64,000 nucleotides of DNA from Candidatus Gastranaerophilales bacterium (GTDB taxonomy: Bacteria; Cyanobacteriota; Vampirovibrionia; Gastranaerophilales; Gastranaerophilaceae), in contig CANQRH010000003.1 in the NCBI GenBank assembly GCA_947626225.1, forward strand, positions 161,363 to 225,362, given 5' to 3'. A program made the translations under genes and the position numbers. Shown here piece by piece: positions 1 through 64,000 of the stretch. Position 1 is the first letter of the stretch. Every line of letters starts with the position of its first letter. The notes beneath the pieces were generated by a model. The model did not search any database. It was not told the DNA's origin and worked only from the letters and a program-made list of their open reading frames with translations.

Positions 1-789
1 AATATTGATTTTAGCTACACCGTGTTTAGATGCATAATTGAGCATATCTTCGGGAACGCCCTGAGCATTGGGGAGCTGTCCGCCAAACTTGTTGCATTTT
101 GCCACAAATTCGGCAGGAACTGATGATGAACCGTGTAATACAAGCGGATAATCATAGCCGACAACTTCATTAACGGCTTTTTTAATTTCAGCAAGTCTTT
201 CAAAATCGAGTTTTGCTTCACCTGAGAATTTGTAAGCGCCGTGAGAAGTTCCGATAGCTACCGCTAAAGAGTCACATCCGGTTTCTTTTACAAATCTTGC
301 CGCTTCCTGAGGATCGGTGTATGTGGAATCTTTTGTATGAACTTTAACATCGTCTTCAACACCCGCAAGTTTGCCGAGTTCCGCTTCAACAGATACTCCG
401 CGCGGATGAGCGTAATCTACAACCTGCTTGGTTAATTTAATATTTTCTTCAAGCGGGAATCTTGAACCGTCAATCATAACCGATGAAAATCCGCCGTCTA
501 TGCAGGCTTTGCAGATTTCAAAATCAGCACCGTGATCAAGGTGAAGTGCAATAGGTACGGTTGTTGTAGCAAGAGCTGCTTCTACAAGTTTGATTAAGTA
601 AGTTTGGTTAGCATACTTTCTTGCACCTGCAGAAACTTGCAATATAATAGGTGATTGAGTTTCTTCGGCAGCTTCAGCTATACCCTGTAAAATTTCCATG
701 TTGTTTACATTGTAAGCACCAATGGCATATCCGCCGGCGAGTGCTTTTTTGAACATTTCGTTTGTTCCAACTAATTTTCTTTCACTCAT
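1..789 (-). CDS. fba: Class II fructose-1,6-bisphosphate aldolase, partial (C-terminus beyond window)
   Basis: Zinc-dependent aldolase of glycolysis and gluconeogenesis, which reversibly splits fructose-1,6-bisphosphate into dihydroxyacetone phosphate and glyceraldehyde-3-phosphate in the cytosol. The first 263 residues are visible and the gene runs off the left edge. Family landmarks are the metal-binding ALHLDHGADF segment near residue 81 and the phosphate-binding VLHGSSSVP segment near residue 216, with YAHPRGVSVEAELGKLAG between them. The ATG at 787-789 has a strong GAAGGAGAAC Shine-Dalgarno just upstream. The gene is divergent from the unknown gene at 1001. The family call is secure; only the missing C-terminus is unknown. 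Confidence 0.95.
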   Translation of the reverse strand, partial: MSERKLVGTNEMFKKALAGGYAIGAYNVNNMEILQGIAEAAEETQSPIILQVSAGARKYANQTYLIKLVEAALATTTVPIALHLDHGADFEICKACIDGGFSSVMIDGSRFPLEENIKLTKQVVDYAHPRGVSVEAELGKLAGVEDDVKVHTKDSTYTDPQEAARFVKETGCDSLAVAIGTSHGAYKFSGEAKLDFERLAEIKKAVNEVVGYDYPLVLHGSSSVPAEFVAKCNKFGGQLPNAQGVPEDMLNYASKHGVAKINI

Positions 790-880
790 TTGAGTTCTCC
801 TTCTTTAAATAACATGATATAAATACAACAAAAACAGAGGGTGCGCAAGTGTAAAGAATTATGAAGGAGAAAAGTATAAT

Positions 881-910
881 TTTACAAACCGTGCCGGTAA
901 TTGATATAAT
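881..910 (+). promoter_or_regulatory. Sigma-70 type promoter for the gene at 1001
   Basis: TTTACA (881-886), an 18-nt spacer and a perfect TATAAT (905-910). The start codon at 1001 would follow a leader of roughly 85 nt. Assigned by consensus and position only. Confidence 0.5.
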
Positions 911-1000
911 TAGCTTATAGGGCAAATCTTTAAAAAAGACATGCGCAAAAAAAAATTTTACGGGATTTAATATATTACGTGTAAAAAGTGAGGTGGAAAA

Positions 1001-1714
1001 ATGGCAATAAGACCGATTTCAATGGTAACAAATAATTATGTACAACCGGCATTTGAAGGTAAGAAGAAGGAGAAAACACATCATAAAAATTATGTTTCAA
1101 ATACTTTAATGGCGGTTCCTTTAGCAACGCTTCTTGCAATGAGCCCGCTTACCAAGGCGGAAGCACAAAATTTGCCAAAAGTTATCAGTATTGAATTCCC
1201 TTTTGGCAATCCGAATGAAAAAGTTTTGTTTAAAAAAACTTTCCCTGATGCATATGACTTTATTAACGGCAGCAGCAAGATAGATAATGATGCAATTACT
1301 TTTCTTGCGATAAGCAATGACGGTGATGATTCGGATTTTGAAATCGGGAAATTGGAGCTTACACAATCAGGTATAAAGTTGAATCGTAAAGATGAAAAAA
1401 CCGGTAAAAATATTCAGGTTATAGCGAAAAATACGTATTCATATACAATAAAAAAATTAAGAGAAGTTGAAGTAGTCAGTCCTGTTGCATCATATTCAGA
1501 TTTTTATGTTGTGGGGCCTGAAGTCATAAAGACGGAATACAAACTGCCTAACGGTAACACAAGAGAAGAATATACCTACAATGATGATAAAGACAGATTA
1601 CTTCCCGTATCGGAAGAATTTTTCGATGCCGTATCCGATATAATGGGCAATAAAGTTGAATATGAAAATACTTCAGATCCGGATAATGATGTGTTTGGTC
1701 TGTTTCTCGATTAG
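1001..1714 (+). CDS. Lineage-specific protein with N-terminal FEGK motif and signal-like hydrophobic segment
   Basis: 237 residues, function not recognised. The N-terminus (about residues 1-30) is polar and ends in a PAFEGKKKEK motif, the style of N-terminus seen on many Gastranaerophilales proteins. A hydrophobic stretch follows (residues about 35-52, LMAVPLATLLAMSPL) and then AEAQ, which resembles a signal peptidase site placed unusually far from the start. The remainder is a polar alpha/beta-type region with no motif I recognise. The ATG at 1001 has GTGAGGTGG 5 nt upstream. The gene ends 82 bases before the next unknown gene on the same strand. Export is an inference from the hydrophobic segment alone. 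Confidence 0.75.
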   Translation: MAIRPISMVTNNYVQPAFEGKKKEKTHHKNYVSNTLMAVPLATLLAMSPLTKAEAQNLPKVISIEFPFGNPNEKVLFKKTFPDAYDFINGSSKIDNDAITFLAISNDGDDSDFEIGKLELTQSGIKLNRKDEKTGKNIQVIAKNTYSYTIKKLREVEVVSPVASYSDFYVVGPEVIKTEYKLPNGNTREEYTYNDDKDRLLPVSEEFFDAVSDIMGNKVEYENTSDPDNDVFGLFLD

Positions 1715-1730
1715 CAGAGTAAAGATTTGT

Positions 1731-1750
1731 AAACATGTTGAAACATGTTG
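1731..1750 (+). repeat. Tandem 10-bp direct repeat, AAACATGTTG twice
   Basis: AAACATGTTG occurs twice in direct succession (1731-1740 and 1741-1750), so the palindrome ACATGT recurs exactly 10 bp apart, about one helical turn. It lies about 47 nt upstream of the start at 1797, just after TAAAGATT (1720-1727). Its position suits an operator; no regulator is identified. Confidence 0.6.
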
Positions 1751-1796
1751 AAATCGGACTTTTTGAGATGTTTTTATATTTATAAGTGAGAACATC

Positions 1797-3977
1797 ATGG
1801 TTGAAATAAATAAAGCAAATCAAATATATCCTACAGGGCAAACCGCAAATACCGCAGGCGGAACACCCGTTGCTGCGCAGAATTTTCAGGTAAATATTCC
1901 GGTTGGTGAGCATAAGCAGACTAATCTAGATATAGATTTTATTATCAAAAAATACGGTGTGACTGATGAAACTGCATGTCAGATATTGGCACAATGCCCT
2001 GATTTTCTGACAAAAACCGAAGAAGAACAAGCCGAAATAATGAAAACTGTTATGCCGGCAGAAGAAAATAATGAACATAAGGATGTTATTGATATAGATT
2101 TTGATTCTCCGGAATGGAAAAATAAAATTCCCGAAGAAAGGCTTCAATATGTATTGGAGGCCGGAGCTAAAGCGCAAGTCGGAGAAGATAAATGGAACTC
2201 ATTAAACGACAAAAAACGAAGCAAAGCTATAGATAAATATATTAAATCAGAATTATCCGAGCATATTGAAGGTTGGGATAAGATGACAGGTGATGAAAAA
2301 CTTACTGCTATCAGTAAACTTGTCACAAATTATGCCATTGCTAAGTATAACAACATGGATTTCTTTGAATTAATGAAATTAAAGAAAAATTCGCCTGAAG
2401 AATTTGATAAACTTGAGCAGAAATACTATGCGGACGGAAATAAAGAAGTAAATTTAGTTGAATTACGAAATAAAAATATTTCTCAATTTCAAGCCGATAG
2501 TAAACTCCACAAAGAAGCATTTATGGAATATTGCGGAGTAAACAATATTGAGGATATCCCCTCAGAGGAATACGGCAAAAAAGAATATGAATACTTAAAA
2601 AGTTTAAATCCCGATGAGTTGAATTCACATCAAAAAATCCAATTGAAAAACTATGAGCATTACGTAAAAATATTAGGCGAAGAAAAATTTGAGCTCATGG
2701 AATTCGGTAATAAAGGTATGGATTCTTTGTTAACCGATGAAGAATTGAATTCTTTAGATTTGGTAAAAGACAAAGACGGCAATATAAACTTATATAATAC
2801 AGAAAACCGTGAAAAAATTAAGGGCATTGCTGTCAAAAAATTGATATCTTTAAAAAGTCCCGAAGAAATCAGAGATTTTATAAAAGGTTTAAATCCTTCC
2901 GGTTTAAGGGATTTGACAGCGGGCATGAACCGTTCTGAATGGTCACCGGAATTTAAAGAAGCTTTTAAGGAAGTTTTCTCTCATGACAGAACTGCTACAT
3001 TAGCTGCAGCTGTCGACACTGCAGACAATGCCGGCTCACAATCAGACTCGGCTCAAGGTTTCTATGCGGCTAATATGCTTAACAGATTAGATAAGCTGTC
3101 TGCTCAATCTTTAAATAAAGATAATGAACTTGCGAAAATTGTCCAAAAGGAGATGACTTCGAAATATACATCCGTTCATGCCGCTCAAGCCCAAGTAACA
3201 GCAGCAGAAATAGGCAAAGAAGAATATGTCGCAATAGGTAACGAAGGCATAGCAAGCCGTAAAGATGCCGTTGAAGTATTTTCCCTGACAAACAAACAAA
3301 TCGCCGAATCAGATAAGATTTCTGACGAAATAAAAGAGTTTTATGCTCAGAATTCAATTGAAGTTATAAAATCTCCGGAAGCAAGACAGGCTCAAGCTGA
3401 TGATTTGGCGAAGTATAAAAATGAATACTTTGATAAAGGTGTAAAAACCGGACTTGAAAATGCCGCAAAATTTGAAGAAACAACGACTCAGCAGGAATCT
3501 GCTAAAGTTTACGGCGCAGATGAACAGCAAGCTCCCGTTTTATATGAAAGTTTATCTCCCAAAGCTCAAACTGTTTACAATACTATTAATAAGACGGAAA
3601 CTGTATCGGAAGAAAAAGCTATTAAAGAATTCATCAAATTATCCCTTAATGAGCAGGTTGATTTGTTAAGATCACTTTCGCCTCAACAATTTGATAAACT
3701 TCCCGTTACTGTCTGCAATCGTTTCCCCGACTTGATAGAAACTTTTGTAAATATCGGAAAAGGAATTGAAATCATAAGCAGCTGTAATATTTCAACTGCA
3801 TATAAAACTATCAGTATTATGGCTTCGGGGCCTGATAATTTGAAAAAGCAATTAGCTAAATTTGCTTCCGATCCCCAACACAGAACTTTACTAAGCGAAA
3901 TTACATATCAAAATCTTACCGAACAAGGTTTGATTTCCCAAAAGGCTACCGATAAACCATTCAGCATGCGTGCTTGA
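1797..3977 (+). CDS. Large hydrophilic helical protein of unknown function
   Basis: 726 residues; I recognise no family. The protein is highly charged, predicted mostly helical, and has no signal peptide and no membrane segment, so it is either cytoplasmic or exported by a route that does not use a Sec signal. The first ~50 residues are Gln/Asn/Thr-rich and probably flexible; the rest is a succession of polar helices rich in Lys and Glu. The only upstream in-frame ATG is at 1797 and its Shine-Dalgarno is weak (AAGTGAG about 8 nt upstream). It is the longest of several unknown proteins in the window (12270, 23712, 53060) that start from short AT-rich leaders. Downstream is ispH on the same strand after a 76-base gap. 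Confidence 0.75.
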   Translation: MVEINKANQIYPTGQTANTAGGTPVAAQNFQVNIPVGEHKQTNLDIDFIIKKYGVTDETACQILAQCPDFLTKTEEEQAEIMKTVMPAEENNEHKDVIDIDFDSPEWKNKIPEERLQYVLEAGAKAQVGEDKWNSLNDKKRSKAIDKYIKSELSEHIEGWDKMTGDEKLTAISKLVTNYAIAKYNNMDFFELMKLKKNSPEEFDKLEQKYYADGNKEVNLVELRNKNISQFQADSKLHKEAFMEYCGVNNIEDIPSEEYGKKEYEYLKSLNPDELNSHQKIQLKNYEHYVKILGEEKFELMEFGNKGMDSLLTDEELNSLDLVKDKDGNINLYNTENREKIKGIAVKKLISLKSPEEIRDFIKGLNPSGLRDLTAGMNRSEWSPEFKEAFKEVFSHDRTATLAAAVDTADNAGSQSDSAQGFYAANMLNRLDKLSAQSLNKDNELAKIVQKEMTSKYTSVHAAQAQVTAAEIGKEEYVAIGNEGIASRKDAVEVFSLTNKQIAESDKISDEIKEFYAQNSIEVIKSPEARQAQADDLAKYKNEYFDKGVKTGLENAAKFEETTTQQESAKVYGADEQQAPVLYESLSPKAQTVYNTINKTETVSEEKAIKEFIKLSLNEQVDLLRSLSPQQFDKLPVTVCNRFPDLIETFVNIGKGIEIISSCNISTAYKTISIMASGPDNLKKQLAKFASDPQHRTLLSEITYQNLTEQGLISQKATDKPFSMRA

Positions 3978-4053
3978 TTTTCCGATTTGTTTGTTTTTTA
4001 ATTTTTTTACAGCGCATTTTGCGCGAGTTCTATAGAAAGCAGACAATTATAAA

Positions 4054-4935
4054 TTGCCGGAATTAAAAAAAGAAATTATACCCGCCAAATATGCAGGTTT
4101 TTGCTACGGAGTTAAACGTGCCGTGGAAACCGTTAAAAAGCTTAAAGCCGAAAACAAAGGTAAAAATGTTTTTGTACTCGGTGAGCTTATTCATAATACT
4201 CAGGTTATCAATGAACTTGAAAACCTCGGGATTAAGACACTTTACGAAATTCCCGAAAAAGGCGAAGGGATTTGTGTAATAAGAAGTCATGGCGAAAGCC
4301 CTCAGGTTATTGAGAAAATTAAACAGGCAGGGTTTGAAATTGTTGATTTGACTTGCCCTGACGTTAAAAAAGTTCAGCAAAAGGCCGTTGAGCTTGCTAA
4401 GGAAGACTATTTCCTGGTTATTGTAGGAAAATCCGAACACCCTGAGGTCATTGCAATTAAAGCAAACGCTCAGCTGTGGAGCGAAAATGTTGTTGTTGCG
4501 GCTTCTCCCGAGCAGTTAAAGGAATTTGAACAGCAGATTAAAGCTCATAAAAAGGTTGGTGTTGTTGTTCAGACAACGCAGAGAATTTCCACGCTTAATT
4601 CCGTTATGGAATATCTTATTTCAATTGCAAAAGAGGTGCATGTCGCAAATACAATATGCAGCAGTACCTCTATGCGCCAGACGGAAGCAAAGGAACTTGC
4701 AATGAAAAGCGATTTGGTTATTGTGGCGGGTTCTAAAAAAAGCGCCAATACAACACATCTTGCCGAAATTTTAAAAGATATTACCGCTACTATACACATT
4801 GAAAATGATGACGAACTTGATAAATATACGGATTTGATTGACAAATCCAAAAGAATTGCGATAACGGCAGGGGCTTCAACTCCGCAGGACGTTATTCAAA
4901 GAGTTATAAAAAAATTAAATGAAAGGAAAAAATAA
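4054..4935 (+). CDS. ispH: 4-hydroxy-3-methylbut-2-enyl diphosphate reductase
   Basis: Last enzyme of the MEP isoprenoid pathway; reduces HMBPP to IPP and DMAPP with a [4Fe-4S] cluster. All three cluster cysteines are visible: C17 (GFCYGVKRAV), C101 (LTCPDVKK) and C202 (NTICSSTSMRQ), as is the substrate-binding His in GELIHNT. At 293 residues it is full length. The start is TTG at 4054: an in-frame TAG at 4033 excludes any earlier start, and no ATG precedes the conserved N-terminus. rpsA begins 2 bases after the stop, and its ribosome-binding site lies inside the ispH 3' end. ispH next to, or fused with, rpsA is a known arrangement in several bacterial groups. ispE of the same pathway is at 54733. 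Confidence 0.96.
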   Translation: MPELKKEIIPAKYAGFCYGVKRAVETVKKLKAENKGKNVFVLGELIHNTQVINELENLGIKTLYEIPEKGEGICVIRSHGESPQVIEKIKQAGFEIVDLTCPDVKKVQQKAVELAKEDYFLVIVGKSEHPEVIAIKANAQLWSENVVVAASPEQLKEFEQQIKAHKKVGVVVQTTQRISTLNSVMEYLISIAKEVHVANTICSSTSMRQTEAKELAMKSDLVIVAGSKKSANTTHLAEILKDITATIHIENDDELDKYTDLIDKSKRIAITAGASTPQDVIQRVIKKLNERKK

Positions 4936-4937
4936 AA

Positions 4938-6014
4938 ATGACAAAAACATTAGAAAAAACAAATTTGGACGAATTTGAAAGATTACTTGAAGAATCTTTT
5001 ACAAAATCATTCTCTGTTGCCGATATTGTTGAAGGCACGGTTATGAGAAAAGAAAGCGAAGGTTATTTAATCAGTGTTAAAGGTGCTAAAACCGAAGCTT
5101 TTCTTTCAAACAATGAAATTCCCGCTTTTGAAGGCGGTGAAACCCTTGAAATAGGCGATGAAAGAGAATTCTATGTTCTCAAAGAAGAAAATGATGATGA
5201 CGGAATGCTTCTTTCGCTTAAACGCCTTGCAAATGCTCAGGCTTGGGCTCAGCTTAACGATGCTAAAATTCAAGGCGATACTATTCTTGCAAAAGTTGTT
5301 TCTATCGTTAAAGGCGGTGTGCTTGTTGATGTTGCGGATTTGAAAGGATTTATTCCTTCTTCACAATTGAGAACGGGAACTCCTTTTGACGGACTTATTG
5401 ATACAAAGATTGAAGTTAAAGTTCTTGAAGCTGATCCGAAGAAAAACAAACTTATATTATCTCAAAGACTTGCCGTAGCTGAACAAAGAAATCAAGTTGT
5501 TGATAATATCTTGTCGGAACTGCAGGAAGATCAGGTTGTCAAAGGCGAAGTCGTTAGAATTGCTGATTTTGGCGCTTTTGTTGATATCAACGGGATTGAC
5601 GGTTTGCTTCCGATATCGGAAATCTCTTGGTCAAGAATTAAACACCCGTCTGATGTTATTTCATTGGGTGAAACTATTGAAGTTAAAATTATTAAAATTG
5701 ATAACGAATTGAAAAGAATTTCACTTTCTTTAAAAAGAATGGGTGTTGATCCTTGGGAACAAATTGTCGGTCAATTTGAAGAAGGTCAGGTAATAACCGG
5801 AACCGTAAATAAAGTCACGGGATTCGGTGCATTTATAAACATTTTCCCCGGAGTTGAAGCGTTGCTTCCCGTTTCGGAAATGGCTGAAGAAAATGTCAAT
5901 CCGTTCAATACTTACAAAGTCGGTGACAGCGTGGAAGTTCTTATAAAGAAATTTACTCCGAACGAACACAGAATAGCGCTAAGCGTAAAAGATATCGGCA
6001 AAGATGCCGAATAA
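4938..6014 (+). CDS. rpsA: 30S ribosomal protein S1
   Basis: RNA-binding ribosomal protein that helps recruit mRNA to the 30S subunit. Four S1/OB-fold repeats can be counted in 358 residues: about 29-95, 113-180, 199-268 and 285-353. The third and fourth carry the typical DFGAFVDI and GFGAFINI motifs. That is fewer repeats than the six of Escherichia coli S1, and more like the shorter S1 proteins of Gram-positive bacteria and cyanobacteria. GAAAGGA lies 11 nt before the ATG, within the end of ispH, so the two genes are probably co-transcribed and coupled. A strong terminator follows at 6022. Confidence 0.93.
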   Translation: MTKTLEKTNLDEFERLLEESFTKSFSVADIVEGTVMRKESEGYLISVKGAKTEAFLSNNEIPAFEGGETLEIGDEREFYVLKEENDDDGMLLSLKRLANAQAWAQLNDAKIQGDTILAKVVSIVKGGVLVDVADLKGFIPSSQLRTGTPFDGLIDTKIEVKVLEADPKKNKLILSQRLAVAEQRNQVVDNILSELQEDQVVKGEVVRIADFGAFVDINGIDGLLPISEISWSRIKHPSDVISLGETIEVKIIKIDNELKRISLSLKRMGVDPWEQIVGQFEEGQVITGTVNKVTGFGAFINIFPGVEALLPVSEMAEENVNPFNTYKVGDSVEVLIKKFTPNEHRIALSVKDIGKDAE

Positions 6015-6021
6015 TAAATAT

Positions 6022-6041
6022 AAGCCTCCGAAAGGAGGCTT
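6022..6041. terminator. Bidirectional hairpin terminator between rpsA and rpoD
   Basis: Perfect 8-bp stem AAGCCTCC / GGAGGCTT with a GAAA loop, followed by an AT-rich tract on both sides. It separates the convergent rpsA and rpoD genes. Confidence 0.85.
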
Positions 6042-6067
6042 ATTTATTATTTTCACTTTACGGTTTA

Positions 6068-7063
6068 TCATTCCCCAAAGTAATTTTTCAAGCCCACAGA
6101 AAGCTTTTTGTTCTTACAAAGTCGTTTAAGCTTTGCAATTGCACGGTTCTCAATTTGTCTGATACGTTCTCTTGACACTCCGTATTGCGAACCTATTTCG
6201 TCAAGAGTCTTTTTTGTTCCGTTGTTATCAAGCCCGAAGCGCAGAATAAGTATGTCCCGCTCTTTCTGACTTAACTGGTTAAGCATTTTTCTTATATCAT
6301 CAAACAAATTTTCCTGAGAAACTCTGCTTTCGGGAGCAATTGAAGCTTCATCAACAATGAAATCCGCAATCTTTGATGAATCTTCCGATGAATTTGCGGG
6401 AGTTTCCATACTTATTGTGGATTGAGCCGCTTTTACAATCGCTGTAAGTTTGGATACCGGAACTCCGAGTCTGTAAGCAATTTCCTGCTTGGACGGAGTA
6501 TGCCCCAGCTCTGTTGTCAAATCTATTGTTGCACGGCGGATTTTGCCCAGAGATTCAATCATGTGAATAGGAAGTCTTATTATTCGTGCCTTATCTGCTA
6601 TAGCTCGGGTTATTGACTGCTGAATCCACCATGTTGCATAAGTCGAAAATTTATAACCTTTTGTGTAATCAAATCTTCCGGCAGCTTTCATCAAGCCCAT
6701 GTTCCCTTCCTGAATTAAATCCAGAAAAGAAAGCCCGCGACCGATATATTTTTTTGCGATGCTTACAACCAAACGTAAATTCGCGTTTACAAGCAAATCC
6801 TTGGAAAAATTGTCATGTTCTTCCTGAACTTTTTTTGCAAGCTCAATTTCTTGTTCAGTGGATAAAAGCGGTATTTTTCCGATTTGCTGCAAATAAATTC
6901 TCACACTGTCATCTGAATTTACACTTGATAAGTTTTCCTGAACTTTAGGATCTTCAACCGATTCCAAAACATCATCATCATCATCTTCAAGTTCATGGAA
7001 ATTTATATTTTCATCCGAAATGTCTTCACTCAAAAGACCGTATTTTTCGAGTTCTTTTTTCAT
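6068..7063 (-). CDS. rpoD: RNA polymerase sigma-70 family factor (primary-type, RpoD/SigA)
   Basis: Principal-type sigma factor directing RNA polymerase to -35/-10 promoters. Regions visible in order are 1.2 ([16 protein letters not shown]), 2.1-2.4 (including [14 protein letters not shown] and [15 protein letters not shown]), 3 and 4 with the C-terminal helix-turn-helix ([27 protein letters not shown]). With 331 residues it lacks region 1.1 and starts with an acidic stretch. The ATG at 7063 is chosen because AGGAGAG lies just upstream; an earlier in-frame ATG at 7120 would overlap rlmB and lacks such a site. rlmB ends 25 bases upstream, so the two probably share a transcript. A group 2 sigma factor cannot be excluded from this window alone. 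Confidence 0.88.
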
Positions 7064-7088
7064 TTTTCTCTCCTGATTATTATTATAA

Positions 7089-7826
7089 TTATTTTTGAAG
7101 TTTTTGTCTAACTGTTTCAAAGATTATTGCGCTTAATGCATTTGAGACATTCAGAGAGTTAAAATTTCTTAGCATCGGTATTTTTACCTTAAAGTCGGAA
7201 AGCTTTAAAAGTGATTTGGAAACTCCCGCATGCTCGGCTCCCATGATTAATGCAAAATTCATATCTTTGTAATTTATATCATAATAATTATCTTCTGCAC
7301 CCGCATCTGCCGCAACTACCCACCAGTCGGAATTTTTTAATTTCTGTACCGCATTTACAAGGCTGTTAACTTTTATGATTGGTATGTGGTTTATAGCTCC
7401 GGCGCTTGTTTTTTCCACAACCGCATTAACCTGTACATTGCGTCTTGAAGGAATTATAATTCCCTCAACTCCGGCACAAACGCATGTTCTTATTATTGCA
7501 CCGAGATTGTGCGAATCTTCAATCCCGTCAAGTATGACAACTGACAGATTTTCTCCTTTAGTTTCTTTTAGAAACTCATCTAAATCTTTGTATTGAACGG
7601 GAGATATTTGTGCAATTATCCCTTGATGATTATATTGTGCATAAGGAATAAATTTCTCTTTTGCAACAAATTGAAATACTATACCGTTTTCCCGCGCAAG
7701 TTCTTTAATTTTATTAAGTTTTGAATCACCGTGAATATTTTTTGAAATCAGGATTTTGTTAATTTCTCTGTCACCTGAAATCAATGCTTCCATTACGGAA
7801 TTTTTGCCGAAAATTATATCTTCCAT
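7089..7826 (-). CDS. rlmB: 23S rRNA 2'-O-methyltransferase, TrmH/SpoU family (RlmB-like)
   Basis: SAM-dependent RNA ribose 2'-O-methyltransferase. The N-terminal substrate-binding domain (about residues 1-75) opens with [12 protein letters not shown], and the SpoU fold follows with its three signatures: [29 protein letters not shown] and [15 protein letters not shown], the knotted SAM-binding end. The chosen ATG at 7826 lies one base after the nadA stop; a TTG at 7847 would overlap nadA. The short gap to nadA and the 25-base gap to rpoD suggest one transcript nadA-rlmB-rpoD. Which 23S nucleotide is modified is not visible. Confidence 0.88.
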
Positions 7827-7827
7827 A

Positions 7828-8727
7828 TTACCCCAGCATTCTTTCAATACATTTTAAAGCTTTGGATGCGGTTTGTTTGTCAACTTCAATTTCGTGTTCT
7901 TCTCTTTCCAGAGAATTGAGAATATCCGGAAGTGTATGCCATTTCATATTCGGACAGATTATGTTTTCTTTTACCAATATGAATTCTTTTTCGGGATAAT
8001 CTCTTTGAAGTCTGTCTGCAACTCCTTTTTCAGTAGCGATTATAAATTGTTTTTCCTTGCTTTCCGCGGCAAATTTCATAATACCGGTTGTTGAACCGAC
8101 ATAATCCGCAAGCTTCGTGACGGATTGATGGCATTCGGGGTGCGCCAGAACAAGTGCATTCGGATAATTTTTTCTCGCATCTTCAATGTCTTGAGGTCTG
8201 ATTTGAAGATGTGTGGGACAAAATCCCGGATAAGTTATAACTTTTATATTACCGAGCTGTGCTTCCACCCATTTGCCTAAGTAGGTATCGGGAAGAAAGA
8301 GTACTTCTTCGGCATTTAAACTCTTTACAACCTTAACCGCATTAGAGCTTGTGCAGCAGATATCACACTCCGCTTTAACTTCCGCGGTTGAATTTATATA
8401 GCAGACACAAGGAATATTCGGATATTTACTTTTAAATTCTCTCAATTGAGTTAAAGAAATCATATCAGCCATTCTGCAGCCTGATTCAAGGCGCGGAAGT
8501 AAAACCCTTTTATCCGGGCAGAGGATTTTTGCTGTTTGTGCCATAAAATATACACCGGCAAAGAGAATTATATCCGCATCAGTTTTTGCCGCCATTTGGC
8601 TTAGATATAAAGAATCGCCTACAAAGTCAGCTACATTGTCAATTTCTTCATTTTGATAGCAATGAGCTAATATTACGGCATTTTTCTCTCTTTTTAAGTT
8701 ATTAATTTTCTTTATTATTTCCTGCAT
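7828..8727 (-). CDS. nadA: Quinolinate synthase
   Basis: De novo NAD synthesis: condenses iminoaspartate with dihydroxyacetone phosphate to give quinolinate, using an oxygen-sensitive [4Fe-4S] cluster. Family landmarks are AHCYQNEEI near residue 21, FVGDSLYLSQMA, the ILFAGVYFMAQTAKIL segment, the AECDICCTSSNAV cysteine region, YPGFCPTHLQI and HPECHQSV. At 299 residues it is the usual length for the short form. AGGAGAG lies about 9 nt before the ATG. Its usual partners nadB and nadC are not in the window. It is divergent from the pilus gene at 8834, with a 106-base shared upstream region. Confidence 0.94.
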   Translation of the reverse strand: MQEIIKKINNLKREKNAVILAHCYQNEEIDNVADFVGDSLYLSQMAAKTDADIILFAGVYFMAQTAKILCPDKRVLLPRLESGCRMADMISLTQLREFKSKYPNIPCVCYINSTAEVKAECDICCTSSNAVKVVKSLNAEEVLFLPDTYLGKWVEAQLGNIKVITYPGFCPTHLQIRPQDIEDARKNYPNALVLAHPECHQSVTKLADYVGSTTGIMKFAAESKEKQFIIATEKGVADRLQRDYPEKEFILVKENIICPNMKWHTLPDILNSLEREEHEIEVDKQTASKALKCIERMLG

Positions 8728-8770
8728 TTCGGGTAAACTCTCCTACATTTGGTGTAAATTTGTATAAAAC

Positions 8771-8800
8771 TTGCAATATTATCTATATATATTGTATAAT
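8771..8800 (+). promoter_or_regulatory. Sigma-70 promoter for the pilM-pilN fusion gene
   Basis: TTGCAA (8771-8776), 18-nt spacer, TATAAT (8795-8800), 33 bases before the start codon. Good consensus match in the nadA/pilMN divergent region. Confidence 0.6.
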
Positions 8801-8833
8801 AAAAACGAGAGGGAGTAAATAACTAAAGATATT

Positions 8834-10528
8834 ATGGATTTAAACGAATTATTAGCACAATTTGGAACGGGAAGCAGAGAAACAGTATACTTGTCTGTAT
8901 CTCCGGGTGTGGGACTTGAACTTATTGATGTAGATGTTCAATCACGCACGGTAAAGAATTACGGATTTCGTCCGTTGGAATATAATGAATCATTACGTCA
9001 GATTGATTCTATGGATGCATTTAAAGCAGCTCTGTCTGAGCTTTTTGAAGAATTGAATGTTAATCCGAAATGTAATGTTGTTTTGAATTTGCCTCTGGTT
9101 ATATTCGGAAGTAAAGAATTACCGCTCTTACTTGCCGATGACGCTATAACCGAAGCACTTACCTCCGAAGTTGAACAATCATACGTGTTCAGACGCTATG
9201 AACCTATGTTAAGCTGGAGTGACTCAAGCATTACACAATCCGGCGATGTCAGAAAATTGTTTTACACCGCTGTCCAGAAGAATATTGTTGATGATATTAC
9301 GGCTGTTTTGGAAGAATTTGGCGCAAAATTAGTCAGTGTTCAAATCTCTCTGACTTCTCTTTTGAAGGCCTTGACTTTTTCGGGACTTACCGTTGAGCAG
9401 ATGAAAGATAATGTTACATGGAATTTAATGATTATCAGGCCGAACGGTTATTCAATATGCTCAATGGTCGGTAAAAATATTGTTGAATATTACGAAGAAC
9501 CGCTTGCTATAAATTCTTTTGAAGGTGATGAAATTTATAGTGCCATCTCATCTTCCGCACAGATTACTTTGATGAGTTATCCCGCAAACTATTTATATAT
9601 AGTATCTGAAACGGATCTTGTCAGTGCCGAACTTCTTGCGGGACGTATTCCGGTAGCGGGTAAAATCGGTTATTTTGAAAACAATGATTTTAAAAAGCAA
9701 AACGCCGTTCCCGTCAGTTTGGAAGTGCTTGAAGAAGCATCACACAAGATTTCTTTGGAAGCTATCGGGTTGGCATCAAACGTTAAACTTCCGAGTCAGT
9801 TTGAATTTTTGGAAGGTACCGACGGTTTGGCGGAAGACCCGAATGAACCGGTTCATGTAGTATTAGGTTCGACGGAATTTAATATATCACCTAACGGCGC
9901 AAAAAATGTTGCTCTTTTATTCAGTGCGGTAATTCTTATTCCTGCCTTGATATTGGCACTTCTTATTCCGCTGACTGTAAAAGAAAAACAAAAACAACTC
10001 GATGAAATCAGTTCAAAACTAACCACGGTTGAGAGTGAAGTTAAAAAACTTCAAAATGACCAGAACAGCGGAAGTTTTGATGCTAATAATGAAATTAAAA
10101 GAATTTTAACTGATAACAGAATTAAACTTCTTTCATATTCCGCACTTGGTGAGTCTGTACCGAAAAAACTATGGCTGACTTATTTCTGTGCTAAAGATGA
10201 CGGAAAAATTGATGTTAAAGGTCAATCTGCAAATGTTGAGGATATATATGCATTTTTCAGAAATATGAAGGATTCTCTTATCAATACTCAGTTAAGAATT
10301 CACAAATTGGAAATGGTATCAAAAAATGTTGATGATGCAGTTTCCGATATAGATGATTCCGGTGCATATTCTTTTGAAATAACAAATATGCAGGATGCCG
10401 ATATCAATCCGGTAAAAGATTCGGAAAAATCCGAAAATTCCGGTGAATCGACAAATAATGATAAACCGGCACAAAACAATGCGGAACAGAACAATTCTCC
10501 GGCAAACTTGCCTGTAGCAGATGAATAA
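8834..10528 (+). CDS. Type IV pilus inner-membrane assembly protein, PilM-PilN fusion
   Basis: Predicted alignment-complex protein of the type IV pilus. Residues about 1-230 are PilM-like (an actin/FtsA-like fold, with LSVSPGVGLELIDV as a first nucleotide-fold strand and a VVLNLPLVIF segment). A single membrane segment at about 357-381 (ALLFSAVILIPALILALLIP) is followed by a coiled coil (KQLDEISSKLTTVESEV) and a PilN-like ferredoxin-fold region (DGKIDVKGQSANVEDIYAF). PilM and PilN are normally separate proteins; here they are one chain of 564 residues. The C-terminus is a low-complexity Asn/Ser/Glu tail. A GAGGGAG lies about 18 nt before the ATG. pilO follows after 15 bases. The domain assignment comes from sequence pattern and gene order. 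Confidence 0.75.
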   Translation: MDLNELLAQFGTGSRETVYLSVSPGVGLELIDVDVQSRTVKNYGFRPLEYNESLRQIDSMDAFKAALSELFEELNVNPKCNVVLNLPLVIFGSKELPLLLADDAITEALTSEVEQSYVFRRYEPMLSWSDSSITQSGDVRKLFYTAVQKNIVDDITAVLEEFGAKLVSVQISLTSLLKALTFSGLTVEQMKDNVTWNLMIIRPNGYSICSMVGKNIVEYYEEPLAINSFEGDEIYSAISSSAQITLMSYPANYLYIVSETDLVSAELLAGRIPVAGKIGYFENNDFKKQNAVPVSLEVLEEASHKISLEAIGLASNVKLPSQFEFLEGTDGLAEDPNEPVHVVLGSTEFNISPNGAKNVALLFSAVILIPALILALLIPLTVKEKQKQLDEISSKLTTVESEVKKLQNDQNSGSFDANNEIKRILTDNRIKLLSYSALGESVPKKLWLTYFCAKDDGKIDVKGQSANVEDIYAFFRNMKDSLINTQLRIHKLEMVSKNVDDAVSDIDDSGAYSFEITNMQDADINPVKDSEKSENSGESTNNDKPAQNNAEQNNSPANLPVADE

Positions 10529-10543
10529 ATTAGGTGGAAGCAG

Positions 10544-11161
10544 ATGGAAAATAATTACAGTTTTTATTTAAAAAAATTTAGAATAGCATTGGGAATAGTT
10601 TTTGTTGCTTTGATTATATTTGTAGTTCTTATAGGAAAAACAGTTCCGAAAATCAGCAATATATTCAGTATTCAAAATCAGTACAAAACAAAATCCGTTG
10701 CATTAAAAGATGCTGAAAGAACGCTTGAATCTTTGAGAGAAAATGCACAGCGTAAATTGGAAGAAAGCAAAACAGTTGTAAAAGCAATATTCAGACCTAT
10801 TACAATGGGGCTGGATACCGAATCTGCCGTATCCGATGAATTTGGTGAAATTCTCCAAATCATGCGTGATAATAAGATTAAAACACGTTCAATAATTTAT
10901 GATTATGATCCTGCCGATGACAATTTTGTTAAAAATGCATCATCTCAATATCATGTATGCAAAGTCACGGCGCAAATGATTGCTACCTATTCCGATTTCG
11001 AAAATTTCCTGAGAAGTTTGTATAAACATGAACATTTTCTTGATATTTCAAAAATTGAAATAGTTCCTTATCAAAAAAATAAACGTATTCTTTTAATAAA
11101 CTTAGAAATTAAACTTTATGCTCAAAAGGACGGCGGAGAAGAAGCTGCGGATTCTCCTTAA
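10544..11161 (+). CDS. PilO-like type IV pilus assembly protein
   Basis: 205-residue bitopic inner-membrane protein. It has a short cytoplasmic N-terminus, one membrane segment (about residues 15-34), a coiled coil (about 55-80) and a periplasmic ferredoxin-like domain ending in LLINLEIKLYAQ, the layout of PilO. In other bacteria PilO pairs with PilN to connect the cytoplasmic PilM ring to the secretin. It starts 15 bases after the pilM-pilN fusion with TAGGTGG upstream, so the two form an operon. No secretin or pilus ATPase gene is in the window; a pseudopilin is at 24657. Confidence 0.7.
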   Translation: MENNYSFYLKKFRIALGIVFVALIIFVVLIGKTVPKISNIFSIQNQYKTKSVALKDAERTLESLRENAQRKLEESKTVVKAIFRPITMGLDTESAVSDEFGEILQIMRDNKIKTRSIIYDYDPADDNFVKNASSQYHVCKVTAQMIATYSDFENFLRSLYKHEHFLDISKIEIVPYQKNKRILLINLEIKLYAQKDGGEEAADSP

Positions 11162-11200
11162 TTGAAAATCGCCGCTTAATGCATATACGGATTCATAAGT

Positions 11201-12052
11201 TTATTCAAACAGTTCAAAGTTAATTCCGAATAATTTACCTTTGTTCTTTGCACAAGTTTTACAGAATTGAGTTTCGAGCGTATTATGGCGGGAGTAATCA
11301 CTGAAACTTGAACCGCATCTTCCTCTGTGATCGTTTGCAAGAAACGGACAACTGTAAACTCCCTTTGCAGTCAGTATTCTGCCGTATTCACAATCCGGAC
11401 TGTCCCATTTTTCTATTTCTTCTACACTGGAGTTTTTATCGGCGTATTCATTTATTGTAAAATTGTTTTCATCAGCATCAAATCCCGCTTTTTTACAGAG
11501 TTTTTTAAATTCTTCCATAAGCGTATTTCTGTCTTCATGATAATAATTTGTTATGCACAAAATGGGATTGAATCCGTATTTGGCAAGACTTTTTATCGCA
11601 TGAACAACCGCTCTGTATGAACCCCTGCTTCTTATATCGTCATTTTTAATTTCATCATAATGATCAATACTGAGTTTAAATATTATTTCAAATGAGCTTT
11701 CATCTTCAACACGTTTTAAAAATCTTACTTTTTTCTCGTTGATAAAAGTTCCGTTTGTAAAAATACACACGTTTGAGTATTTTAAACAAGCTCTCAAAAT
11801 ATGGTTAAAATCAGGGTGTGTCATTGGTTCTGCACCTGTTAAGTAAATGCATTTTATATTTTCGTTTTTTGTATCGTTCAGTGCCTGTTTAACTGTTTCA
11901 AGCGGTATAAAATCTTTCACATTTTTTGATAGCGGAAAATCTATATAACAATGTTTGCAATGCTGGTTACAGTTTTTTGCGGTAAGTTCAATAAAAAGGT
12001 TGTTAAACTCTTTCATATTGCATACAGGTGTCAGGTAAACGCTGTTGTTCAT
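11201..12052 (-). CDS. Radical SAM enzyme with C-terminal SPASM-like cysteines
   Basis: The CNQHCKHC motif (C28, C32, C35) is the CX3CX2C ligand set of the SAM-binding [4Fe-4S] cluster. YLTGAEPMTHPDF corresponds to the GGEP-type SAM-contact motif, with A in place of the second G. A C-terminal group of cysteines (CEYGRILT, YSCPFLAN, RGRCGSS, FCKTCAKN) looks like an auxiliary cluster of SPASM or twitch type. Such enzymes often modify peptides or work in cofactor maturation; no substrate gene is evident nearby. The ATG at 12052 has AAGGAGAAAAG upstream. Neighbours are pilO (convergent) and the Asp-rich gene at 12270 (divergent), neither of which explains its role. Confidence 0.83.
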   Translation of the reverse strand: MNNSVYLTPVCNMKEFNNLFIELTAKNCNQHCKHCYIDFPLSKNVKDFIPLETVKQALNDTKNENIKCIYLTGAEPMTHPDFNHILRACLKYSNVCIFTNGTFINEKKVRFLKRVEDESSFEIIFKLSIDHYDEIKNDDIRSRGSYRAVVHAIKSLAKYGFNPILCITNYYHEDRNTLMEEFKKLCKKAGFDADENNFTINEYADKNSSVEEIEKWDSPDCEYGRILTAKGVYSCPFLANDHRGRCGSSFSDYSRHNTLETQFCKTCAKNKGKLFGINFELFE

Positions 12053-12208
12053 ATCTTTTCTCCTTATTTCATAAAAAATTCTAAAACTTTAAATCTAAAA
12101 AGAAATTCTCCTGTAGGGTAATAAAGATTGTAAAGAAATGTAAATTGGCAAAATCCAGATATAGCAAAGCTTTTGAAAATGTAAAATAAATTTTCAAGTC
12201 AATAACAT

Positions 12209-12247
12209 GCAATTTTTCCGTAAGAAAATACTTTATATAAATAAGGG
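12209..12247 (+). promoter_or_regulatory. Candidate shared promoter box (GCAATTTTT ... TATAAATAAGG)
   Basis: GCAATTTTT at 12209-12217 precedes an AT-rich TATATAAATAAGGGG stretch just before the gene at 12270. Similar pairs precede the unknown genes at 23712 and 53060. The match was found by eye. Confidence 0.4.
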
Positions 12248-12269
12248 GAACAATTAAGGGGATAAAAAT

Positions 12270-13709
12270 ATGTCAGAACAAGTTAGGATACAATATCCGG
12301 GACAAGAATTATTTAACTGGCCGGCACCTATAGGTTACGGAGTAACCTCAATGCCTGTAAATTTACCGGCATTCTTCGGAATGGGTGACCGTTATTGGTC
12401 TTCTAATTTTGGACGTGAAACACAGCATAATATTTATTCCGGCGGATATGATATGTTAACGTATTATTTGGCAAAACATCCTGAAATGGCACAAACAGAT
12501 CCGCTTTTAACACAAGCGACAGGTTTTAAATTAACTCCTTATTCAGACTTCTTTGCAGCTGAATTTGCAAACACACTTGCATCGCTCCAAGCAAAATTGG
12601 AATCAATTCTTAAATCGGATAAACTGAATGACAGTCAGAGGACAAGACTTCAGGAACAGCTTAACAAAGTAAAAAGCATGAAAGAGAAAATTGAAAAAGC
12701 TCTTAAAAAGAATCCGAGTGTCGAAGAATGTCTTAACATGAAAGCATCAATTAAAAAATTGGCTGAAGAAATAGGTAAAGTCGGTTCTGAGATTGCAAAA
12801 GAAATAGAAGATGCTGCAGACGCTGATGATGATTCAGATACTGATACAGACATAGATACTGATATCGATTCGGACACTGATACAGATATAGATAATGATA
12901 TTGATTCCGATGCTGATGATTATATAGATACTTCAGATGCAAATCCTGTTTCAAATAAAATTAAAAATGAAGCAATAGATATTTGCAAAAATATTTATGA
13001 CGGTGCAGTCGGAAGTATCGGTACGGATTATACAAAAATCGGGGCTCAAGGTATAGATAAATTAACTAAAGATAATGTTATAACCGTACTCAGATACTGG
13101 GCGGATCAATACCAGCCTTTGTCCGGTGATGACAACATAGTTGAAACAATTTTTGACGAGGAAATGTTGTGGAATACCAAAGAAAATACGGGTTATATTC
13201 AAAAGATATTTAATGCACTTGAAGCTCGTGCAAAAGAATTAAAAGTTTATGATAAACTCGCAGGTCAGTTTACGGTGGCAGCGGATGAACTTGACGATAC
13301 TTTTGTAAACGAAAAGAAAGTAAAAACCGCATTTGAAATAATATTCAAAACAGTTGAAGAAGCTGAAATTGCTCATAATAAAAAAGAAGCAGTGAAAGTA
13401 AAAGCAGACAGAAAAAAACAGGCAAAAGAAAAAGCTAAAGCTGAAAAGGAAGCAAAAGCAAAAGCTAAAGCTGAGGAAAAAGAAACAAAAGCCAGAGAAA
13501 CTTTCTTAGCCGATATGAAAGATATCTGGAAAGATGAAGAAGCTGAGATTTCCGAAAAAGTTCAATATGAAAACGGCAAATTTAAAGTCAGAATTGAAGG
13601 AAAAGACTACAGTGCAGACAGCTTCAAAGCTCTTGCGGATAAAATTGAAAAAGCGGGATATGATCCGGAATTGTATTTAAAAAAACGTCAGCTTGATAAA
13701 GCTGCATAG
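12270..13709 (+). CDS. Unknown protein with Asp-rich repeat and Lys/Ala-rich coiled coil
   Basis: 479 residues, family not recognised. The N-terminus (about 1-90) is rich in Gly, Tyr, Trp and Pro, unlike the rest. Helices follow (about 105-175), then a block of alternating Asp with Ser, Thr or Ile (about residues 185-222). A middle helical domain leads to a Lys/Ala/Glu coiled coil (about 370-415) and a small C-terminal domain. There is no signal peptide or membrane segment. AAGGGG lies 8 nt before the ATG. The promoter resembles that of two other unknown genes (23712, 53060). The alternating Asp pattern could bind calcium if the protein is exported, but this is inference. A terminator follows and faces the FlhA-like gene. 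Confidence 0.75.
   Translation: MSEQVRIQYPGQELFNWPAPIGYGVTSMPVNLPAFFGMGDRYWSSNFGRETQHNIYSGGYDMLTYYLAKHPEMAQTDPLLTQATGFKLTPYSDFFAAEFANTLASLQAKLESILKSDKLNDSQRTRLQEQLNKVKSMKEKIEKALKKNPSVEECLNMKASIKKLAEEIGKVGSEIAKEIEDAADADDDSDTDTDIDTDIDSDTDTDIDNDIDSDADDYIDTSDANPVSNKIKNEAIDICKNIYDGAVGSIGTDYTKIGAQGIDKLTKDNVITVLRYWADQYQPLSGDDNIVETIFDEEMLWNTKENTGYIQKIFNALEARAKELKVYDKLAGQFTVAADELDDTFVNEKKVKTAFEIIFKTVEEAEIAHNKKEAVKVKADRKKQAKEKAKAEKEAKAKAKAEEKETKARETFLADMKDIWKDEEAEISEKVQYENGKFKVRIEGKDYSADSFKALADKIEKAGYDPELYLKKRQLDKAA
12823..12936 (+). repeat. In-frame GAT-rich coding microrepeat (Asp-Ser/Thr/Ile)n
   Basis: About 114 bases made of GAT-ACA, GAT-ATA and GAT-TCx type hexamers, encoding alternating Asp with Ser, Thr or Ile. 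Such imperfect hexamer repeats can change length by slippage without shifting the frame. Confidence 0.7.
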
Positions 13710-13722
13710 CAACCCGAAAATA

Positions 13723-13750
13723 AAAAAAAGACTCGAAAGAGTCTTTTTTT
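13723..13750 (+). terminator. Terminator of the gene at 12270 (bidirectional)
   Basis: Stem AAAAAAAGACTC / GAGTCTTTTTTT with a GAAA loop; A and T tracts allow use from both sides. It overlaps the stop of the convergent gene at 13749. Confidence 0.85.
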
Positions 13751-15209
13751 ATATTTCCGATAATATTTCCAATTTGGCATAACATCCGATTTCTTCTCTT
13801 GCCAGAACGGTTATATTGCTCATATATCCTGACAAAAGCGAAAACATCAAGTGTCTGAATTCAAGCGGTACAATCAATACAGGTGATTCAATGCCGTACT
13901 TATCAATCTTTTTGGAAAGATTTTCCGCTAATGTTTCGGCAAACGAAGCATCAATTCTGATTATGGCATCATCGCCTTCATCAAAATTAGGCATAAATTT
14001 ATCAAGTGTTTTGTCCGAAATTTCAAATGCCTGAATTATTCCGTCCTGATTACTGCAGCTTTTGCAAATCCTACGTGAAAGAGCAAGCCTTATCTTTTTT
14101 ATCAAATCGGATTTTGAGCTTTCTGCGGCAAAATCGTTTATCTTTTCAAAAATATAAGTTATATCTTTAACCGAGACTTTTTCTTTTATAAGGCTTGTGA
14201 GAATAAATCTTAAATCCGAATATGATATGTAATCGGGAATTACGTTTGCGACTAAAAATTCGTTTTTATGCCCTACAATTTCAATGTATTTATCAAGTTC
14301 TTCATAGCTTAATAAATCATCAACATATTTTACGGCACAAAATTCCAGTGCACGTGTAATAAATTCAGAGCAGGAAAAACCTTTTTGCCAGAAATTTTTT
14401 GCTTTTTCCTTTTCAATCCAAATGATATTTTTTCCCGTTATCTCATCAATATCTTCTTCGGAATTTTTAATTTTTTTGTCAAGATGAATTTCATCTTCAA
14501 AGAACATCATACAGTTCGGGTAAGCACAAGCTCTGAAAACATCAACCCCTCTTATTTTTATACTGAATTCATAAGGGTTAAGATTTTCGTCATCGCAGAA
14601 TACTATTTTAGGAATTACGTAACCCAAATCTTCCGTCAATTTAAGCCTTAATTTTACCGTTTCGGCGGCAAGTTCTTCTTCTAAAAATGCTTGTTCCGCA
14701 AGTATTTCTTCGCTTAAATGTATTGCGAGTTTTTCTTCTTTAAGCAGAGAATACATAACATTCGGCGATGTTGCCTTCGCGAGTTTTTCTTTCAAATCTT
14801 CAAGTTCTTTTAAACCTGCGGATATTTTATCGTTAAGTTTTTTTCTGCTGACGGATGCGGGAGCTTCACCTTCGAGTTCTTTTTTTATCTTTGCAATTCG
14901 GACTTTTTGATCTCTTATTTTGCTTTGAATTTCCAAACAAGCCTGATAAGGAGTCAATTCGGGTGAAAGCATTTTTTCCATCTGGCTTTTAAATGACGAA
15001 ATATTTATTACATCGGCATTGTTTTCATCCGAAGCGGTTTCGGCTTCTTTCATAAAAATACAGTGGGTAAATATCTGTCCTTCTTCATCTTCGGTTTCTT
15101 GCATGCTGTAAAGTTCCCAGTCATCCATAGACATCTCGTTCAAAAGATTTTGAAGTTCTTGTGTATTTTCACTGGAACAGGTTCTTATCACGTACTGTAA
15201 TTTTTTCAT
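13749..15209 (-). CDS. Soluble FlhA C-terminal-domain paralogue with DUF4177-like N-terminus
   Basis: 486 residues without any membrane segment. Residues 1-55 resemble a small DUF4177-type domain ([15 protein letters not shown]). Residues about 100-200 form long charged coiled coils. From about residue 200 to the end the protein matches the cytoplasmic domain of the FlhA encoded at 41468. Aligned pairs include [11 protein letters not shown] with [31 protein letters not shown] with SDLRKIFVNLIREKVSIKDI, and [12 protein letters not shown] with LRAALGRQICLS. FlhA_C is the docking platform of the flagellar type III export gate for chaperone-substrate complexes. A soluble copy could compete for, store or deliver export substrates, but this is inference. 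Its start overlaps the stop of the phosphorylase gene by 4 bases (ATGA), implying coupled translation. Confidence 0.82.
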
Positions 15210-15973
15210 GCTTTTTCCTTTATTAAGATTTTTAATGCTTCAATTGCAGTTTTGACGGCTTTATCAGTATCATGAACAACGGGATTTTCCAGTCCTTGTT
15301 TTTCTCTTTCCTGATTTGCCACCGCCAAAAATACCGAGCCGATTTTTACTTTCAGAAAACTGCCTGCAATAAACAGTGCTGCGGATTCCATTTCCGATGC
15401 AAGACAGCCCATTTTCTTCCAGGCTTCCCATTTGTTAATAAGTTCATAACTTACGGGCATCCTTTCGGGTTCATGCTGACCGTAGAAAGAATCTTTACAT
15501 TGGACAACTCCCGTGTGAAAAGTAAATCCGAGTTTTTTTGCGGCGTTAACGAGTGCATTTGTAATGTCAAGGTTAGCAATTGCGGGATATTCAATCGGGG
15601 CATATTCTTTGGAAGTTCCTTCCATGCGAATTGCACCCGTTGCAATTACAATATCTCCGCCTTTAACATCAATGTCCATTCCCCCGCAGGTGCCGACACG
15701 GATAAATGTTTCGGCTCCGACATTAACAAGTTCTTCCAAAGCGATTGATGCTGATGCACCGCCGATACCCGTTGAGGTTACGCTCACTTTTTCTCCGTCA
15801 AGATAGCCGGTATAAGTTACGAACTCTCTGCTGTCCGCAACAAGTTTTGCATCGTCAAAATATTTGGCGATTTTAATACAACGTTTGGGATCTCCCGGCA
15901 ATATTACGTATTTGCCGGCATCACCTTTTCTAAGCCCTATATGATACTGGGCTCCGTCTTGATTATATTTCAT
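15206..15973 (-). CDS. udp: Uridine/purine nucleoside phosphorylase family protein (uridine phosphorylase-like)
   Basis: Cytosolic nucleoside salvage enzyme that splits a nucleoside with phosphate into free base and ribose-1-phosphate. Family landmarks in 255 residues are [24 protein letters not shown] (phosphate-binding), [24 protein letters not shown] and the [11 protein letters not shown] signature near residue 195. The overall pattern favours uridine phosphorylase over purine phosphorylase, but specificity is not proved by sequence alone. AGGAGCG lies 3 nt before the ATG at 15973. skp is 9 bases upstream, and the FlhA-like gene overlaps its stop, so it sits inside a mixed operon with bamA and skp. 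Confidence 0.85.
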
Positions 15974-15982
15974 TAACGCTCC

Positions 15983-16435
15983 TTAAAACTGACCGCTTTT
16001 CAATTTCTGGATTACCAAATCCGAGATATCAACACCGCCTACAAATATTACTCTGTAATCAACGATTGCATCGAGTTTTTGCTCAACAAGAACCTGTTTT
16101 GTAGCTGCTTGTATTTTATTATATACTTGTTCTTCTTTTTGAGCTTTTAACTTCATATAAGCATCTTCTTTTAATTTAAATTCACGTGCGGTTTGTTCTT
16201 CAAAATTTTGTTTTTTCAGCGGAGTATCCAAAGATTTGTATTGTTTTTCTTTGTCAACCATATACTGCTGCATTTCAAGAGCTTTTGCGTCAATTTCTTT
16301 TACCGCTTGCTGCGCAAAAGGAAAGCTATCCTGTACTTTTGCGTAGTTAATATAACCTACGCCGGCAGCTTGAGCTTTGACTGCACAAAGTAATCCTGCA
16401 GTAACCAAAAGAGCCGTTAATGTAATTTTTTTCAT
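15983..16435 (-). CDS. Periplasmic chaperone of the OmpH/Skp family
   Basis: 150-residue exported protein. A clear signal peptide (KKITLTALLVTAGLLCAVKAQA, residues 2-23) ends at AQA. The mature part begins with a short beta strand (VGYINYAKVQDSFP), followed by two long helices rich in Lys, Gln and Glu, and ends with a second strand, the Skp jellyfish fold. Skp holds unfolded outer-membrane proteins in the periplasm. A strong GGAGG precedes the ATG. It lies 11 bases downstream of the bamA stop, the common bamA-skp order, which supports the call. An N-terminal phospho-site or binding site is not expected and none is seen. Confidence 0.85.
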   Translation of the reverse strand: MKKITLTALLVTAGLLCAVKAQAAGVGYINYAKVQDSFPFAQQAVKEIDAKALEMQQYMVDKEKQYKSLDTPLKKQNFEEQTAREFKLKEDAYMKLKAQKEEQVYNKIQAATKQVLVEQKLDAIVDYRVIFVGGVDISDLVIQKLKSGQF

Positions 16436-16446
16436 AAATACCTCCG

Positions 16447-18333
16447 TTAATACATTATATCGCCTACACCAAATGTAAAGTAACCGTTGGGGTTACCGTT
16501 ATCACCCGGATTGGTAAGCGGAATACCGTAATCGATAGATAACGGGCCCATTCCGGGAATATAGAATTTCAAACCGACACCGGCAGATACTGCATAGAGC
16601 GGTCTGTCATATATTTTATCCGTAATTGACGAATTGAAAATTTTACCTGCGTCAGCCCAGATTGTAAATCTTAAATTGTTTAAGAAGCTGATTCTTGTTC
16701 TGTCTAAGAAGGGAATTGGTGTTGCAAATTCCGCGCTGCCCATTACAAAAGCATCACCCGTACCTACACCGCTCATTTTGAAACCTCTGATAGTGTAAGG
16801 TCCGCCGAGTCTGTATGCCATTACTTCAGGCATATTGTCGCCGTGAATTTTTCCGCCTCCCTTTGCGGTAAATGATAATGAAGATTTTTTACCGATCGGA
16901 ATATATTGTTTAACCATACCGGTTAATTTTCCGTGCGTCTTGTCAAAACCGTCCAGTCCGAATTCTTCGTCAAATCTGAGGCTTGCCATTGTACCTTTTC
17001 TTGTAACGGCTCCGCCTTCTCTTGTATCATATAAAAGTGCGGGGCTTAAAGACAGGAACAATCCGCCGTCAAGTTGTCTTGCACGTTCGGAAATCGGTAT
17101 GTTATATCTTGAATACAAACCTCTGATTCTGTCGTAATCACCTTCCGAAACATCAACATTTTCAACACCCAGAGAGAATGTTCCCGTAACGTTTTTATTG
17201 TGTTTCATGCGGTGTGCAACGGTAGCTTCGGCACCAAGCCGTCTTTCAACCGCAAGCGGAACCTGATAGCTGCCGAAATCTCTGTAAAATATTTTGCTCA
17301 TCAAAGATGTATCCGCATTATAAAAATACGGTTTGAAATAACTCAATTCAGCCTGCAAATTCATACGTCTTTTTATTGATGAATCGTTCAAGATTACGCC
17401 GGTACCTGCCAAGCCGTTTAAAGATAACCTTTCACCTCTGCCTAAGAAGTTGTTATCGGATATACCCGCAGAACCGAATACACCGGTAACAGAGTCGATA
17501 CCGCCGCCTATTGAGATGTTTGCCGTTCTTTGTTCTTCCACATTTATTGTAATATCGTAGACATCAGGCTCATCAGTGGGTTCTATCTCTCTTGTTACAT
17601 CTTTAAATGCCTGAGTTGCATACAATCTTACCAAATCTTCTTTCAAAAGGTTTTCGTTATAAACCATTCCGGGTTCAATGAGTACGTTTCTTTCAATAAC
17701 GTAATCTTTGGTTTTTTCATTTCCCGCAATCATAATACGGTTTATTGTACCTTCTTTAATATTTATATTAACCGTACCGTCGGGATCATCGGACACGGAT
17801 TCAATTCTTGCAAGGATATATCCTTTTGAGCTGTAGCACTCCTGAATTTTTGCAATAGCATCATTAATCTGTTCTATATTTTGGGGTTTCCCCTTCATCG
17901 GTAACAGATAAGTAAGGATTTCATCCGTTGAAACTACCGTATTGCCTTCAATTGTATAATCCGTAATAGGTGCGTTTTCTTCAACGATAATTTTTAACGT
18001 AACCGTTCCGTCCGAATTGTTTACGGGAATAGCTTTCATTTGTTCGGTAAAGTATCCGGTTGCGTATATAGATTTCAAATCCTGCTGGAGAGCCTCTCTT
18101 GAATATGGGCTGCCCTCTTTTATACTCATCTGTTCAAGTATTGTAGAGGTATCAATGATATTGTTGCCTAAAATTTCAATACCTTTGATGGTTTTAACCT
18201 GTTCCGTAGTGCTGACAGATGCTGATGTGACGGGCGTTTGCTCCGAAGGTGCATCCTCGGCATAGCTTTTTATACAGCTTACCGACAATAAAAGGGCTAT
18301 TAAACAGATGTATATCTTATTTCCTGAATTCAA
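16447..18333 (-). CDS. bamA: Outer-membrane protein assembly factor BamA / Omp85
   Basis: 628-residue Omp85 protein. The N-terminus is a signal peptide (about 1-26). Three POTRA-type domains follow (about 45-115, 118-192 and 195-268), as in cyanobacterial Omp85 rather than the five of proteobacterial BamA. The C-terminal half is a 16-strand type beta-barrel with the GGPYTIRGF motif of loop 6 (near residue 525) and an aromatic C-terminal Tyr. It inserts beta-barrel proteins into the outer membrane. The start is TTG at 18333; AAGGTAG lies about 9 nt upstream, and no ATG precedes the signal peptide. skp follows 11 bases later. This gene is the strongest evidence here for an outer membrane. Confidence 0.92.
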   Translation of the reverse strand: MNSGNKIYICLIALLLSVSCIKSYAEDAPSEQTPVTSASVSTTEQVKTIKGIEILGNNIIDTSTILEQMSIKEGSPYSREALQQDLKSIYATGYFTEQMKAIPVNNSDGTVTLKIIVEENAPITDYTIEGNTVVSTDEILTYLLPMKGKPQNIEQINDAIAKIQECYSSKGYILARIESVSDDPDGTVNINIKEGTINRIMIAGNEKTKDYVIERNVLIEPGMVYNENLLKEDLVRLYATQAFKDVTREIEPTDEPDVYDITINVEEQRTANISIGGGIDSVTGVFGSAGISDNNFLGRGERLSLNGLAGTGVILNDSSIKRRMNLQAELSYFKPYFYNADTSLMSKIFYRDFGSYQVPLAVERRLGAEATVAHRMKHNKNVTGTFSLGVENVDVSEGDYDRIRGLYSRYNIPISERARQLDGGLFLSLSPALLYDTREGGAVTRKGTMASLRFDEEFGLDGFDKTHGKLTGMVKQYIPIGKKSSLSFTAKGGGKIHGDNMPEVMAYRLGGPYTIRGFKMSGVGTGDAFVMGSAEFATPIPFLDRTRISFLNNLRFTIWADAGKIFNSSITDKIYDRPLYAVSAGVGLKFYIPGMGPLSIDYGIPLTNPGDNGNPNGYFTFGVGDIMY

Positions 18334-18406
18334 AAAATTTCTACCTTAAATCTTCTATCGTTTCCAAAAATATTATATCATAAAAAAATATAAAAAAATA
18401 TCATTT

Positions 18407-19678
18407 TTATAGCGGAAGTTTTATACAAAATTCCGTTCGGACATTTTCTTCACTTTCAACGGTAATTTCACCGCCATGAGATTTTATTATTTGTCCTGAA
18501 AGGTAGAGTCCGAGCCCTGTTCCGATTTTTCTGAATTTTTTTGCCGAAGAATAATATTTGTTAAATATATGTTTAATTTCTTCCTTTGAAATTCCCTGTC
18601 CGTAATCTATAACGGAAATTGTTATGTATCCGGGGAGTTCGCCGGTTGTAATATCAATTTTTTCTTTTGTGTTGCTGTGCGATATTGCGTTTGATATTAA
18701 ATTTTTGATTACTCTTTCAAGTTGAATTGCATCTGCGGTAACTTTTATATCGCGCGAAGGCTTAAAGTTTATTTTTATTCCGGAATTGCTAGCAATCGGG
18801 CGTGTTTTTTCAACAATATTTTCCAGAAAAGCGTTCAGCATTATATTTTCTTTCCAAAGTTTGATGCCTGTTTCTTTTATTTGATAAGTTTCAAGGATTA
18901 TTTGAACGAGTTCAACAAGTTCTTGATTGGAATTTTTCATATTTAACAGAGCAATCTGTTGTTTTTCGCTTATTTTGCCGAATTTGCCGTCCAATAAAAA
19001 GTTTATTATATTTGATTCTGCGACTATCGGAACTTTGAGGTCATGTGTTAATGTTGCGACAAAATCTTCTTTAATCTTTTCGATTTCTCTTTCTGTTGTT
19101 ACATCTTTAATCAGGATAACAAATCTTTTTTTATCGTCATCAAGTGAAAGTTTTATGGAATTAATTACAAAATTATTTGTGGGAGTATGTTTTATAAAAA
19201 TGTCTTTATTTTTCAGCTTTTCTATCGGAGAATCATCCGATATTTGAATGAAGTCATAAATATTTTTTCCGATAACTTCATTACCTTTAGCTCCGAACCA
19301 TGAACAAATTTGGGGTGTTACTCTCAAGATGATATTTTTATCGTTGATTATTAAAATGCCGTCCGAAAGAGAGTTTATAACCGATTCAAGAAGTTTGTTC
19401 TGACGCATAAGTTCGGTTTGGTATTCATCAATCATTTTTTCTCTGTCGTTAAGAGTTTCGACCATTCTGTTAATACTTTCCGTAACATTGCTGTATGAAG
19501 GGTGTTTAATTCCGCTGATTTTGGTGGAAAGATTACCGTATCTTACCGAGTTAACGGTATTTGTGACCATGCCTAAATAATCGTTAATTTTTGACCAGCG
19601 TTTGTTTGTCTGTCTGGTTATAAAAAAAAGCAGTATAAATACAAGAAGTATGCCGAAATTAAAAGTAAACCAGAGCAT
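18407..19678 (-). CDS. Membrane-anchored PAS-containing sensor histidine kinase
   Basis: 423 residues. One membrane segment (about 4-22) is followed by a HAMP-like linker, a coiled coil, and a PAS domain (about 95-200, INSLSDGILIINDKNIILRVT). The HisKA helix carries the phospho-accepting His in THDLKVPI (about residue 213). The HATPase_c domain has an intact N box (VIKNLISNAISHSN), G1 box (VIDYGQGISKE) and G2 box (GTGLGLYLSGQII). With almost no periplasmic part, it probably senses through the PAS domain. AAAGG precedes the ATG. No response regulator is adjacent; the nearest, at 45073, has its own kinase. bamA follows after 73 bases, so they may or may not be co-transcribed. Confidence 0.9.
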   Translation of the reverse strand: MLWFTFNFGILLVFILLFFITRQTNKRWSKINDYLGMVTNTVNSVRYGNLSTKISGIKHPSYSNVTESINRMVETLNDREKMIDEYQTELMRQNKLLESVINSLSDGILIINDKNIILRVTPQICSWFGAKGNEVIGKNIYDFIQISDDSPIEKLKNKDIFIKHTPTNNFVINSIKLSLDDDKKRFVILIKDVTTEREIEKIKEDFVATLTHDLKVPIVAESNIINFLLDGKFGKISEKQQIALLNMKNSNQELVELVQIILETYQIKETGIKLWKENIMLNAFLENIVEKTRPIASNSGIKINFKPSRDIKVTADAIQLERVIKNLISNAISHSNTKEKIDITTGELPGYITISVIDYGQGISKEEIKHIFNKYYSSAKKFRKIGTGLGLYLSGQIIKSHGGEITVESEENVRTEFCIKLPL

Positions 19679-19732
19679 TTGTTTTAACCTTTCTTTATGA
19701 TAAAATTATAACAGATAAGGGATATTTTGTAT

Positions 19733-20209
19733 ATGCTTAAATTATCAAAAGACATAAAGATGATTATAACTGATTTTGACGGTGTTATTACGGATAACTG
19801 CGTTTATATAAACGATGATTTTTCCATGAGCAGAAGGATAAATTTTAAAGATATAATGGCTTATGCAATTTTAAAAAGGAACGGTTACAAAATCGGTATC
19901 ATTTCGGGTGAAAAAAATGCCGCAATAGAAACAATGGCAAAAAAGTTCGGACTTGATGAAGTTCATCAAAACATAAGAATAAAAATAGATGTATTAAAAG
20001 ATATTGTAAAAAGGCACAATTTAACGCAGGAAGAAATATTATATATAGGCGATGATATTAATGATATCGAATGTTTAAATTATGCAAAATACAAAGTTAC
20101 GGTTCCCCATGCCGCAGAGTCTGTAAAAGCCGTAAAAGGTATACAAGTTACGGAAAGTGAAGCCGGAGCCGGAGCATTCAGAGAGGTAGCGGATTGTTTA
20201 ACCCTATAA
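19733..20209 (+). CDS. kdsC: 3-deoxy-D-manno-octulosonate 8-phosphate phosphatase-type HAD enzyme
   Basis: Small HAD phosphatase without a cap domain, which removes phosphate from KDO-8-phosphate on the way to lipopolysaccharide. Motif I is TDFDGVITDN (nucleophile Asp), motif II is GIISGEK, and motif IV is YIGDDINDIEC. HAAESVKAV and GAGAFREVAD at the end are typical of KdsC. The 158-residue length fits. The start is taken at the ATG (19733), with AAGGGA 10 nt upstream; a TTG two codons earlier is possible. The next gene overlaps the end by 16 bases. A sialic-acid-type (NeuA-associated) HAD phosphatase is the alternative. Confidence 0.85.
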   Translation: MLKLSKDIKMIITDFDGVITDNCVYINDDFSMSRRINFKDIMAYAILKRNGYKIGIISGEKNAAIETMAKKFGLDEVHQNIRIKIDVLKDIVKRHNLTQEEILYIGDDINDIECLNYAKYKVTVPHAAESVKAVKGIQVTESEAGAGAFREVADCLTL

Positions 20210-21636
20210 AGAAAATAATTGAAAGAGTTAAGAAATTAAACAGCTCTGTTAATGAGTATAAAAAAGATACTATTATACAGTCTTTGCCCTCGCTTACATA
20301 CGTGAACAGAGCAAAGAAATTAATTGATAAAGGAATGCTTGAACAGGCTGAAAGTATATTAAGAGAGGCTCTTGAGCTTCCGCAGCAGGATGCTCTTGTT
20401 TATAAATATCTCGGGCTGGTGTGTGAAAAACAGAACAAATTTGATTTGGCTGAAGAATATTTTGTCCAATCCGCAAAGCTTAATCCGCAGGACAAAATTA
20501 TCTGGCAGAAACTCGGATTTACTTATATCTCGCTTAAAAAATATGAGCAGGCACAAAAAGCGTTTGAAAATGCAAATAAAATTCAGGCAGGAAATACCGA
20601 TAATTACACCGGCTGGGGCATGTCGCTTTTAAGGCAGAACAAGTTTACGGAAGCACATGAAAAGCTTGAAACCGCTACAAAACTTGACAAATATAACTTG
20701 TGGGCGCTGTTTTTGTGCGCGGTAACGGAAATAAAGCTTCAAATGTATGATGAAGCCGATGCAAAACTTTCTTTTCTTACAAAAGTTTCCCCGAATGTCG
20801 CAAATTTTGTTGAGTACGCACATTTGAAACTTTTGAAAAAAGATTATGAAAATGCATCTTACCATGCGGGTAAAGCCGTGTCGCTTAATCCCGAATTTCT
20901 TCCCGCATATACCCTTTTAGGGGAAATTTATACAAATATGTATGACAGAGAAAATTCATTGAAGCAGTTTGAAATCGCAAACGAAAAAGGGTTGAAAACT
21001 TTTGATTTTTATTTTCATTACGGCAGAGCGCTTAACAGGTTTGAAAAATATTCTCGGGCAAAAGAAATGCTTTTAAAGGCTTATGAAATCAATCCGGAGC
21101 CTGTTTATGCGGATTTAGCCGTGTGCTTGGCAATGCTTGATGAAGATGCTTCGCAATATATAAATTCCGCACCCGAAAAAACAAGTCTTGCGCAAGGGAT
21201 TATACAATACAAATCGGGTGATTATGAAAAAGCCGTAAAACTTTTAAAATCCTGCGAAGAAACCGCACTCAGCAATTATTTTCTTGCAAAGTGTTATGAA
21301 AAACTCGGAAACATCTCAAAAGCCGGTGAGTATTATGAAGCTTCCGTTACAAAATATTCCGGCATGGCGGTAATTGATTACATAAATTATCTTATATCAC
21401 GCGAAAATTATGATACCGCAAGGCTCAAATTACGAAAAGCATTGAAAAACAACAAAGATGACGTGAAGCTTTTAAATCTGATGTTTTTTGTAAATTATAA
21501 ACTTGCCAAGGATAATGTTTGTGAATATAATATTAAAGAAGCTTTGGCTTCGGCTGAAAAAATAGAAAATCCGGACTTGTTTGAATACCCCGAACTCAAG
21601 CAGGAATTGACGGAACTGATGAGATTTCAAAATTGA
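20194..21636 (+). CDS. Tetratricopeptide repeat protein
   Basis: 480 residues, built from about ten TPR units of 34 residues starting near residue 45 (for example AYKYLGLVCEKQNKFDLAEEYF-type helices and GWGMSLLRQNKFTEAHEKLE). No signal peptide or membrane segment is seen, so it probably acts in the cytoplasm as a protein-interaction scaffold; the partner is unknown. The start is TTG at 20194, inside the kdsC 3' end, with GAGAGGTAG just upstream. Its stop overlaps the lysC start (TTGA), so kdsC, this gene and lysC are translationally linked. The operon does not reveal a shared pathway. A later start is possible but would lose only non-repeat sequence. Confidence 0.85.
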   Translation: MFNPIKKIIERVKKLNSSVNEYKKDTIIQSLPSLTYVNRAKKLIDKGMLEQAESILREALELPQQDALVYKYLGLVCEKQNKFDLAEEYFVQSAKLNPQDKIIWQKLGFTYISLKKYEQAQKAFENANKIQAGNTDNYTGWGMSLLRQNKFTEAHEKLETATKLDKYNLWALFLCAVTEIKLQMYDEADAKLSFLTKVSPNVANFVEYAHLKLLKKDYENASYHAGKAVSLNPEFLPAYTLLGEIYTNMYDRENSLKQFEIANEKGLKTFDFYFHYGRALNRFEKYSRAKEMLLKAYEINPEPVYADLAVCLAMLDEDASQYINSAPEKTSLAQGIIQYKSGDYEKAVKLLKSCEETALSNYFLAKCYEKLGNISKAGEYYEASVTKYSGMAVIDYINYLISRENYDTARLKLRKALKNNKDDVKLLNLMFFVNYKLAKDNVCEYNIKEALASAEKIENPDLFEYPELKQELTELMRFQN

Positions 21637-22901
21637 AAAAGATAATAGTACAAAAATTCGGCGGAACATCGGTTGCTGATACAGAAAAAATAAAAAATGC
21701 CGCAAAAATAGCGATAAAAGAAAAAGAAAACGGCAATGACGTTGTCGTAGTTGTTTCTGCCATGGGACATACAACGGACTTCCTTGTTAAAATGGCTAAA
21801 GAACTCAGTTCCCATCCTTCGGATCGTGAAATGGATATGCTTTTATCTACGGGTGAAGGTGTTTCAATTGCGCTTCTTACAATGGCAATTCAGGCTCAAG
21901 GATATGATGCGGTAAGCTTTAATGCCATGCAAATCGGCATAATGACGGAAAAAATTCATTCCAAAGCAAGAATTATTGATATTCATACCGAAAAACTGCG
22001 AAAAAACCTTAATGAAGGTAAAATTATTGTTGTGGCAGGTTTTCAGGGAATAACCGAGGACGGAGAAATTACAACACTAGGACGCGGCGGCTCGGATACT
22101 TCCGCCGTGGCTCTCGCTTCCGCTTTGAATGCCGAAAGATGCGATATATATACCGATGTAGAAGGTGTGTATACAACCGATCCCAGGATAGTTCCCAAAG
22201 CATCAAAACTTAAATCCGTATCTTACGATGAAATGCTTGAGCTTGCACATGCGGGAGCTAATGTACTTCACCCGCGCAGTGTGGAAACGGCTAAGCATTA
22301 TAATGTTCCCCTTCGTGTAAGAAGCAGTTTTAATACGGATAATGAAGGTACTTTAATATTAGGAGTTGAAAAGATGGAGATTTATAAACCCGTAACAGGT
22401 GTAGCCAGCGATTTGTCTCAGGCAAGAATTGTGGTTTGCGATGTCCCCGATAAACCGGGCGTTGCGGCTAAGTTGTTTTCCAAACTTGCACATGAAAATA
22501 TTTCCGTGGATATGATTATTCAGTCTTATGCAAGAAAAGTATCAAACACCAACGACATAGCGTTTACCGTAAATCTTGATGATGTGCCGGGAACGGTTTC
22601 GGCACTGGAAAGTTTAAAATCGGAAATCGGGTTCAATGGTGAAATACAAACAAATAATGATATCGCAAAAGTGTCAATAGTCGGTGCGGGCATGATTGAC
22701 CGCCCCGGTGTTGCTTCCATGATGTTTGAAGCATTGGCGGAACAAGGAATAAACATAAAAATGATTTCAACAAGCGAAATCAAAATAAGTTGTCTTGTTG
22801 ATAAATCCGATGCCGATAAAGCCGTAAAAGCTTTGCATAACGTATTTGAACTGGCATGTGATAAAACGGCGGAAGTAAAAGGCGATTTGCCGGATGTATA
22901 A
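21633..22901 (+). CDS. lysC: Aspartate kinase (monofunctional)
   Basis: Phosphorylates aspartate, the first step to lysine, threonine, methionine and diaminopimelate. The amino-acid kinase domain (about 1-245) has VQKFGGTSVAD at the start, STGEGVSIALL, TTLGRGGSDTSAV and YTDVEGVYTTDPR. Two ACT domains follow (about 268-330 and 345-405), where lysine or threonine feedback binding is expected. At 422 residues it is the monofunctional form, with no homoserine dehydrogenase fused. The start is TTG at 21633, overlapping the TPR stop (TTGA); no upstream in-frame ATG is available. A weak hairpin follows. Confidence 0.94.
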   Translation: MKKIIVQKFGGTSVADTEKIKNAAKIAIKEKENGNDVVVVVSAMGHTTDFLVKMAKELSSHPSDREMDMLLSTGEGVSIALLTMAIQAQGYDAVSFNAMQIGIMTEKIHSKARIIDIHTEKLRKNLNEGKIIVVAGFQGITEDGEITTLGRGGSDTSAVALASALNAERCDIYTDVEGVYTTDPRIVPKASKLKSVSYDEMLELAHAGANVLHPRSVETAKHYNVPLRVRSSFNTDNEGTLILGVEKMEIYKPVTGVASDLSQARIVVCDVPDKPGVAAKLFSKLAHENISVDMIIQSYARKVSNTNDIAFTVNLDDVPGTVSALESLKSEIGFNGEIQTNNDIAKVSIVGAGMIDRPGVASMMFEALAEQGINIKMISTSEIKISCLVDKSDADKAVKALHNVFELACDKTAEVKGDLPDV

Positions 22902-22906
22902 AAAAA

Positions 22907-22924
22907 AGGAGCCGGAGGGCTCCT
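22907..22924 (+). terminator. Hairpin after lysC, without a clear U tract
   Basis: Stem AGGAGCC / GGCTCCT with a 4-base loop, 6 bases after the lysC stop. The following bases are not T-rich, so termination may be weak or factor-assisted. Confidence 0.5.
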
Positions 22925-23060
22925 GTTGGAATTAAGAATAGCTGGAAGTATGAAAAAGATTTAGTATCTTTATTTAATCCAATAAGTGTAAATCCTACAA
23001 TTGCCCTGTCGGGTAATATTTAAAATTTTTAAGGATAATAAAAAATAAATCGAATTCGGA

Positions 23061-23159
23061 ATGAAAATAAATAGCATGTCGTACGAAAGTATAGACTTTG
23101 GTAGAATAAGTGGAAAGTTTACACTTTATCTTAAAACGCAATACACCAGCGTATTTTAG
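23061..23159 (+). CDS. Possible 32-residue small protein or gene remnant with MKIN...FG N-terminus
   Basis: An open frame from ATG at 23061 to TAG at 23157-23159. It begins MKINSM and reaches DFGRISGKF, echoing the MKIN...SFG start of the protein encoded just downstream at 23274. No convincing Shine-Dalgarno precedes it. It could be a small lineage-specific protein, a truncated relative of the downstream gene, or chance. Confidence 0.25.
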   Translation: MKINSMSYESIDFGRISGKFTLYLKTQYTSVF

Positions 23160-23187
23160 TCAGGTTTACAAAATTTAACAAAAGGGG

Positions 23188-23216
23188 TTGACAAATAAAA
23201 TTAACTGATATATAGT
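23188..23216 (+). promoter_or_regulatory. Near-consensus sigma-70 promoter for the gene at 23274
   Basis: TTGACA (23188-23193), exactly 17 nt, TATAGT (23211-23216). It is one of the best consensus matches in the window. Confidence 0.75.
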
Positions 23217-23230
23217 AAAAATGTTAAATG

Positions 23231-23249
23231 AAGTGTTAATTAAACACTT
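23231..23249 (+). promoter_or_regulatory. 19-base perfect palindrome in the leader of the gene at 23274
   Basis: AAGTGTT AATTA AACACTT: 7-base arms around a 5-base AT centre, starting 15 bases after the -10 box and 25 bases before the start codon. It could be a repressor operator or an mRNA hairpin. Confidence 0.5.
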
Positions 23250-23273
23250 AATAAAAACAGAGAGGTATTAAAA

Positions 23274-23555
23274 ATGAAAATCAACCCCGTAAAATTTAAT
23301 AATATAAAACCTATTTCTTTTGGCGAAGGCAACCTTAATAACTTAACCCCGAGTATAGGTATCCTCGCTTTACAAAACCCCAATGCGAAGATTAATTTTG
23401 AAAATGATTTGAACCGTTCGCAAAAGGCTGACGTTGTTCAATCCCCGTTTTTCAAAGCTGTAGGTGCAAAACTTCGCAAGACTTATAATATACTATTTTC
23501 ACCCGATTATGAAAGTTCAAGACCGAATACCAAACATATTATGTATCTTGTTTAA
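23274..23555 (+). CDS. Small lineage-specific protein with MKIN...SFG N-terminus
   Basis: 93 residues, function unknown. It starts MKINPVKFNNIKPISFGEG, the type of N-terminus shared by many Gastranaerophilales proteins; whether it is a targeting signal is not known. The remainder is polar with a basic patch (AKLRKTY) and no membrane segment. GAGAGG lies about 7 nt before the ATG. It has its own strong promoter with a palindrome in the leader, and its own terminator, so it is transcribed alone and is likely to be regulated and well expressed. Confidence 0.7.
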   Translation: MKINPVKFNNIKPISFGEGNLNNLTPSIGILALQNPNAKINFENDLNRSQKADVVQSPFFKAVGAKLRKTYNILFSPDYESSRPNTKHIMYLV

Positions 23556-23573
23556 AACTTCATAACAAAATTT

Positions 23574-23602
23574 GAAAAAAGGCACTCCGGTGCCTTTTTT
23601 TG
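23574..23602 (+). terminator. Terminator of the gene at 23274
   Basis: Stem AAAAAAGGCAC / GTGCCTTTTTTT with a short TCCG loop and a T tract. Confidence 0.88.
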
Positions 23603-23606
23603 TTTG

Positions 23607-23633
23607 TAAAGATTTGTAAATACATGCCGAAAA
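23607..23633 (+). promoter_or_regulatory. Sigma-28 (FliA)-like promoter upstream of the gene at 23712
   Basis: TAAAGATT (23607-23614), exactly 11 nt, GCCGAAAA (23626-23633). The enteric sigma-28 consensus is TAAAGTTT-N11-GCCGATAA, so each box matches 7 of 8 at the right spacing. A flagellar cluster is present in this window, which makes a FliA regulon plausible. Confidence 0.45.
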
Positions 23634-23638
23634 AAAAG

Positions 23639-23678
23639 GCAATTTTTCGGGAATGAAATACTTAATTAATATATAAGG
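23639..23678 (+). promoter_or_regulatory. Candidate shared promoter box (GCAATTTTT ... TATAAGG)
   Basis: GCAATTTTT at 23639-23647, then GAAATACTTAATTAAT and TATAAGG. It closely parallels the region at 12209-12247, including a shared AATACTT; compare also 52986. Confidence 0.4.
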
Positions 23679-23711
23679 AATATATAGGATAAATATAAGG
23701 GAGGATCTCTC

Positions 23712-23951
23712 ATGGCTATAGGAGCTGAGGATTATATTGACCAGCTGTTGGTCAAAAAATATGCGGAAGAAAAAGTTGATAACCATGATAACATGGAATC
23801 AATGATTGATCCCGAAAAAATGATGGGCGCAATGAATGATTACGCAAGCATGTACCGCCACATGATGACATTGAAGCAGAGATTAAATATTGCCTGCTAC
23901 GCAATCAATGCAAGAACCGCCCGATATACCAAAACGCAGGCAAGGAGATAA
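23712..23951 (+). CDS. Small unknown protein
   Basis: 79 residues; no family recognised. The N-terminal half is acidic (AEDYIDQLL, NHDNMESMIDPEKMMGAMNDY) and Met-rich. The C-terminal half is basic and helical (TLKQRLNIACYAINARTARYTKTQARR-type sequence). There is no signal peptide or membrane segment. Size and charge split would suit a small structural, chaperone-like or regulatory protein. GGGAGG lies 7 nt before the ATG. A sigma-28-like promoter and a box shared with two other unknown genes lie upstream, so a link to motility is possible but unproven. Confidence 0.7.
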   Translation: MAIGAEDYIDQLLVKKYAEEKVDNHDNMESMIDPEKMMGAMNDYASMYRHMMTLKQRLNIACYAINARTARYTKTQARR

Positions 23952-24016
23952 TTTTCCGTTCTTGTTTTCTTAAAGTTATATTTGAGTTATAATATAACTA
24001 AGAAAGTGAGAATAGC

Positions 24017-24607
24017 ATGGCGGGAAAAATTATCCTGGCTTCTTCTTCTCCCAGAAGAGCCGATATTCTGAAAGAACACAAATTAGAATTTGAAATCATG
24101 CCGTCTCCGTACAAAGAGGAACATACGACGACGGTATTTTCTTTTGATTATATCGAAAAAATTGCGTACAACAAAGCGAAAGCGGTTGCCGAGCTTGTAA
24201 AAGAACCTGCAATTATTATCGGTGCAGATACTATGGTTGTATTGGACGGGGAAATATTGGGAAAACCCAAAGATGAGGATGATGCATTAAAAATGCTGAA
24301 AAGACTTGTTGCTTGTGCGCATAAGGTAATTACAAGTATAGTTCTCATTGATACGGGTACCGGCAGATATTTGAAAAGTTCCACAACGAGCCGTGTTATA
24401 TTTTCCGATTTAAAAGACAGTCAGTTAAGAAGCTATATAAGAAATTTCAAACCGCTGGACAAAGCCGGAGCATACGGTATTCAGGAAATGCCGCAAGGAT
24501 TTATAATGTCTTACAGCGGAGATATGGAAAATATTATGGGGTTGAGTTACAGAGTTTTGGAAAAAATGCTTGAAGTTATTCAAACCGAAAAACCTCAAAA
24601 AAATTAA
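24017..24607 (+). CDS. maf: Maf-type nucleoside triphosphate pyrophosphatase
   Basis: House-cleaning enzyme that hydrolyses dTTP, UTP or modified nucleotides to monophosphates. The family start IILASSSPRRADIL (residues 4-17), the GADTMVVLDGEILGKP catalytic block (about 73-88) and the KAGAYGIQ motif (about 150) are all present. The 196-residue length is usual. The catalytic Asp of GADT is intact. Substrate class (dTTP/UTP versus m7GTP) is not certain from sequence alone. AAAGTGAG precedes the ATG. It is transcribed after the gene at 23712 (65-base gap) and ends at a strong terminator. Confidence 0.92.
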   Translation: MAGKIILASSSPRRADILKEHKLEFEIMPSPYKEEHTTTVFSFDYIEKIAYNKAKAVAELVKEPAIIIGADTMVVLDGEILGKPKDEDDALKMLKRLVACAHKVITSIVLIDTGTGRYLKSSTTSRVIFSDLKDSQLRSYIRNFKPLDKAGAYGIQEMPQGFIMSYSGDMENIMGLSYRVLEKMLEVIQTEKPQKN

Positions 24608-24611
24608 CAGC

Positions 24612-24643
24612 AAAAAAAACGGCGGTTTATCCGCCGTTTTTTT
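24612..24643. terminator. Bidirectional terminator between maf and the pseudopilin gene
   Basis: Stem AAACGGCGG / CCGCCGTTT with a TTTAT loop, flanked by A and T tracts. Confidence 0.9.
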
Positions 24644-24656
24644 ATTTATTTTTGAC

Positions 24657-25400
24657 TTATGAACCACCGGAACCTGAACTTGTAGTTGTACCGTCTGCTC
24701 TTGTTGCGGTGTTGCCGTTGTCGTATAAAACAGCTCTGCCTGCTCCTGAGTTCGGAAGGATTGTCTGGTCATAGAACTGAACCGGGAAAATATCCGTCGG
24801 GATTTTTACCGAACAAGTTTTATCATCACCGGAGTCGCATTTAGTTTCTTTGTTAGGTCCTTTCATACCGTTTACGTCAAACCAGCCTATACATTTGTTG
24901 CTCTTTGTTGTTCCTTCTACAGTTGCAGTTGTATCAGAACATCCTGCAGCACTGGCTACGGTATATATGAACATAGAACCGTCATTGAACATTACTGCAG
25001 TATCGCCCATTCCTGTCGGATTTCCGTCAGTGAGAGTGCCAATTGATTTATTGTCTGTATCTCCCTGTTTTCTGTCAGAATCAAATGTTGGTTTGTAACC
25101 TTCTGTACTTAAATCTGAAGTGCTTGCTACTCTGACAACATTAGCTCTGTTTTGAAGCATGTCAGTTAATTTACCGTTGCCCGTGGTAGTTCCAGTCAAA
25201 TCCGAAAAATCAAAATCTTCCAAAGCAACATTGAGAGTAACTGCCTGTGAAATTACTGACAATTCTTTTTTGAATGCCGCACGATATTGAGCACCGTTTG
25301 TTTGGTTAATCAATGTCGGCATAGTCATTGCGGCAACTACCCCGATAATACCCAAAGTAATCAACACTTCCGCAAGTGTGAATGCACTAAATTTTTTCAT
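24657..25400 (-). CDS. Type IV pilin-like / pseudopilin (prepilin-type N-terminal cleavage signal)
   Basis: 247 residues. The N-terminus MKKFSAFTLAEVLITLG matches the prepilin signal, with the peptidase cut expected before FTLAEV and the Glu at position +5 kept; the residue before the cut is Ala instead of the usual Gly. The hydrophobic helix continues through about residue 30. The exported domain has paired cysteines (AAGCSD, NKCIGWF, TKCDSG, KTCSVK) and a DVNGMKGPN segment, and ends in a Ser/Gly/Thr tail. The ATG at 25400 is chosen over an earlier one (25427) because AGGCGAG precedes it and the signal then starts correctly. It could be a minor pilin or a secretion pseudopilin, used with the PilM-N-O proteins at 8834-11161. 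Confidence 0.85.
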   Translation of the reverse strand: MKKFSAFTLAEVLITLGIIGVVAAMTMPTLINQTNGAQYRAAFKKELSVISQAVTLNVALEDFDFSDLTGTTTGNGKLTDMLQNRANVVRVASTSDLSTEGYKPTFDSDRKQGDTDNKSIGTLTDGNPTGMGDTAVMFNDGSMFIYTVASAAGCSDTTATVEGTTKSNKCIGWFDVNGMKGPNKETKCDSGDDKTCSVKIPTDIFPVQFYDQTILPNSGAGRAVLYDNGNTATRADGTTTSSGSGGS

Positions 25401-25509
25401 AATCTCGCCTTTCTTGATTGATAACACTTTTCCTGCTTTAATGCAGAAACTATAACAAGATTATTTTACACTATTTTTTAAGAGTTGTCAATTGAAATAC
25501 AATATATAT

Positions 25510-26781
25510 CTATAAATTTCTACCGCAGCATTTTTTAAACTTTTTACCGCTTCCGCAAGGACACGGATCATTTCTGCCGATTTTGCTTAAATCTACACCT
25601 TCCAGATTCGGTCGTTCTATTTCTTCTTCGATTATTCCGAGTGTTTTGGAGAAAGCTTTGGATTTATACAATACGGTTGTGGATGAAAATATCTTATTTC
25701 CCAAATATCTGGACTTATATGTTTGTAAAAGTTCATCCAGTGTGTAAGAAGTTCCCATAAGTTTGTTTACATTTTGCATAAAGTTTTCGTTGCGTTCTGC
25801 GGCACGTTTAATAATATTTGCCGAAAATTTATCATTTTTAAGGAAAAATTCAACACATTCTTTAGCATTTTCAACGCTTTCGGGATTTTCCGCCGCCTTG
25901 TTAAATGTTGCAAAGAACGGAACGGCATACAGCCCCAATTCTTTGTCAAAAATTATTGCAACGTCATATTCATTTTTATGCGAAGAAAATCCGCCGAGAG
26001 AATTTTCTATAAAGTTGTCATAAGAGTTGTTAAATTCCGATACGTTAAAATATCTGTATTTTTCGGGAGCTTTGATTTTGTCTTTAAATTCGGTCTTTTC
26101 ACCGCCTTCGGCATAATCGTTAAATGCCCCTATCAAATCATCCGCATATCTGTTTGTAGTGATAATTTCATCGGTTGAAAAGTAATCAATAAATTTTTTA
26201 TAAATATCTTTGATATTTTTTTCAATTTCTTTTTGTTTTTCGGGATTATCAAGATATACAAGTTCCGGATTTTGAATAATTTTTGCAACTGAATATCTGA
26301 GTGCATCATCCCGTTTTGATGAGGGCAGAACTCCTGAAATTTCAAGCAGATAATGTTTTCCTTCAAATTCAAAAATTCTTGCAACAACGTATTGTCCCGT
26401 ACCGATACCGCGAAAAGCGGTCATTTTTACAAGTGATATAACGCTGTAATTCTTCTCATTTATTATGTTATTCAGTTCAAATCCGTTTTGCAGGACTTTT
26501 TTTATTTCATAAATAGATGAAAGAGTTTTTAATAAAGCTTTTACAACCTTTTTTTCTTCCGAAGATATTTTTTTATTTTTCTCAAGATACAAAACCGGTA
26601 TACTTTTTCCGTCCAAATTTCTTTCAAAAATGTATGTAAAATAAGCTGATTGCAAATTTGTGTTACCGATGGATTTTAAATATTCGGAAAAATCGTTTTT
26701 AACCGAGTCATCATTTTGTACAAAATCAGCAAGGTTTTTTATAACATCATTAATAACTTTTAAATCTTCAATAATTAGCAT
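25510..26781 (-). CDS. Protein with C-terminal SEC-C zinc motif
   Basis: 423 residues. The last ~22 carry the SEC-C motif ([17 protein letters not shown]), a small zinc-binding module first described at the end of SecA and often attached to unrelated proteins. The rest is a helical-rich domain that I do not recognise; it has no signal peptide or membrane segment and contains an alpha/beta stretch in the middle ([15 protein letters not shown]). AGGAGAG lies about 6 nt before the ATG at 26781. It is flanked by the pseudopilin (110-base gap) and a membrane TPR gene, none of which explains it. A role at the ribosome or translocon is only suggested by the SEC-C motif. Confidence 0.78.
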
Positions 26782-26840
26782 AGTTCTCTCCTAATGTAAA
26801 AACAGAATAACCCGAAAAAAACAAAAACTCAATACCCTTC

Positions 26841-27914
26841 TCAGGGCTTGCGGATAAGACGGGTGTTTAATCTGTATTTGCAAGAAGGACACATTTCATG
26901 TGCTTTCCCAAAATCATAATTCCCGTTCTGTCCCAAAGATTTTTTTGCCATTCCTCTTAAAAAATATGCTTTAGCCGGTGAGAAATTCACATCGTCCGGA
27001 GTTTTTTCATAAATCGGAATGAGAACATTATATATATCTAAAGCACCTTTGTAATCTTTAATTTTACTCAGGTACAAAGCCTTTTCGTTCATATAAAACT
27101 GTTTTAATTTCTCATCGGTTTGAGAAGCGATAAGTTTGTCAAAACCGCTGATAACTTCTTCTTTTGGAGCATAATAAGTTTTAAGCCCCAAAATATCTGT
27201 ATTATAGACATCCGAAAGACTGTATTTGTTCGCTTTTTCAAAGTCTTTTACCGCTTCTTTATATTTTTTGCGTTTAAATTTAACATAGGCTCTGCGGGCA
27301 TATACATCAGAAGAAAAAGGCACAAATGCAAGATAAATATTTGACCTGAAAAGAGCTTTATCATATTTGTTCCGCTGAACAAGAGATGCAATATTCAGAG
27401 GAAGCAGTGCATATAAAAGAAAAATTATTGTAACCAAAATGAGTATAAAAACACTTTTTACCGGTGTTTTCAAATATTTTTGATAAGCGTTTTGGTTTAA
27501 GTTTTTTAAATCGGGTTTAAAATTGGTTTTAGTATAAGTTCCGAGTTCTTTTACAAGATATTTTTCAAAGGATGAGTTGACATAAATTAAAGCGAGGAAC
27601 AAACCTGCGGCGGGGAACACAGCCATAGCCATAACAGCCGCTAAGTACGGTAATTTCATAAACGAGGTAAAAAACGGAAAAATTACCAGATATATATATA
27701 ATATTATCCCTATTCCGACAATCCAATTAAGCTTTGTCATGTAATTCCGATAAGCGGTATTAATTTCCTGCAATTTTTCTTCAGCCAATTCTCCTGCGTA
27801 TTTGTAACCTGATTTTCTGAAAATACCGGCAAAAACCGTATCTCCGTTTTCAAAATAGTAATTGCAGTATTGAGAATTTAAAAATAAAACTTTTCTGATT
27901 TTTTCAATATCCAT
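26841..27914 (-). CDS. Membrane protein with C-terminal TPR-like repeats
   Basis: 357 residues. Residues 1-60 are cytoplasmic and polar. Three hydrophobic segments follow at about 63-82, 88-112 and 150-175. The C-terminal half (about 190-350) looks like TPR helices (RRAYVKFKRKKYKEAVKDFEKA and ALYLSKIKDYKGALDIYNVLI-type units). It ends with a CPSCKYR pair. The function is unknown. The ATG at 27914 has no clear Shine-Dalgarno. It lies 59 bases upstream of the SEC-C gene on the same strand; the two may be co-transcribed. Confidence 0.7.
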   Translation of the reverse strand: MDIEKIRKVLFLNSQYCNYYFENGDTVFAGIFRKSGYKYAGELAEEKLQEINTAYRNYMTKLNWIVGIGIILYIYLVIFPFFTSFMKLPYLAAVMAMAVFPAAGLFLALIYVNSSFEKYLVKELGTYTKTNFKPDLKNLNQNAYQKYLKTPVKSVFILILVTIIFLLYALLPLNIASLVQRNKYDKALFRSNIYLAFVPFSSDVYARRAYVKFKRKKYKEAVKDFEKANKYSLSDVYNTDILGLKTYYAPKEEVISGFDKLIASQTDEKLKQFYMNEKALYLSKIKDYKGALDIYNVLIPIYEKTPDDVNFSPAKAYFLRGMAKKSLGQNGNYDFGKAHEMCPSCKYRLNTRLIRKP

Positions 27915-28023
27915 AATGAAATGGTATCATTTTTGAGAAAAAAAATCAATCAGACTTGCAAAAAATTTTTAAGTGCTATAATAAAAATACGGTAAATTGA
28001 AAATTGCATATTAACTGATAAAT

Positions 28024-28097
28024 CGGGACGTGGCGCAGCTTGGTAGCGTGCTACCTTGGGGTGGTAGAGGTCGCAGGTTCAAATCCTGTCGTTCCGA
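28024..28097 (+). tRNA. tRNA-Pro (anticodon GGG)
   Basis: 74-nt cloverleaf. The acceptor CGGGACG pairs with CGTTCCG, the D arm is GCGC/GCGT, and the anticodon stem CTACC/GGTAG encloses the loop TTGGGGT with anticodon GGG. The T loop is TTCAAAT and the discriminator is A. CCA is not encoded. Confidence 0.93.
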
Positions 28098-28140
28098 TTT
28101 TTTAACGCTTTGCTATTTAAATAGCAATAAACAATTAAAT

Positions 28141-28214
28141 CGGGATGTAGCGCAGCCTGGTAGCGCACCGTGTTCGGGTCGCGGGGGTCGCAAGTTCGAA
28201 TCTTGTCATCCCGA
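28141..28214 (+). tRNA. tRNA-Pro (anticodon CGG)
   Basis: 74-nt cloverleaf. The acceptor CGGGATG pairs with CATCCCG, and the anticodon stem CCGTG/CGCGG encloses the loop TTCGGGT with anticodon CGG. The T loop is TTCGAAT and the discriminator is A. It lies 43 bases after the first tRNA-Pro; a T tract follows at 28215. Confidence 0.93.
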
Positions 28215-28234
28215 TTTTTTATGCGGCAATTTTT

Positions 28235-28248
28235 GTAAACAAGTTAAC
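28235..28248 (+). promoter_or_regulatory. Upstream operator-like site for the MarR-family regulator
   Basis: GTAAACAAGTTAAC, an imperfect copy of the palindrome at 28291. The next bases extend the shared half-site GTTAACAATATT (28243-28254). It lies just upstream of the -35 box. Confidence 0.5.
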
Positions 28249-28265
28249 AATATTTTACAATAGTA

Positions 28266-28294
28266 TTGACAAATTCGGCTAAACGGTAAATAAT
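28266..28294 (+). promoter_or_regulatory. Promoter of the marR-hma-P-type ATPase operon
   Basis: TTGACA (28266-28271), 17 nt, AATAAT (28289-28294). The -10 box runs into the palindrome that begins at 28291, so a bound repressor would block polymerase. Confidence 0.6.
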
Positions 28295-28318
28295 ATTGTT
28301 AACAGGTTAACAATATTA
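28291..28318 (+). promoter_or_regulatory. Perfect palindromic operator overlapping -10 and start codon
   Basis: TAATATTGTTAAC-AG-GTTAACAATATTA: 13-base perfect arms around AG. The core TTAACAGGTTAA matches the AdcR/ZitR zinc operator TTAACYRGTTAA at 11 of 12 positions. It overlaps the -10 box and reaches the first base of the start codon at 28318. Confidence 0.75.
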
Positions 28319-28797
28319 TGTCTAATATGCAAGATAATATTCTCAATAAACTATTTATTTTATTTGAAACTTCAAATCAGCTGGATTTGTTGTATAAAGA
28401 TGAATTTGGCGACATATTGAAAAAATATACTTATACTGAAATGCATTGTATAGATTGTATCGGTAAGATTCACAATCCTAACGTAACAAAGATTGCGCAT
28501 CATTTGAATTTAACAAAAGCGGGAGTAAGTAAGATTATTAAAAAGCTTGCGGATAAAAAGGCAGTTGAGGATTACAAAAGTCCGGATAACAGGAAGGAAA
28601 CTTATTATAAGCTCACGGAAATCGGACGGGAAGTTTATGATAAACATCTTAATATGCATAAAAATTGGTACGAAAAAGACAAATCATTTTTTAAACAGTT
28701 TGGCAAAAATGAACTGGAAGTGACTTTTGATGTTCTTGATAAGTATGCCGTGCTGCTTCAAAAAAGATTGGAAGATATAAAGGAGAATTTGAGATGA
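28318..28797 (+). CDS. MarR-family transcriptional regulator, probably metal-sensing
   Basis: 159-residue winged-helix repressor. The recognition region is TKIAHHLNLTKAGVSKIIKKL (about 61-80), followed by the wing (YKSPDNRKETYYKLTEIG). AdcR-type zinc sensors use a Glu/His pair near residue 41 and a later HxxxH. Here YTEMHC (about 41-46) and KHLNMH (about 110-115) offer similar ligands, so a metal-sensing role is likely but inferred. It heads an operon with an HMA protein and a metal P-type ATPase; each next gene overlaps the previous stop by 4 bases. The palindrome at 28291 indicates autoregulation. No Shine-Dalgarno is evident and the leader is very short. Confidence 0.85.
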   Translation: MSNMQDNILNKLFILFETSNQLDLLYKDEFGDILKKYTYTEMHCIDCIGKIHNPNVTKIAHHLNLTKAGVSKIIKKLADKKAVEDYKSPDNRKETYYKLTEIGREVYDKHLNMHKNWYEKDKSFFKQFGKNELEVTFDVLDKYAVLLQKRLEDIKENLR

Positions 28798-29015
28798 AAC
28801 AATCTTATAAAATAGAAGTTGACTGTGCTAATTGCGCAAATTTGATGGAAGAAGCCGCAAAAAATACAATCGGTGTAAAGGATGCCGTTGTAAATTTCAT
28901 GGCTCAAAAAATGGATGTGGAATTTAATGACGGTGTTGATTGCAGAGAAATTATGCGTCAAGTTTTGAAAAACTGCAAAAAAGTTGAAGAAGATTGCGAA
29001 ATATATATTTTATGA
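28794..29015 (+). CDS. Heavy-metal-associated (HMA) domain protein, metallochaperone-like
   Basis: 73 residues with one HMA-type beta-alpha-beta-beta-alpha-beta fold. The metal motif is CANC (DCANCANLMEEAA, residues about 10-22), preceded by YKIEVDC. It is the domain that many metal ATPases carry at their N-terminus, here as a separate protein that could hand the metal to the ATPase or sense it. AAGGAGAA lies about 7 nt before the ATG. It overlaps the marR stop by 4 bases (ATGA), and the ATPase gene overlaps its own stop by 4 bases, so expression is tightly coupled. Confidence 0.88.
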   Translation: MKQSYKIEVDCANCANLMEEAAKNTIGVKDAVVNFMAQKMDVEFNDGVDCREIMRQVLKNCKKVEEDCEIYIL

Positions 29016-30910
29016 ACTTAAAACAAAAGAAAATGTTAATAAGAATTATTATTGCAAGCCTGTTACTGATAGGTTTTCATTTTGTGCCTATGCATGGAGT
29101 TATAAGGTTTAGTGCTTATATGATTCCTTACATTATAATCGGCTATGACATTATAAGAAAGGCTTATAGGGGAATAATAAATTGCAGACCTTTTGATGAA
29201 TCGCTGCTTATGGCAGTTGCGACATTAGGTGCTGTTGCACTTGCTTTATATCAGGAAAGTCACGGGCTTGCGGGTGACTATGTTGAAGCAATTGCCGTTA
29301 TGCTTTTTTATCAGACAGGTGAATTTTTCCAAAATATTGCGGTTGCAAAAAGCCGTAAAAATATTTCCGAGTTGATGGATATAAGACCGGATTGGGCAAA
29401 TATTGAGGTAAACGGTGAAATTAAAAAAGTCAATCCCAATGAAGTTAAGGTTGGGGATATAATTATAGTTTCGGCGGGAGAAAAAGTACCGCTTGACGGA
29501 ATTGTTGTTGAAGGCACTTCTTCGCTGAATACATCCGCACTTACGGGAGAAAGTATTCCGAGAAGTGTCAGTGTTGATGATGAAATTATTTCGGGTTCAA
29601 TAAATTTAAGCGGACTGCTGAAGGTTAAAGTTGTTAAAACTTTTGGAGAATCAACCGTATCAAGGATATTGGAACTTGTTGAAAACGCCGGTTCAAAAAA
29701 ATCAAAATCGGAAAATTTTATTTCAAAATTTGCAAGGGTATACACTCCGTTTGTTGTGTACAGCGCAATGGCACTTGCAATATTACCGCCGTTAGCGGAG
29801 ATTGTGTTTTTAAATATGCCTGCCGAATGGAATGTATGGATTTACAGAGCGTTAACCTTTCTTGTAATCAGCTGTCCGTGTGCCTTGGTGGTAAGTATTC
29901 CGTTATCGTTTTTTGCCGGACTCGGCGGTGCTTCCAAAGCAGGTATTCTCATTAAGGGTTCAAATTACCTTGAAACGCTTTCAAAAGTTAAAACCGTTGT
30001 GTTTGATAAGACGGGTACTCTTACCAAAGGCATATTTGAAGTTAATGCCGTTCATCACAACAGAATAGAAGAAGAAAAATTAATTGAATATACCGCACTG
30101 GCTGAAAGTGCAAGCTCACACCCGATTGCACTCAGCCTCAGAAAAGCTTATGACAAAAAGATTGATATGACACGCGTTAAAGATATTCAGGAGATAAGCG
30201 GAAACGGAATTGTCGCAAAGATAGATGGTATGGAAGTTATAGCAGGCAACGGAAAAATAATGCGGAAATTCGGCATAGAACCTATAGAATGCCATTCAGC
30301 GGGTACTATTATTCATGTCGCGATTGATAAAAACTATATGGGACATATAGTTATATCCGATGTTATAAAACCAGAATCCGAAAGTACAATAAAATCTTTA
30401 AAGAAAATCGGAATAAAAAATATAATTATGCTGACGGGTGATTTGAAAAAATCAGCACAATTTGTTGCCGAAAAACTTAAAATAGATAAGTATTACTGCG
30501 AACTTCTGCCTGATGAAAAGCTTGAAAAGGTTGAAGAACTTATTGACGGGAAAAATATTTTGGCTTTTGTCGGTGACGGAATAAATGATGCACCTGTTTT
30601 AACCAGAGCGGATATAGGAATTGCAATGGGTGCAATGGGTTCTGATGCCGCAATTGAAGCCGCTGATGTTGTATTAATGGATGATAATCCTTTGAAAATT
30701 ACTTCCGCAATAAAAATTTCCCAAAAATGTTTAAGAATAGTAAAACAAAATATTTGGTTTGCTCTCGGGGTAAAATTCATTTGTTTGATTTTAGGTGCGG
30801 TCGGAATTGTAAATATGTGGCTTGCGGTTTTTGCCGATGTGGGAGTAATGATTATATGCATTATGAACGCTTTTAGAGCTTTGTTTGTAAAACAATGTTA
30901 TAAATATTAA
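29012..30910 (+). CDS. Heavy-metal-translocating P1B-type ATPase (Zn/Cd/Pb class)
   Basis: 632-residue metal-export ATPase. The membrane metal site is SCPCALV (about residue 289). The phosphorylated Asp lies in DKTGTLTKG (about 332), the SSHPIALS His-Pro motif in the nucleotide domain, LTGDLKKS and the GDGINDAPVL hinge in the P domain. An actuator domain carries LTGESIP. CPC without an attached HMA domain, a WLAVFADVG end motif and the MarR/HMA context favour a Zn/Cd/Pb exporter of ZntA/CadA type; copper is less likely. The ATG at 29012 overlaps the HMA gene stop (ATGA); a TTG 18 bases earlier is less likely. Confidence 0.92.
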   Translation: MNLKQKKMLIRIIIASLLLIGFHFVPMHGVIRFSAYMIPYIIIGYDIIRKAYRGIINCRPFDESLLMAVATLGAVALALYQESHGLAGDYVEAIAVMLFYQTGEFFQNIAVAKSRKNISELMDIRPDWANIEVNGEIKKVNPNEVKVGDIIIVSAGEKVPLDGIVVEGTSSLNTSALTGESIPRSVSVDDEIISGSINLSGLLKVKVVKTFGESTVSRILELVENAGSKKSKSENFISKFARVYTPFVVYSAMALAILPPLAEIVFLNMPAEWNVWIYRALTFLVISCPCALVVSIPLSFFAGLGGASKAGILIKGSNYLETLSKVKTVVFDKTGTLTKGIFEVNAVHHNRIEEEKLIEYTALAESASSHPIALSLRKAYDKKIDMTRVKDIQEISGNGIVAKIDGMEVIAGNGKIMRKFGIEPIECHSAGTIIHVAIDKNYMGHIVISDVIKPESESTIKSLKKIGIKNIIMLTGDLKKSAQFVAEKLKIDKYYCELLPDEKLEKVEELIDGKNILAFVGDGINDAPVLTRADIGIAMGAMGSDAAIEAADVVLMDDNPLKITSAIKISQKCLRIVKQNIWFALGVKFICLILGAVGIVNMWLAVFADVGVMIICIMNAFRALFVKQCYKY

Positions 30911-31028
30911 ATTTCGGTAAAAATGTATTAAGTCAGCGTAATTATGATATTTATACCCCAAATTTATGATTTTTGTTAAAAATATTTGAAATTTTACAAA
31001 ACAGGTTGTATAATTTTCGGGTAAAGTT

Positions 31029-32372
31029 ATGAAAAAAGAGGTTCAACAAATGAAATTACACATGCAGATTCTAATCGCTCTGGGATTAGGAATTAAACGT
31101 AATTGGCATATTTTTTCGGGAATTATTCTCGGCATATTGGCGGGTTTGTTCCTTCACGGACATCAATATCCCGCACTGCTGGCACTGTTGACATTTATCG
31201 GACAGGTATTTATAAGATTAATTCAAATGGTAGTTATTCCGCTTGTTGTATCGGCAATAATTATCGGTATTACAAGTGTCGGAGATAACCGTCAGCTCGG
31301 CAAATTCGGGACAAAAATGATATTTTACTACGGGATAATAACCGTTGCGGCTGTCACTATCGGTTCAATTCTGGCTCTGGTATTCAAACCGGGACTGGGT
31401 GCGGCAGGTTATATAACGGCTAATTCCGCAAGCGAGGTTCAGGCTTCCGTTGCGTCAGCAATGGCTGAACAGCAGGGAAATATATTAAATATCTTCCTCG
31501 GATTTATTCCGAATAATCCTATGCATTCTTTTGCTATGGGTGATATGGTTCCGATTATTGTATTTGTTCTTATTTTTGCCGTTGCACTTGCAAAAGTCGG
31601 CGATGTAAACCGACCGATTGTTTCATTCTTTGAATCCGTTTTTGCGGCAACGATGAAAATTACCGACTGGATTATGTTCCTTGCGGCTCCCGGTGTATTT
31701 GCATTGACCGCAAGCGCTGTTTCAAGTTTCGGAATTGATATATTTGCAAGTATTTCCAAATATCTTCTTGTACTTTTGATAGGATTTATGCTTCAGTTGT
31801 GTGTTGTTTATCCGCTTTTCCTGAAGTTTTTCTCAAAAGTAAATATAGGCATGCTCTATTCAGCCGTTGCAGAAGCCATGATGGTGGCATTCGGAACAGC
31901 AAGTTCATCGGCAACTCTGCCCTTGACAATTGCTTGTTGTGAAAAACGCGGAATTTCGCATAAGATTTCAAGTTTTGTACTTCCTTTGGGTGCAACTTTG
32001 AATATGGACGGAACGGCACTTTTGCAAACCGTAGCTGTAATATTCTTGGCACAAGCTTACGGTGTGGCGCTCACTCCGTTTCTTGTAATAGAAATTGCAT
32101 TACTTGCTATTGTTGCATCTTCTACTTGTGCCGGTATTCCGGGTGCAGGCTTGATAACTATTGCATTAATACTAAACGGTATGGGATTAAGCCCCGAACA
32201 GCTTATTGCAGGATTTGCGTTCCTGTTTACAATTGAAAGAGTAACGGATATGATGCGTACGCTTGTAAATGTAACATCCGATGCGGTTGTGGTGGCGGCA
32301 ATTGCGGATAACGAAAATGAGATAAACTACGATCTGCTCAATAATCCGCAGGCTTATGAAGAAATTGCTTAA
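31029..32372 (+). CDS. Dicarboxylate/amino acid:cation symporter (DAACS family)
   Basis: 447-residue secondary transporter of the GltP/GltT/DctA family, which moves glutamate, aspartate or C4-dicarboxylates with Na+ or H+. Family landmarks are the serine-rich reentrant loop (GTASSSATLPLTI), LPLGATLNMDGTALLQT (Na+ and substrate site) and GIPGAGLITIALIL. About eight membrane segments are visible from residue 25. The first ATG is given; a second at 31050 has a better-placed AAGAGG and may be the true start (440 residues). The gene stands alone, with a terminator at 32390. Substrate is not decidable here. Confidence 0.9.
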   Translation: MKKEVQQMKLHMQILIALGLGIKRNWHIFSGIILGILAGLFLHGHQYPALLALLTFIGQVFIRLIQMVVIPLVVSAIIIGITSVGDNRQLGKFGTKMIFYYGIITVAAVTIGSILALVFKPGLGAAGYITANSASEVQASVASAMAEQQGNILNIFLGFIPNNPMHSFAMGDMVPIIVFVLIFAVALAKVGDVNRPIVSFFESVFAATMKITDWIMFLAAPGVFALTASAVSSFGIDIFASISKYLLVLLIGFMLQLCVVYPLFLKFFSKVNIGMLYSAVAEAMMVAFGTASSSATLPLTIACCEKRGISHKISSFVLPLGATLNMDGTALLQTVAVIFLAQAYGVALTPFLVIEIALLAIVASSTCAGIPGAGLITIALILNGMGLSPEQLIAGFAFLFTIERVTDMMRTLVNVTSDAVVVAAIADNENEINYDLLNNPQAYEEIA

Positions 32373-32389
32373 TATTAATTTTATATAAT

Positions 32390-32419
32390 AAAAAATGCCC
32401 GCTCAGGCGGGTATTTTTT
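32390..32419 (+). terminator. Terminator of the symporter gene
   Basis: Stem AAAAAATGCCCGC / GCGGGTATTTTTT with a TCAG loop. The queF -10 element begins 2 bases after its T tract. Confidence 0.88.
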
Positions 32420-32420
32420 A

Positions 32421-32429
32421 TGCTAAAAT
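32421..32429 (+). promoter_or_regulatory. Extended -10 element TGCTAAAAT, 7 nt before the queF start
   Basis: TGC then TAAAAT (32424-32429), then 7 nt to the ATG at 32437. No Shine-Dalgarno is present, so transcription would begin at or beside the start codon (leaderless mRNA). Confidence 0.5.
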
Positions 32430-32436
32430 TTCTGCT

Positions 32437-33327
32437 ATGGAAACAGATAAAATCGCATCGACACATTTGGGTAAAAAATCTTCGGGAAGCGAAAGTTACA
32501 ACCCATCGCTTCTTGTTGCCGTTCCCCGCGAGGAAAACAGAAGGCAGTACAAAATTGAAAAAAATAATCTGCCGTTTTGCGGGTGTGATGTCTGGCATGC
32601 TTATGAGTTTTCCGCTCTTACTTTGAACGGTCTGCCCGTTACAAGACTGATTAAAATTAAATACGACTGCAAAAGCGATTTTTTAGTTGAATCAAAATCA
32701 CTGAAACTTTATCTTAACTCTTTTAATATGTCGCGCTTCGGTTCAAATACGAAAGAATGTCTTGATATTTGCAGGAAGCATATTGAATATGATTTGAGCG
32801 AAAAACTTCAAACCGCCGTTACGGCAAGTTTTTTACCGAATGATGCCCAAAGAACGGAAATCTTTGAAGATTATCAAAATATTTCGGATTTTATTGATGA
32901 AAAATCATTGCGTATAGAAAAATTTAAGGAATCACCGGAAGTTTTAGACACCGAAAAATCACACAAAAAGGAATATCGTTTGATGTTTGAATCCCTGCGT
33001 TCAAATTGCCGTGTTACGCATCAGCCCGATTTTGGCGATATTTATATTTATTACCGCTCCGAAAAGCATATAAAAGAGGACGGTTTGGTAAAATATCTCT
33101 GTTCTTTCCGCTCTGAATACCATTTTCATGAAGAATGCTGTGAGATGATTTTTAAACGGATTTATGATTTGTTGGATGCGGATGATGAACTTATGGTTTG
33201 CGCGCTTTACACAAGGAGAGGCGGGATTGATATTTCTCCCGTTCGGTATTCAAAAAACTGTTCGGCAGATGATTTTACAAAACTTTCGGACTTAAATATA
33301 TTTGCAAGAGCGGGAGCAAAACAATGA
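32437..33327 (+). CDS. queF: NADPH-dependent 7-cyano-7-deazaguanine (preQ0) reductase, bimodular form
   Basis: Reduces the nitrile preQ0 to preQ1 for tRNA queuosine. It is the long two-module form (296 residues), as in Escherichia coli. The N-terminal module has YNPSLLVAVPREENRRQY, and DFLVESKSLKLYLNSFNMSRF is the QueF signature. The catalytic Cys is in RSNCRVTHQPDFGDIYIYY (about residue 189). The start is the ATG at 32437; an upstream ATG-like frame start at 32395 lies within the terminator hairpin. A -10 box ends 7 nt before the ATG and there is no Shine-Dalgarno. yraN overlaps its stop by 4 bases. No other queuosine gene is in the window. Confidence 0.93.
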   Translation: METDKIASTHLGKKSSGSESYNPSLLVAVPREENRRQYKIEKNNLPFCGCDVWHAYEFSALTLNGLPVTRLIKIKYDCKSDFLVESKSLKLYLNSFNMSRFGSNTKECLDICRKHIEYDLSEKLQTAVTASFLPNDAQRTEIFEDYQNISDFIDEKSLRIEKFKESPEVLDTEKSHKKEYRLMFESLRSNCRVTHQPDFGDIYIYYRSEKHIKEDGLVKYLCSFRSEYHFHEECCEMIFKRIYDLLDADDELMVCALYTRRGGIDISPVRYSKNCSADDFTKLSDLNIFARAGAKQ

Positions 33328-33665
33328 ATAACAGAAAATTCGGAGAAGCCGGCGAAGATTTGGCATGCCGTTATCTTCAAAAACTCGGGTATGAGATATT
33401 GGAGAGGAACGTCCGTTATTCAAGGTTTTGCGAAATTGATATTATTGCGAAAGACAAAAATACCGTTGTTTTTGTTGAGGTTAAAACAAGAAACACCGAC
33501 GGTTTCGGCACTCCTTTTGAAGCCGTTACAAAAACAAAGTATGCTAATATAAAAAAGGGCGTCTACAAATATCTTTCGGAAAATAAAGTTAAAAAATACC
33601 GAATTGACGTTGTAGGAATTACTTTGAAACCGGAAATTAAAATTGAACATTTAAAAAATATTTGA
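33324..33665 (+). CDS. yraN: UPF0102 / YraN family endonuclease-like protein
   Basis: 113-residue restriction-endonuclease-fold protein of unknown cellular role. The family start RKFGEAGEDLACRYLQKLGYEIL (about 4-26) is followed by the nuclease core EIDIIAKDKNTVVFVEVKTR, where D, E and K match the D-ExK catalytic set. AGAGCGGGAG precedes the ATG, and the gene overlaps the queF stop (ATGA), so translation is coupled. coaD follows 27 bases later. Confidence 0.9.
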   Translation: MNNRKFGEAGEDLACRYLQKLGYEILERNVRYSRFCEIDIIAKDKNTVVFVEVKTRNTDGFGTPFEAVTKTKYANIKKGVYKYLSENKVKKYRIDVVGITLKPEIKIEHLKNI

Positions 33666-33692
33666 TTTATAATCGGATTAAAGGAAAAAATT

Positions 33693-34169
33693 ATGAAAAC
33701 GGCAATTTATCCGGGAAGCTTTGATCCCGTTACAAAAGGGCATTTGGATATACTGAAAACGGCATCGGAAATTTTTGATAAAGTTATAATTGCCGTTGCG
33801 AAAAATTCGGGCAAACAAGGTTTTTTGCCCGTAGATGTAAGAACGGATTTAATCAGGGCGAGTGTTAAAGGACTTGAAAATGTTGAAGTTGACTCTTTTG
33901 AAGGGCTTACAATAAATTATGCACGCAAAAAAAATGCACAGGTTTTGATTAGAGGTTTGCGCGCGGTATCGGATTTTGAGTATGAAATGCAGCTTTCTCA
34001 GGCAAACAGCTCGCTTGCTTGCGAGATAAAAACGGTTTTCCTTACAACAAAACCAGAATATAACTTTATATCTTCAAGCACTATAAAAGAAATTTATCTT
34101 AATAACGGAGATATATCAAAGTTCGTTCCCAAACCGGTGTTTGATTATTTGCAAAATAATAAAAAATAA
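33693..34169 (+). CDS. coaD: Phosphopantetheine adenylyltransferase
   Basis: Fourth step of coenzyme A synthesis: transfers AMP from ATP to 4'-phosphopantetheine. Nucleotidyltransferase motifs are AIYPGSFDPVTKGHLDIL (with the HxGH-type TKGH) at the start, LIRGLRAVSDFEYE in the middle, and the ISSSTIKEI end motif (about 131-139). 158 residues is usual. AAAGGAAA precedes the ATG. The gene is 27 bases after yraN, and a coiled-coil gene follows. Confidence 0.95.
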   Translation: MKTAIYPGSFDPVTKGHLDILKTASEIFDKVIIAVAKNSGKQGFLPVDVRTDLIRASVKGLENVEVDSFEGLTINYARKKNAQVLIRGLRAVSDFEYEMQLSQANSSLACEIKTVFLTTKPEYNFISSSTIKEIYLNNGDISKFVPKPVFDYLQNNKK

Positions 34170-34226
34170 TTTGACATTTATTAAACCGTTATGTAGAATA
34201 TAATTAACAGAAAGGGATATGTAGTC

Positions 34227-34811
34227 ATGCAGCAAAACGGTGTATATGATTTGTTAAGAATGCTGGAGATTTCTTTGGAAGAAGGTTTTCCGATTATTCC
34301 GCGTAAGTTTACCGTGGTAAAAACCAAAGAAATTGAAACATTAATCGATAGAATCTATGCTTCTTTGCCCGTAGAAGTTCAGGAAGCAAAAGCGTTTTTA
34401 AGACGCAGAGATGAATTACAGCAGGAAGCTCAGCAAAAAGCTGAAAAAATTATCAGCGATGCACAGGCGGAAGCTGACAGAAAACTTTCCGAAGCGGATT
34501 TTATTAAAGCTTTGGAACGTGAAGGAATCAGAATAAGAACTCAAGTTCAGCAGGAATGTGAAGAAATTAAGCGCAAAGCAATGGAAGAAGCCGAAAATAT
34601 CAGAATACAGGCAACCGAAGATGCTATGAAAACCAAAGAAGGCGCAGAACTTTATGCTGAACATGTTTTGACTAACCTTGAAAAAAATCTTACGGAACAG
34701 CAGCAAATAGTTAAAAACGGTCAGGTTTATATGGAAAAACTCAGAACCGATGCCTACGGAAATTATGATGCACCGTATCCGGTACATAGTTCGGATTTCG
34801 TTATAAAATAA
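34227..34811 (+). CDS. Coiled-coil protein resembling DivIVA/SepIVA or ATP-synthase-b-like proteins
   Basis: 194 residues. Residues 1-55 form a compact domain (VYDLLRMLEISLEEGF ... IDRIYASLP). A long coiled coil follows (about 60-165), rich in Gln, Glu, Ala and Arg (QQEAQQKAEKIISDAQAEAD-like), and a short Tyr/Pro tail ends the protein. Similar DivIVA-like coiled-coil proteins sit next to coaD in other bacteria, which makes a cell-wall or growth-site role plausible; it is not shown by the sequence. AAAGGGA lies about 7 nt before the ATG, and its own terminator follows. Confidence 0.7.
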   Translation: MQQNGVYDLLRMLEISLEEGFPIIPRKFTVVKTKEIETLIDRIYASLPVEVQEAKAFLRRRDELQQEAQQKAEKIISDAQAEADRKLSEADFIKALEREGIRIRTQVQQECEEIKRKAMEEAENIRIQATEDAMKTKEGAELYAEHVLTNLEKNLTEQQQIVKNGQVYMEKLRTDAYGNYDAPYPVHSSDFVIK

Positions 34812-34837
34812 AAAAAGACCTTTAAGGTCTTTTTTTT
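34811..34837 (+). terminator. Terminator after the coiled-coil gene
   Basis: Stem AAAAAAGACCT / AGGTCTTTTTT with a short TTA loop and a T tract, right after the stop codon. Confidence 0.85.
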
Positions 34838-34861
34838 GCTTATAGTTTTTTAACAAAATAT

Positions 34862-34889
34862 TTGCAATTTATTTTTTTTGTTTTATTAT
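34862..34889 (+). promoter_or_regulatory. Promoter-like sequence upstream of rpmG
   Basis: TTGCAA (34862-34867), 16 nt, TATTAT (34884-34889). If used, transcription would begin just before the hairpin at 34906. Confidence 0.4.
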
Positions 34890-34905
34890 ATGAACATAAG
34901 CCGAT

Positions 34906-34939
34906 AAAAAAGAATGTGAGTTAAATCACATTCTTTTTT
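34906..34939 (+). terminator. Leader hairpin with T tract upstream of rpmG (terminator or attenuator)
   Basis: Stem AAAAAAGAATGTGA / TCACATTCTTTTTT with a 6-base loop: 14 bp ending in T6. It lies after a promoter-like sequence and 51 bases before rpmG, so it could attenuate the ribosomal operon, or simply back up the terminator at 34811. Confidence 0.65.
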
Positions 34940-34990
34940 AAAGACCGCTGTAAAAACTAAATTTGACAGTAAAACAAAAAGGAAATAAAA

Positions 34991-35158
34991 ATGGGTATCA
35001 AAGGAAAAAATGACAGAATGGTAGTTTTAGCATGTGAAGAATGCAAAGAAAGAAACTACACAACAACCAAGAACAAAAAAAATATTAAAGACAGACTTGA
35101 GTTGAGCAAATATTGCCCGACTTGTAAAAAACATACCAACCACAAGGAAACCAAGTAG
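34991..35158 (+). CDS. rpmG: 50S ribosomal protein L33
   Basis: 55 residues. The zinc-ribbon form is present: two Cys pairs, CEEC (about 15-18) and CPTC (about 42-45), in the zinc-binding C+ version of L33. The start [18 protein letters not shown] and end [10 protein letters not shown] are typical. AAAGGA lies 8 nt before the ATG. It begins the run rpmG, tRNA-Trp, secE, nusG, rplK, rplA, the usual bacterial order. Confidence 0.95.
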
Positions 35159-35166
35159 CCGAAAGG

Positions 35167-35239
35167 GCGTCCTTAGTTCAGTTGGTAGAACGTCGGTCTC
35201 CAAAACCGGATGTCGAGGGTTCGAGTCCTTCAGGGCGCG
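35167..35239 (+). tRNA. trnW: tRNA-Trp (anticodon CCA)
   Basis: 73-nt cloverleaf. The acceptor GCGTCCT pairs with AGGGCGC, the D arm is GTTC/GAAC, the anticodon stem TCGGT/ACCGG encloses CTCCAAA with anticodon CCA, and the T loop is TTCGAGT. The discriminator is G and CCA is not encoded. It sits between rpmG and secE, a common place for tRNA-Trp. Confidence 0.95.
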
Positions 35240-35266
35240 GTTTTATAAAGATAAGGAAAGACAAAA

Positions 35267-35485
35267 ATGATTGATAATTCTACACCGGCATGGATTGAAT
35301 CAAGTACAAATTCAATAAAAACATACTTCCGCGGAGTCAGAACCGAATGGGGCAAAATAAGCTGGCCCGAAAAACGGCAAGTCGTTGCGGAAACAGTATT
35401 TGTAATAGCTATTGTTTTTGTTTTTACCGTAGCTGTTTATTTAATGGATATAATTTTTAAAGGTTTGCTCGGACTGATAAAATAG
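35267..35485 (+). CDS. secE: Preprotein translocase subunit SecE
   Basis: 72-residue single-pass subunit of the SecYEG channel. The conserved amphipathic region RTEWGKISWPEKRQVVAET (about 25-43) precedes the C-terminal membrane helix (about 45-66). The N-terminus is short, as in most bacteria outside the gamma-proteobacteria. AAGGAAAG lies about 6 nt before the ATG. It is followed 25 bases later by nusG. Confidence 0.95.
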   Translation: MIDNSTPAWIESSTNSIKTYFRGVRTEWGKISWPEKRQVVAETVFVIAIVFVFTVAVYLMDIIFKGLLGLIK

Positions 35486-35510
35486 TTCTACAAAACAATA
35501 AAGGTGGCTT

Positions 35511-36149
35511 ATGACTAAAAAAGAAAAATCGATGAAGGAACAACTGGATGAAGATAAAGCTTTAGAAGCTCAAGAAGCTCAGGAAAAAGCGGAACTTGAC
35601 GCGGAAAAAGAAAAAGCTAAAAAGAACCAGAAACGCTGGTATATTGTCCATACATACTCCGGATACGAAAACAAGGTTAAAGTAAACCTTGAAAAACGTA
35701 TTGAATATATGAATATGGGCGATAAAATTTTCAGAATAGAAGTTCCTCAAAAAACCGTTACCCAGCTTAAAGGCGGTAAAAAACAGGAACGTGAAGAAAA
35801 AATCTTCCCCGGATATGTTCTCGTTGAAATGATAATGGATGAAGACAGCTGGTATGTTGTAAGACACACATCAGGTGTCACAAAATTTGTAGGTTCGGCA
35901 AAACGTCCGATACCTGCTCGTGACAGCGAAATTAAGAAAATTATTAACCGCTCAAGCTCGACTACTCAGAAAATCGAACTTGACGTTAAAGCAGGCGACA
36001 AAGTCAGAATTACTTCAGGACCGTTTTCAGACTTTATTGCGGATATCATTGAGGTTTATCCCGACAAGTCTAAACTTCGTGCCAATGTTTCAATATTCGG
36101 ACGTGAAACGCCTGTTGAACTTGAATATAAACAAATTAATAAACTGTAG
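35511..36149 (+). CDS. nusG: Transcription elongation/antitermination factor NusG
   Basis: 212 residues. A charged Lys/Glu extension of about 40 residues precedes the NGN domain (KRWYIVHTYSGYENKVK ... EEKIFPGYVLVEM ... VRHTSGVTKFVG). The KOW domain near the end is DKVRITSGPFSDFIADIIEV. NusG binds RNA polymerase and links it to ribosomes or Rho. AAAGGTGG lies 5 nt before the ATG. The long charged N-terminus is unusual for standard NusG and may be lineage-specific. Confidence 0.95.
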   Translation: MTKKEKSMKEQLDEDKALEAQEAQEKAELDAEKEKAKKNQKRWYIVHTYSGYENKVKVNLEKRIEYMNMGDKIFRIEVPQKTVTQLKGGKKQEREEKIFPGYVLVEMIMDEDSWYVVRHTSGVTKFVGSAKRPIPARDSEIKKIINRSSSTTQKIELDVKAGDKVRITSGPFSDFIADIIEVYPDKSKLRANVSIFGRETPVELEYKQINKL

Positions 36150-36156
36150 ATAACAT

Positions 36157-36191
36157 GTGGAAGGGACGCCCCCGTTAGTACCACAAAAGGA
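36157..36191 (+). promoter_or_regulatory. Candidate L1-type mRNA regulatory element upstream of rplK
   Basis: GTGG...CCAC outer stem (36157-36160 with 36181-36184), an inner GGG/CCC stem and an asymmetric internal loop (AA opposite GTTAGTA), running into the rplK Shine-Dalgarno AAAGGAG. A near-copy is at 36628. The rRNA-like L1 binding role is inferred from position and the repeat. Confidence 0.45.
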
Positions 36192-36198
36192 GAAAACA

Positions 36199-36627
36199 AT
36201 GGCAAAAAAAGTAGTAGGAAAAATTAAGCTTCAGATTGAAGCAGGAAAAGCAAATCCGTCACCTCCGGTAGGTCCGGCTTTAGGTCAGCACGGTGTTAAC
36301 ATTATGGATTTCTGTAAGCAGTTCAACGCTAAAACAGAATCTCAAGCAGGATACATTATCCCTGTTGTTATTGATGTTTACGAGGACAGAAGTTTTTCTT
36401 TTATCGTAAAATCACCGCCGGCTCCCGTTCTTATTAAAAAAGCATTGAATCTTCCCAAAGGTTCTTCCGTTCCTAATAAGGACAAAGTAGGCGAAATCAC
36501 TCAGGCTCAGCTTGAAGAAATCGCAAAAATTAAGATGAACGATTTGAATGCAACAACACTGGAATCAGCAGTGAATATGATTAAAGGTTCTTGCAGAGCT
36601 ATGGGTGTAACGGTAAAAGAAGCGTAA
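36199..36627 (+). CDS. rplK: 50S ribosomal protein L11
   Basis: 142-residue rRNA-binding protein of the GTPase-associated centre. It has the standard start [18 protein letters not shown], the proline-rich [21 protein letters not shown] and the C-terminal rRNA-binding domain ending with [12 protein letters not shown]. The ATG at 36199 (AAAAGGAG 7 nt upstream) is used. An earlier in-frame start at 36157 would add a non-L11 sequence lying in the RNA element. rplA follows after 47 bases. Confidence 0.97.
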
Positions 36628-36665
36628 GTTGGAAGGGGTAAAACCCGCTAATACCACGAAAGGAA
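36628..36665 (+). promoter_or_regulatory. Candidate L1-type mRNA regulatory element upstream of rplA
   Basis: Second copy of the element at 36157: TTGGAAGGGG...ACCCGCTAATACCAC with matching order of bases (TGGAAGGG, CCCG, TA-A/G-TACCAC, AAAGGA). It fills the rplK-rplA gap and includes the rplA Shine-Dalgarno. Confidence 0.45.
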
Positions 36666-36674
36666 TTAAAAACA

Positions 36675-37400
36675 ATGAGTAAATTAACCAAAAAACAAAA
36701 GAAAATGCAGGAAATGCTGGAAGGTTTTGTTCAACCGGCTACTGCAGTTGATACTATTAAAAAATTAAAAGAAATTTCAAAAGAAGTTTCCAAATTCAAT
36801 GAAACGGTTGAATGCCACATGAGATTAGGCATCGATGTTCGTCAGGCAGATCAGCAGATACGTTCAACGGTTGTATTGCCCGCAGGTTTGGGTAAAACAG
36901 TCAGAGTATGCGTTATAGCAAAAGGTGCAAAAGCTACCGAAGCAAAAGATGCGGGTGCTGATTATGCGGGGGCCGAAGAAATTATTGATAAGATTTCCGA
37001 CGGCTGGTTTGACTTTGATACCTTGATTGCAACCCCCGATTGTATGGGCATGCTCGGTAAATTAGGTCGTGTTTTAGGGCCTAAAGGCTTGATGCCGAAC
37101 CCGAAAACAGGAACCGTTACAATGGATATTGCTAAAGCCGTATCCGATGCCAAAGCAGGTAAAGTTGAATACAGAGCCGACAAACAAGGTATGATTCACT
37201 GCCCTGTAGGTAAAATTGAATTCAGCGAAGAAGATTTGTTGAAAAACTACGCAACATTGGCAGATGCGATTTTGAGAGCAAAACCGTCATCGGCTAAAGG
37301 TACGTTCGTTAAATCAGTTTATCTTTCAACAACAATGGGCCCCGGAATTAAACTTGATCCGAAAAACATTGCCGCTGAAGTTAAAGAACTTATGGCATAA
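36675..37400 (+). CDS. rplA: 50S ribosomal protein L1
   Basis: 241-residue primary 23S rRNA-binding protein of the L1 stalk; in many bacteria it also represses its own mRNA. Landmarks are [46 protein letters not shown] and the C-terminal [18 protein letters not shown] precedes the ATG. rplJ and rplL do not follow; a strong terminator ends the transcript at 37419. Confidence 0.97.
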
Positions 37401-37418
37401 ATTGTTTATAAAAAAACA

Positions 37419-37447
37419 AAAAGCACTCCATAACGGAGTGCTTTTTT
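37419..37447 (+). terminator. Terminator of the rpmG-rplA operon
   Basis: Stem AAAAAGCACTCC / GGAGTGCTTTTTT with a short ATAAC loop. Confidence 0.9.
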
Positions 37448-37646
37448 ATTACTCATAACAGGTTATGTAATTTTTTAAACAAAAATTCCCGGGAGTTGTT
37501 TGAATTTATACCCGATTAATTGCCTTTTTTAAAAAAATCATTAAGTTCATGGAGAAATTTATCTACTGAATTTGAATGATTTTTTTTATGTACAGTGTAT
37601 AAATTTTACAAAAGTACGATAATATAATTGTAGAAAGGCAGGAAAA

Positions 37647-37988
37647 ATGTTTAACGGTTTTTATCCGCGATATGAGTTAGCAGGCAGAATTCAGCATACC
37701 AAGCTTGATACAGGTATAGGCAATATACCCTCGGCGAGAATGTCAAGAATTGAAGACAATACATCACCTGATTTTAAGACTGTATTTTCGGGGCTTATCG
37801 AGAATTTCAATACTGAATTGAACGCACCCGATAATCTGTTGAAAGATGTTATGTCAGGCTCAAAAAATGTCGATATCCACGATGTTATGACTGCTATGGC
37901 TAAATCGGAAATTGCCGTTAACGTTGCAACTCAAATTACGGGAAAAGTCATACAAGCATATGATAGAATTACGCAAATTCAGGTGTAA
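37647..37988 (+). CDS. fliE: Flagellar hook-basal body protein FliE
   Basis: 113 residues. FliE connects the MS ring to the rod. The C-terminal third is diagnostic: DIHDVMTAMAKSEIAVNVA and TGKVIQAYDRITQIQV, the conserved helical end of the family. The N-terminal ~55 residues are variable and flexible, as usual. AAGGCAGG lies about 5 nt before the ATG, and a TATAAT at 37623 is close upstream. It opens the cluster fliE, fliF, fliG-like, fliH, flhA. FliE is exported early by the flagellar type III system. Confidence 0.88.
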   Translation: MFNGFYPRYELAGRIQHTKLDTGIGNIPSARMSRIEDNTSPDFKTVFSGLIENFNTELNAPDNLLKDVMSGSKNVDIHDVMTAMAKSEIAVNVATQITGKVIQAYDRITQIQV

Positions 37989-38014
37989 AATAAAATAAAG
38001 CTCGGGGACAGACT

Positions 38015-39688
38015 ATGGACTTTAAAGCAATACTTGAAAATAAACCGCTGTTATACGGACTAATCGGAGGAATAGTCCTGATATTTGCACTGGTTTTAAC
38101 TTTCGGTATTGTGGGAGCTTCCAAAAAATCACAGGCTCCCGGAACGGAAATTACCTCTGAGCCGTTAAAAGAAAATGTTGATCTTTTAACGACGGATAAT
38201 GCCGGAAAAGCAATAGAAATTCAGGCGTTGCTTGCAAAATATGATATTGCGGTAAGCAGAAGGCTTGACGGTACAAAATCAATACTTTACCTCAAAAAAG
38301 GTGACTGCAAGACCGGAAGAAAAGCCTGCTATACTACTGACAGAGATTTGGCATTAATCCAAATTGTTCAGAGCGGTTTGATGGACCAAAACGTAGGTTT
38401 GGAAATTTTTGATAAAGGCGACTTTACTTCCACAAAAGAAGATAAAAAAATAAGGCTTTCAAGAGCTATTAACGGAGAACTTTCAAGGTTAATCAGAAGG
38501 ATTGACGGAGTTGATACGGCATCGGTATTTATTTCAATTCCGGAACAGACGATGTTTACGTCAATGCAAAAACCTGTTACGGCAACCGTTCAATTGACTC
38601 TTGCAAAAGATGCGTCAAAACTCGATCAGCTTAAGGTTAAGGCAATAACTAACCTTCTTTTGGGAAGCGTTACGGGATTAACTGCCGAAAATATCGCTAT
38701 AACCGATACAAACGGAAATACTTATCACAGCATTATGGATGCCCAAGACGAAATGCTTCAAAGAATTGAAGAAAATGATAAGTATATGACTACAAAAGTT
38801 AACCAGCAGCTTGACAGATTAATCGGGCAGGGAAATTATATAGCAACGGTCAGCACATTTTTACGTCAGGCACCGGTTGAAAAATTTACTATAGATTATG
38901 ATCCGGAAAGAAAAGCCTCCGTTACGGAGCAGACTTTCTCGGAAGGCTTAGGCGATCAAACAGTAGATTCAAATAAAAATACAAACGCGGTAAGTGTATA
39001 TCTTCCCAACGGGCTTCCGAACGGCAGTTCCGATTCAAGCCAAAACAGAAATTATTCAAGAACCGCATCGGAAACTCAATACGGTGTTACAAAAACTCAG
39101 ACTAATGAATATATTAAACCCGGCGTTATAGAAGATATTTCAATTGCAGTTACTTTAGACAGAAATGCTCTGCCTTCAAATACTACATTAGAAGAATTAA
39201 AAGAACTTATCGCAAAAGCGGCAAGTCCGAAAGTTACGGCAGAGAACGTATCAATAGCATTTTCCGATGCAACGGATCCTTATCTTGCATCGGACAGACC
39301 TGCAAATCTTCCTAAACCCGATGAAACAGGTAATCCGTGGTGGCTTACAATAGCATTGAGTGCTCTGGGCTTAATAGTTGTATTTAAAATTATATCTAAT
39401 AAAGTTCAACAAATTCAGGAAGCTAACAGACGTGAAGTCGAATTGCTTCAACAGAAGAATGCTATGCAGGAACAGCAGTTGTCCGATATAAATCAAAGAG
39501 CTGCGCAGCTCGCGCAAAGACAATCAGAGCTTGCTCAGGGACTTGTTGAACAGCAGAACAGAGGTTACATAGAGCAGCAGGATCCTGACAAGTTAATGGA
39601 TAGTATTTCCGAACTTTCAAATGAATTGGCAAATGCTGATGAAGAAGAAACAGGCGAAAAAATAAAAAGCTGGATTGAGCAGGGTTAA
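38015..39688 (+). CDS. fliF: Flagellar MS-ring protein FliF
   Basis: 557-residue inner-membrane protein that forms the MS ring. A membrane segment (about 14-36) is followed by ring-building motifs in a periplasmic region, a second membrane segment (about 448-466), and a cytoplasmic tail ending ELANADEEETGEKIKSWIEQG, the part that binds FliG in other bacteria. Landmarks are SRAINGELSRLIRRIDGVDTASV and EKFTIDYDPERKASV. A short insert with two Cys (GDCKTGRKACY, about residue 98) is unusual. A GGGG precedes the ATG. Its stop overlaps the next start by one base (TAATG). Confidence 0.93.
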   Translation: MDFKAILENKPLLYGLIGGIVLIFALVLTFGIVGASKKSQAPGTEITSEPLKENVDLLTTDNAGKAIEIQALLAKYDIAVSRRLDGTKSILYLKKGDCKTGRKACYTTDRDLALIQIVQSGLMDQNVGLEIFDKGDFTSTKEDKKIRLSRAINGELSRLIRRIDGVDTASVFISIPEQTMFTSMQKPVTATVQLTLAKDASKLDQLKVKAITNLLLGSVTGLTAENIAITDTNGNTYHSIMDAQDEMLQRIEENDKYMTTKVNQQLDRLIGQGNYIATVSTFLRQAPVEKFTIDYDPERKASVTEQTFSEGLGDQTVDSNKNTNAVSVYLPNGLPNGSSDSSQNRNYSRTASETQYGVTKTQTNEYIKPGVIEDISIAVTLDRNALPSNTTLEELKELIAKAASPKVTAENVSIAFSDATDPYLASDRPANLPKPDETGNPWWLTIALSALGLIVVFKIISNKVQQIQEANRREVELLQQKNAMQEQQLSDINQRAAQLAQRQSELAQGLVEQQNRGYIEQQDPDKLMDSISELSNELANADEEETGEKIKSWIEQG

Positions 39689-40710
39689 TGGCAATAGAAG
39701 GATTTGATTATAAAGGTTTTGCACAGAATTTGGCACAGCAGGCGCTCGAGTTAATACCGCCTGATTTTAACGATAACCAAAAAAATTATGTTGCCAATAC
39801 TCTTTTAAACTTCTCAACAATTGCGGGACAGGCACTTTATGATGATGCGGAATCCGCTTTTAATCTCGATCAGGCTGTAATGATTACACAAATTATTGCG
39901 GAATGGTCTTTTCATAAGTCTGTTGATTTAATTCGTTCCGGTATCCCTCAGCAATACTGGGATCCGATTATGCAAAAGATTGCATTTACAATCTTTGAAA
40001 TAGCTAAAAGCGCATTCAAGCAAAATCTTCCGCAAGACCAGTGTTTGCAACTTATTGAACACCATGTTAAAAAGACTTATTTGGATTGCATATCAGAACT
40101 TAAAGATAAAAACTTGATAGATGATGCCCTGATGGAACAGGCTGCACATCAGTCAAATATTGATGCAATGGCACAACAGCAAGCTCAAGCTCCGCCTGAA
40201 GAACAAATTCCGCAGGTTCAGGAAACACCGCAAGCTCCTCAGCCGCAAAATCAAATGCAAAACCAAGTACAAAATCAGATACAATCCGATGTCCCGCCCG
40301 CAGATATGAAAGTTTTGAAACTTGCTACTCTTGCAATGATTTTCAGACAAATTAAACAAGATAAAGTTCAAAGTATCTTAAATAAATTTAATTCAGATGA
40401 TGCAAATTCCGTAATCAAATTTATGGATATGGAGGATTTGGACGAAAAAGTTGATCCCAAAGCAGCTATGCGGTGCGTACAGGAAATCAGAACCGCTTTA
40501 CCGCATACACAGAGCATTTCACCTGCAACAATTGTAACAAGAATTCAAAATGTTTCACAATATTTCGATAAATCACAACTCGAATCGGCATTAAGACGTG
40601 AGAGGGCAAAGGTGAAAAAGTTTGTATTCACTGCATTGGAAGGTGAGTTTTACGAAATGGCTCCGAGAGTTGCAAATATTATTGCCACACACCTCGAAGA
40701 TAGTGTATAA
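39688..40710 (+). CDS. FliG-position protein, divergent FliG-like (uncertain)
   Basis: 340 residues at the place where fliG stands in standard operons. Residues about 1-150 are helical and match no FliG part I can recognise. A Gln/Pro-rich linker (about 155-210) follows. From about 213 the pattern LATLAMIFRQIKQDKVQSILNKF ... DANSVIKFMDMEDLDEKVD resembles the FliG middle ARM unit. The end (about 290-340) may be a shortened C-terminal domain. The charged torque helix of typical FliG (DDRxIQxLLR-type) is not seen. It starts with one-base overlap after fliF (TAATG) and precedes fliH by 11 bases, so a rotor or cluster role is likely. This is the weakest family call in the cluster. Confidence 0.6.
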   Translation: MAIEGFDYKGFAQNLAQQALELIPPDFNDNQKNYVANTLLNFSTIAGQALYDDAESAFNLDQAVMITQIIAEWSFHKSVDLIRSGIPQQYWDPIMQKIAFTIFEIAKSAFKQNLPQDQCLQLIEHHVKKTYLDCISELKDKNLIDDALMEQAAHQSNIDAMAQQQAQAPPEEQIPQVQETPQAPQPQNQMQNQVQNQIQSDVPPADMKVLKLATLAMIFRQIKQDKVQSILNKFNSDDANSVIKFMDMEDLDEKVDPKAAMRCVQEIRTALPHTQSISPATIVTRIQNVSQYFDKSQLESALRRERAKVKKFVFTALEGEFYEMAPRVANIIATHLEDSV

Positions 40711-40721
40711 TATTATCAATC

Positions 40722-41468
40722 ATGATTATCAAAAAGAAAATAATAAGTTCCGTACAGCCTGTTGAGAAGGGATTACAAGAAGAGGTTGTACAAGAGGAGA
40801 TGTTACAAGAAGTTGAATCTGTTGAGACTCAACCGCAACAGCCCGAAAAAGTTGAAGAAGACAAAATTGACCTCTTTAATCTCGATAATATTGATTTTAA
40901 ACAGCGTCAGGAACGCCGAAAAGGCGACAGACGCAGAGGTTTTAGGAGAACTGATGACCGAAATCTTATTTCCCGTGCAAGAGAAGAAGCACAGACTATA
41001 AAAGAATCGGCTTCAAAAGAAGGATATCAGGCGGGGTTAAATCAGGCACAGACGGATATAGATGAAGTTAAAAATTCTTTGGCCGCATTTATCAATGCAA
41101 AACAGGAAGTTTTTGACTATATTGCCCCGAATATTATGGAAATAAGTATTGATATTGCAAAAAAAATTATTAAAAGAGAAATTGAACAGGAACCTTCTTT
41201 AATTCTGGATAATATAGCGGAAATTTTAAAAACACTTTCCAAAGAAGAAACCAAAATTACATTGAGAGTTAATCCGGTTCAGGTTTCGATTTTAAAAACC
41301 GAAGTTCCGGAAATTGCAAATAATTTGGGACTTGAAGCAAAAATTTTCATTGTAGCGGATGAAAACGTAATGGAAGGCGGTTGTATGGTTACAACAACCA
41401 ACGGTGTAATAGATGCGACGATTGAAACCCAATTGTCCGTAATAAGTGAGGCGTTAAAAGGACTTTAA
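40722..41468 (+). CDS. fliH: Flagellar assembly protein FliH
   Basis: 248 residues. A variable N-terminus includes an Arg/Asp-rich basic patch (RRKGDRRRGFRRTDDR, about 67-82) and a coiled coil (about 90-135). The conserved C-terminal FliH domain runs from about 140 (ISIDIAKKIIKREIE ... LRVNPVQVSIL ... GGCMVTTTNGVIDATIETQLSVI). FliH normally holds the ATPase FliI at the export gate. No fliI follows; flhA begins directly, overlapping the stop by one base. Where FliI is encoded cannot be seen. Confidence 0.85.
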   Translation: MIIKKKIISSVQPVEKGLQEEVVQEEMLQEVESVETQPQQPEKVEEDKIDLFNLDNIDFKQRQERRKGDRRRGFRRTDDRNLISRAREEAQTIKESASKEGYQAGLNQAQTDIDEVKNSLAAFINAKQEVFDYIAPNIMEISIDIAKKIIKREIEQEPSLILDNIAEILKTLSKEETKITLRVNPVQVSILKTEVPEIANNLGLEAKIFIVADENVMEGGCMVTTTNGVIDATIETQLSVISEALKGL

Positions 41469-43567
41469 TGGCACAGGAACAGGCAGCGGCAGGAAGCGGG
41501 ACAAATTTAAGCGAAATCTTTATGGCAATATTTGTATTATTGCTCATAATTCTTTTGCTGTGCGAACTTCCTAACTGGGTTATTAACGTTTCCATTTGTT
41601 TAAATATTACTCTGGGAATTGTTCTTTTGATGATTTCGCTTTATGTCAAAAAGACATTGGAGCTTGCATCTTTTCCTTCCATAATACTTATAGGTACAAT
41701 GTTCAGGCTCGTACTTTCCATAGCATCAACCAGATGTATTCTGGCAAAGGGCGAAGCGGGAGAAGTTATTCATGCTTTCGGAACATTCGTAACCGGCGGT
41801 AATATGATAGTCGGAGGTGTAATTTTCCTTATCATTACCGTTGTACAGTTTATGGTAATTACCAAAGGTGCCGAACGTATAGCGGAAGTTGCCGCACGTT
41901 TTGCATTGGATGCTATGCCCGGGAAGCAGATGACAATTGATGCCGATTTTAATGCGGGCTTAATATCTCCCGAAGAAGCGACTAAAAAACGTGAAGATTT
42001 ACAGAGAGAATCAAACCTGTTCGGCAGCATGGACGGTGCCATGAAATTTGTAAAAGGGGATACCATTGCAGGTATAATTATTACTCTTATAAACATTATC
42101 GGCGGCTTATGTATCGGCTGTCTTATGAATCAGATGCCTATAGCCGATGCGGTTTCAAAATATACAACCCTTACAATAGGCGACGGTCTTGCATCTCAGG
42201 TTCCATCACTTTTGATGTCAATTGCTGCCGGTATATTTATGACACGTTCATCCGCTGCTGATTCTTTAGGTACTGATGTTACCGGACAAATTATGAGTAA
42301 GCCTAACGCTCTGTTTCTTGCGGCGGGATTTCTTTTGTTGCTTGCGGTTACAAGCGGCTGGACGGGGCTGCCTTGGATTCCGTTTACGATTTTTGCAATC
42401 GGTCTGGGTATCGGCGGATTTTCTACTTTGATTAATGCCGACGTTCAATCACAGCTGGGACAGTTGGAAAGTGTACGCCAGAATATGCAGGATTTGGTTA
42501 ACCCGAACAGAATGTATGAACGTTTGGGCGTTGATGTTTTAAGTTTGCAGGTAGGTTCTAACTTGCTTGTTATTGCGGATCCCGATCAGGAAGGTCAATT
42601 GCTTGCAAAAATTGCCGCTCTGCGTCAGAGAGTAACTGATGAACTCGGTTATATTCTGCCTAACATAAGGATTATGGATTCATCCGCTCTCGATGCCAAT
42701 GAATATATGATATCAATTCGCGGTAATACCGTTGCAACCGGTTATGTATATCCGGGTAAATTTATGGTAATTGCAGACCAATGGGATGCTTTGAAAAAAG
42801 AAGTTCCGCAAGATGCTATTATAGGTATTGATCCGACATATCAAACGCAGGCATATTGGATTTCTCAGGAAGATGCAAAAATGTCGCGCTCGGTTACGGC
42901 TGTAGATTCAACGGACGTTATTGTTACTCACCTGCAAGAATGTGTAAGAAAACATGTTGATGACGTTATGACAAAAACTGACGTTCTTAAACTTATGGAA
43001 CTTGTTCGTTCTCAGGATCCTACACTCGTTAACGACCTTGTACCGACAATTATTTCAACGAGTGATTTAAGAAAAATATTCGTTAACCTGATAAGAGAGA
43101 AAGTTTCCATTAAAGATATTATATTCGTATTTGAAAGGCTTTGCGATTATGCAAGATTTTCAAAAGAACCGGATATATTGTCCGAACGTTTACGTGCGGC
43201 TTTGGGACGTCAAATATGTCTTTCAAATGTCGGTGATGACAAGGTATTATATGCTTTGACTCTCTCTCCCGAATGGGAAAAGACGCTTGATGACAGCTGC
43301 CAAAGAACCGAGCTCGGTACAATGTTTCTGTTAAATCCGATGCAGGTTCAGGAGTTGATTGAAACAACGGCAACTACATTGATGAGAGCGCATCAGGCTT
43401 GCGGTCAGCAGCCGGTAATTTTATGTTCACCGAGAATCAGACTTCCTCTTTATCAATTGCTTGAACGTCATATCCCGACCATTGTTGTCATTTCTTATTC
43501 CGAACTTATTACCGATATTAAAGTCGAAGCTATTGATACTATCGGTGAATCTTATGCGGTGGAATAA
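41468..43567 (+). CDS. flhA: Flagellar type III export gate protein FlhA
   Basis: 699-residue inner-membrane protein of the flagellar export gate. Eight or so membrane segments occupy about residues 20-310, with the FHIPEP signature MPGKQMTIDADFNAG (about 151-165). The cytoplasmic domain (about 330-699) forms the ring that docks chaperone-substrate complexes. It shares clear similarity with the soluble protein at 13749. The ATG overlaps the fliH stop by one base (TAATG). No FlhB, FliP, FliQ or FliR gene is in the window. The convergent lytic transglycosylase ends 4 bases after its stop. Confidence 0.96.
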   Translation: MAQEQAAAGSGTNLSEIFMAIFVLLLIILLLCELPNWVINVSICLNITLGIVLLMISLYVKKTLELASFPSIILIGTMFRLVLSIASTRCILAKGEAGEVIHAFGTFVTGGNMIVGGVIFLIITVVQFMVITKGAERIAEVAARFALDAMPGKQMTIDADFNAGLISPEEATKKREDLQRESNLFGSMDGAMKFVKGDTIAGIIITLINIIGGLCIGCLMNQMPIADAVSKYTTLTIGDGLASQVPSLLMSIAAGIFMTRSSAADSLGTDVTGQIMSKPNALFLAAGFLLLLAVTSGWTGLPWIPFTIFAIGLGIGGFSTLINADVQSQLGQLESVRQNMQDLVNPNRMYERLGVDVLSLQVGSNLLVIADPDQEGQLLAKIAALRQRVTDELGYILPNIRIMDSSALDANEYMISIRGNTVATGYVYPGKFMVIADQWDALKKEVPQDAIIGIDPTYQTQAYWISQEDAKMSRSVTAVDSTDVIVTHLQECVRKHVDDVMTKTDVLKLMELVRSQDPTLVNDLVPTIISTSDLRKIFVNLIREKVSIKDIIFVFERLCDYARFSKEPDILSERLRAALGRQICLSNVGDDKVLYALTLSPEWEKTLDDSCQRTELGTMFLLNPMQVQELIETTATTLMRAHQACGQQPVILCSPRIRLPLYQLLERHIPTIVVISYSELITDIKVEAIDTIGESYAVE

Positions 43568-43570
43568 ACA

Positions 43571-44676
43571 TTAGGTTATGTTGCTTTCTCTGTATTGGTA
43601 TTTGGAAACGAGACCGACACTGTCTTTTATTTCTCTGTGATATTGCGTTACCGCCTCGCCGTAAGCCAGTTTATCTGAACTGCCGTTATAATTTGTTGCA
43701 GCAGTTTTAATATCGCCTTTACTTTTATTTAAGTATCTTCTTAAAACAAGAGTACCGAGTCTGATATTAAATTCCGGATCCTTATTCTCGGTAAGATAAT
43801 TAAATATTTTTGTGTAAAGCTCCTCTCTTTGTTCCTGAGTCTTTGCGTCTTTAGGATTAAAATTTCTGCTTAACAGAAGTTCTTCCATTTCAGGGCCGTA
43901 AATATTCTCTTTAATAGTGTGATATTTTTTATCTCCGGCATATCCCAAATAGTCTCTGATAGGAGATGATGTAAGCTGCATATAGCCTTTACCGTTTTTG
44001 CCCACAACTCTGGAATTTAAACCTTGGAATGCGACTTCACGCTGAATAATTGCAATTACAAGTGTCGGATCAACCCCGTATTCAACTCCTGAGTTTACTG
44101 CAAAATCAACCATATTATCAAACTCCTGAAGTAATTTTTTCTGTTCCGGAGTTCTTTTATCTTCATCGATTTTCTTTATATCCGGTATGTTTTTAAAATG
44201 TTTTATGATATTTCCGTTTTTGTCAGTTCCTTTATTAATAACATAATCTTCTAAAAGCTCTCTGTTGTATTGGAAATCGCATTCATTTTCATAAACCTTA
44301 TTGCCGGAATATCTTTTTATATGAGTTTTTACATATGTCATACCGAGTTTTTCGGATATATTTGTTGTACTTTCAAGTATAACTTTTCCAGTACTTTTTT
44401 CGGTAATTGTTTTACTGATGATGTTTCCGTTTTTTTGAATATTTATGTCAATATATCCGTTTTCTTCTTCAGATAAAGGTACGTTTGGGGGGGGGCGGAT
44501 GAAAAATCCAAAACTCTGTTAAATGTTTGCTTTAAAGAATCATCTTCGCCGAAAAAAGAATTAAACTTGAATCCGAATATAGCAGAACGGATATAATCCG
44601 AAAAGTTTCTCGGCTGTTTTACGGGTATTCCGTAATATTGATTTGATGACGCTGATACTTTCGGTGTATCCGGCAT
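43571..44676 (-). CDS. Lytic transglycosylase-like protein, interrupted by a one-base frameshift in a C9 tract
   Basis: The two frames join at a run of nine G (44487-44495, C on the coding strand); 7 or 10 C would give one open frame of 367-368 residues. As sequenced, the first frame gives 77 residues (44676-44443). The second is open from beyond the tract, with its first ATG at 44341. The SLT-type catalytic domain is in the second part: AIIQREVAF (catalytic Glu), GKGYMQLTS and AATNYNGS. The enzyme cleaves peptidoglycan, and a sigma-28-like promoter upstream suggests a flagellar role such as rod passage through the wall. AGGAGAAAAA precedes the ATG at 44676. The frameshift is either phase variation or a sequence error. 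Confidence 0.8.
44487..44495. repeat. G9 homopolymer tract inside the lytic transglycosylase gene
   Basis: Nine G on the plus strand (C9 in the coding strand), within an AT-rich region, exactly where the reading frame breaks. Only one other such tract, at 48775, was noticed in the window. Confidence 0.85.
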
Positions 44677-44709
44677 AATTTTTTCTCCTACATTATCTGT
44701 CTGTTTTTT

Positions 44710-44737
44710 TTAACGGCATAAAGGTTATCAAACTTAA
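44710..44737 (-). promoter_or_regulatory. Sigma-28-like promoter of the lytic transglycosylase gene
   Basis: On the minus strand TTAAGTTT (44737-44730), 12 nt, GCCGTTAA (44717-44710): 7 of 8 matches to each sigma-28 box (TAAAGTTT and GCCGATAA), one base longer than the usual spacing. It lies 34 bases before the ATG. Confidence 0.4.
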
Positions 44738-44813
44738 AAAAAATTAGCTTTTTATTTAAAAAAACTTAACAATTAACATGGATTATAAGAAATTATTGTG
44801 ATATTTAATTGTT

Positions 44814-45020
44814 ATGAAATCCGTAATTTTATTTCTTATTGACATATACCGGTACATATCCAAATTTACACCGCCCGTATGTCGTTTTACACCAACATGT
44901 TCCGAATATACAAGACAGGCTGTTTTAAAATACGGTGTTCTTAAAGGTTTGTATCTGGGTGGTAAACGTATTTTAAAATGTCATCCTCTTAACGAAGGCG
45001 GGTATGATCCGGTGCCATAA
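44814..45020 (+). CDS. yidD: Membrane protein insertion efficiency factor YidD
   Basis: 68 residues. The family pattern is complete: [34 protein letters not shown] and [20 protein letters not shown], including the three conserved Cys. An N-terminal amphipathic helix sits at the inner face of the membrane. YidD is usually next to rnpA-yidC; here it stands alone before a two-component pair. There is no Shine-Dalgarno, and a TATTTA box ends 6 nt before the ATG (with TG upstream), so the mRNA may be leaderless. Confidence 0.93.
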
Positions 45021-45037
45021 TATTTCTTTATAATCAA

Positions 45038-45066
45038 TTGAAAAAGCTCGGATATTTTTATATTAT
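45038..45066 (+). promoter_or_regulatory. Promoter of the two-component operon, -10 box 6 nt before the start codon
   Basis: TTGAAA (45038-45043), exactly 17 nt, TATTAT (45061-45066), then 6 nt to the ATG at 45073. Transcription from this promoter would start at about the start codon, giving a leaderless mRNA. Confidence 0.6.
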
Positions 45067-45072
45067 TTCAAT

Positions 45073-45780
45073 ATGAGTGAAAAGCGTATCTTAATTATTG
45101 ATGACGATGATGAAATCAGGGAACTTTTGGAGTTTGATGTGGCGCAGAGCGGATATTTTGTTGATTCCGCGCGTGACGGGCTTGAAGGTCTAAATAAAGC
45201 CTTAAATAACTCTTATGATTTGATTTTGCTTGATGTCATGATGCCTAAGATGAACGGTTTTGATGTTTGCAAAAACATCCGTCAGGCAAAATTGTCCATT
45301 CCTGTTTTGATGCTCACGGCAAAGGGCACAATTGATGATAAAACAGAAGGTTTTGATTGCGGTGCCGATGATTACCTTGTTAAGCCGTTTGATATTCAGG
45401 AAGTTTTGTTGAGAATAAGAGTTTTGCTCAGACGTAATCAGGTTGAAGATAAAAATGCTCTGTCCGATGAAGTTTTAAAAGCCGGAGATATTGAAATTTT
45501 CCCTGAAACTCTTGAAGCTGTTATTGTGAATAAGCGTGTAAAATTGACGCCTACCGAGTTTGAAATATTGTACTGTATTATGCAGCATATAAATCAGCCG
45601 GTTACGCTTGCAACGCTTCTGGATGAAGTTTGGGGCTATGACAGCAATGAAGATGTCAGAATGCTTAGAGTTCATGTGGGAGGACTGAGAAATAAGATAG
45701 AACCGGATGCAAAACATCCGAAATATCTGCATACTGTTACAAATGTGGGCTATAAGCTCACGCCGTTCGGGGAAGGTTAA
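45073..45780 (+). CDS. OmpR/PhoB-family response regulator
   Basis: 235 residues. The receiver domain (about 1-120) has the acidic pair (IIDDDDE), phospho-acceptor Asp in LILLDVMMP (about residue 54), the Thr in MLTAKG and Lys in DDYLVKPF. The DNA-binding winged helix (about 135-233) contains EFEILYCIMQ and RVHVGGLRNKIEPD. It probably works with the histidine kinase that begins 2 bases after its stop. Its promoter sits so close that the mRNA appears leaderless. The target genes are not known. Confidence 0.93.
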   Translation: MSEKRILIIDDDDEIRELLEFDVAQSGYFVDSARDGLEGLNKALNNSYDLILLDVMMPKMNGFDVCKNIRQAKLSIPVLMLTAKGTIDDKTEGFDCGADDYLVKPFDIQEVLLRIRVLLRRNQVEDKNALSDEVLKAGDIEIFPETLEAVIVNKRVKLTPTEFEILYCIMQHINQPVTLATLLDEVWGYDSNEDVRMLRVHVGGLRNKIEPDAKHPKYLHTVTNVGYKLTPFGEG

Positions 45781-45782
45781 TT

Positions 45783-47462
45783 ATGTTCGGCAAGCATTTA
45801 AAAATTGTTGAGCAGATTGCTATAGTTTTTGTTTTTGCGGTTATTGTTCCTATGACAATAAGCGGATTAATCATCAATAATATTAACCAGCACTCAATGC
45901 GTCATCAGCTTAGAGAATCTGCGGTTTTAATCGCAAATATGGTGTCCGATGAAATTGATTTCTTTAATATGACCGTGAAAAATAACCTTGAACAGGTTGC
46001 GTTTTCACTTAAATATTTTTCCTCCAAATCGGCTAAAAATGCATATTTAAAATCCGTGGCGGAAAAATATCCCGACTGTGAAAAAATTGAAATTATAAAC
46101 ACGGAAGAAGAACTTCAAAAACTTATTGAATTTAACAGAAGTATCAAAAAAGCTACGGTACCTGTTGAATATAACGGCGGTTATCTTGTTGCAACATATA
46201 AATTGGATGCGGTGCGTGATGAATTGTTCCGCTCGCTAAAAGATGATAAAAGGCAGATTTATGTTCTCTCTAATGACGGAAATCTTATTGCCGAACATAA
46301 TTTGACAAACGATTCATATAATAAAACTCTTTCGCTTCTGCCAAAAAAATTGAAAAAAGATGTTCCGGTAATCTTCGGTGATGTGAAAAATACTCCGCTT
46401 GTATATGTATCAAAAGCTGAACCTAAAATTACCATTATTGTTAATACAACCGAAAAAGTTACAAGAAGGGCAATAAATGATAACAGTTTGAAAATAATTT
46501 TATCCTGTTTATTTGCAACTTTCGCGATTATATTTGTTGTCGGACTTTACACTTATTATTTATATATAAATATCAGACAGCTTTTTAAAGGAATTATTGC
46601 GATATCGAAAGGTAATTATGAACGTCAGATAAGGCTTTTGACGACTGCATTTACACCGCATGAAATCGTTTTTCTCGCTTTTGAATTTAACAGAATGGCA
46701 ACGGAAATTCATAAATCTTATATTCAGCTTAAAAAGAACAACAAAGAATTAAAAGAACTTAACGAGTTTCGTTCCAACTTAATTGATACGGTAAGTCATG
46801 AATTGAGAACTCCGCTTACGAGTATTCAGGGTTATACCTCTCGTCTTATGCGTCAGGATATTGTAATTGATGAAGAAACCCGTCAAAAATCGCTCAGAGT
46901 CATAAGAGAACAGTCTGAAAGGTTAAAACGGCTTATTGAAGATTTGCTTACAATTCCGGATATTGAAGGGATGCGCCTGAGAGTTAATCTTGAACAGGTT
47001 TATCTGCCCGAAGTGCTTGAAGATGCAAGAGTTTTGATCAGAAACAAGGCGGGTAAAGAGATTGTAATGAATATATCTGAAGATTTTCCGCATCTGAATT
47101 CGGATAAAGACAGATTAATTCAAGTTTTTGTTAACCTGCTTGAAAACGCTTCAAAATATTCATCTGAAAATTCCAAAATCGTTGTTGAAACGGAATTGGA
47201 CGGAGATTTCGCAAAAATATATGTAAAAAATGATTGCGAGGTTATACCGCAAAAGAAATTGAAAACACTTTTTGAAAAATTTATAAGGCTTGAAGACAAT
47301 ACAACAAGAACAACACGCGGTACGGGACTCGGATTGTTTATCGTGAAAGGTTTGATTGAAGCTATGAACGGAGAAATAGTACTTCACAGCGATGAAAATT
47401 GCGGTTTTTGTGTCGAAATTACTCTGCCGTTGGCAAAGGTGTATGATGAAGCACGCAATTGA
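45783..47462 (+). CDS. Two-component sensor histidine kinase with altered G1 box
   Basis: 559 residues. One membrane segment (about 15-37), an extracytoplasmic sensing domain (about 40-235), a second membrane segment (about 237-262), a HAMP linker, then HisKA with the His of VSHELRTPLTS (about 338). The HATPase has an N box (VFVNLLENASKYS) and G2 box (RGTGLGLFIVKGL), but the G1 box reads VKNDCEVIPQ where DxGxGI is usual, so the Asp that contacts adenine and both Gly are replaced. It may be a weak or non-catalytic kinase. It sits 2 bases after the response regulator gene, its evident partner. tadA begins inside its 3' end. Confidence 0.87.
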   Translation: MFGKHLKIVEQIAIVFVFAVIVPMTISGLIINNINQHSMRHQLRESAVLIANMVSDEIDFFNMTVKNNLEQVAFSLKYFSSKSAKNAYLKSVAEKYPDCEKIEIINTEEELQKLIEFNRSIKKATVPVEYNGGYLVATYKLDAVRDELFRSLKDDKRQIYVLSNDGNLIAEHNLTNDSYNKTLSLLPKKLKKDVPVIFGDVKNTPLVYVSKAEPKITIIVNTTEKVTRRAINDNSLKIILSCLFATFAIIFVVGLYTYYLYINIRQLFKGIIAISKGNYERQIRLLTTAFTPHEIVFLAFEFNRMATEIHKSYIQLKKNNKELKELNEFRSNLIDTVSHELRTPLTSIQGYTSRLMRQDIVIDEETRQKSLRVIREQSERLKRLIEDLLTIPDIEGMRLRVNLEQVYLPEVLEDARVLIRNKAGKEIVMNISEDFPHLNSDKDRLIQVFVNLLENASKYSSENSKIVVETELDGDFAKIYVKNDCEVIPQKKLKTLFEKFIRLEDNTTRTTRGTGLGLFIVKGLIEAMNGEIVLHSDENCGFCVEITLPLAKVYDEARN

Positions 47463-47898
47463 ACTTGCAAAATCCGCTTTAGGTGAAATTCCCGTCGGCG
47501 CCGTTATTGTAAAAGACGGAAATGTTATAGCCAAAGCTTGCAACAAAAAAGAACAGTTGAACGATGTAACCGCTCATGCGGAAATTCTCGCAATACGCGA
47601 AGCCGAGAAAAAACTCGGGCGCTGGAGACTTGATGACTGCGAAATGTATGTCACACTTGAACCTTGTCCCATGTGCGCTTGGGCTATTGTCAACGCTCGA
47701 ATAAAAACGGTTTATTTCGGTTCATATGATACAAATTACGGTGCATTCGGCTCCGCAATTGATGTGAAAAAACTTGCCAATTCACCGATAAAAATTTACG
47801 GCGGAATTATGGAGAAGGAATGCGATGAAATACTTAATCAATATTTTTTACGGTTAAGAAATAATTGTTCGTCTTCTTCTGAAAAAAACGGGTTTTAG
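47446..47898 (+). CDS. tadA: tRNA-specific adenosine deaminase
   Basis: Converts A34 to inosine in tRNA-Arg(ACG). The zinc-binding catalytic motifs are HAEILAI (His and proton-shuttling Glu, about residue 44-50) and PCPMC (about 76-80). The start region ALGEIPVGAVIV is typical. The ATG at 47446 (second of ATGATG; AAAGG upstream) overlaps the kinase 3' end. About 150 residues is the standard length. Confidence 0.93.
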   Translation: MKHAIELAKSALGEIPVGAVIVKDGNVIAKACNKKEQLNDVTAHAEILAIREAEKKLGRWRLDDCEMYVTLEPCPMCAWAIVNARIKTVYFGSYDTNYGAFGSAIDVKKLANSPIKIYGGIMEKECDEILNQYFLRLRNNCSSSSEKNGF

Positions 47899-47955
47899 CA
47901 CAATTGTTTACAAAGTGAACTAAGTGCGTAACATCTGCTGAAAGGCTGCTTTTTA

Positions 47956-48803
47956 TTATATAGTGTCAAAGGGTATAATCCAATTGGCATTTTTACATTT
48001 TGAAATTGTTTTAAACAATTTATCATAAAATCGGAAATTTTTATACTTCATGATTGTATGGTGTGCATTTAAACCAATTAATTTTGTTTCAGAGTTTAAA
48101 AGTTGTATTAATTCATCTAAAATAACATTCTCCTTCTTAAGTTTAAACACTTGCCAATTTACAAAATCATAATCTATGTTGTAAGGAGAGTGTTCTTCTT
48201 TATAAAAATTTGATTCGGAAATAATAATATTTTCATTAATAAGTTTATCTTTAAGTGCTTGGCACATATTATTATACGGCGGTACAAATACAGGTAAAAG
48301 TCTGTTTTTAAATATGGTTTTAAAATAGTTATAGTGTTGCATTATCATTTCAAAACTTTTTTCAATATCACAAGTTTCAGGAAACTCAGAACAAGCGGGA
48401 GGTGTTGCATTATTTTGATGAAGAATACCGTGTACTACCGCATAATGGTTATATTTAAAAATATTTTTAGTAAAAATCTTACCGTAATCTTTGTAGTTTT
48501 TAGGTACTATTGCCCATATTGCCGAGATTTTGTATTTTGCCAATAATCTCATCATATACAAAGTTTTAAATTTGTATTTAATGTATTTCCATTTAAAAGT
48601 ATCTTTTTGTGCTCTTATATCATCATCACGCCACCAAAAAGATACCTCTCCGGCATTTTTCAATGCATTTTCAAACTCTGTCCATTTACTTTTTATGTCT
48701 GATTGCTTTTTAAAACAGCCGAACGAAAATTTCCGCGAAAAAAATTTAAAAAGGTTTAAATTAATAGCCTTCTTGGGGGGGGGGCAAGAACGATGTTATT
48801 CAT
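47956..48803 (-). CDS. Polysaccharide deacetylase-like protein, interrupted by a one-base frameshift in a C10 tract
   Basis: An ATG at 48803 with a strong GGAGG 6 nt upstream starts the reading frame, which meets a run of ten G (48775-48784, C on the coding strand); 8 or 11 C would give a single frame. As sequenced the frame after the tract is read from TTG at 48663 (235 residues). It shows deacetylase (NodB-like) features: SFWWRDDDIR, with metal-site acidic residues, HGILHQN, FVPPYNNM and LNAHHTI. Such enzymes trim acetyl groups from surface sugars. The gene is more AT-rich than its neighbours. It is alone between tadA (convergent) and a divergent gene. It is either phase-variable or mis-sequenced. 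Confidence 0.72.
48775..48784. repeat. G10 homopolymer tract near the start of the deacetylase gene
   Basis: Ten G on the plus strand (C10 in the coding strand), at codons 7-10 of the predicted gene; the frame breaks exactly here. Confidence 0.85.
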
Positions 48804-48908
48804 ATATTTACCTCCAATAATCTATCCTTAGAGTTCATTATTTATTATTTTTTAGAATTTGTCAAGAAAAAATTTTAGGGGAATTATATATAATTTAATA
48901 AAAATTTG

Positions 48909-48917
48909 TGCTAATCT
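48909..48917 (+). promoter_or_regulatory. Extended -10 element TGCTAATCT, 6 nt before the start at 48924
   Basis: TGC then TAATCT (48912-48917), 6 nt, then the ATG at 48924. No Shine-Dalgarno is present. Similar to the queF and rimI starts. Confidence 0.45.
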
Positions 48918-48923
48918 TTTACT

Positions 48924-49664
48924 ATGATTAGTAAGTTGGAAATTGACAGATTGGCTGAAACTTATGAAACCGTTGATTTTATAAAAGATGATCCCGTTCA
49001 GTTTCCCCACAGATTTATAAATAAAAAAGATATAGAAATTGCAGGATTTGTCTCATCTTTAGTTGCTTACGGCTCACGAAAAGTCTTTATCAAAAAGCTT
49101 GATGAACTTTTTCGTATAGCTGATAACGAACCTTTAAACTTTATTTTAAATTTTGAGCCGAAAATTTTGGGGAATTTCAATTATCGCTTTGGTACTACGG
49201 ATGATTTTGCGGAAATCTTCAGCGTAATGCGCGGGTTGTATGAAAAAGACGGAGGGTTAGAGGAACTTTTCAAATACGGTTACGAAAACTTTGAAAATAT
49301 GTTCATTCCCGTTACGGATTATTTTTATTCAAAGTTTTCCGATAAAGCGGGGGCCGGCACTTACTTTATGATACCTAACCCGAAAAAAGGCGGAGCCATG
49401 AAGCGTATGTGTATGTTTTTAAGGTGGATGGTGAGGAAGCCTCCGGTGGATTTGGGTATATGGGATTTTATGAAACCGTCCGAGCTGCTTATTCCTCTGG
49501 ATGTTCATGTCGCCCGACTTTCTCGGGAAACCGGACTGCTGACAAGAAATTCCAACGATTTTAAAGCGGTGCTGGAAATAACTGAAAATCTGCGTAAATT
49601 TAATCCCGAAGATCCGATAAAGTACGATTTTGCTCTTTTTGGCTACGGGGTTAATAATATATAA
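48924..49664 (+). CDS. TIGR02757 / DUF2400 family protein
   Basis: 246 residues of a widespread but poorly characterised family. Typical segments are AGFVSSLVAYGSRKVFIKKL (about 33-52), RRGTTDD-like YRFGTTDDF (about 82), and the C-terminal KRMCMFLRWMVRKPPVDLGIW, LIPLDVHVARLSRETGLL and YDFALFGYGV. The family shares fold features with helix-hairpin-helix DNA-repair proteins, but an activity is not assigned here. The start lies 6 nt after a -10 box, without a Shine-Dalgarno. A terminator follows. Confidence 0.85.
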   Translation: MISKLEIDRLAETYETVDFIKDDPVQFPHRFINKKDIEIAGFVSSLVAYGSRKVFIKKLDELFRIADNEPLNFILNFEPKILGNFNYRFGTTDDFAEIFSVMRGLYEKDGGLEELFKYGYENFENMFIPVTDYFYSKFSDKAGAGTYFMIPNPKKGGAMKRMCMFLRWMVRKPPVDLGIWDFMKPSELLIPLDVHVARLSRETGLLTRNSNDFKAVLEITENLRKFNPEDPIKYDFALFGYGVNNI

Positions 49665-49673
49665 GGTAAAATA

Positions 49674-49697
49674 AAAAGGCGGTATTTACCGCCTTTT
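49674..49697 (+). terminator. Terminator after the TIGR02757 gene
   Basis: Stem AAAAGGCGGTA / TACCGCCTTTT with a 2-base minimum loop; usable from both strands toward the GGDEF gene end. Confidence 0.85.
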
Positions 49698-49744
49698 GAA
49701 AGATTTAGACATTGTGTCTTAGAAAGGAGCCTTTCGTGATTGTT

Positions 49745-50617
49745 CTATTCACCTAAATTAAGTTGTGAAAATTGAACAATTTTATTTTTGCCGCGTTTTT
49801 TTGCATTATAAAGTGCGTGTTCAGCGTAACGGATTATTGTATTGGCATCTTCTTCCGTATCCGCTATGCAGGGATATGTAGAAATTCCGCCCGAAATCGT
49901 AATCGGATGTCTTTCTTCTTCGCCTGCCGGTATAAATTCCATTTTCTCAATATCACGTCTGAATCTTTCGGCAAAAAGAAACGCATTTTCTTCCGAAGTA
50001 TTAGGAAGAATGAGCAGAAATTCTTCATCACCGTATCGTGTTAAGATATCTTCTTTTCGAATAAGCTGTTTTAATTTGTCCGCAATCGAACGTAAAAGAA
50101 CATCACCCCATTCGTAACCGTAAATATCGTTTACAACTTTGAAAAAGTCCAAATCAAATAACAGGCATGAAAGTTTTATGCTGTATCTTTTTGCACGTGA
50201 AATTTCTTGTTCAAGACGTTCCTGAAGGTATTTTCTGTTATGAAGTCCCGTGAGTTCATCAGTTGTGGAAACTATTTTCAATTTATCACGCAGTTCTTTG
50301 TATTTTAATAATGCGTTAGCTCTTATAACGAGTTCGGCATTATCAACGGGAGTTTTAATAAAGTCGAAAATAACGGCTCTCACGGTTGAGCCTTTGAAAG
50401 CTTCACCGACAAAAAGCGTCGGAGCTTTAAATTTTGTAGTCATCAAAACATCATTAAGATTCGGCACGCTCTCAACAACCAAAAGACCTGCATTGAGAGT
50501 TTCATAATCTTTGAGGTTTTCGGCATTTTCTATTCTGACGTTGACATCTTCAAGCTGTGCCAGAACATCAGCAAGTTTCGATTCGTTTTTATCCGTGTAA
50601 ACTACAATATTTTTCAT
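49745..50617 (-). CDS. GGDEF-domain protein with receiver-like N-terminus and altered GGDEF motif
   Basis: 290 residues. Residues 1-115 have receiver fold strands, but the usual phospho-Asp position reads LLVVESVPN, so Glu replaces Asp and phosphorylation is unlikely. The diguanylate cyclase domain (about 125-285) starts with DELTGLHNRKYLQERL and has FDLDFFKVVNDIYGY. The active-site motif is RYGDEEF instead of RYGGDEF, so the second Gly is Asp. An inhibitory-site RxxD (RKED) sits five residues upstream, as in regulated cyclases. It may make c-di-GMP, bind it, or be inactive. It is transcribed alone, in a window with flagellar genes, whose switch often responds to c-di-GMP. Confidence 0.88.
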   Translation of the reverse strand: MKNIVVYTDKNESKLADVLAQLEDVNVRIENAENLKDYETLNAGLLVVESVPNLNDVLMTTKFKAPTLFVGEAFKGSTVRAVIFDFIKTPVDNAELVIRANALLKYKELRDKLKIVSTTDELTGLHNRKYLQERLEQEISRAKRYSIKLSCLLFDLDFFKVVNDIYGYEWGDVLLRSIADKLKQLIRKEDILTRYGDEEFLLILPNTSEENAFLFAERFRRDIEKMEFIPAGEEERHPITISGGISTYPCIADTEEDANTIIRYAEHALYNAKKRGKNKIVQFSQLNLGE

Positions 50618-50698
50618 AATCTTACTCCCAATTTAAACTTCTCTCCCAGTCTATCATATTGCTCAGTACAAATCAAGAGCTAAATAAAAATTAATAAA

Positions 50699-50728
50699 TT
50701 GCAGGCTGAGTGTTTTGTATGCTAAAAT
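50699..50728 (+). promoter_or_regulatory. Promoter with -10 box 6 nt before the rimI start
   Basis: TTGCAG (50699-50704), 18 nt, TAAAAT (50723-50728) with TGC before it, then 6 nt to the ATG at 50735. No Shine-Dalgarno. Confidence 0.5.
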
Positions 50729-50734
50729 CAAATT

Positions 50735-51244
50735 ATGAACTTATCCGTAAAACCGATGAAAAAAGAGGATATAAAAGACGTTATCGCAATTGAAAAGAGT
50801 GCTTACGGCGAACATCATTGGTCTGAGGAGTCTTTTATGAGCGAACTTTCCAATGATTTGGCAAAGTATTACAGCGCTTATGATGAAAACGGAAAATTAA
50901 TCGGATATTGCGGAAGCTGGCACATACTTGAGGAAGCTCATATTACAAATATTGCCGTACTTCCCGAATACAGACGAAAACATATCGGAGAAAGGCTTTT
51001 AAGAACCGTTATTGACAACTGTTATAAAGATATGGTCAAATACATTACTCTTGAAGTGCGTGTGAGCAACAAGCCGGCGATAGCTTTGTATGAAAAATAC
51101 GGTTTTAAATCTCTGGGTACCAGAAAAGGTTATTATCAGGATAATAATGAAGATGCACTGATTATGTGGACGGAAAATATTTTCCATAAGAAATTTAAGA
51201 CCGTTTATGAAAAAAATATTCTCAAAGGAGAAAACATTGACTGA
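50735..51244 (+). CDS. rimI: Ribosomal protein S18-alanine N-acetyltransferase-like GNAT protein
   Basis: 169 residues, GNAT acetyltransferase fold. The acetyl-CoA motif is LPEYRRKHIGERLLRTVID (about 75-93) and the RimI-like region LEVRVSNKPAIALYEKYGFKSLGTRKGYY (about 110-138). RimI acetylates the N-terminal Ala of ribosomal S18; other protein or small-molecule GNATs are possible alternatives. Transcription seems to begin at its start codon. The bioY gene starts inside its end, so the two form an operon. Confidence 0.83.
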   Translation: MNLSVKPMKKEDIKDVIAIEKSAYGEHHWSEESFMSELSNDLAKYYSAYDENGKLIGYCGSWHILEEAHITNIAVLPEYRRKHIGERLLRTVIDNCYKDMVKYITLEVRVSNKPAIALYEKYGFKSLGTRKGYYQDNNEDALIMWTENIFHKKFKTVYEKNILKGENID

Positions 51245-51884
51245 CAATATTAGACTTGTAAAAAAAGAAATTGAAGGTATCAGGCTGTCATTGGGCAGTT
51301 TAATTCTTGTTATAAGCTGTACTTTTCTTATGGTGGCTGCAACTTTCATTCAACTGAAAATTACGCATTTTATAATCCCTGCCGAGCTGTTCCGCGGGGA
51401 ACCGATAGCGTTCAAGGATTTTTTGTTCACATATAAATTTATTCCTCAAATTCCCGTTGTAATGTTTATAGGGGCGTTTTTGGGGCGAAAATACGGGATT
51501 GCAAGTATTCTTTTGTACATTTTAATCGGCTTGTTTATTATGCCTGTTTTTGCACTCGGAGGCGGGCCGAAATATATTCTTGAGTACGGTTTCGGCTATA
51601 TTTTGGCTTATATTCCAGCCGTATTCTTTGCCGGTTCCATACTTAAAAGCGGGTTTACGATTCGAAACATTTTACATGCGGTTTTTGTCGGGGTATTGAC
51701 CATACATTTGATTGGAATTTTGTATATGCTCTTTATTGCGGGGCTGAAGCATGAAGGCTGGACATTCATTAACGGCTGGATTACCGCTCAAAGCGGTTTA
51801 AAAATAATTTATGACATAATTTTCAGTTTTGCCTCGGTATTTATTGCCAAATATGCAAAGATTATTTTGTGGTTTTTTATGTAG
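51237..51884 (+). CDS. bioY: BioY-family biotin transporter S component
   Basis: About 215 residues with six membrane segments. Family motifs are PQIPVVMFIGAFLGRKYGIASILLYILIG (about 60-88) and FALGGGPKYILEYGFGYILAYIPA (about 98-120), typical of BioY. It binds biotin and works alone or with a general ECF energizing module (EcfAT), which is not in the window. The chosen start is TTG at 51237, with AAAGGAG 6 nt upstream inside rimI; an ATG at 51207 lacks a site and would add ten residues. The last 8 bases overlap the end of the convergent ABC gene. Confidence 0.87.
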   Translation: MTDNIRLVKKEIEGIRLSLGSLILVISCTFLMVAATFIQLKITHFIIPAELFRGEPIAFKDFLFTYKFIPQIPVVMFIGAFLGRKYGIASILLYILIGLFIMPVFALGGGPKYILEYGFGYILAYIPAVFFAGSILKSGFTIRNILHAVFVGVLTIHLIGILYMLFIAGLKHEGWTFINGWITAQSGLKIIYDIIFSFASVFIAKYAKIILWFFM

Positions 51885-52833
51885 CTTCACCGTTTCTGAA
51901 ACAAGCACTGTAATGATTAATTCCGACATTTTCCAATACGGGAATATTTTCCGTGCAGATTTCCTTACATTTTTCGCAGCGCGGATGAAATCTGCATCCC
52001 GAAATATCCTGTAAGATTGACGGCGGCTGCCCCTGAACGGTTTCAAGTTTTGAATCTTTATTTGAAGGCAGAGAGCGCAAAAGTGCTTTTGAATAAGGGT
52101 GTTTCGGGTTTGCAAAAAACTCTTTTGAAGGTGCAGTTTCAACAATTCTTCCGGCATACATAACCGATATGTAATCCGCGTTTTCTCCGACAAGTGCCAA
52201 ATCGTGAGTTATCAAAAGGATTGCTGTTTGTTTGTCACGTTTTATTTCATTAAGAAGATTCATAATCTGCGCTTGAATTGTGACATCAAGTGCCGTTGTC
52301 GGTTCATCCGCTATGAGAATTTGCGCCTTACAGGCAAGAGCCATAGCAATAATTGCACGCTGTTTCATTCCGCCTGAAAACTCGTGCGGATAAGACTTCA
52401 TCCTTTCCGAAGCGCAAGGGATTTGAACAGCATCCAAAGCTTCCGTAGCTTTTTTATATGCTTCATCACCTTTGAGATTTTGATGAATTTCTATAACTTC
52501 CAAAAGCTGATTTCCGATTGTGTATAAAGGATTTAAGGAAGTCATCGGATCTTGCGGTATGAGTGCTATTTTTGCACCTCTGATATTTTTCATATCGGCT
52601 TTTTCCAAAAGATTCTCCCCGTTAAACAGGATTTCACCGCCCGTAATTCTCGCATTTTTAGGCAAAAGCCTCATTATACTCATTGCACTGATAGTTTTTC
52701 CGCATCCGGATTCTCCGACAAGCGAATGCATTGAGCCTTTTTCAAGCGAATAAGAAACATCAAAAAGCGCCTGACGGTATCCGCATTCACATTCAAATCC
52801 GAGATTAAGATTCTTTACTTCTAGTATAGCCAT
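51877..52833 (-). CDS. ABC transporter ATP-binding protein, oligopeptide/dipeptide type (OppD/DppD)
   Basis: 318 residues. Walker A is GESGCGKTISA, the signature is FSGGMKQRA, Walker B is ILIADEPTTALD, and the H-loop is LLITHDLAL. The C-terminal oligopeptide extension carries a Cys-rich FHPRCEKCKEICTE region. OppD-type subunits energise peptide or nickel importers with an OppF partner and two permeases, none of which is nearby, so it is an orphan here. The start is the ATG at 52833: a TTCACA-N17-TATCAT promoter ends 6 nt before it, with no Shine-Dalgarno. A start further upstream (52875) is unlikely. Confidence 0.9.
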   Translation of the reverse strand: MAILEVKNLNLGFECECGYRQALFDVSYSLEKGSMHSLVGESGCGKTISAMSIMRLLPKNARITGGEILFNGENLLEKADMKNIRGAKIALIPQDPMTSLNPLYTIGNQLLEVIEIHQNLKGDEAYKKATEALDAVQIPCASERMKSYPHEFSGGMKQRAIIAMALACKAQILIADEPTTALDVTIQAQIMNLLNEIKRDKQTAILLITHDLALVGENADYISVMYAGRIVETAPSKEFFANPKHPYSKALLRSLPSNKDSKLETVQGQPPSILQDISGCRFHPRCEKCKEICTENIPVLENVGINHYSACFRNGEAT

Positions 52834-52839
52834 AAATCT

Positions 52840-52868
52840 ATGATACATCATAGTTTGGAATATGTGAA
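52840..52868 (-). promoter_or_regulatory. Promoter of the OppD-type gene, -10 box 6 nt before the start codon
   Basis: Minus strand TTCACA (52868-52863), 17 nt, TATCAT (52845-52840), 6 nt, ATG at 52833. Five of six match in each box. Confidence 0.55.
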
Positions 52869-52985
52869 TAGTCATGAAGAATACTTTTTTGTTAACGAAT
52901 GTTAAGATGAATTTAAATTCCTCAAAAACGCTTTATAATCAAAGGTTTTAACGATTTTAATTTTAAGAATTACTGATTTGTACAT

Positions 52986-53025
52986 GCAATTTTTTAGAGC
53001 AAAAATTTTTTATAAAGGTATAGGG
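52986..53025 (+). promoter_or_regulatory. Candidate shared promoter box (GCAATTTTT ... TATAAAGG)
   Basis: GCAATTTTT at 52986-52994, preceded by GTACAT, then TATAAAGGTATAGGGG. Compare 12209 and 23639. It lies about 35-75 bases before the gene at 53060. Confidence 0.4.
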
Positions 53026-53059
53026 GATATACACATAATATAAAAAGAAAGGGGAAATT

Positions 53060-54691
53060 ATGGGGGATTATTCAATCACACCTATCGGACAAGGTATTAT
53101 GCCGGATTATGCGGCAGAATTTGCAAGAAAGGCGGAATTACAAAATGCATACATAAAAGGTAAACTTGATGCATTAATTCAACAAGGTCTTTCGCATGGA
53201 AATTCAAGAGATGATGTTTCTGAAATGGATGCTCTGGAAGGAACAGATCTTGAAAGAAAAAATCCTTATATGGAAAAGGGATACAAAGAAAAACGTATTA
53301 AAGAAATGAAACAACAGTACTTGGAGTTCGGACTGGCAGACGGAACCAAAGTAGAAAGTGAAGAACAAGCTGAAAAACTTGCTAAAGCTTTTGTGGAAAA
53401 TGAAGAAAATAAATATACTTTCTATTCTACAAGAACATTTGTTGATAAAGATGAATTTAAAAAACAGGAAAAAGCAAGAAAAACCAGACAAAAAGAATTA
53501 AAACAACTTTACAGATCCCAAGGAGCTTCAAAAAAAGAAGCTAAAGAAAAAGCTGAATCACAACTTATCTTAAATGAAAAGTTAAACAACAAGAAAACTC
53601 TGGAATTTATGAATGGGTATAGAGATTTGTTCTATGAAGAAGACGGAACTCTTTCTCAGGAAAAAATTAAATCATTTGTTAAAGGTTTAATGAATACTCA
53701 TACCGATGAAAATGAAACCGATAACTATCATATGAGTTTAAAAGAAAGACGTGAACAGGCTGTTAAATGGGGCTGCGATGATGACATTCTGCGTCATTTG
53801 TGCAAAGCTGCAGGCGGAGATTTTGAAAAAGATTATACGGAATTAATGCAGGCAGCGACAATTGCCGGTACGACCGTAATGGGATTGCTTATAGGTAATC
53901 TGTTTAAAGCGGAAGCAACTGCAGGTTCAATGGCTCACGATGTAGCGGGTAACGCTCAAACGGGTGCGGCCGGGGCCGCAGGAGCATACGCTCACGCAGA
54001 AGTTACGCATGCGGGTACAGGCGCAGGTATCGGCTTTGGTGTCGGTGCTTTGGCAAGCAGATTAATTAAGGATCCGGGCGGAAAAGAAGATAAAGTATAC
54101 GATGCAGCTAAACCGGAAGAACCGCAAGTTGTAATAAATGAAGATGAAGAAAACGAAGAATCTGATACGATTACATCTTGTGAATATTCACCGGATCAAG
54201 TTGATGCAAGTCATGATGAAGTTGAAGAAACTTGTACTTATACTCTTAAAAAAGGTGAATCTCTGTACGATGCGGTTCGTGACGGATACGGTTTGAAGAG
54301 CCATAAAGAAATTATGAAATTTGTTCACGCATTGAAAGACAGATATGGGTACAAATACACAGACAATTGCTGGCAAGCAAAATGGGAAATGCCCGAACTG
54401 TTCGGTAAAAAGTTCTCTTGCGGTGTTAATGTAAAAGGTACATTGAAACCGGAAAATTATGATAAAAAAGGTAAAGCTGTCGCTCAAAAAGAATTTAACA
54501 GAAATACCGAGCATGTTGAAAAGAAATACTACTTTATCAAAAATTGCAAAGGTGAACAAGTCGGTGAGTTTTACGAAGATGTTGAAAAACGTGATGCTGA
54601 ACTTCAAAGATTGCAGGAAGAAGAAAATGCAAGAGTTCAGTCAGAAGTTGAAAAACGTCAGGCAGAACGTGAAGCTGCAACGGCTAACTAA
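53060..54691 (+). CDS. Unknown protein with Gly/Ala-rich hydrophobic segment and LysM-like region
   Basis: 543 residues, not matched to a named family. The N-terminal half is charged and helical with coiled-coil character (about 60-200). A Gly/Ala-rich hydrophobic stretch (about 268-345, TIAGTTVMGLLIG and GAGIGFGVGALASRLI) may insert in or touch a membrane. An acidic linker follows, then a LysM-like region (about 392-440, YTLKKGESLYDAVRDGYG), and a charged coiled-coil tail. No N-terminal signal peptide is present, which is odd for a LysM protein that would bind peptidoglycan. AAAGGGG lies 7 nt before the ATG. It has its own promoter box and terminator, both shared in style with other unknown genes here. 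Confidence 0.72.
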   Translation: MGDYSITPIGQGIMPDYAAEFARKAELQNAYIKGKLDALIQQGLSHGNSRDDVSEMDALEGTDLERKNPYMEKGYKEKRIKEMKQQYLEFGLADGTKVESEEQAEKLAKAFVENEENKYTFYSTRTFVDKDEFKKQEKARKTRQKELKQLYRSQGASKKEAKEKAESQLILNEKLNNKKTLEFMNGYRDLFYEEDGTLSQEKIKSFVKGLMNTHTDENETDNYHMSLKERREQAVKWGCDDDILRHLCKAAGGDFEKDYTELMQAATIAGTTVMGLLIGNLFKAEATAGSMAHDVAGNAQTGAAGAAGAYAHAEVTHAGTGAGIGFGVGALASRLIKDPGGKEDKVYDAAKPEEPQVVINEDEENEESDTITSCEYSPDQVDASHDEVEETCTYTLKKGESLYDAVRDGYGLKSHKEIMKFVHALKDRYGYKYTDNCWQAKWEMPELFGKKFSCGVNVKGTLKPENYDKKGKAVAQKEFNRNTEHVEKKYYFIKNCKGEQVGEFYEDVEKRDAELQRLQEEENARVQSEVEKRQAEREAATAN

Positions 54692-54718
54692 TAAAAAATG
54701 GTGTGATGGTTCTCATAA

Positions 54719-54748
54719 AAAAGACCTCTCTTTCAAGAGAGGTCTTTT
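54719..54748 (+). terminator. Terminator after the gene at 53060, overlapping the end of ispE
   Basis: Stem AAAAGACCTCTCTT / AAGAGAGGTCTTTT (14 bp with a very tight loop). The ispE stop codon (54733-54735) lies inside it. Confidence 0.85.
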
Positions 54749-55548
54749 ATTCCGTATGGTACCGATTTTAAATTGTTAAAGGTTTTGTATCCTTTATGAT
54801 TTTGAAACTCTTTTCCGATAATGTAATAAGATGAACCTGAGCCTGACATGACAGAATCCGCATAATGATTTTTTATAAACTTCAGTTCTTCATAATCATC
54901 AATTACTGCCCATTCAAGATCATTTTTAAACTTATCCCGTGAACCGAATGTCGATTTAAAATCCGAGGATTTCTTTTCCGTAAATTTTGTATAAGCTTCT
55001 TTTGCGCTTATACCGAAATTATCAGGCTTTATTAAAGACACAGTAAATTCCTCAAATTCAAGCGGTTCAAGAATTTCACCTCTGCCTGAGGTCATTTGTC
55101 TGCCTCCTTCGAGGCAGAAATTAAGGTCGGAACCGCTCATCGCACAGAGCATGTGTAATTCTTTCCCTGACAAAGGATTATTAAAAATTTTGTTTAATCC
55201 GTATAAAGTTCCTGCACCGTCCGTGCTTCCTCCTGCTAAGCCTGCCGATACGGGAATATTTTTTTCTATATAAATATTTATTCTGTGCGGTTTGATATCT
55301 GCGGTTTCCGTAAAAAGTTCAGCCGTCTTATAAACGAGATTTTTTTCATTGTAAGGAATTTCGTTGCTGTTTCCCGAAAGGTTTATTTCAAAAGTGTCGG
55401 ATGATTCAACACTGATTTTTAAAAAATCGTATAAACTTATGGTCTGCATAACACTTTTTATATTATGAAAACCATCTTCTCTTTTATTTATAACTTTCAA
55501 ATCCAAATTAATTTTTGCCGGGCATTGCACCGTGATTTCAGAAGTCAT
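54733..55548 (-). CDS. ispE: 4-diphosphocytidyl-2-C-methyl-D-erythritol kinase
   Basis: MEP isoprenoid pathway kinase that phosphorylates CDP-methylerythritol. It is a GHMP kinase of 271 residues: PAKINLDLKVINKREDGFHNI at the start (about 10-30), the ATP motif PVSAGLAGGSTDGAG (about 95-109) and MSGSGSSYY near the end (about 238-246). It overlaps the rsmA stop by 4 bases (ATGA), so the two are coupled. The last codons lie inside the terminator hairpin of the convergent gene. ispH of the same pathway is at 4054. Confidence 0.94.
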   Translation of the reverse strand: MTSEITVQCPAKINLDLKVINKREDGFHNIKSVMQTISLYDFLKISVESSDTFEINLSGNSNEIPYNEKNLVYKTAELFTETADIKPHRINIYIEKNIPVSAGLAGGSTDGAGTLYGLNKIFNNPLSGKELHMLCAMSGSDLNFCLEGGRQMTSGRGEILEPLEFEEFTVSLIKPDNFGISAKEAYTKFTEKKSSDFKSTFGSRDKFKNDLEWAVIDDYEELKFIKNHYADSVMSGSGSSYYIIGKEFQNHKGYKTFNNLKSVPYGIKDLS

Positions 55549-56375
55549 TTCAACGCCTCCGACAGTTTACCCAGAGTTTCGATTGAAAGCTTTTCCGCAC
55601 GGATGTTTTCATCAAGCCCGAGTTTATTCAAAGCATTTTGGATTTTTTCTTTTGAAAATCCGCCCGATAAAAGACAATTTTTTATATTTTTTCTTCGTTG
55701 AGAAAATCCCGCTTTTATGGTTTTTCTGAAATGTGCATAATCGCTTAAATCAAGCAGAGGCTTTTCTCTAACAACAAGTTTTACAAGAGCGGAATTTACT
55801 TTCGGTGCGGGATAGAATGAGCGTCTGCCCACCAATTTCATTATTTTTACATCTGCCCAAAACTGTGAAAGTATAGTCAATAATCCGTACTGTTTTGAGG
55901 GAGATTTTTCGGTTGCAACCATTCTTCTTGCAACTTCTTCCTGCACCATTAACAGAATATCGGTAATCTTATTTCGGTTTTTGTTATCTAAATCGTCGAT
56001 TTCACCCAAAAGGTGCGCAATAATCGGACTTGTAATGTAATAGGGAATGTTTGCAACAACTTTAACTTTACTTTCGCTAAGTTCGGATAAATCCGTTTTT
56101 AAGATATCATTGTGAACAATTTTTAAATTATCTGCATTAATTTTTTGTAGTTCTTCAACCGCATCTTTATCAAGCTCAATTGCTATGACTTGTTTTGCGT
56201 GTTTAACCAGTTGTTCGGTTACGAAACCCGCTCCCGCACCGATTTCTATTACGGTATCATCAGGTTTTATTTCCGCAAAATCTATAATATCCGAAATGAT
56301 CTGTCCGTCTGTCAAGAAATTTTGCCCGAGACGTTTTTTTGTTTTGAAGTACTTTGCCCTTTCGTAGTAATTCAT
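55545..56375 (-). CDS. rsmA: 16S rRNA (adenine 1518/1519-N6) dimethyltransferase
   Basis: KsgA-type methyltransferase that dimethylates two adenines at the end of 16S rRNA during 30S assembly. Landmarks are RLGQNFLTD (about 14-22), the SAM motif VIEIGAGAGFVTEQL (about 42-56), the catalytic NIPYYITSP (NxPY, about 110-118) and RRSFYPAPKVNSALV. At 276 residues it is full length. The ATG at 56375 lies 7 nt after TATAAT (minus strand) without a Shine-Dalgarno, so its mRNA may be leaderless. ispE overlaps its stop. Confidence 0.96.
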   Translation of the reverse strand: MNYYERAKYFKTKKRLGQNFLTDGQIISDIIDFAEIKPDDTVIEIGAGAGFVTEQLVKHAKQVIAIELDKDAVEELQKINADNLKIVHNDILKTDLSELSESKVKVVANIPYYITSPIIAHLLGEIDDLDNKNRNKITDILLMVQEEVARRMVATEKSPSKQYGLLTILSQFWADVKIMKLVGRRSFYPAPKVNSALVKLVVREKPLLDLSDYAHFRKTIKAGFSQRRKNIKNCLLSGGFSKEKIQNALNKLGLDENIRAEKLSIETLGKLSEALK

Positions 56376-56466
56376 TATGACAATTATAATACCACAGACA
56401 GGTAAATGTTTTAATTTAAATATTTTGTTATTTTTGTGAGTGGTATAATTATTATAAGGAGTTGTG

Positions 56467-57774
56467 ATGCAGACAAAAACAAAACTGAGCGAAAAAGATA
56501 TACTGGCACTCTTTCAAAACGGCTGTAAAACCGATTGCAAAGTCGGTATTGAATATGAAAGACTTCCGATTTTTTCCGCCAATAATAAAGCTGCGGATTA
56601 CGGAGCCGATAACGGTATTTGTAATTTTTTAAGAAATTTTGCAAAAGAAGAAAATTGGGATTATATTACCGATGATTACAATATAATCGGCTTAAAACAG
56701 GAGCATGATACTATTACTCTGGAACCGGGATGTCAGGTTGAGCTTAGTTTGAAGCCCGAAAATACAATATTTGATGTCCGAAATAAAGTTAATTCTTTAG
56801 ATAAAAAACTTAAACCCGTTCTTGATAAATTCGGTATAAAACTTTTAAATTACGGAGTTTCACCGCTGTCAACCAACAAATCAATCAGCCTTATTCCGAA
56901 AAGAAGATACAAACTTATGGCAAAATATCTTTGGGGAATTTTATCCGACGTAATGATGCGGGAAACAGCGGGTATTCAATGCTGTATTGATTTTAACAGC
57001 GAAGAAGATGCCGCGGAAAAATTTTGTATTGCAAACAAATTGTCTCCTTTTATGACTGCCATGTTTGCAAATTCTCCCGTCAGAGGCGGAGTTGATACGG
57101 GTTACAAAAGTTTCAGAGCGCTGAGCTGGCTGAATACCGATAACGACAGATGCGGATTTGTCGGTCAGATAGATGAAAACTGTTCATTTGAAGAATATAT
57201 AAATTATGTGCTTGAATGCCCGATGATATTTATTAATCGCGGTTCTGACGTTATTCCGATTAACGGACGGATTAATTTTAATCAATTTATGCAAAACGGT
57301 TTCAAAGGTTTTGATGCGGAAATTGAGGATTTTGAACTTCAGGCTAATTTGTATTTCCCCGAAGTCAGAATGCGCAATTTCCTTGAATTGAGAAACCATG
57401 ACTGTGTCGGAAACAATCTTCAATATTCGATTCTTGCAATTTATAAAGGTATCTTGTATAACCGTACTTCTATTGCTGAGATTAAAGAACTTTTTAAAGA
57501 TTTTGAATACAGAGATTTCTTTGAACTCCGCTATAACGTGCCTAAAAGTGCTCTTAATTCTAAAATCGGCAGTTATTTTGTTAAAGATATTGTTAAAGAA
57601 ATACTTTATATTGCCGAAAAATCTTTGATAGAATTTGATAAAGGCGAAGAAAAATTTTTAGAACCGGTAAAAGAACTTGCCCTTAACGGCTTGTGTCCTG
57701 CCGATATAATTGTTAAAAATTGGTACGGTGTTTGGAACAGAGATATCAGAAAATTAATAAAATTTGTGAGTTGA
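56467..57774 (+). CDS. gshA: Glutamate-cysteine ligase, plant/cyanobacterial type
   Basis: First step of glutathione (or related thiol) synthesis: joins glutamate and cysteine with ATP. It is the GCS2-type enzyme of plants and cyanobacteria, about 435 residues: KVGIEYERLPIF (about 20-31), ITLEPGCQVELSLKP (about 86-100), AGIQCCIDF (about 158-166) and SPVRGGVDTGYKSFRA (about 195-210). The start at 56467 is an ATG with AAGGAG 5 nt upstream; the frame opens one codon earlier with GTG. An extended -10 (TGGTATAAT) ends at 56449. No glutathione synthetase gene is in the window. Confidence 0.88.
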   Translation: MQTKTKLSEKDILALFQNGCKTDCKVGIEYERLPIFSANNKAADYGADNGICNFLRNFAKEENWDYITDDYNIIGLKQEHDTITLEPGCQVELSLKPENTIFDVRNKVNSLDKKLKPVLDKFGIKLLNYGVSPLSTNKSISLIPKRRYKLMAKYLWGILSDVMMRETAGIQCCIDFNSEEDAAEKFCIANKLSPFMTAMFANSPVRGGVDTGYKSFRALSWLNTDNDRCGFVGQIDENCSFEEYINYVLECPMIFINRGSDVIPINGRINFNQFMQNGFKGFDAEIEDFELQANLYFPEVRMRNFLELRNHDCVGNNLQYSILAIYKGILYNRTSIAEIKELFKDFEYRDFFELRYNVPKSALNSKIGSYFVKDIVKEILYIAEKSLIEFDKGEEKFLEPVKELALNGLCPADIIVKNWYGVWNRDIRKLIKFVS

Positions 57775-57790
57775 TTTTTAATTAATATCA

Positions 57791-57819
57791 TTGAATTTCT
57801 TTTTATTTTATGTTATTAT
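57791..57819 (+). promoter_or_regulatory. Promoter of the pckA gene
   Basis: TTGAAT (57791-57796), 17 nt, TATTAT (57814-57819); a leader of about 48 nt with AAAGGAG precedes the start at 57874. Confidence 0.6.
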
Positions 57820-57873
57820 AACAGCTGTAGAATTAATGTAATTTGTACACTTGTTATAAAAAAGGAGAAGATT

Positions 57874-59535
57874 ATGGCAACAAAAGAATTTTTTACAAAT
57901 TCGGAAGAATTAAAACAAATGATGTCAGCTGCCCGTGCAACGATTACCGCACCTTTCTTCGGAAACAATGTTGAAGAAGTTAAATCGGTAGCGGAAGCAT
58001 ATAAGCTGGCAAAAAGCAGTTCCGGTACAATTGAATTGACGGGTATGCCTGTTTACAAGCCCGAAAAAATCGGCTTGCCTCAGGGTGCTAATCAGTTATT
58101 GTTCAATGACGGTACTGTTGTTGGCAGATGTGCTGCCGCAAGAAAAATTGTCGGTGAACCGAACTGCGATTTGAGTTACTTATTACCTATTATTCGTGAA
58201 GCTGTTTATGCTACACGCGACAAATTAATGTACAAAACCGAAGCGGTTGTCGGACTTGAAGAAGATTATATGATTAAAGCACACCTTCTTATTCCGGAAG
58301 GTTTTGAAAATATCATGTATTCTTGGATGTTAAACTTCCAGTACATCAATGAACAGTACGCTGAAATGTACGCAAATTCAAGATTAATCAATGAAGGCGA
58401 CATTTACGTATTCTCAGATCCTGACTGGTCGCATCCTGACTTCCCGTACGGATTAACATTCTTTGATCCGGAACACAACTGTGCATGTATTCTCGGTATG
58501 AGATACTTCGGTGAACACAAAAAAGGTACATTAACACTTGCATGGGGCTGTGCGGCACGTAACGGTTATGCATCATGCCACGGCGGTATGAAACGTTATA
58601 ACCTTGACGGCGGAAAATCATTCCAGGTTGCGGTATTTGGTTTGTCCGGCTCGGGTAAATCAACAATTACTCACGCAAAACATAATAACAAATACAATAT
58701 TACGGTTCTTCACGATGATGCATTCATTATCAATGTTCATGACAAATACACTATCGCTCTTGAACCGGCTTACTTTGACAAAACTGCCGATTACCCGATC
58801 GGCTGTGACGATAACAAATACATTTTGACACAGCAGAATGCAGGTGCAATCGCTCTTGCAGACGGTAAAGTCGTTTCCGTAACCGAAGATATCAGAAACG
58901 GTAACGGACGTGCCGTTAAATCAAAACTTTGGTCGCCTAACAGAGTTGACAGAATTGACCAGCCTATCAATGCGATTTTCTGGTTAATGAAAGATCCTAC
59001 AATTCCGCCTGTTTTGAAATTGTCCGGTGCTTCATTAGGTTCGGCTATGGGTGCAACTCTTGCCACTAAACGTTCTTCGGCTGAAAGACTTGCTGCCGGA
59101 GTTGATCCTAACGCTTTGGTTGTTGAACCTTATGCAAACCCGTTCAGAGTTTATCCTCTGTCAGTTGACTACACAAGATTTAAACAGTTAATTGCTGACG
59201 GCGTTGACTGCTACATCTTGAATACGGGTGAATTTATGGGAACTAAAGTTAAACCTGCTCACACTCTCGGTATTATTGAAGCGATTGTTGAAGGTACGGC
59301 TAACTTCCATAAATGGGAAAACTTCTCGGATATTCAAATTATGGATATTGAAGGTTTTGATGCTTCATTCTCTAACAAAGAATATGCAAGCCAGTTTGTT
59401 GCACGTATGAACGACAGAATTAACTTTGTTAAATCAAGAGAAACCGAAAAAGCAGGTATTGATAAACTTCCTGCCGATGCTCTTGAAGCTCTTGAAGCTG
59501 TTGTTAAAGAAGCAACTTCACTCGCATCTGTATAA
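57874..59535 (+). CDS. pckA: Phosphoenolpyruvate carboxykinase (ATP), divergent
   Basis: 553 residues. Converts oxaloacetate and ATP to phosphoenolpyruvate, CO2 and ADP, the entry to gluconeogenesis, or the reverse in fermenting anaerobes. Landmarks are GMRYFGEHKKGTLTLAWG (about 209-226), the P-loop FGLSGSGKST (about 258-267) and the kinase-2 motif LHDDAFIIN (about 281-289). The sequence differs from the well-known Escherichia coli form, but the nucleotide and metal motifs are kept. AAAGGAGAAG precedes the ATG. Its codon choices and strong signals suggest high expression. A terminator follows. Confidence 0.85.
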   Translation: MATKEFFTNSEELKQMMSAARATITAPFFGNNVEEVKSVAEAYKLAKSSSGTIELTGMPVYKPEKIGLPQGANQLLFNDGTVVGRCAAARKIVGEPNCDLSYLLPIIREAVYATRDKLMYKTEAVVGLEEDYMIKAHLLIPEGFENIMYSWMLNFQYINEQYAEMYANSRLINEGDIYVFSDPDWSHPDFPYGLTFFDPEHNCACILGMRYFGEHKKGTLTLAWGCAARNGYASCHGGMKRYNLDGGKSFQVAVFGLSGSGKSTITHAKHNNKYNITVLHDDAFIINVHDKYTIALEPAYFDKTADYPIGCDDNKYILTQQNAGAIALADGKVVSVTEDIRNGNGRAVKSKLWSPNRVDRIDQPINAIFWLMKDPTIPPVLKLSGASLGSAMGATLATKRSSAERLAAGVDPNALVVEPYANPFRVYPLSVDYTRFKQLIADGVDCYILNTGEFMGTKVKPAHTLGIIEAIVEGTANFHKWENFSDIQIMDIEGFDASFSNKEYASQFVARMNDRINFVKSRETEKAGIDKLPADALEALEAVVKEATSLASV

Positions 59536-59551
59536 GAGCAATACAATAATT

Positions 59552-59583
59552 AAAAAGCCGAATCTTTCTGATTCGGCTTTTTT
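59552..59583 (+). terminator. Terminator after pckA
   Basis: Stem AAAAGCCGAATC / GATTCGGCTTTT with a TTTCT loop and T tract. A -10-like TTATAAT for the next gene begins just after. Confidence 0.9.
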
Positions 59584-59613
59584 GTGTTATAATAAAGAAA
59601 AAAGGGTTAATGT

Positions 59614-59967
59614 ATGAAAAGAAAAAATGCACTTTCGGGTATGGGATATGCGATAGTTTTGGTGATTATCCTGGGAATAGTTATGATAGCCAGTGCTCCG
59701 ATGCTGGCAAATAAATACGGTAACAGGCATTCTCAAAACAGGTATCAATCTTATGAACAACCGCCTTCTCCAAATTATCAAAATAATGATTATATGAGCG
59801 AGATTCAAGATTTACGTTCAAGAATTGATGCAATTGAAAATAATACATCAGACAGGTATATATGCAAAATAAAAGGTTATACCGATGAACAGGGTAACGA
59901 ACTCCCGGCTGAAGAAAGATACAATGCAAAAAAATTCATTTTTGTCTGTGAGTATAAAAACAGATAA
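59614..59967 (+). CDS. Small membrane-anchored protein of unknown function
   Basis: 117 residues. A membrane segment near the N-terminus (about 11-32, GYAIVLVIILGIVMIASAPML) is followed by a Gln/Pro/Tyr/Asn-rich stretch, a short coiled coil (about 63-80, EIQDLRSRIDAIE) and a small C-terminal domain with two Cys (YICKIKGY and FVCEYKN). The positive residues before the helix suggest the C-terminus faces the periplasm. No family is recognised. AAAGGG lies about 7 nt before the ATG. Its promoter (TTATAAT at 59587) overlaps the pckA terminator region, and it ends at its own terminator. Confidence 0.7.
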   Translation: MKRKNALSGMGYAIVLVIILGIVMIASAPMLANKYGNRHSQNRYQSYEQPPSPNYQNNDYMSEIQDLRSRIDAIENNTSDRYICKIKGYTDEQGNELPAEERYNAKKFIFVCEYKNR

Positions 59968-59994
59968 AAAAAAGCCCCTGATGGGGCTTTTTTT
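59966..59994. terminator. Bidirectional terminator between the gene at 59614 and the ferredoxin
   Basis: Stem AAAAAAAGCCCC / GGGGCTTTTTTT with a TGAT loop. Confidence 0.9.
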
Positions 59995-60007
59995 ATGAAT
60001 AAATTTG

Positions 60008-60184
60008 TTATTCAACTTCGATTGCTGCTACAGGGCATGCATCAGCTGCTTCTTTTACGCAATCCATATTATCAGCTACAGCTGATTCGTTAACTTGTGC
60101 CGTGCCGTCTACTGAAAATACTGCATCGCAGATAGATTCGCAAGCACCGCATCCTATACAAGAATCATTAACTTTTACTGCCAT
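60008..60184 (-). CDS. Small 4Fe-4S ferredoxin
   Basis: 58 residues. The Cys set CIGCGAC (C9, C12, C15) with the distant C50 (ACPVAAIEV) forms one [4Fe-4S] cluster; C19 and C42 may form the disulfide or second-site pair seen in some single-cluster ferredoxins. The sequence is very acidic. Such proteins carry electrons at low potential, for example to hydrogenase, pyruvate oxidoreductase or IspH/IspG. The ATG at 60184 has AAGGAGAA upstream. It has its own leader and lies downstream of rpmA (139-base gap holding a terminator). Confidence 0.88.
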   Translation of the reverse strand: MAVKVNDSCIGCGACESICDAVFSVDGTAQVNESAVADNMDCVKEAADACPVAAIEVE

Positions 60185-60277
60185 TTTTACGTTCTCCTTA
60201 TTTTATTAATACATTTTGTGAATTTCTTCACTGTGATATTTTAAAACAAAATTATCAAAAATTCAACATGTTCATTC

Positions 60278-60305
60278 AAAAAACGGGCTGTTAACCCGTT
60301 TTTGA
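60278..60305 (-). terminator. Terminator of the rplU-rpmA operon
   Basis: On the minus strand AAAACGGG / CCCGTTTTTT with a TTAACAG loop and a T tract. Confidence 0.82.
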
Positions 60306-60322
60306 TTTAAGTTAAAACTAAA

Positions 60323-60577
60323 TTATACGGCATAAACGCTGACTTGTTTTCTGTCGCGTCTGTGCGGTTCGAATTTAACCTGACCGTCAATTAATGCGTA
60401 TAATGTATCATCGGAACCGATACCCACGTTGTTTCCGGGGTGAATTTTAGTACCTCTCTGGCGTACAATAATATTTCCGGCTTTAACATTTTCACCGCCG
60501 AATTTTTTAACGCCGAGACGTTTTGCTTCCGAATCACGTCCGTTACGGGTTGAACCCATACCTTTCTTATGTGCCAT
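60323..60577 (-). CDS. rpmA: 50S ribosomal protein L27
   Basis: 84 residues, near the ribosomal peptidyl-transferase centre. Start [22 protein letters not shown] and the [16 protein letters not shown] core are typical. There is no N-terminal Firmicutes-type extension needing cleavage. AGGAGAA precedes the ATG. rplU is 23 bases upstream on the same strand. Confidence 0.97.
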
Positions 60578-60600
60578 TGTTTTATTCTCCTGTTTTTATT

Positions 60601-60951
60601 TTAAGCTTCTTCAACTGTTTCAGCTGTTTTTTTCTGGGCCGAAGTTCTGATTTTTGAAATCATTACTCTTGTGAAGCCTTGTCTGTGTCCTTGTTTTCTT
60701 CTGTAACCTTTTTTAGGTCTTTGTTTGTAAACAATAATTTTCTTTTCTTTGTCGTGTTTAACGATTGTTCCTTCAGCAGATGCACCTGCAACGTAAGGCT
60801 GACCTACTTTGGATTTTTTACCGTTTACTATCATAACGACTTTGTCAAAAACCACTTTTGAGTCTTTTTCGCCGTCCAGCAGTTCAACATCAAGGTATCT
60901 TCCTTCTTCAACCTGATACTGTTTTCCGCCTGTTTCTACAATTGCGAACAT
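60601..60951 (-). CDS. rplU: 50S ribosomal protein L21
   Basis: 116 residues. Start [20 protein letters not shown] and the C-terminal [15 protein letters not shown]-like block ([18 protein letters not shown]) are typical L21. The extra C-terminal tail (about 100-116) is short and Lys/Glu-rich. AAAGGAAAAG lies just before the ATG. It is transcribed with rpmA. Confidence 0.96.
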
Positions 60952-61022
60952 TTTCTTTTCCTTTCTGGTATCGTAATCTTTTTAGGCTAGTGTTAAAAGA
61001 TTTTATATAACGAGTGACCGCA

Positions 61023-61045
61023 TAATAATACAAGTCTTATTATTA
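61023..61045 (-). other. 8-bp inverted repeat in the rplU promoter region
   Basis: TAATAATA / TATTATTA with a 7-base loop. It overlaps the -10 box of the promoter at 61039, so it may be an operator-like palindrome or an RNA hairpin in the leader. Confidence 0.4.
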
Positions 61046-61067
61046 CCGACTCAACAGCCGTTGTCAA
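61039..61067 (-). promoter_or_regulatory. Promoter of rplU-rpmA
   Basis: On the minus strand a perfect TTGACA (61067-61062), 17 nt, AATAAT (61044-61039); leader about 80 nt to the rplU ATG at 60951. Confidence 0.65.
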
Positions 61068-61129
61068 GCACTATTAAAATTTATTAACTTTAGGTTTTCA
61101 TTCTTTATTTGAGGTAAAATAAAAATGTT

Positions 61130-62428
61130 ATGAAATTTACATCGGAAGAACTGGAAAAGGCTACGGGTGCAGCCTTCGATATTAAAGGCAGTTTTGAAAT
61201 TTCCACTGATACCAGAACAATTAAAAACGGTGATTTTTACCTGCCGTTAAAAGGTGCCAATTTTAACGGAGAAAATTTCTGCGGGAATGCTCTTAAAGCC
61301 GGAGCCGCAGGATGTTTTTATTCCGAAAACCCTTGCAAAAATGGTGTCAAGGTTAATGATACTCTTGAAGCATACTTACGGATTGCAAATTTTGCAAGAC
61401 GGAAATACAATCCTAAAGTAATCGGTGTTACGGGAAGTTCGGGCAAAACGACTACAAAAGAAATGATTTATTCCGTTTTGTCGGAAAAATTTAAAACACA
61501 CAAAACACTTTCCAACCATAATAACGAAATCGGGTTCTGTCAGACCGTGCTTTCAATGGATGAAGATACTCAGGTTTTGATTGTTGAAATGGGGATGCGC
61601 GGTTTTGGAGAAATTGAATTAATTTCAAAATACGCTCAGCCTGACATTGCGGTTATTACAAATGCGGGTTCCGCTCATATCGGACGTTTGGGTAGCCGTG
61701 ATAATATTGCAAAAGCCAAATGCGAAATTACAAAATATGTAAAAGATACTTTAATTTGCGAGGATAATGACCGTATCAAAAGATTTTCCGACTTCAACGG
61801 CGAAACAATATATTGTTCGGCAAAGAGTGTAAAAATACTTGAAGAGCACGAAGGTTATTCAAAATTTCAATATAAAAACGATATTTATGAACTTAATATT
61901 GAAGGAGATTATAATATTGAAAATTCTCTTTTTGCAATTGAAACAGGACAAAAGCTCGGGATGACAAATGAGGAAATAAAACGCGGGCTTTTGAAATACA
62001 AGCCTATTGAAAAACGTTGGGAAACCGTAAAAATAAAAGGAATAAATATTATCAATGACAGTTATAATGCAAATCCCGAATCAATGAAGGCTTCGGTATC
62101 AGCATTTTTGGATTTGTACAAAAAACCTGTTGTGGTACTCGGTAATATGGGAGAACTCGGTGAAAACGAAATTGATTTTCACAAAGAGGTAGGCAGGTAT
62201 CTCGGTGAAAAATATTCGGACAAAGGGGCTGAATTTATTACTGTCGGAAATCTTGCCGATTATATCGGAGATGAGCTGTCTAAATATAATTTAAAAGTAG
62301 TCCATTTTGATAATAATCTTGCAACATCTCGTTACATTCTTGATAATATTGATGCCGGTAGTACAATATTTTTAAAGGCTTCCCGTTCGATGAAATTTGA
62401 GGAGATAATCGAACAGCTTAAAAGTTAA
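61130..62428 (+). CDS. murF: UDP-N-acetylmuramoyl-tripeptide-D-alanyl-D-alanine ligase
   Basis: Adds D-Ala-D-Ala to the UDP-MurNAc-tripeptide, completing the peptidoglycan stem. It is a Mur ligase of 432 residues: ATP loop VTGSSGKTTTKEMI (about 102-115), TNAGSAHIGRLGS (about 183-195) and INDSYNANPESMKA (about 308-321). TTGAGG lies about 14 nt before the ATG, with a TAAAAT box between, so it may have a very short leader. It begins the cell-wall run murF, mraY, murD. Confidence 0.95.
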   Translation: MKFTSEELEKATGAAFDIKGSFEISTDTRTIKNGDFYLPLKGANFNGENFCGNALKAGAAGCFYSENPCKNGVKVNDTLEAYLRIANFARRKYNPKVIGVTGSSGKTTTKEMIYSVLSEKFKTHKTLSNHNNEIGFCQTVLSMDEDTQVLIVEMGMRGFGEIELISKYAQPDIAVITNAGSAHIGRLGSRDNIAKAKCEITKYVKDTLICEDNDRIKRFSDFNGETIYCSAKSVKILEEHEGYSKFQYKNDIYELNIEGDYNIENSLFAIETGQKLGMTNEEIKRGLLKYKPIEKRWETVKIKGINIINDSYNANPESMKASVSAFLDLYKKPVVVLGNMGELGENEIDFHKEVGRYLGEKYSDKGAEFITVGNLADYIGDELSKYNLKVVHFDNNLATSRYILDNIDAGSTIFLKASRSMKFEEIIEQLKS

Positions 62429-62439
62429 GGAGATTCACT

Positions 62440-63411
62440 ATGATAATGCTTGCGGCGGCATTTTTGCTCGGGATGATTTTATGTTTATTGTTCGGAGTGC
62501 CGTATATAGACTTTTTAAGAAAAAAATTAATAGGTCAGTATGTTAAAGACTGTGCACCGCAGACTCATGCACAAAAACAGGGAACTCCGACAACCGGCGG
62601 TGTTTTTATTATTGCAGCGGTTATTTTAGGTTCAATTATTACTCTTGCAATGGCACAAAGACTTACCACAGAAGCTTTTATTATTCTTTTAACCCTGCTG
62701 TTTTATACATTTGCGGGATTTCAGGATGACTATATAAAGATAAAAGGTAAAGGCAATGACGGCTTGACTGCTCGCGGTAAATTGCTGAGGCAAATCGCTA
62801 TTGCAATGCTTCCGATTTTATATCTGATGATGACAAAAACCGGTTTCTCGGATGTATCTGTCGGTAAATACGTTATTAATACCGGATGGTTTTACCCTGT
62901 GTTTGCACTGTTTATAATAACCGGAGCATCAAACGCTTATAATCTTACTGACGGTCTGGACGGACTTGCGGCATCAACGGGAGTATTTGCATTTTTGGGA
63001 TGTGCGATTATTTCGTTGTTTTCGGGATATCCCGAGGCGGCAATAATTTCTTCTGCCGTAGCAGGTTCTCTTGCGGGATTTTTGAAATTTAATAAACCGA
63101 AAGCCGAAGTTTTTATGGGCGATACCGGTTCTTTAGCAATCGGAGGGCTTCTCGGAACTGTTGCGGTATTGGCAAAATTTGAAGTTCTGCTTGTTATTAT
63201 TGCGGGTGTTTTTGTTACGGAAACTTTATCCGTCATTATTCAGGTTGCAAGTTTTAAAACAACGGGCAAAAGAGTTTTTAAAATGTCGCCCATACATCAT
63301 CATTTTGAGCTTTGCGGATGGAGTGAGAAAAAAATTGTAACGGTTTTTGCGCTCGTATCGGCACTGTTGTCTTGTTTGGCGATATTCTTGTTTTATAGAG
63401 GTATTTTGTAA
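62440..63411 (+). CDS. mraY: Phospho-N-acetylmuramoyl-pentapeptide transferase
   Basis: Inner-membrane enzyme that transfers phospho-MurNAc-pentapeptide to undecaprenyl phosphate, giving lipid I. It has 323 residues with about ten membrane segments. Landmarks are QGTPTTGGVFII (about 47-58), DDYIKI with the catalytic Asp pair (about 93), NAYNLTDGLDGLAAS (about 165-179), and the metal/His motif PIHHHFELCGWSE (about 286-298). Its stop overlaps the murD start by one base (TAATG). murF ends 11 bases upstream with AAGGAGA before this start. Confidence 0.96.
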   Translation: MIMLAAAFLLGMILCLLFGVPYIDFLRKKLIGQYVKDCAPQTHAQKQGTPTTGGVFIIAAVILGSIITLAMAQRLTTEAFIILLTLLFYTFAGFQDDYIKIKGKGNDGLTARGKLLRQIAIAMLPILYLMMTKTGFSDVSVGKYVINTGWFYPVFALFIITGASNAYNLTDGLDGLAASTGVFAFLGCAIISLFSGYPEAAIISSAVAGSLAGFLKFNKPKAEVFMGDTGSLAIGGLLGTVAVLAKFEVLLVIIAGVFVTETLSVIIQVASFKTTGKRVFKMSPIHHHFELCGWSEKKIVTVFALVSALLSCLAIFLFYRGIL

Positions 63412-64000
63412 TGAAATGGTTTGATATAAAAGTTCTTATACTCGGATTTTCAAAAAGCGGCATATCTGCGGCAAAGTATTTAAACGGTGCGGGAGCGGAT
63501 GTTTATATTACCGAAAGCAGAGAAAAAAAAGACGAGGATGAAGAAACTCTTTCGTTGATGACTAAATTAGGAATAAATGTTGAATTCGGCAAGCATTCGG
63601 ATAAATTTATAAAAGATTCTTATATTGCTGTTACAAGTCCCGGAATTCCGCCGCACAGCGAGATTATGCAAAGACTTAAAGCCGAAAATATAAAAGTTAT
63701 TTCTGAAATTGAACTTGCATTTATGCAGACTTCAAAACCTTTTATTGCAATTACCGGTACTAACGGCAAAACAACAACCACGGCACTAACGGCGCATATT
63801 CTTTCTTCGGAATATAAAGCGGTGCCTTGCGGAAATTACGGGAAACCGCCTTGTGATTTGCTGAATGATAATATTGATTATTTCGTATGTGAATGCAGTT
63901 CTTTCCAGTTGGAATACAGCCCGTCTTTCCAACCGCAGATTGCCGTGTTTACAAATCTTACTCCGGATCATATTGACTGGCATAACGGGGTGGAAAATTA
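63411..64000 (+). CDS. murD: UDP-N-acetylmuramoyl-L-alanine--D-glutamate ligase, partial (C-terminus beyond window)
   Basis: Adds D-Glu to UDP-MurNAc-L-Ala. About 196 residues are visible: the UDP-binding start (VLILGFSKSGISAAKYL), SPGIPPHSEIM (about 72-82), the ATP loop AITGTNGKTTTTAL (about 112-125), ECSSFQLEYS (about 162-171) and TNLTPDHIDWH (about 182-192). It overlaps the mraY stop by one base (TAATG). The gene continues past the right edge. Confidence 0.94.
   Translation, partial: MKWFDIKVLILGFSKSGISAAKYLNGAGADVYITESREKKDEDEETLSLMTKLGINVEFGKHSDKFIKDSYIAVTSPGIPPHSEIMQRLKAENIKVISEIELAFMQTSKPFIAITGTNGKTTTTALTAHILSSEYKAVPCGNYGKPPCDLLNDNIDYFVCECSSFQLEYSPSFQPQIAVFTNLTPDHIDWHNGVEN

What the first reader, a model, noticed from the sequence alone, without database searches (positions are those of the whole stretch)
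48775..48784. C10 tract one base out of frame at the start of a sugar deacetylase gene
A second long C tract, again out of frame by one. The frame before it starts at an ATG with GGAGG, and the frame after it continues through residues expected just before the family's first motif (WTEFENAL then WWRDDD). Sugar deacetylases modify surface polysaccharides, a common class of phase-variable genes. Two such tracts within 4.3 kb make either a contingency-locus habit or a platform-wide homopolymer problem likely.
Basis: partly seen in the sequence, partly recalled or inferred. Interest (0 to 1): 0.65.

Follow-up and report, generated by a model that had tools for sequence, protein, structure and literature searches.

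The report
Phase-variable deacetylase with pilin-type switch
In a gut-dwelling, non-photosynthetic relative of cyanobacteria, a run of ten identical DNA letters leaves a sugar-modifying gene one letter out of frame; it is one of about twenty such switch-like genes in this genome, and related genomes carry dozens, mostly for hair-like surface fibres, which suggests that these bacteria randomly switch surface parts on and off.

Summary
Confirmed. C10 (minus strand, 48784-48775) begins in codon 7 after an ATG with GGAGG and a TTGACA-N17-AATAAT promoter-like pair, one base out of frame with a 272-codon polysaccharide-deacetylase-like frame; C8 or C11 would join them. A platform artefact is unlikely: the window has no other G/C run longer than 5 except one G9; the genome has 27 G/C runs of 9 or more and none of exactly 8, about 20 of them in or before long frames, while 49 long A/T runs lie inside intact frames. 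The organism is a Candidatus Gastranaerophilales. The trait is family-wide (126 of 146 genomes; one genome has 176 tracts). Most tract genes in three sampled genomes encode type IV pilin-like proteins or surface-sugar enzymes. New here: the switch looks modular. In the closest relative the same locus has similar promoter, start and C10 leader in front of a pilin; a pilin leader in this genome matches the window leader (75%, E 5.6e-12); relatives of the deacetylase lack leader and tract; the window gene lacks an ATG where they start. Best explanation: slipped-strand ON/OFF phase variation, with a pilin-type switch joined to a deacetylase. Length variation within the strain is not demonstrated.

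The parts
48837..48865 (-). promoter-like pair TTGACA-N17-AATAAT
   Evidence: 11 of 12 consensus matches, best of the region; shared with pilin leader L025
48811..48815 (-). ribosome-binding site GGAGG, 7 bases before the ATG
   Evidence: sequence; conserved in L025 and L028 leaders
48756..48803 (-). short frame read at C10: MNNIVLAPPPRRLLI then stop (OFF product)
   Evidence: translation
48775..48784 (-). C10 tract (G10 on +), the putative switch
48691..48803 (-). pilin-type leader region (start, tract, linker) up to the codon AAA that takes the place of the start codon of deacetylase relatives
   Evidence: DNA similarity to the leader of pilin L025 (E 5.6e-12) and to the pilin gene at the same locus in L028; relatives start at this place
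47956..48774 (-). 272-codon frame after the tract: linker plus polysaccharide-deacetylase-like body (WWRDDD, HGILH, VPPYN), stop codon included
44487..44495 (-). second tract, C9, in a transglycosylase (SLT) gene; also out of frame
   Evidence: orthologue in L028 has no tract and an open frame
43571..44676 (-). SLT-domain gene split by the C9 tract: upstream part starts at 44676, downstream frame ends at 43571

Best explanation
This is a translational ON/OFF contingency locus. Translation from ATG 48803 runs into a slippery C10 tract that begins in codon 7. At C10 the ribosome stops after 15 codons (OFF); gain of one C or loss of two (C11, C8) fuses a leader of about 40 residues to a surface-sugar deacetylase (ON). 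The gene is one member of a multi-locus set of such genes in this genome. Its promoter, start and tract are of the kind used by phase-variable type IV pilin-like genes of these bacteria, and the deacetylase body, which lacks a start codon at the homologous place, sits behind it as a leader-body fusion. Shown: anatomy, out-of-frame state, genome- and family-wide pattern, leader homology up to the tract, a different body at the same locus in a relative. Inferred: slippage in living cells, reversibility, direction of the body exchange, enzyme activity and substrate.
For: 27 G/C runs of 9 or more and none of 8 in the genome; about 20 lie in or before long frames, roughly eight in frame and twelve out of frame. 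Genus 32 of 33 and family 126 of 146 genomes have such tracts. In G013 44 pilin-like genes carry a tract soon after an ATG with RBS. In G033 tract lengths range mostly from 9 to 15, and 5 of 9 paralogue pairs with both flanks at least 80% identical differ in length. Leader homology to a pilin leader in the same genome, E 5.6e-12, confined to the part before the tract. Same locus in L028 has a C10 leader before a pilin. Deacetylase relatives have no tract and start where the window has AAA.
Against: No reads and no second genome of this species, so no direct proof that this tract varies. In G013 40 of 44 pilin tracts are exactly 10 long and 36 need one more base, more uniform than free slippage would give; selection for OFF, a consensus-calling bias or another mechanism could cause that. 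MutS1 and MutL are present in the genus. The deacetylase itself passes no Pfam cut-off.
Confidence: 0.83

Rival explanations
1. Homopolymer error: the gene is really in frame and the assembly miscounted the Cs.
For: Long G/C runs are hard to sequence; the exact length cannot be checked here. The uniform G10 in G013 could partly reflect consensus calling.
Against: The tract itself is not an error: tracts are concentrated at gene starts, with conserved flanks, in many independent genomes. Long A/T runs do not break genes in the window. Several tract genes are in frame.
Confidence: 0.1
2. Programmed or transcriptional slippage: RNA polymerase or the ribosome slips on the C/G run, so a fraction of product is made from a fixed C10 gene and DNA length need not change.
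For: In G013 36 of 44 pilin genes sit at the same length and need the same +1 correction.
Against: In G033 and in this genome lengths and frame states differ between genes, as expected from DNA length change. No slippage evidence can be had from sequence alone.
Confidence: 0.1
3. Decaying gene: the fusion is a dead pseudogene and the tract has no present function.
For: The deacetylase is found in only one of 33 genus genomes, has no start codon at the homologous place and is out of frame as assembled.
Against: The 272-codon body has no internal stop and keeps WWRDDD, HGxxH and VPPxN; promoter, RBS and start are well preserved.
Confidence: 0.08
4. The G10 element acts at DNA level, for example as a recombination or replication-oriented site, and frame switching is secondary.
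For: A core T-C-G10-C...AGCTT motif surrounds the tract in G013, also where the gene runs the other way; G strand equals the leading strand for 44 of 44 genic tracts; the tract is a boundary between similar and dissimilar parts in many paralogue pairs.
Against: The frame is kept open from tract to pilin body in nearly all G013 genes, which points to translation through the tract.
Confidence: 0.12

Closest known systems
Poly-G/C phasome of Campylobacter (PhasomeIt survey, PMC6321876)
   Same: Intragenic G/C tracts mostly of 9-10 repeats, a multi-locus set, frame switching.
   Different: Another phylum; many pilin-like targets; [quoted passage not shown] C. jejuni has 18-39 phase-variable genes, whereas some genomes of this genus have over 100 tracts, though not all have been shown to be genic.
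Poly-G phase-variable genes of Neisseria (for example hmbR and hpuA; phasome papers PMC5953494, PMC5084427)
   Same: Poly-G tract in the reading frame with ON/OFF by length (abstracts). From my own knowledge, the pilus protein gene pilC also has a poly-G tract in its signal-peptide part.
   Different: Here dozens of pilin-like genes themselves carry the tract in a long leader, and the leader also stands before a sugar enzyme.
Polysaccharide deacetylase family protein of Ruegeria sp. TM1040 (WP_011537299.1)
   Same: Full-length similarity with WWRDDD, HGxxH and VPPxN shared.
   Different: About 22% identity; starts directly before the first motif; no tract and no leader.

Membership tests
Simple-sequence-repeat contingency locus (translational phase variation) | Homopolymer tract far longer than chance, inside the 5' part of a reading frame | tested here: met
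Simple-sequence-repeat contingency locus (translational phase variation) | One-base length change joins or separates start and body frames | tested here: met
   C8 or C11 in frame, C10 not
Simple-sequence-repeat contingency locus (translational phase variation) | Tract length varies between isolates or cells | tested here: inconclusive
   only paralogues with similar leaders compared: lengths differ in 5 of 9 close pairs in G033, 1 of 7 in G013; no second genome of the species
Simple-sequence-repeat contingency locus (translational phase variation) | Reversible switching of expression | not testable with these tools
   needs cells or reads
Polysaccharide deacetylase (Pfam PF01522, NodB-like) | Passes the curated family cut-off | tested here: not met
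   window protein no match; relative L219 matches at E 0.0013, below cut-off
Polysaccharide deacetylase (Pfam PF01522, NodB-like) | Acidic and histidine motif residues shared with annotated deacetylases | tested here: met
   WWRDDD, HGxxH, VPPxN conserved across L219-L222 and the Ruegeria protein
Polysaccharide deacetylase (Pfam PF01522, NodB-like) | NodB fold | tested here: inconclusive
   single-sequence model unusable, pLDDT 37
Type IV pilin-like protein | N-terminal methylation motif (FTLAE; Pfam PF07963) | tested here: not met
   absent from the window protein; present over cut-off in L028 at the same locus. The window gene shares the pilin-type leader, not the pilin body

The most novel reading that the evidence does not exclude
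Promoter, start codon and G/C tract form a portable switch module that is joined to different gene bodies, with the tract as a frequent junction and the G strand kept on the leading replication strand whatever the direction of the gene. These gut bacteria would then build and reassort a large set of random surface switches.
Probability: 0.35. Interest if true: 0.78.

Novelty: new variant of a known kind. Interest (0 to 1): 0.6.

Why it matters
No paper in the searched open-access library holds both 'phase variation' and 'Gastranaerophilales' or 'Vampirovibrionia'. If right, a common gut lineage of non-photosynthetic cyanobacterial relatives has tract sets that in some genomes exceed those reported for Campylobacter, aimed at pilin-like proteins and surface sugars. 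That would explain why single assemblies show many seemingly broken pilin genes, and it gives a testable case of how a non-variable gene acquires a switch.

Tried and rejected
Pfam, NCBIfam and PDB searches with the window protein gave no family. AlphaFold without an alignment failed (pLDDT 37) and was not used. The first genome-contig scan with the deacetylase found nothing. Platform-wide homopolymer error was tested and not supported. Loss of mismatch repair as the cause was tested and not supported at genus level: mutS1 over cut-off in 31 of 32 genomes, mutL in 31 of 32. A plain recent insertion of a tract into an intact deacetylase was rejected for this gene because its 5' end is homologous to pilin switches; it does fit the neighbouring SLT gene, whose orthologue lacks the tract. 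A purely non-coding role of the tract was disfavoured because the frame stays open from tract to pilin body in nearly all G013 tract genes.

Full report
Observation. Ten G lie at 48775-48784 on +, so ten C on the minus strand, which is the coding strand. The gene would start at ATG 48803 with GGAGG 7 bases upstream and a TTGACA-N17-AATAAT promoter-like pair at 48865-48837. As assembled the frame is MNNIVLAPPPRRLLI-stop. The frame that begins right after the tract runs 272 codons through WTEFENAL and WWRDDD and is one base away.

More than chance. The window has no G/C run of 6, 7 or 8, but one of 9 and one of 10. The whole genome has 27 runs of 9 or more and none of exactly 8. About 20 of the 27 lie in or before a long frame, usually within a few to some tens of codons of an ATG; about eight are in frame and twelve out of frame as assembled. 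Nine of these genes encode type IV pilin-like proteins with FTLAE or FSLAE; others match the Pfam families Glyco_transf_9, Hexapep, Caps_synth, HAD hydrolase, Radical_SAM and DUF1796, and one is an SLT transglycosylase-like gene. A/T runs do not break genes: 49 of 75 runs of 7 or more lie within intact frames and the rest lie between or at the edges of frames.

Organism and breadth. A neighbouring gene matches metagenome-assembled genomes named Candidatus Gastranaerophilales. In the genus 32 of 33 genomes have tracts, up to 176 in one; in the family 126 of 146. In genome G013, 44 pilin-like genes carry a tract soon after the start; 40 tracts are exactly 10 long, and 39 of the 44 genes would be in frame at length 8, 11 or 14. 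In G033, the genome of the closest relative found, lengths range mostly from 9 to 15 with one of 26, and 5 of 9 paralogue pairs with both flanks at least 80% identical differ in length.

The gene itself. The body has relatives at 39-44% identity in other genera of the family and more distant ones on plasmids of alphaproteobacteria, one annotated polysaccharide deacetylase family protein. The relatives carry no tract and no such leader; four start with M-x-KW or M-x-IW just before the conserved E-F-E or E-L-E stretch, and one (L219) about 15 residues earlier. In the window the codon at the common start position is AAA, so on this evidence the deacetylase depends on the upstream start and on reading through the tract.

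A pilin-type switch. In L028, the closest relative found (FlhA 98% identical), the same place between tadA and the TIGR02757 gene holds similar upstream DNA, ribosome-binding site and a C10 tract, but the body is a pilin (FTLAEVLITLGIIGVVAA), and the 3' flank matches again. In the window's own genome the leader of pilin L025 matches the window leader at 75% identity, E 5.6e-12. The DNA match covers promoter, ribosome-binding site, start and first codons; it exceeds all of 1000 shuffles before the tract but is not significant after it. I infer that pilin and deacetylase bodies have been exchanged behind one kind of switch; which came first is not shown.

Mechanism. The best-supported reading is slipped-strand mispairing at the tract, giving ON at C8 or C11 and OFF otherwise. 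Shown: anatomy, frame state, non-random distribution, homology. Inferred: that length changes in living cells, that it reverses, and that the product deacetylates a surface sugar. Mismatch-repair genes mutS1 and mutL are present in the genus, so switching would not rest on their absence. The uniform length in G013 is a point against free slippage and is listed as such.

Comparison. It works like the poly-G phasome of Campylobacter, where tracts peak at 9 and 10, only 5% have C on the coding strand, and C. jejuni has 18-39 phase-variable genes (PMC6321876). It differs in lineage, in its pilin targets and in how often C is on the coding strand. In G013 the G strand coincides with the GC-skew leading strand for 44 of 44 genic tracts, including five genes that run the other way. 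Paralogue pairs often match on one side of the tract only. I treat the module and strand observations as suggestive; differential conservation could also give such patterns.

Verdict. A contingency-type locus, very probably not an artefact, within a large set that I found no report of in Gastranaerophilales. The main gap is direct evidence of length variation at this tract.

Noticed in passing
G013 loci L108-L147: The G strand of the tracts is the leading strand by GC skew in 44 of 44 genic tracts, even where the gene runs the other way.
   Followed up: partly
G013 loci, for example L145 and L115: Many pilin leaders hold TGCTATAATAGTGATATG, an extended -10 box with an ATG about where the transcript would begin, just before the pilin body; a second, leaderless start is possible.
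   Followed up: no
window 44487-44495: The C9 tract in the SLT gene is absent from the orthologue in L028, whose frame is open: a tract gained in place.
   Followed up: yes
window 47899-48923 and L028, L052, L057, L079, L090: The gap between tadA and the TIGR02757 gene holds different extra genes in different relatives, so it may be an insertion hotspot.
   Followed up: partly
L168 (G033 contig C13): Three adjacent genes, two of them glycosyltransferase-like, share a short leader of the form MKHxNIxQ and carry C12 to C14 tracts.
   Followed up: no
L185 and L172 (G033): One pilin tract is interrupted (G10-A-GG against G13 in paralogues), as if locked; another tract is 26 G long.
   Followed up: no
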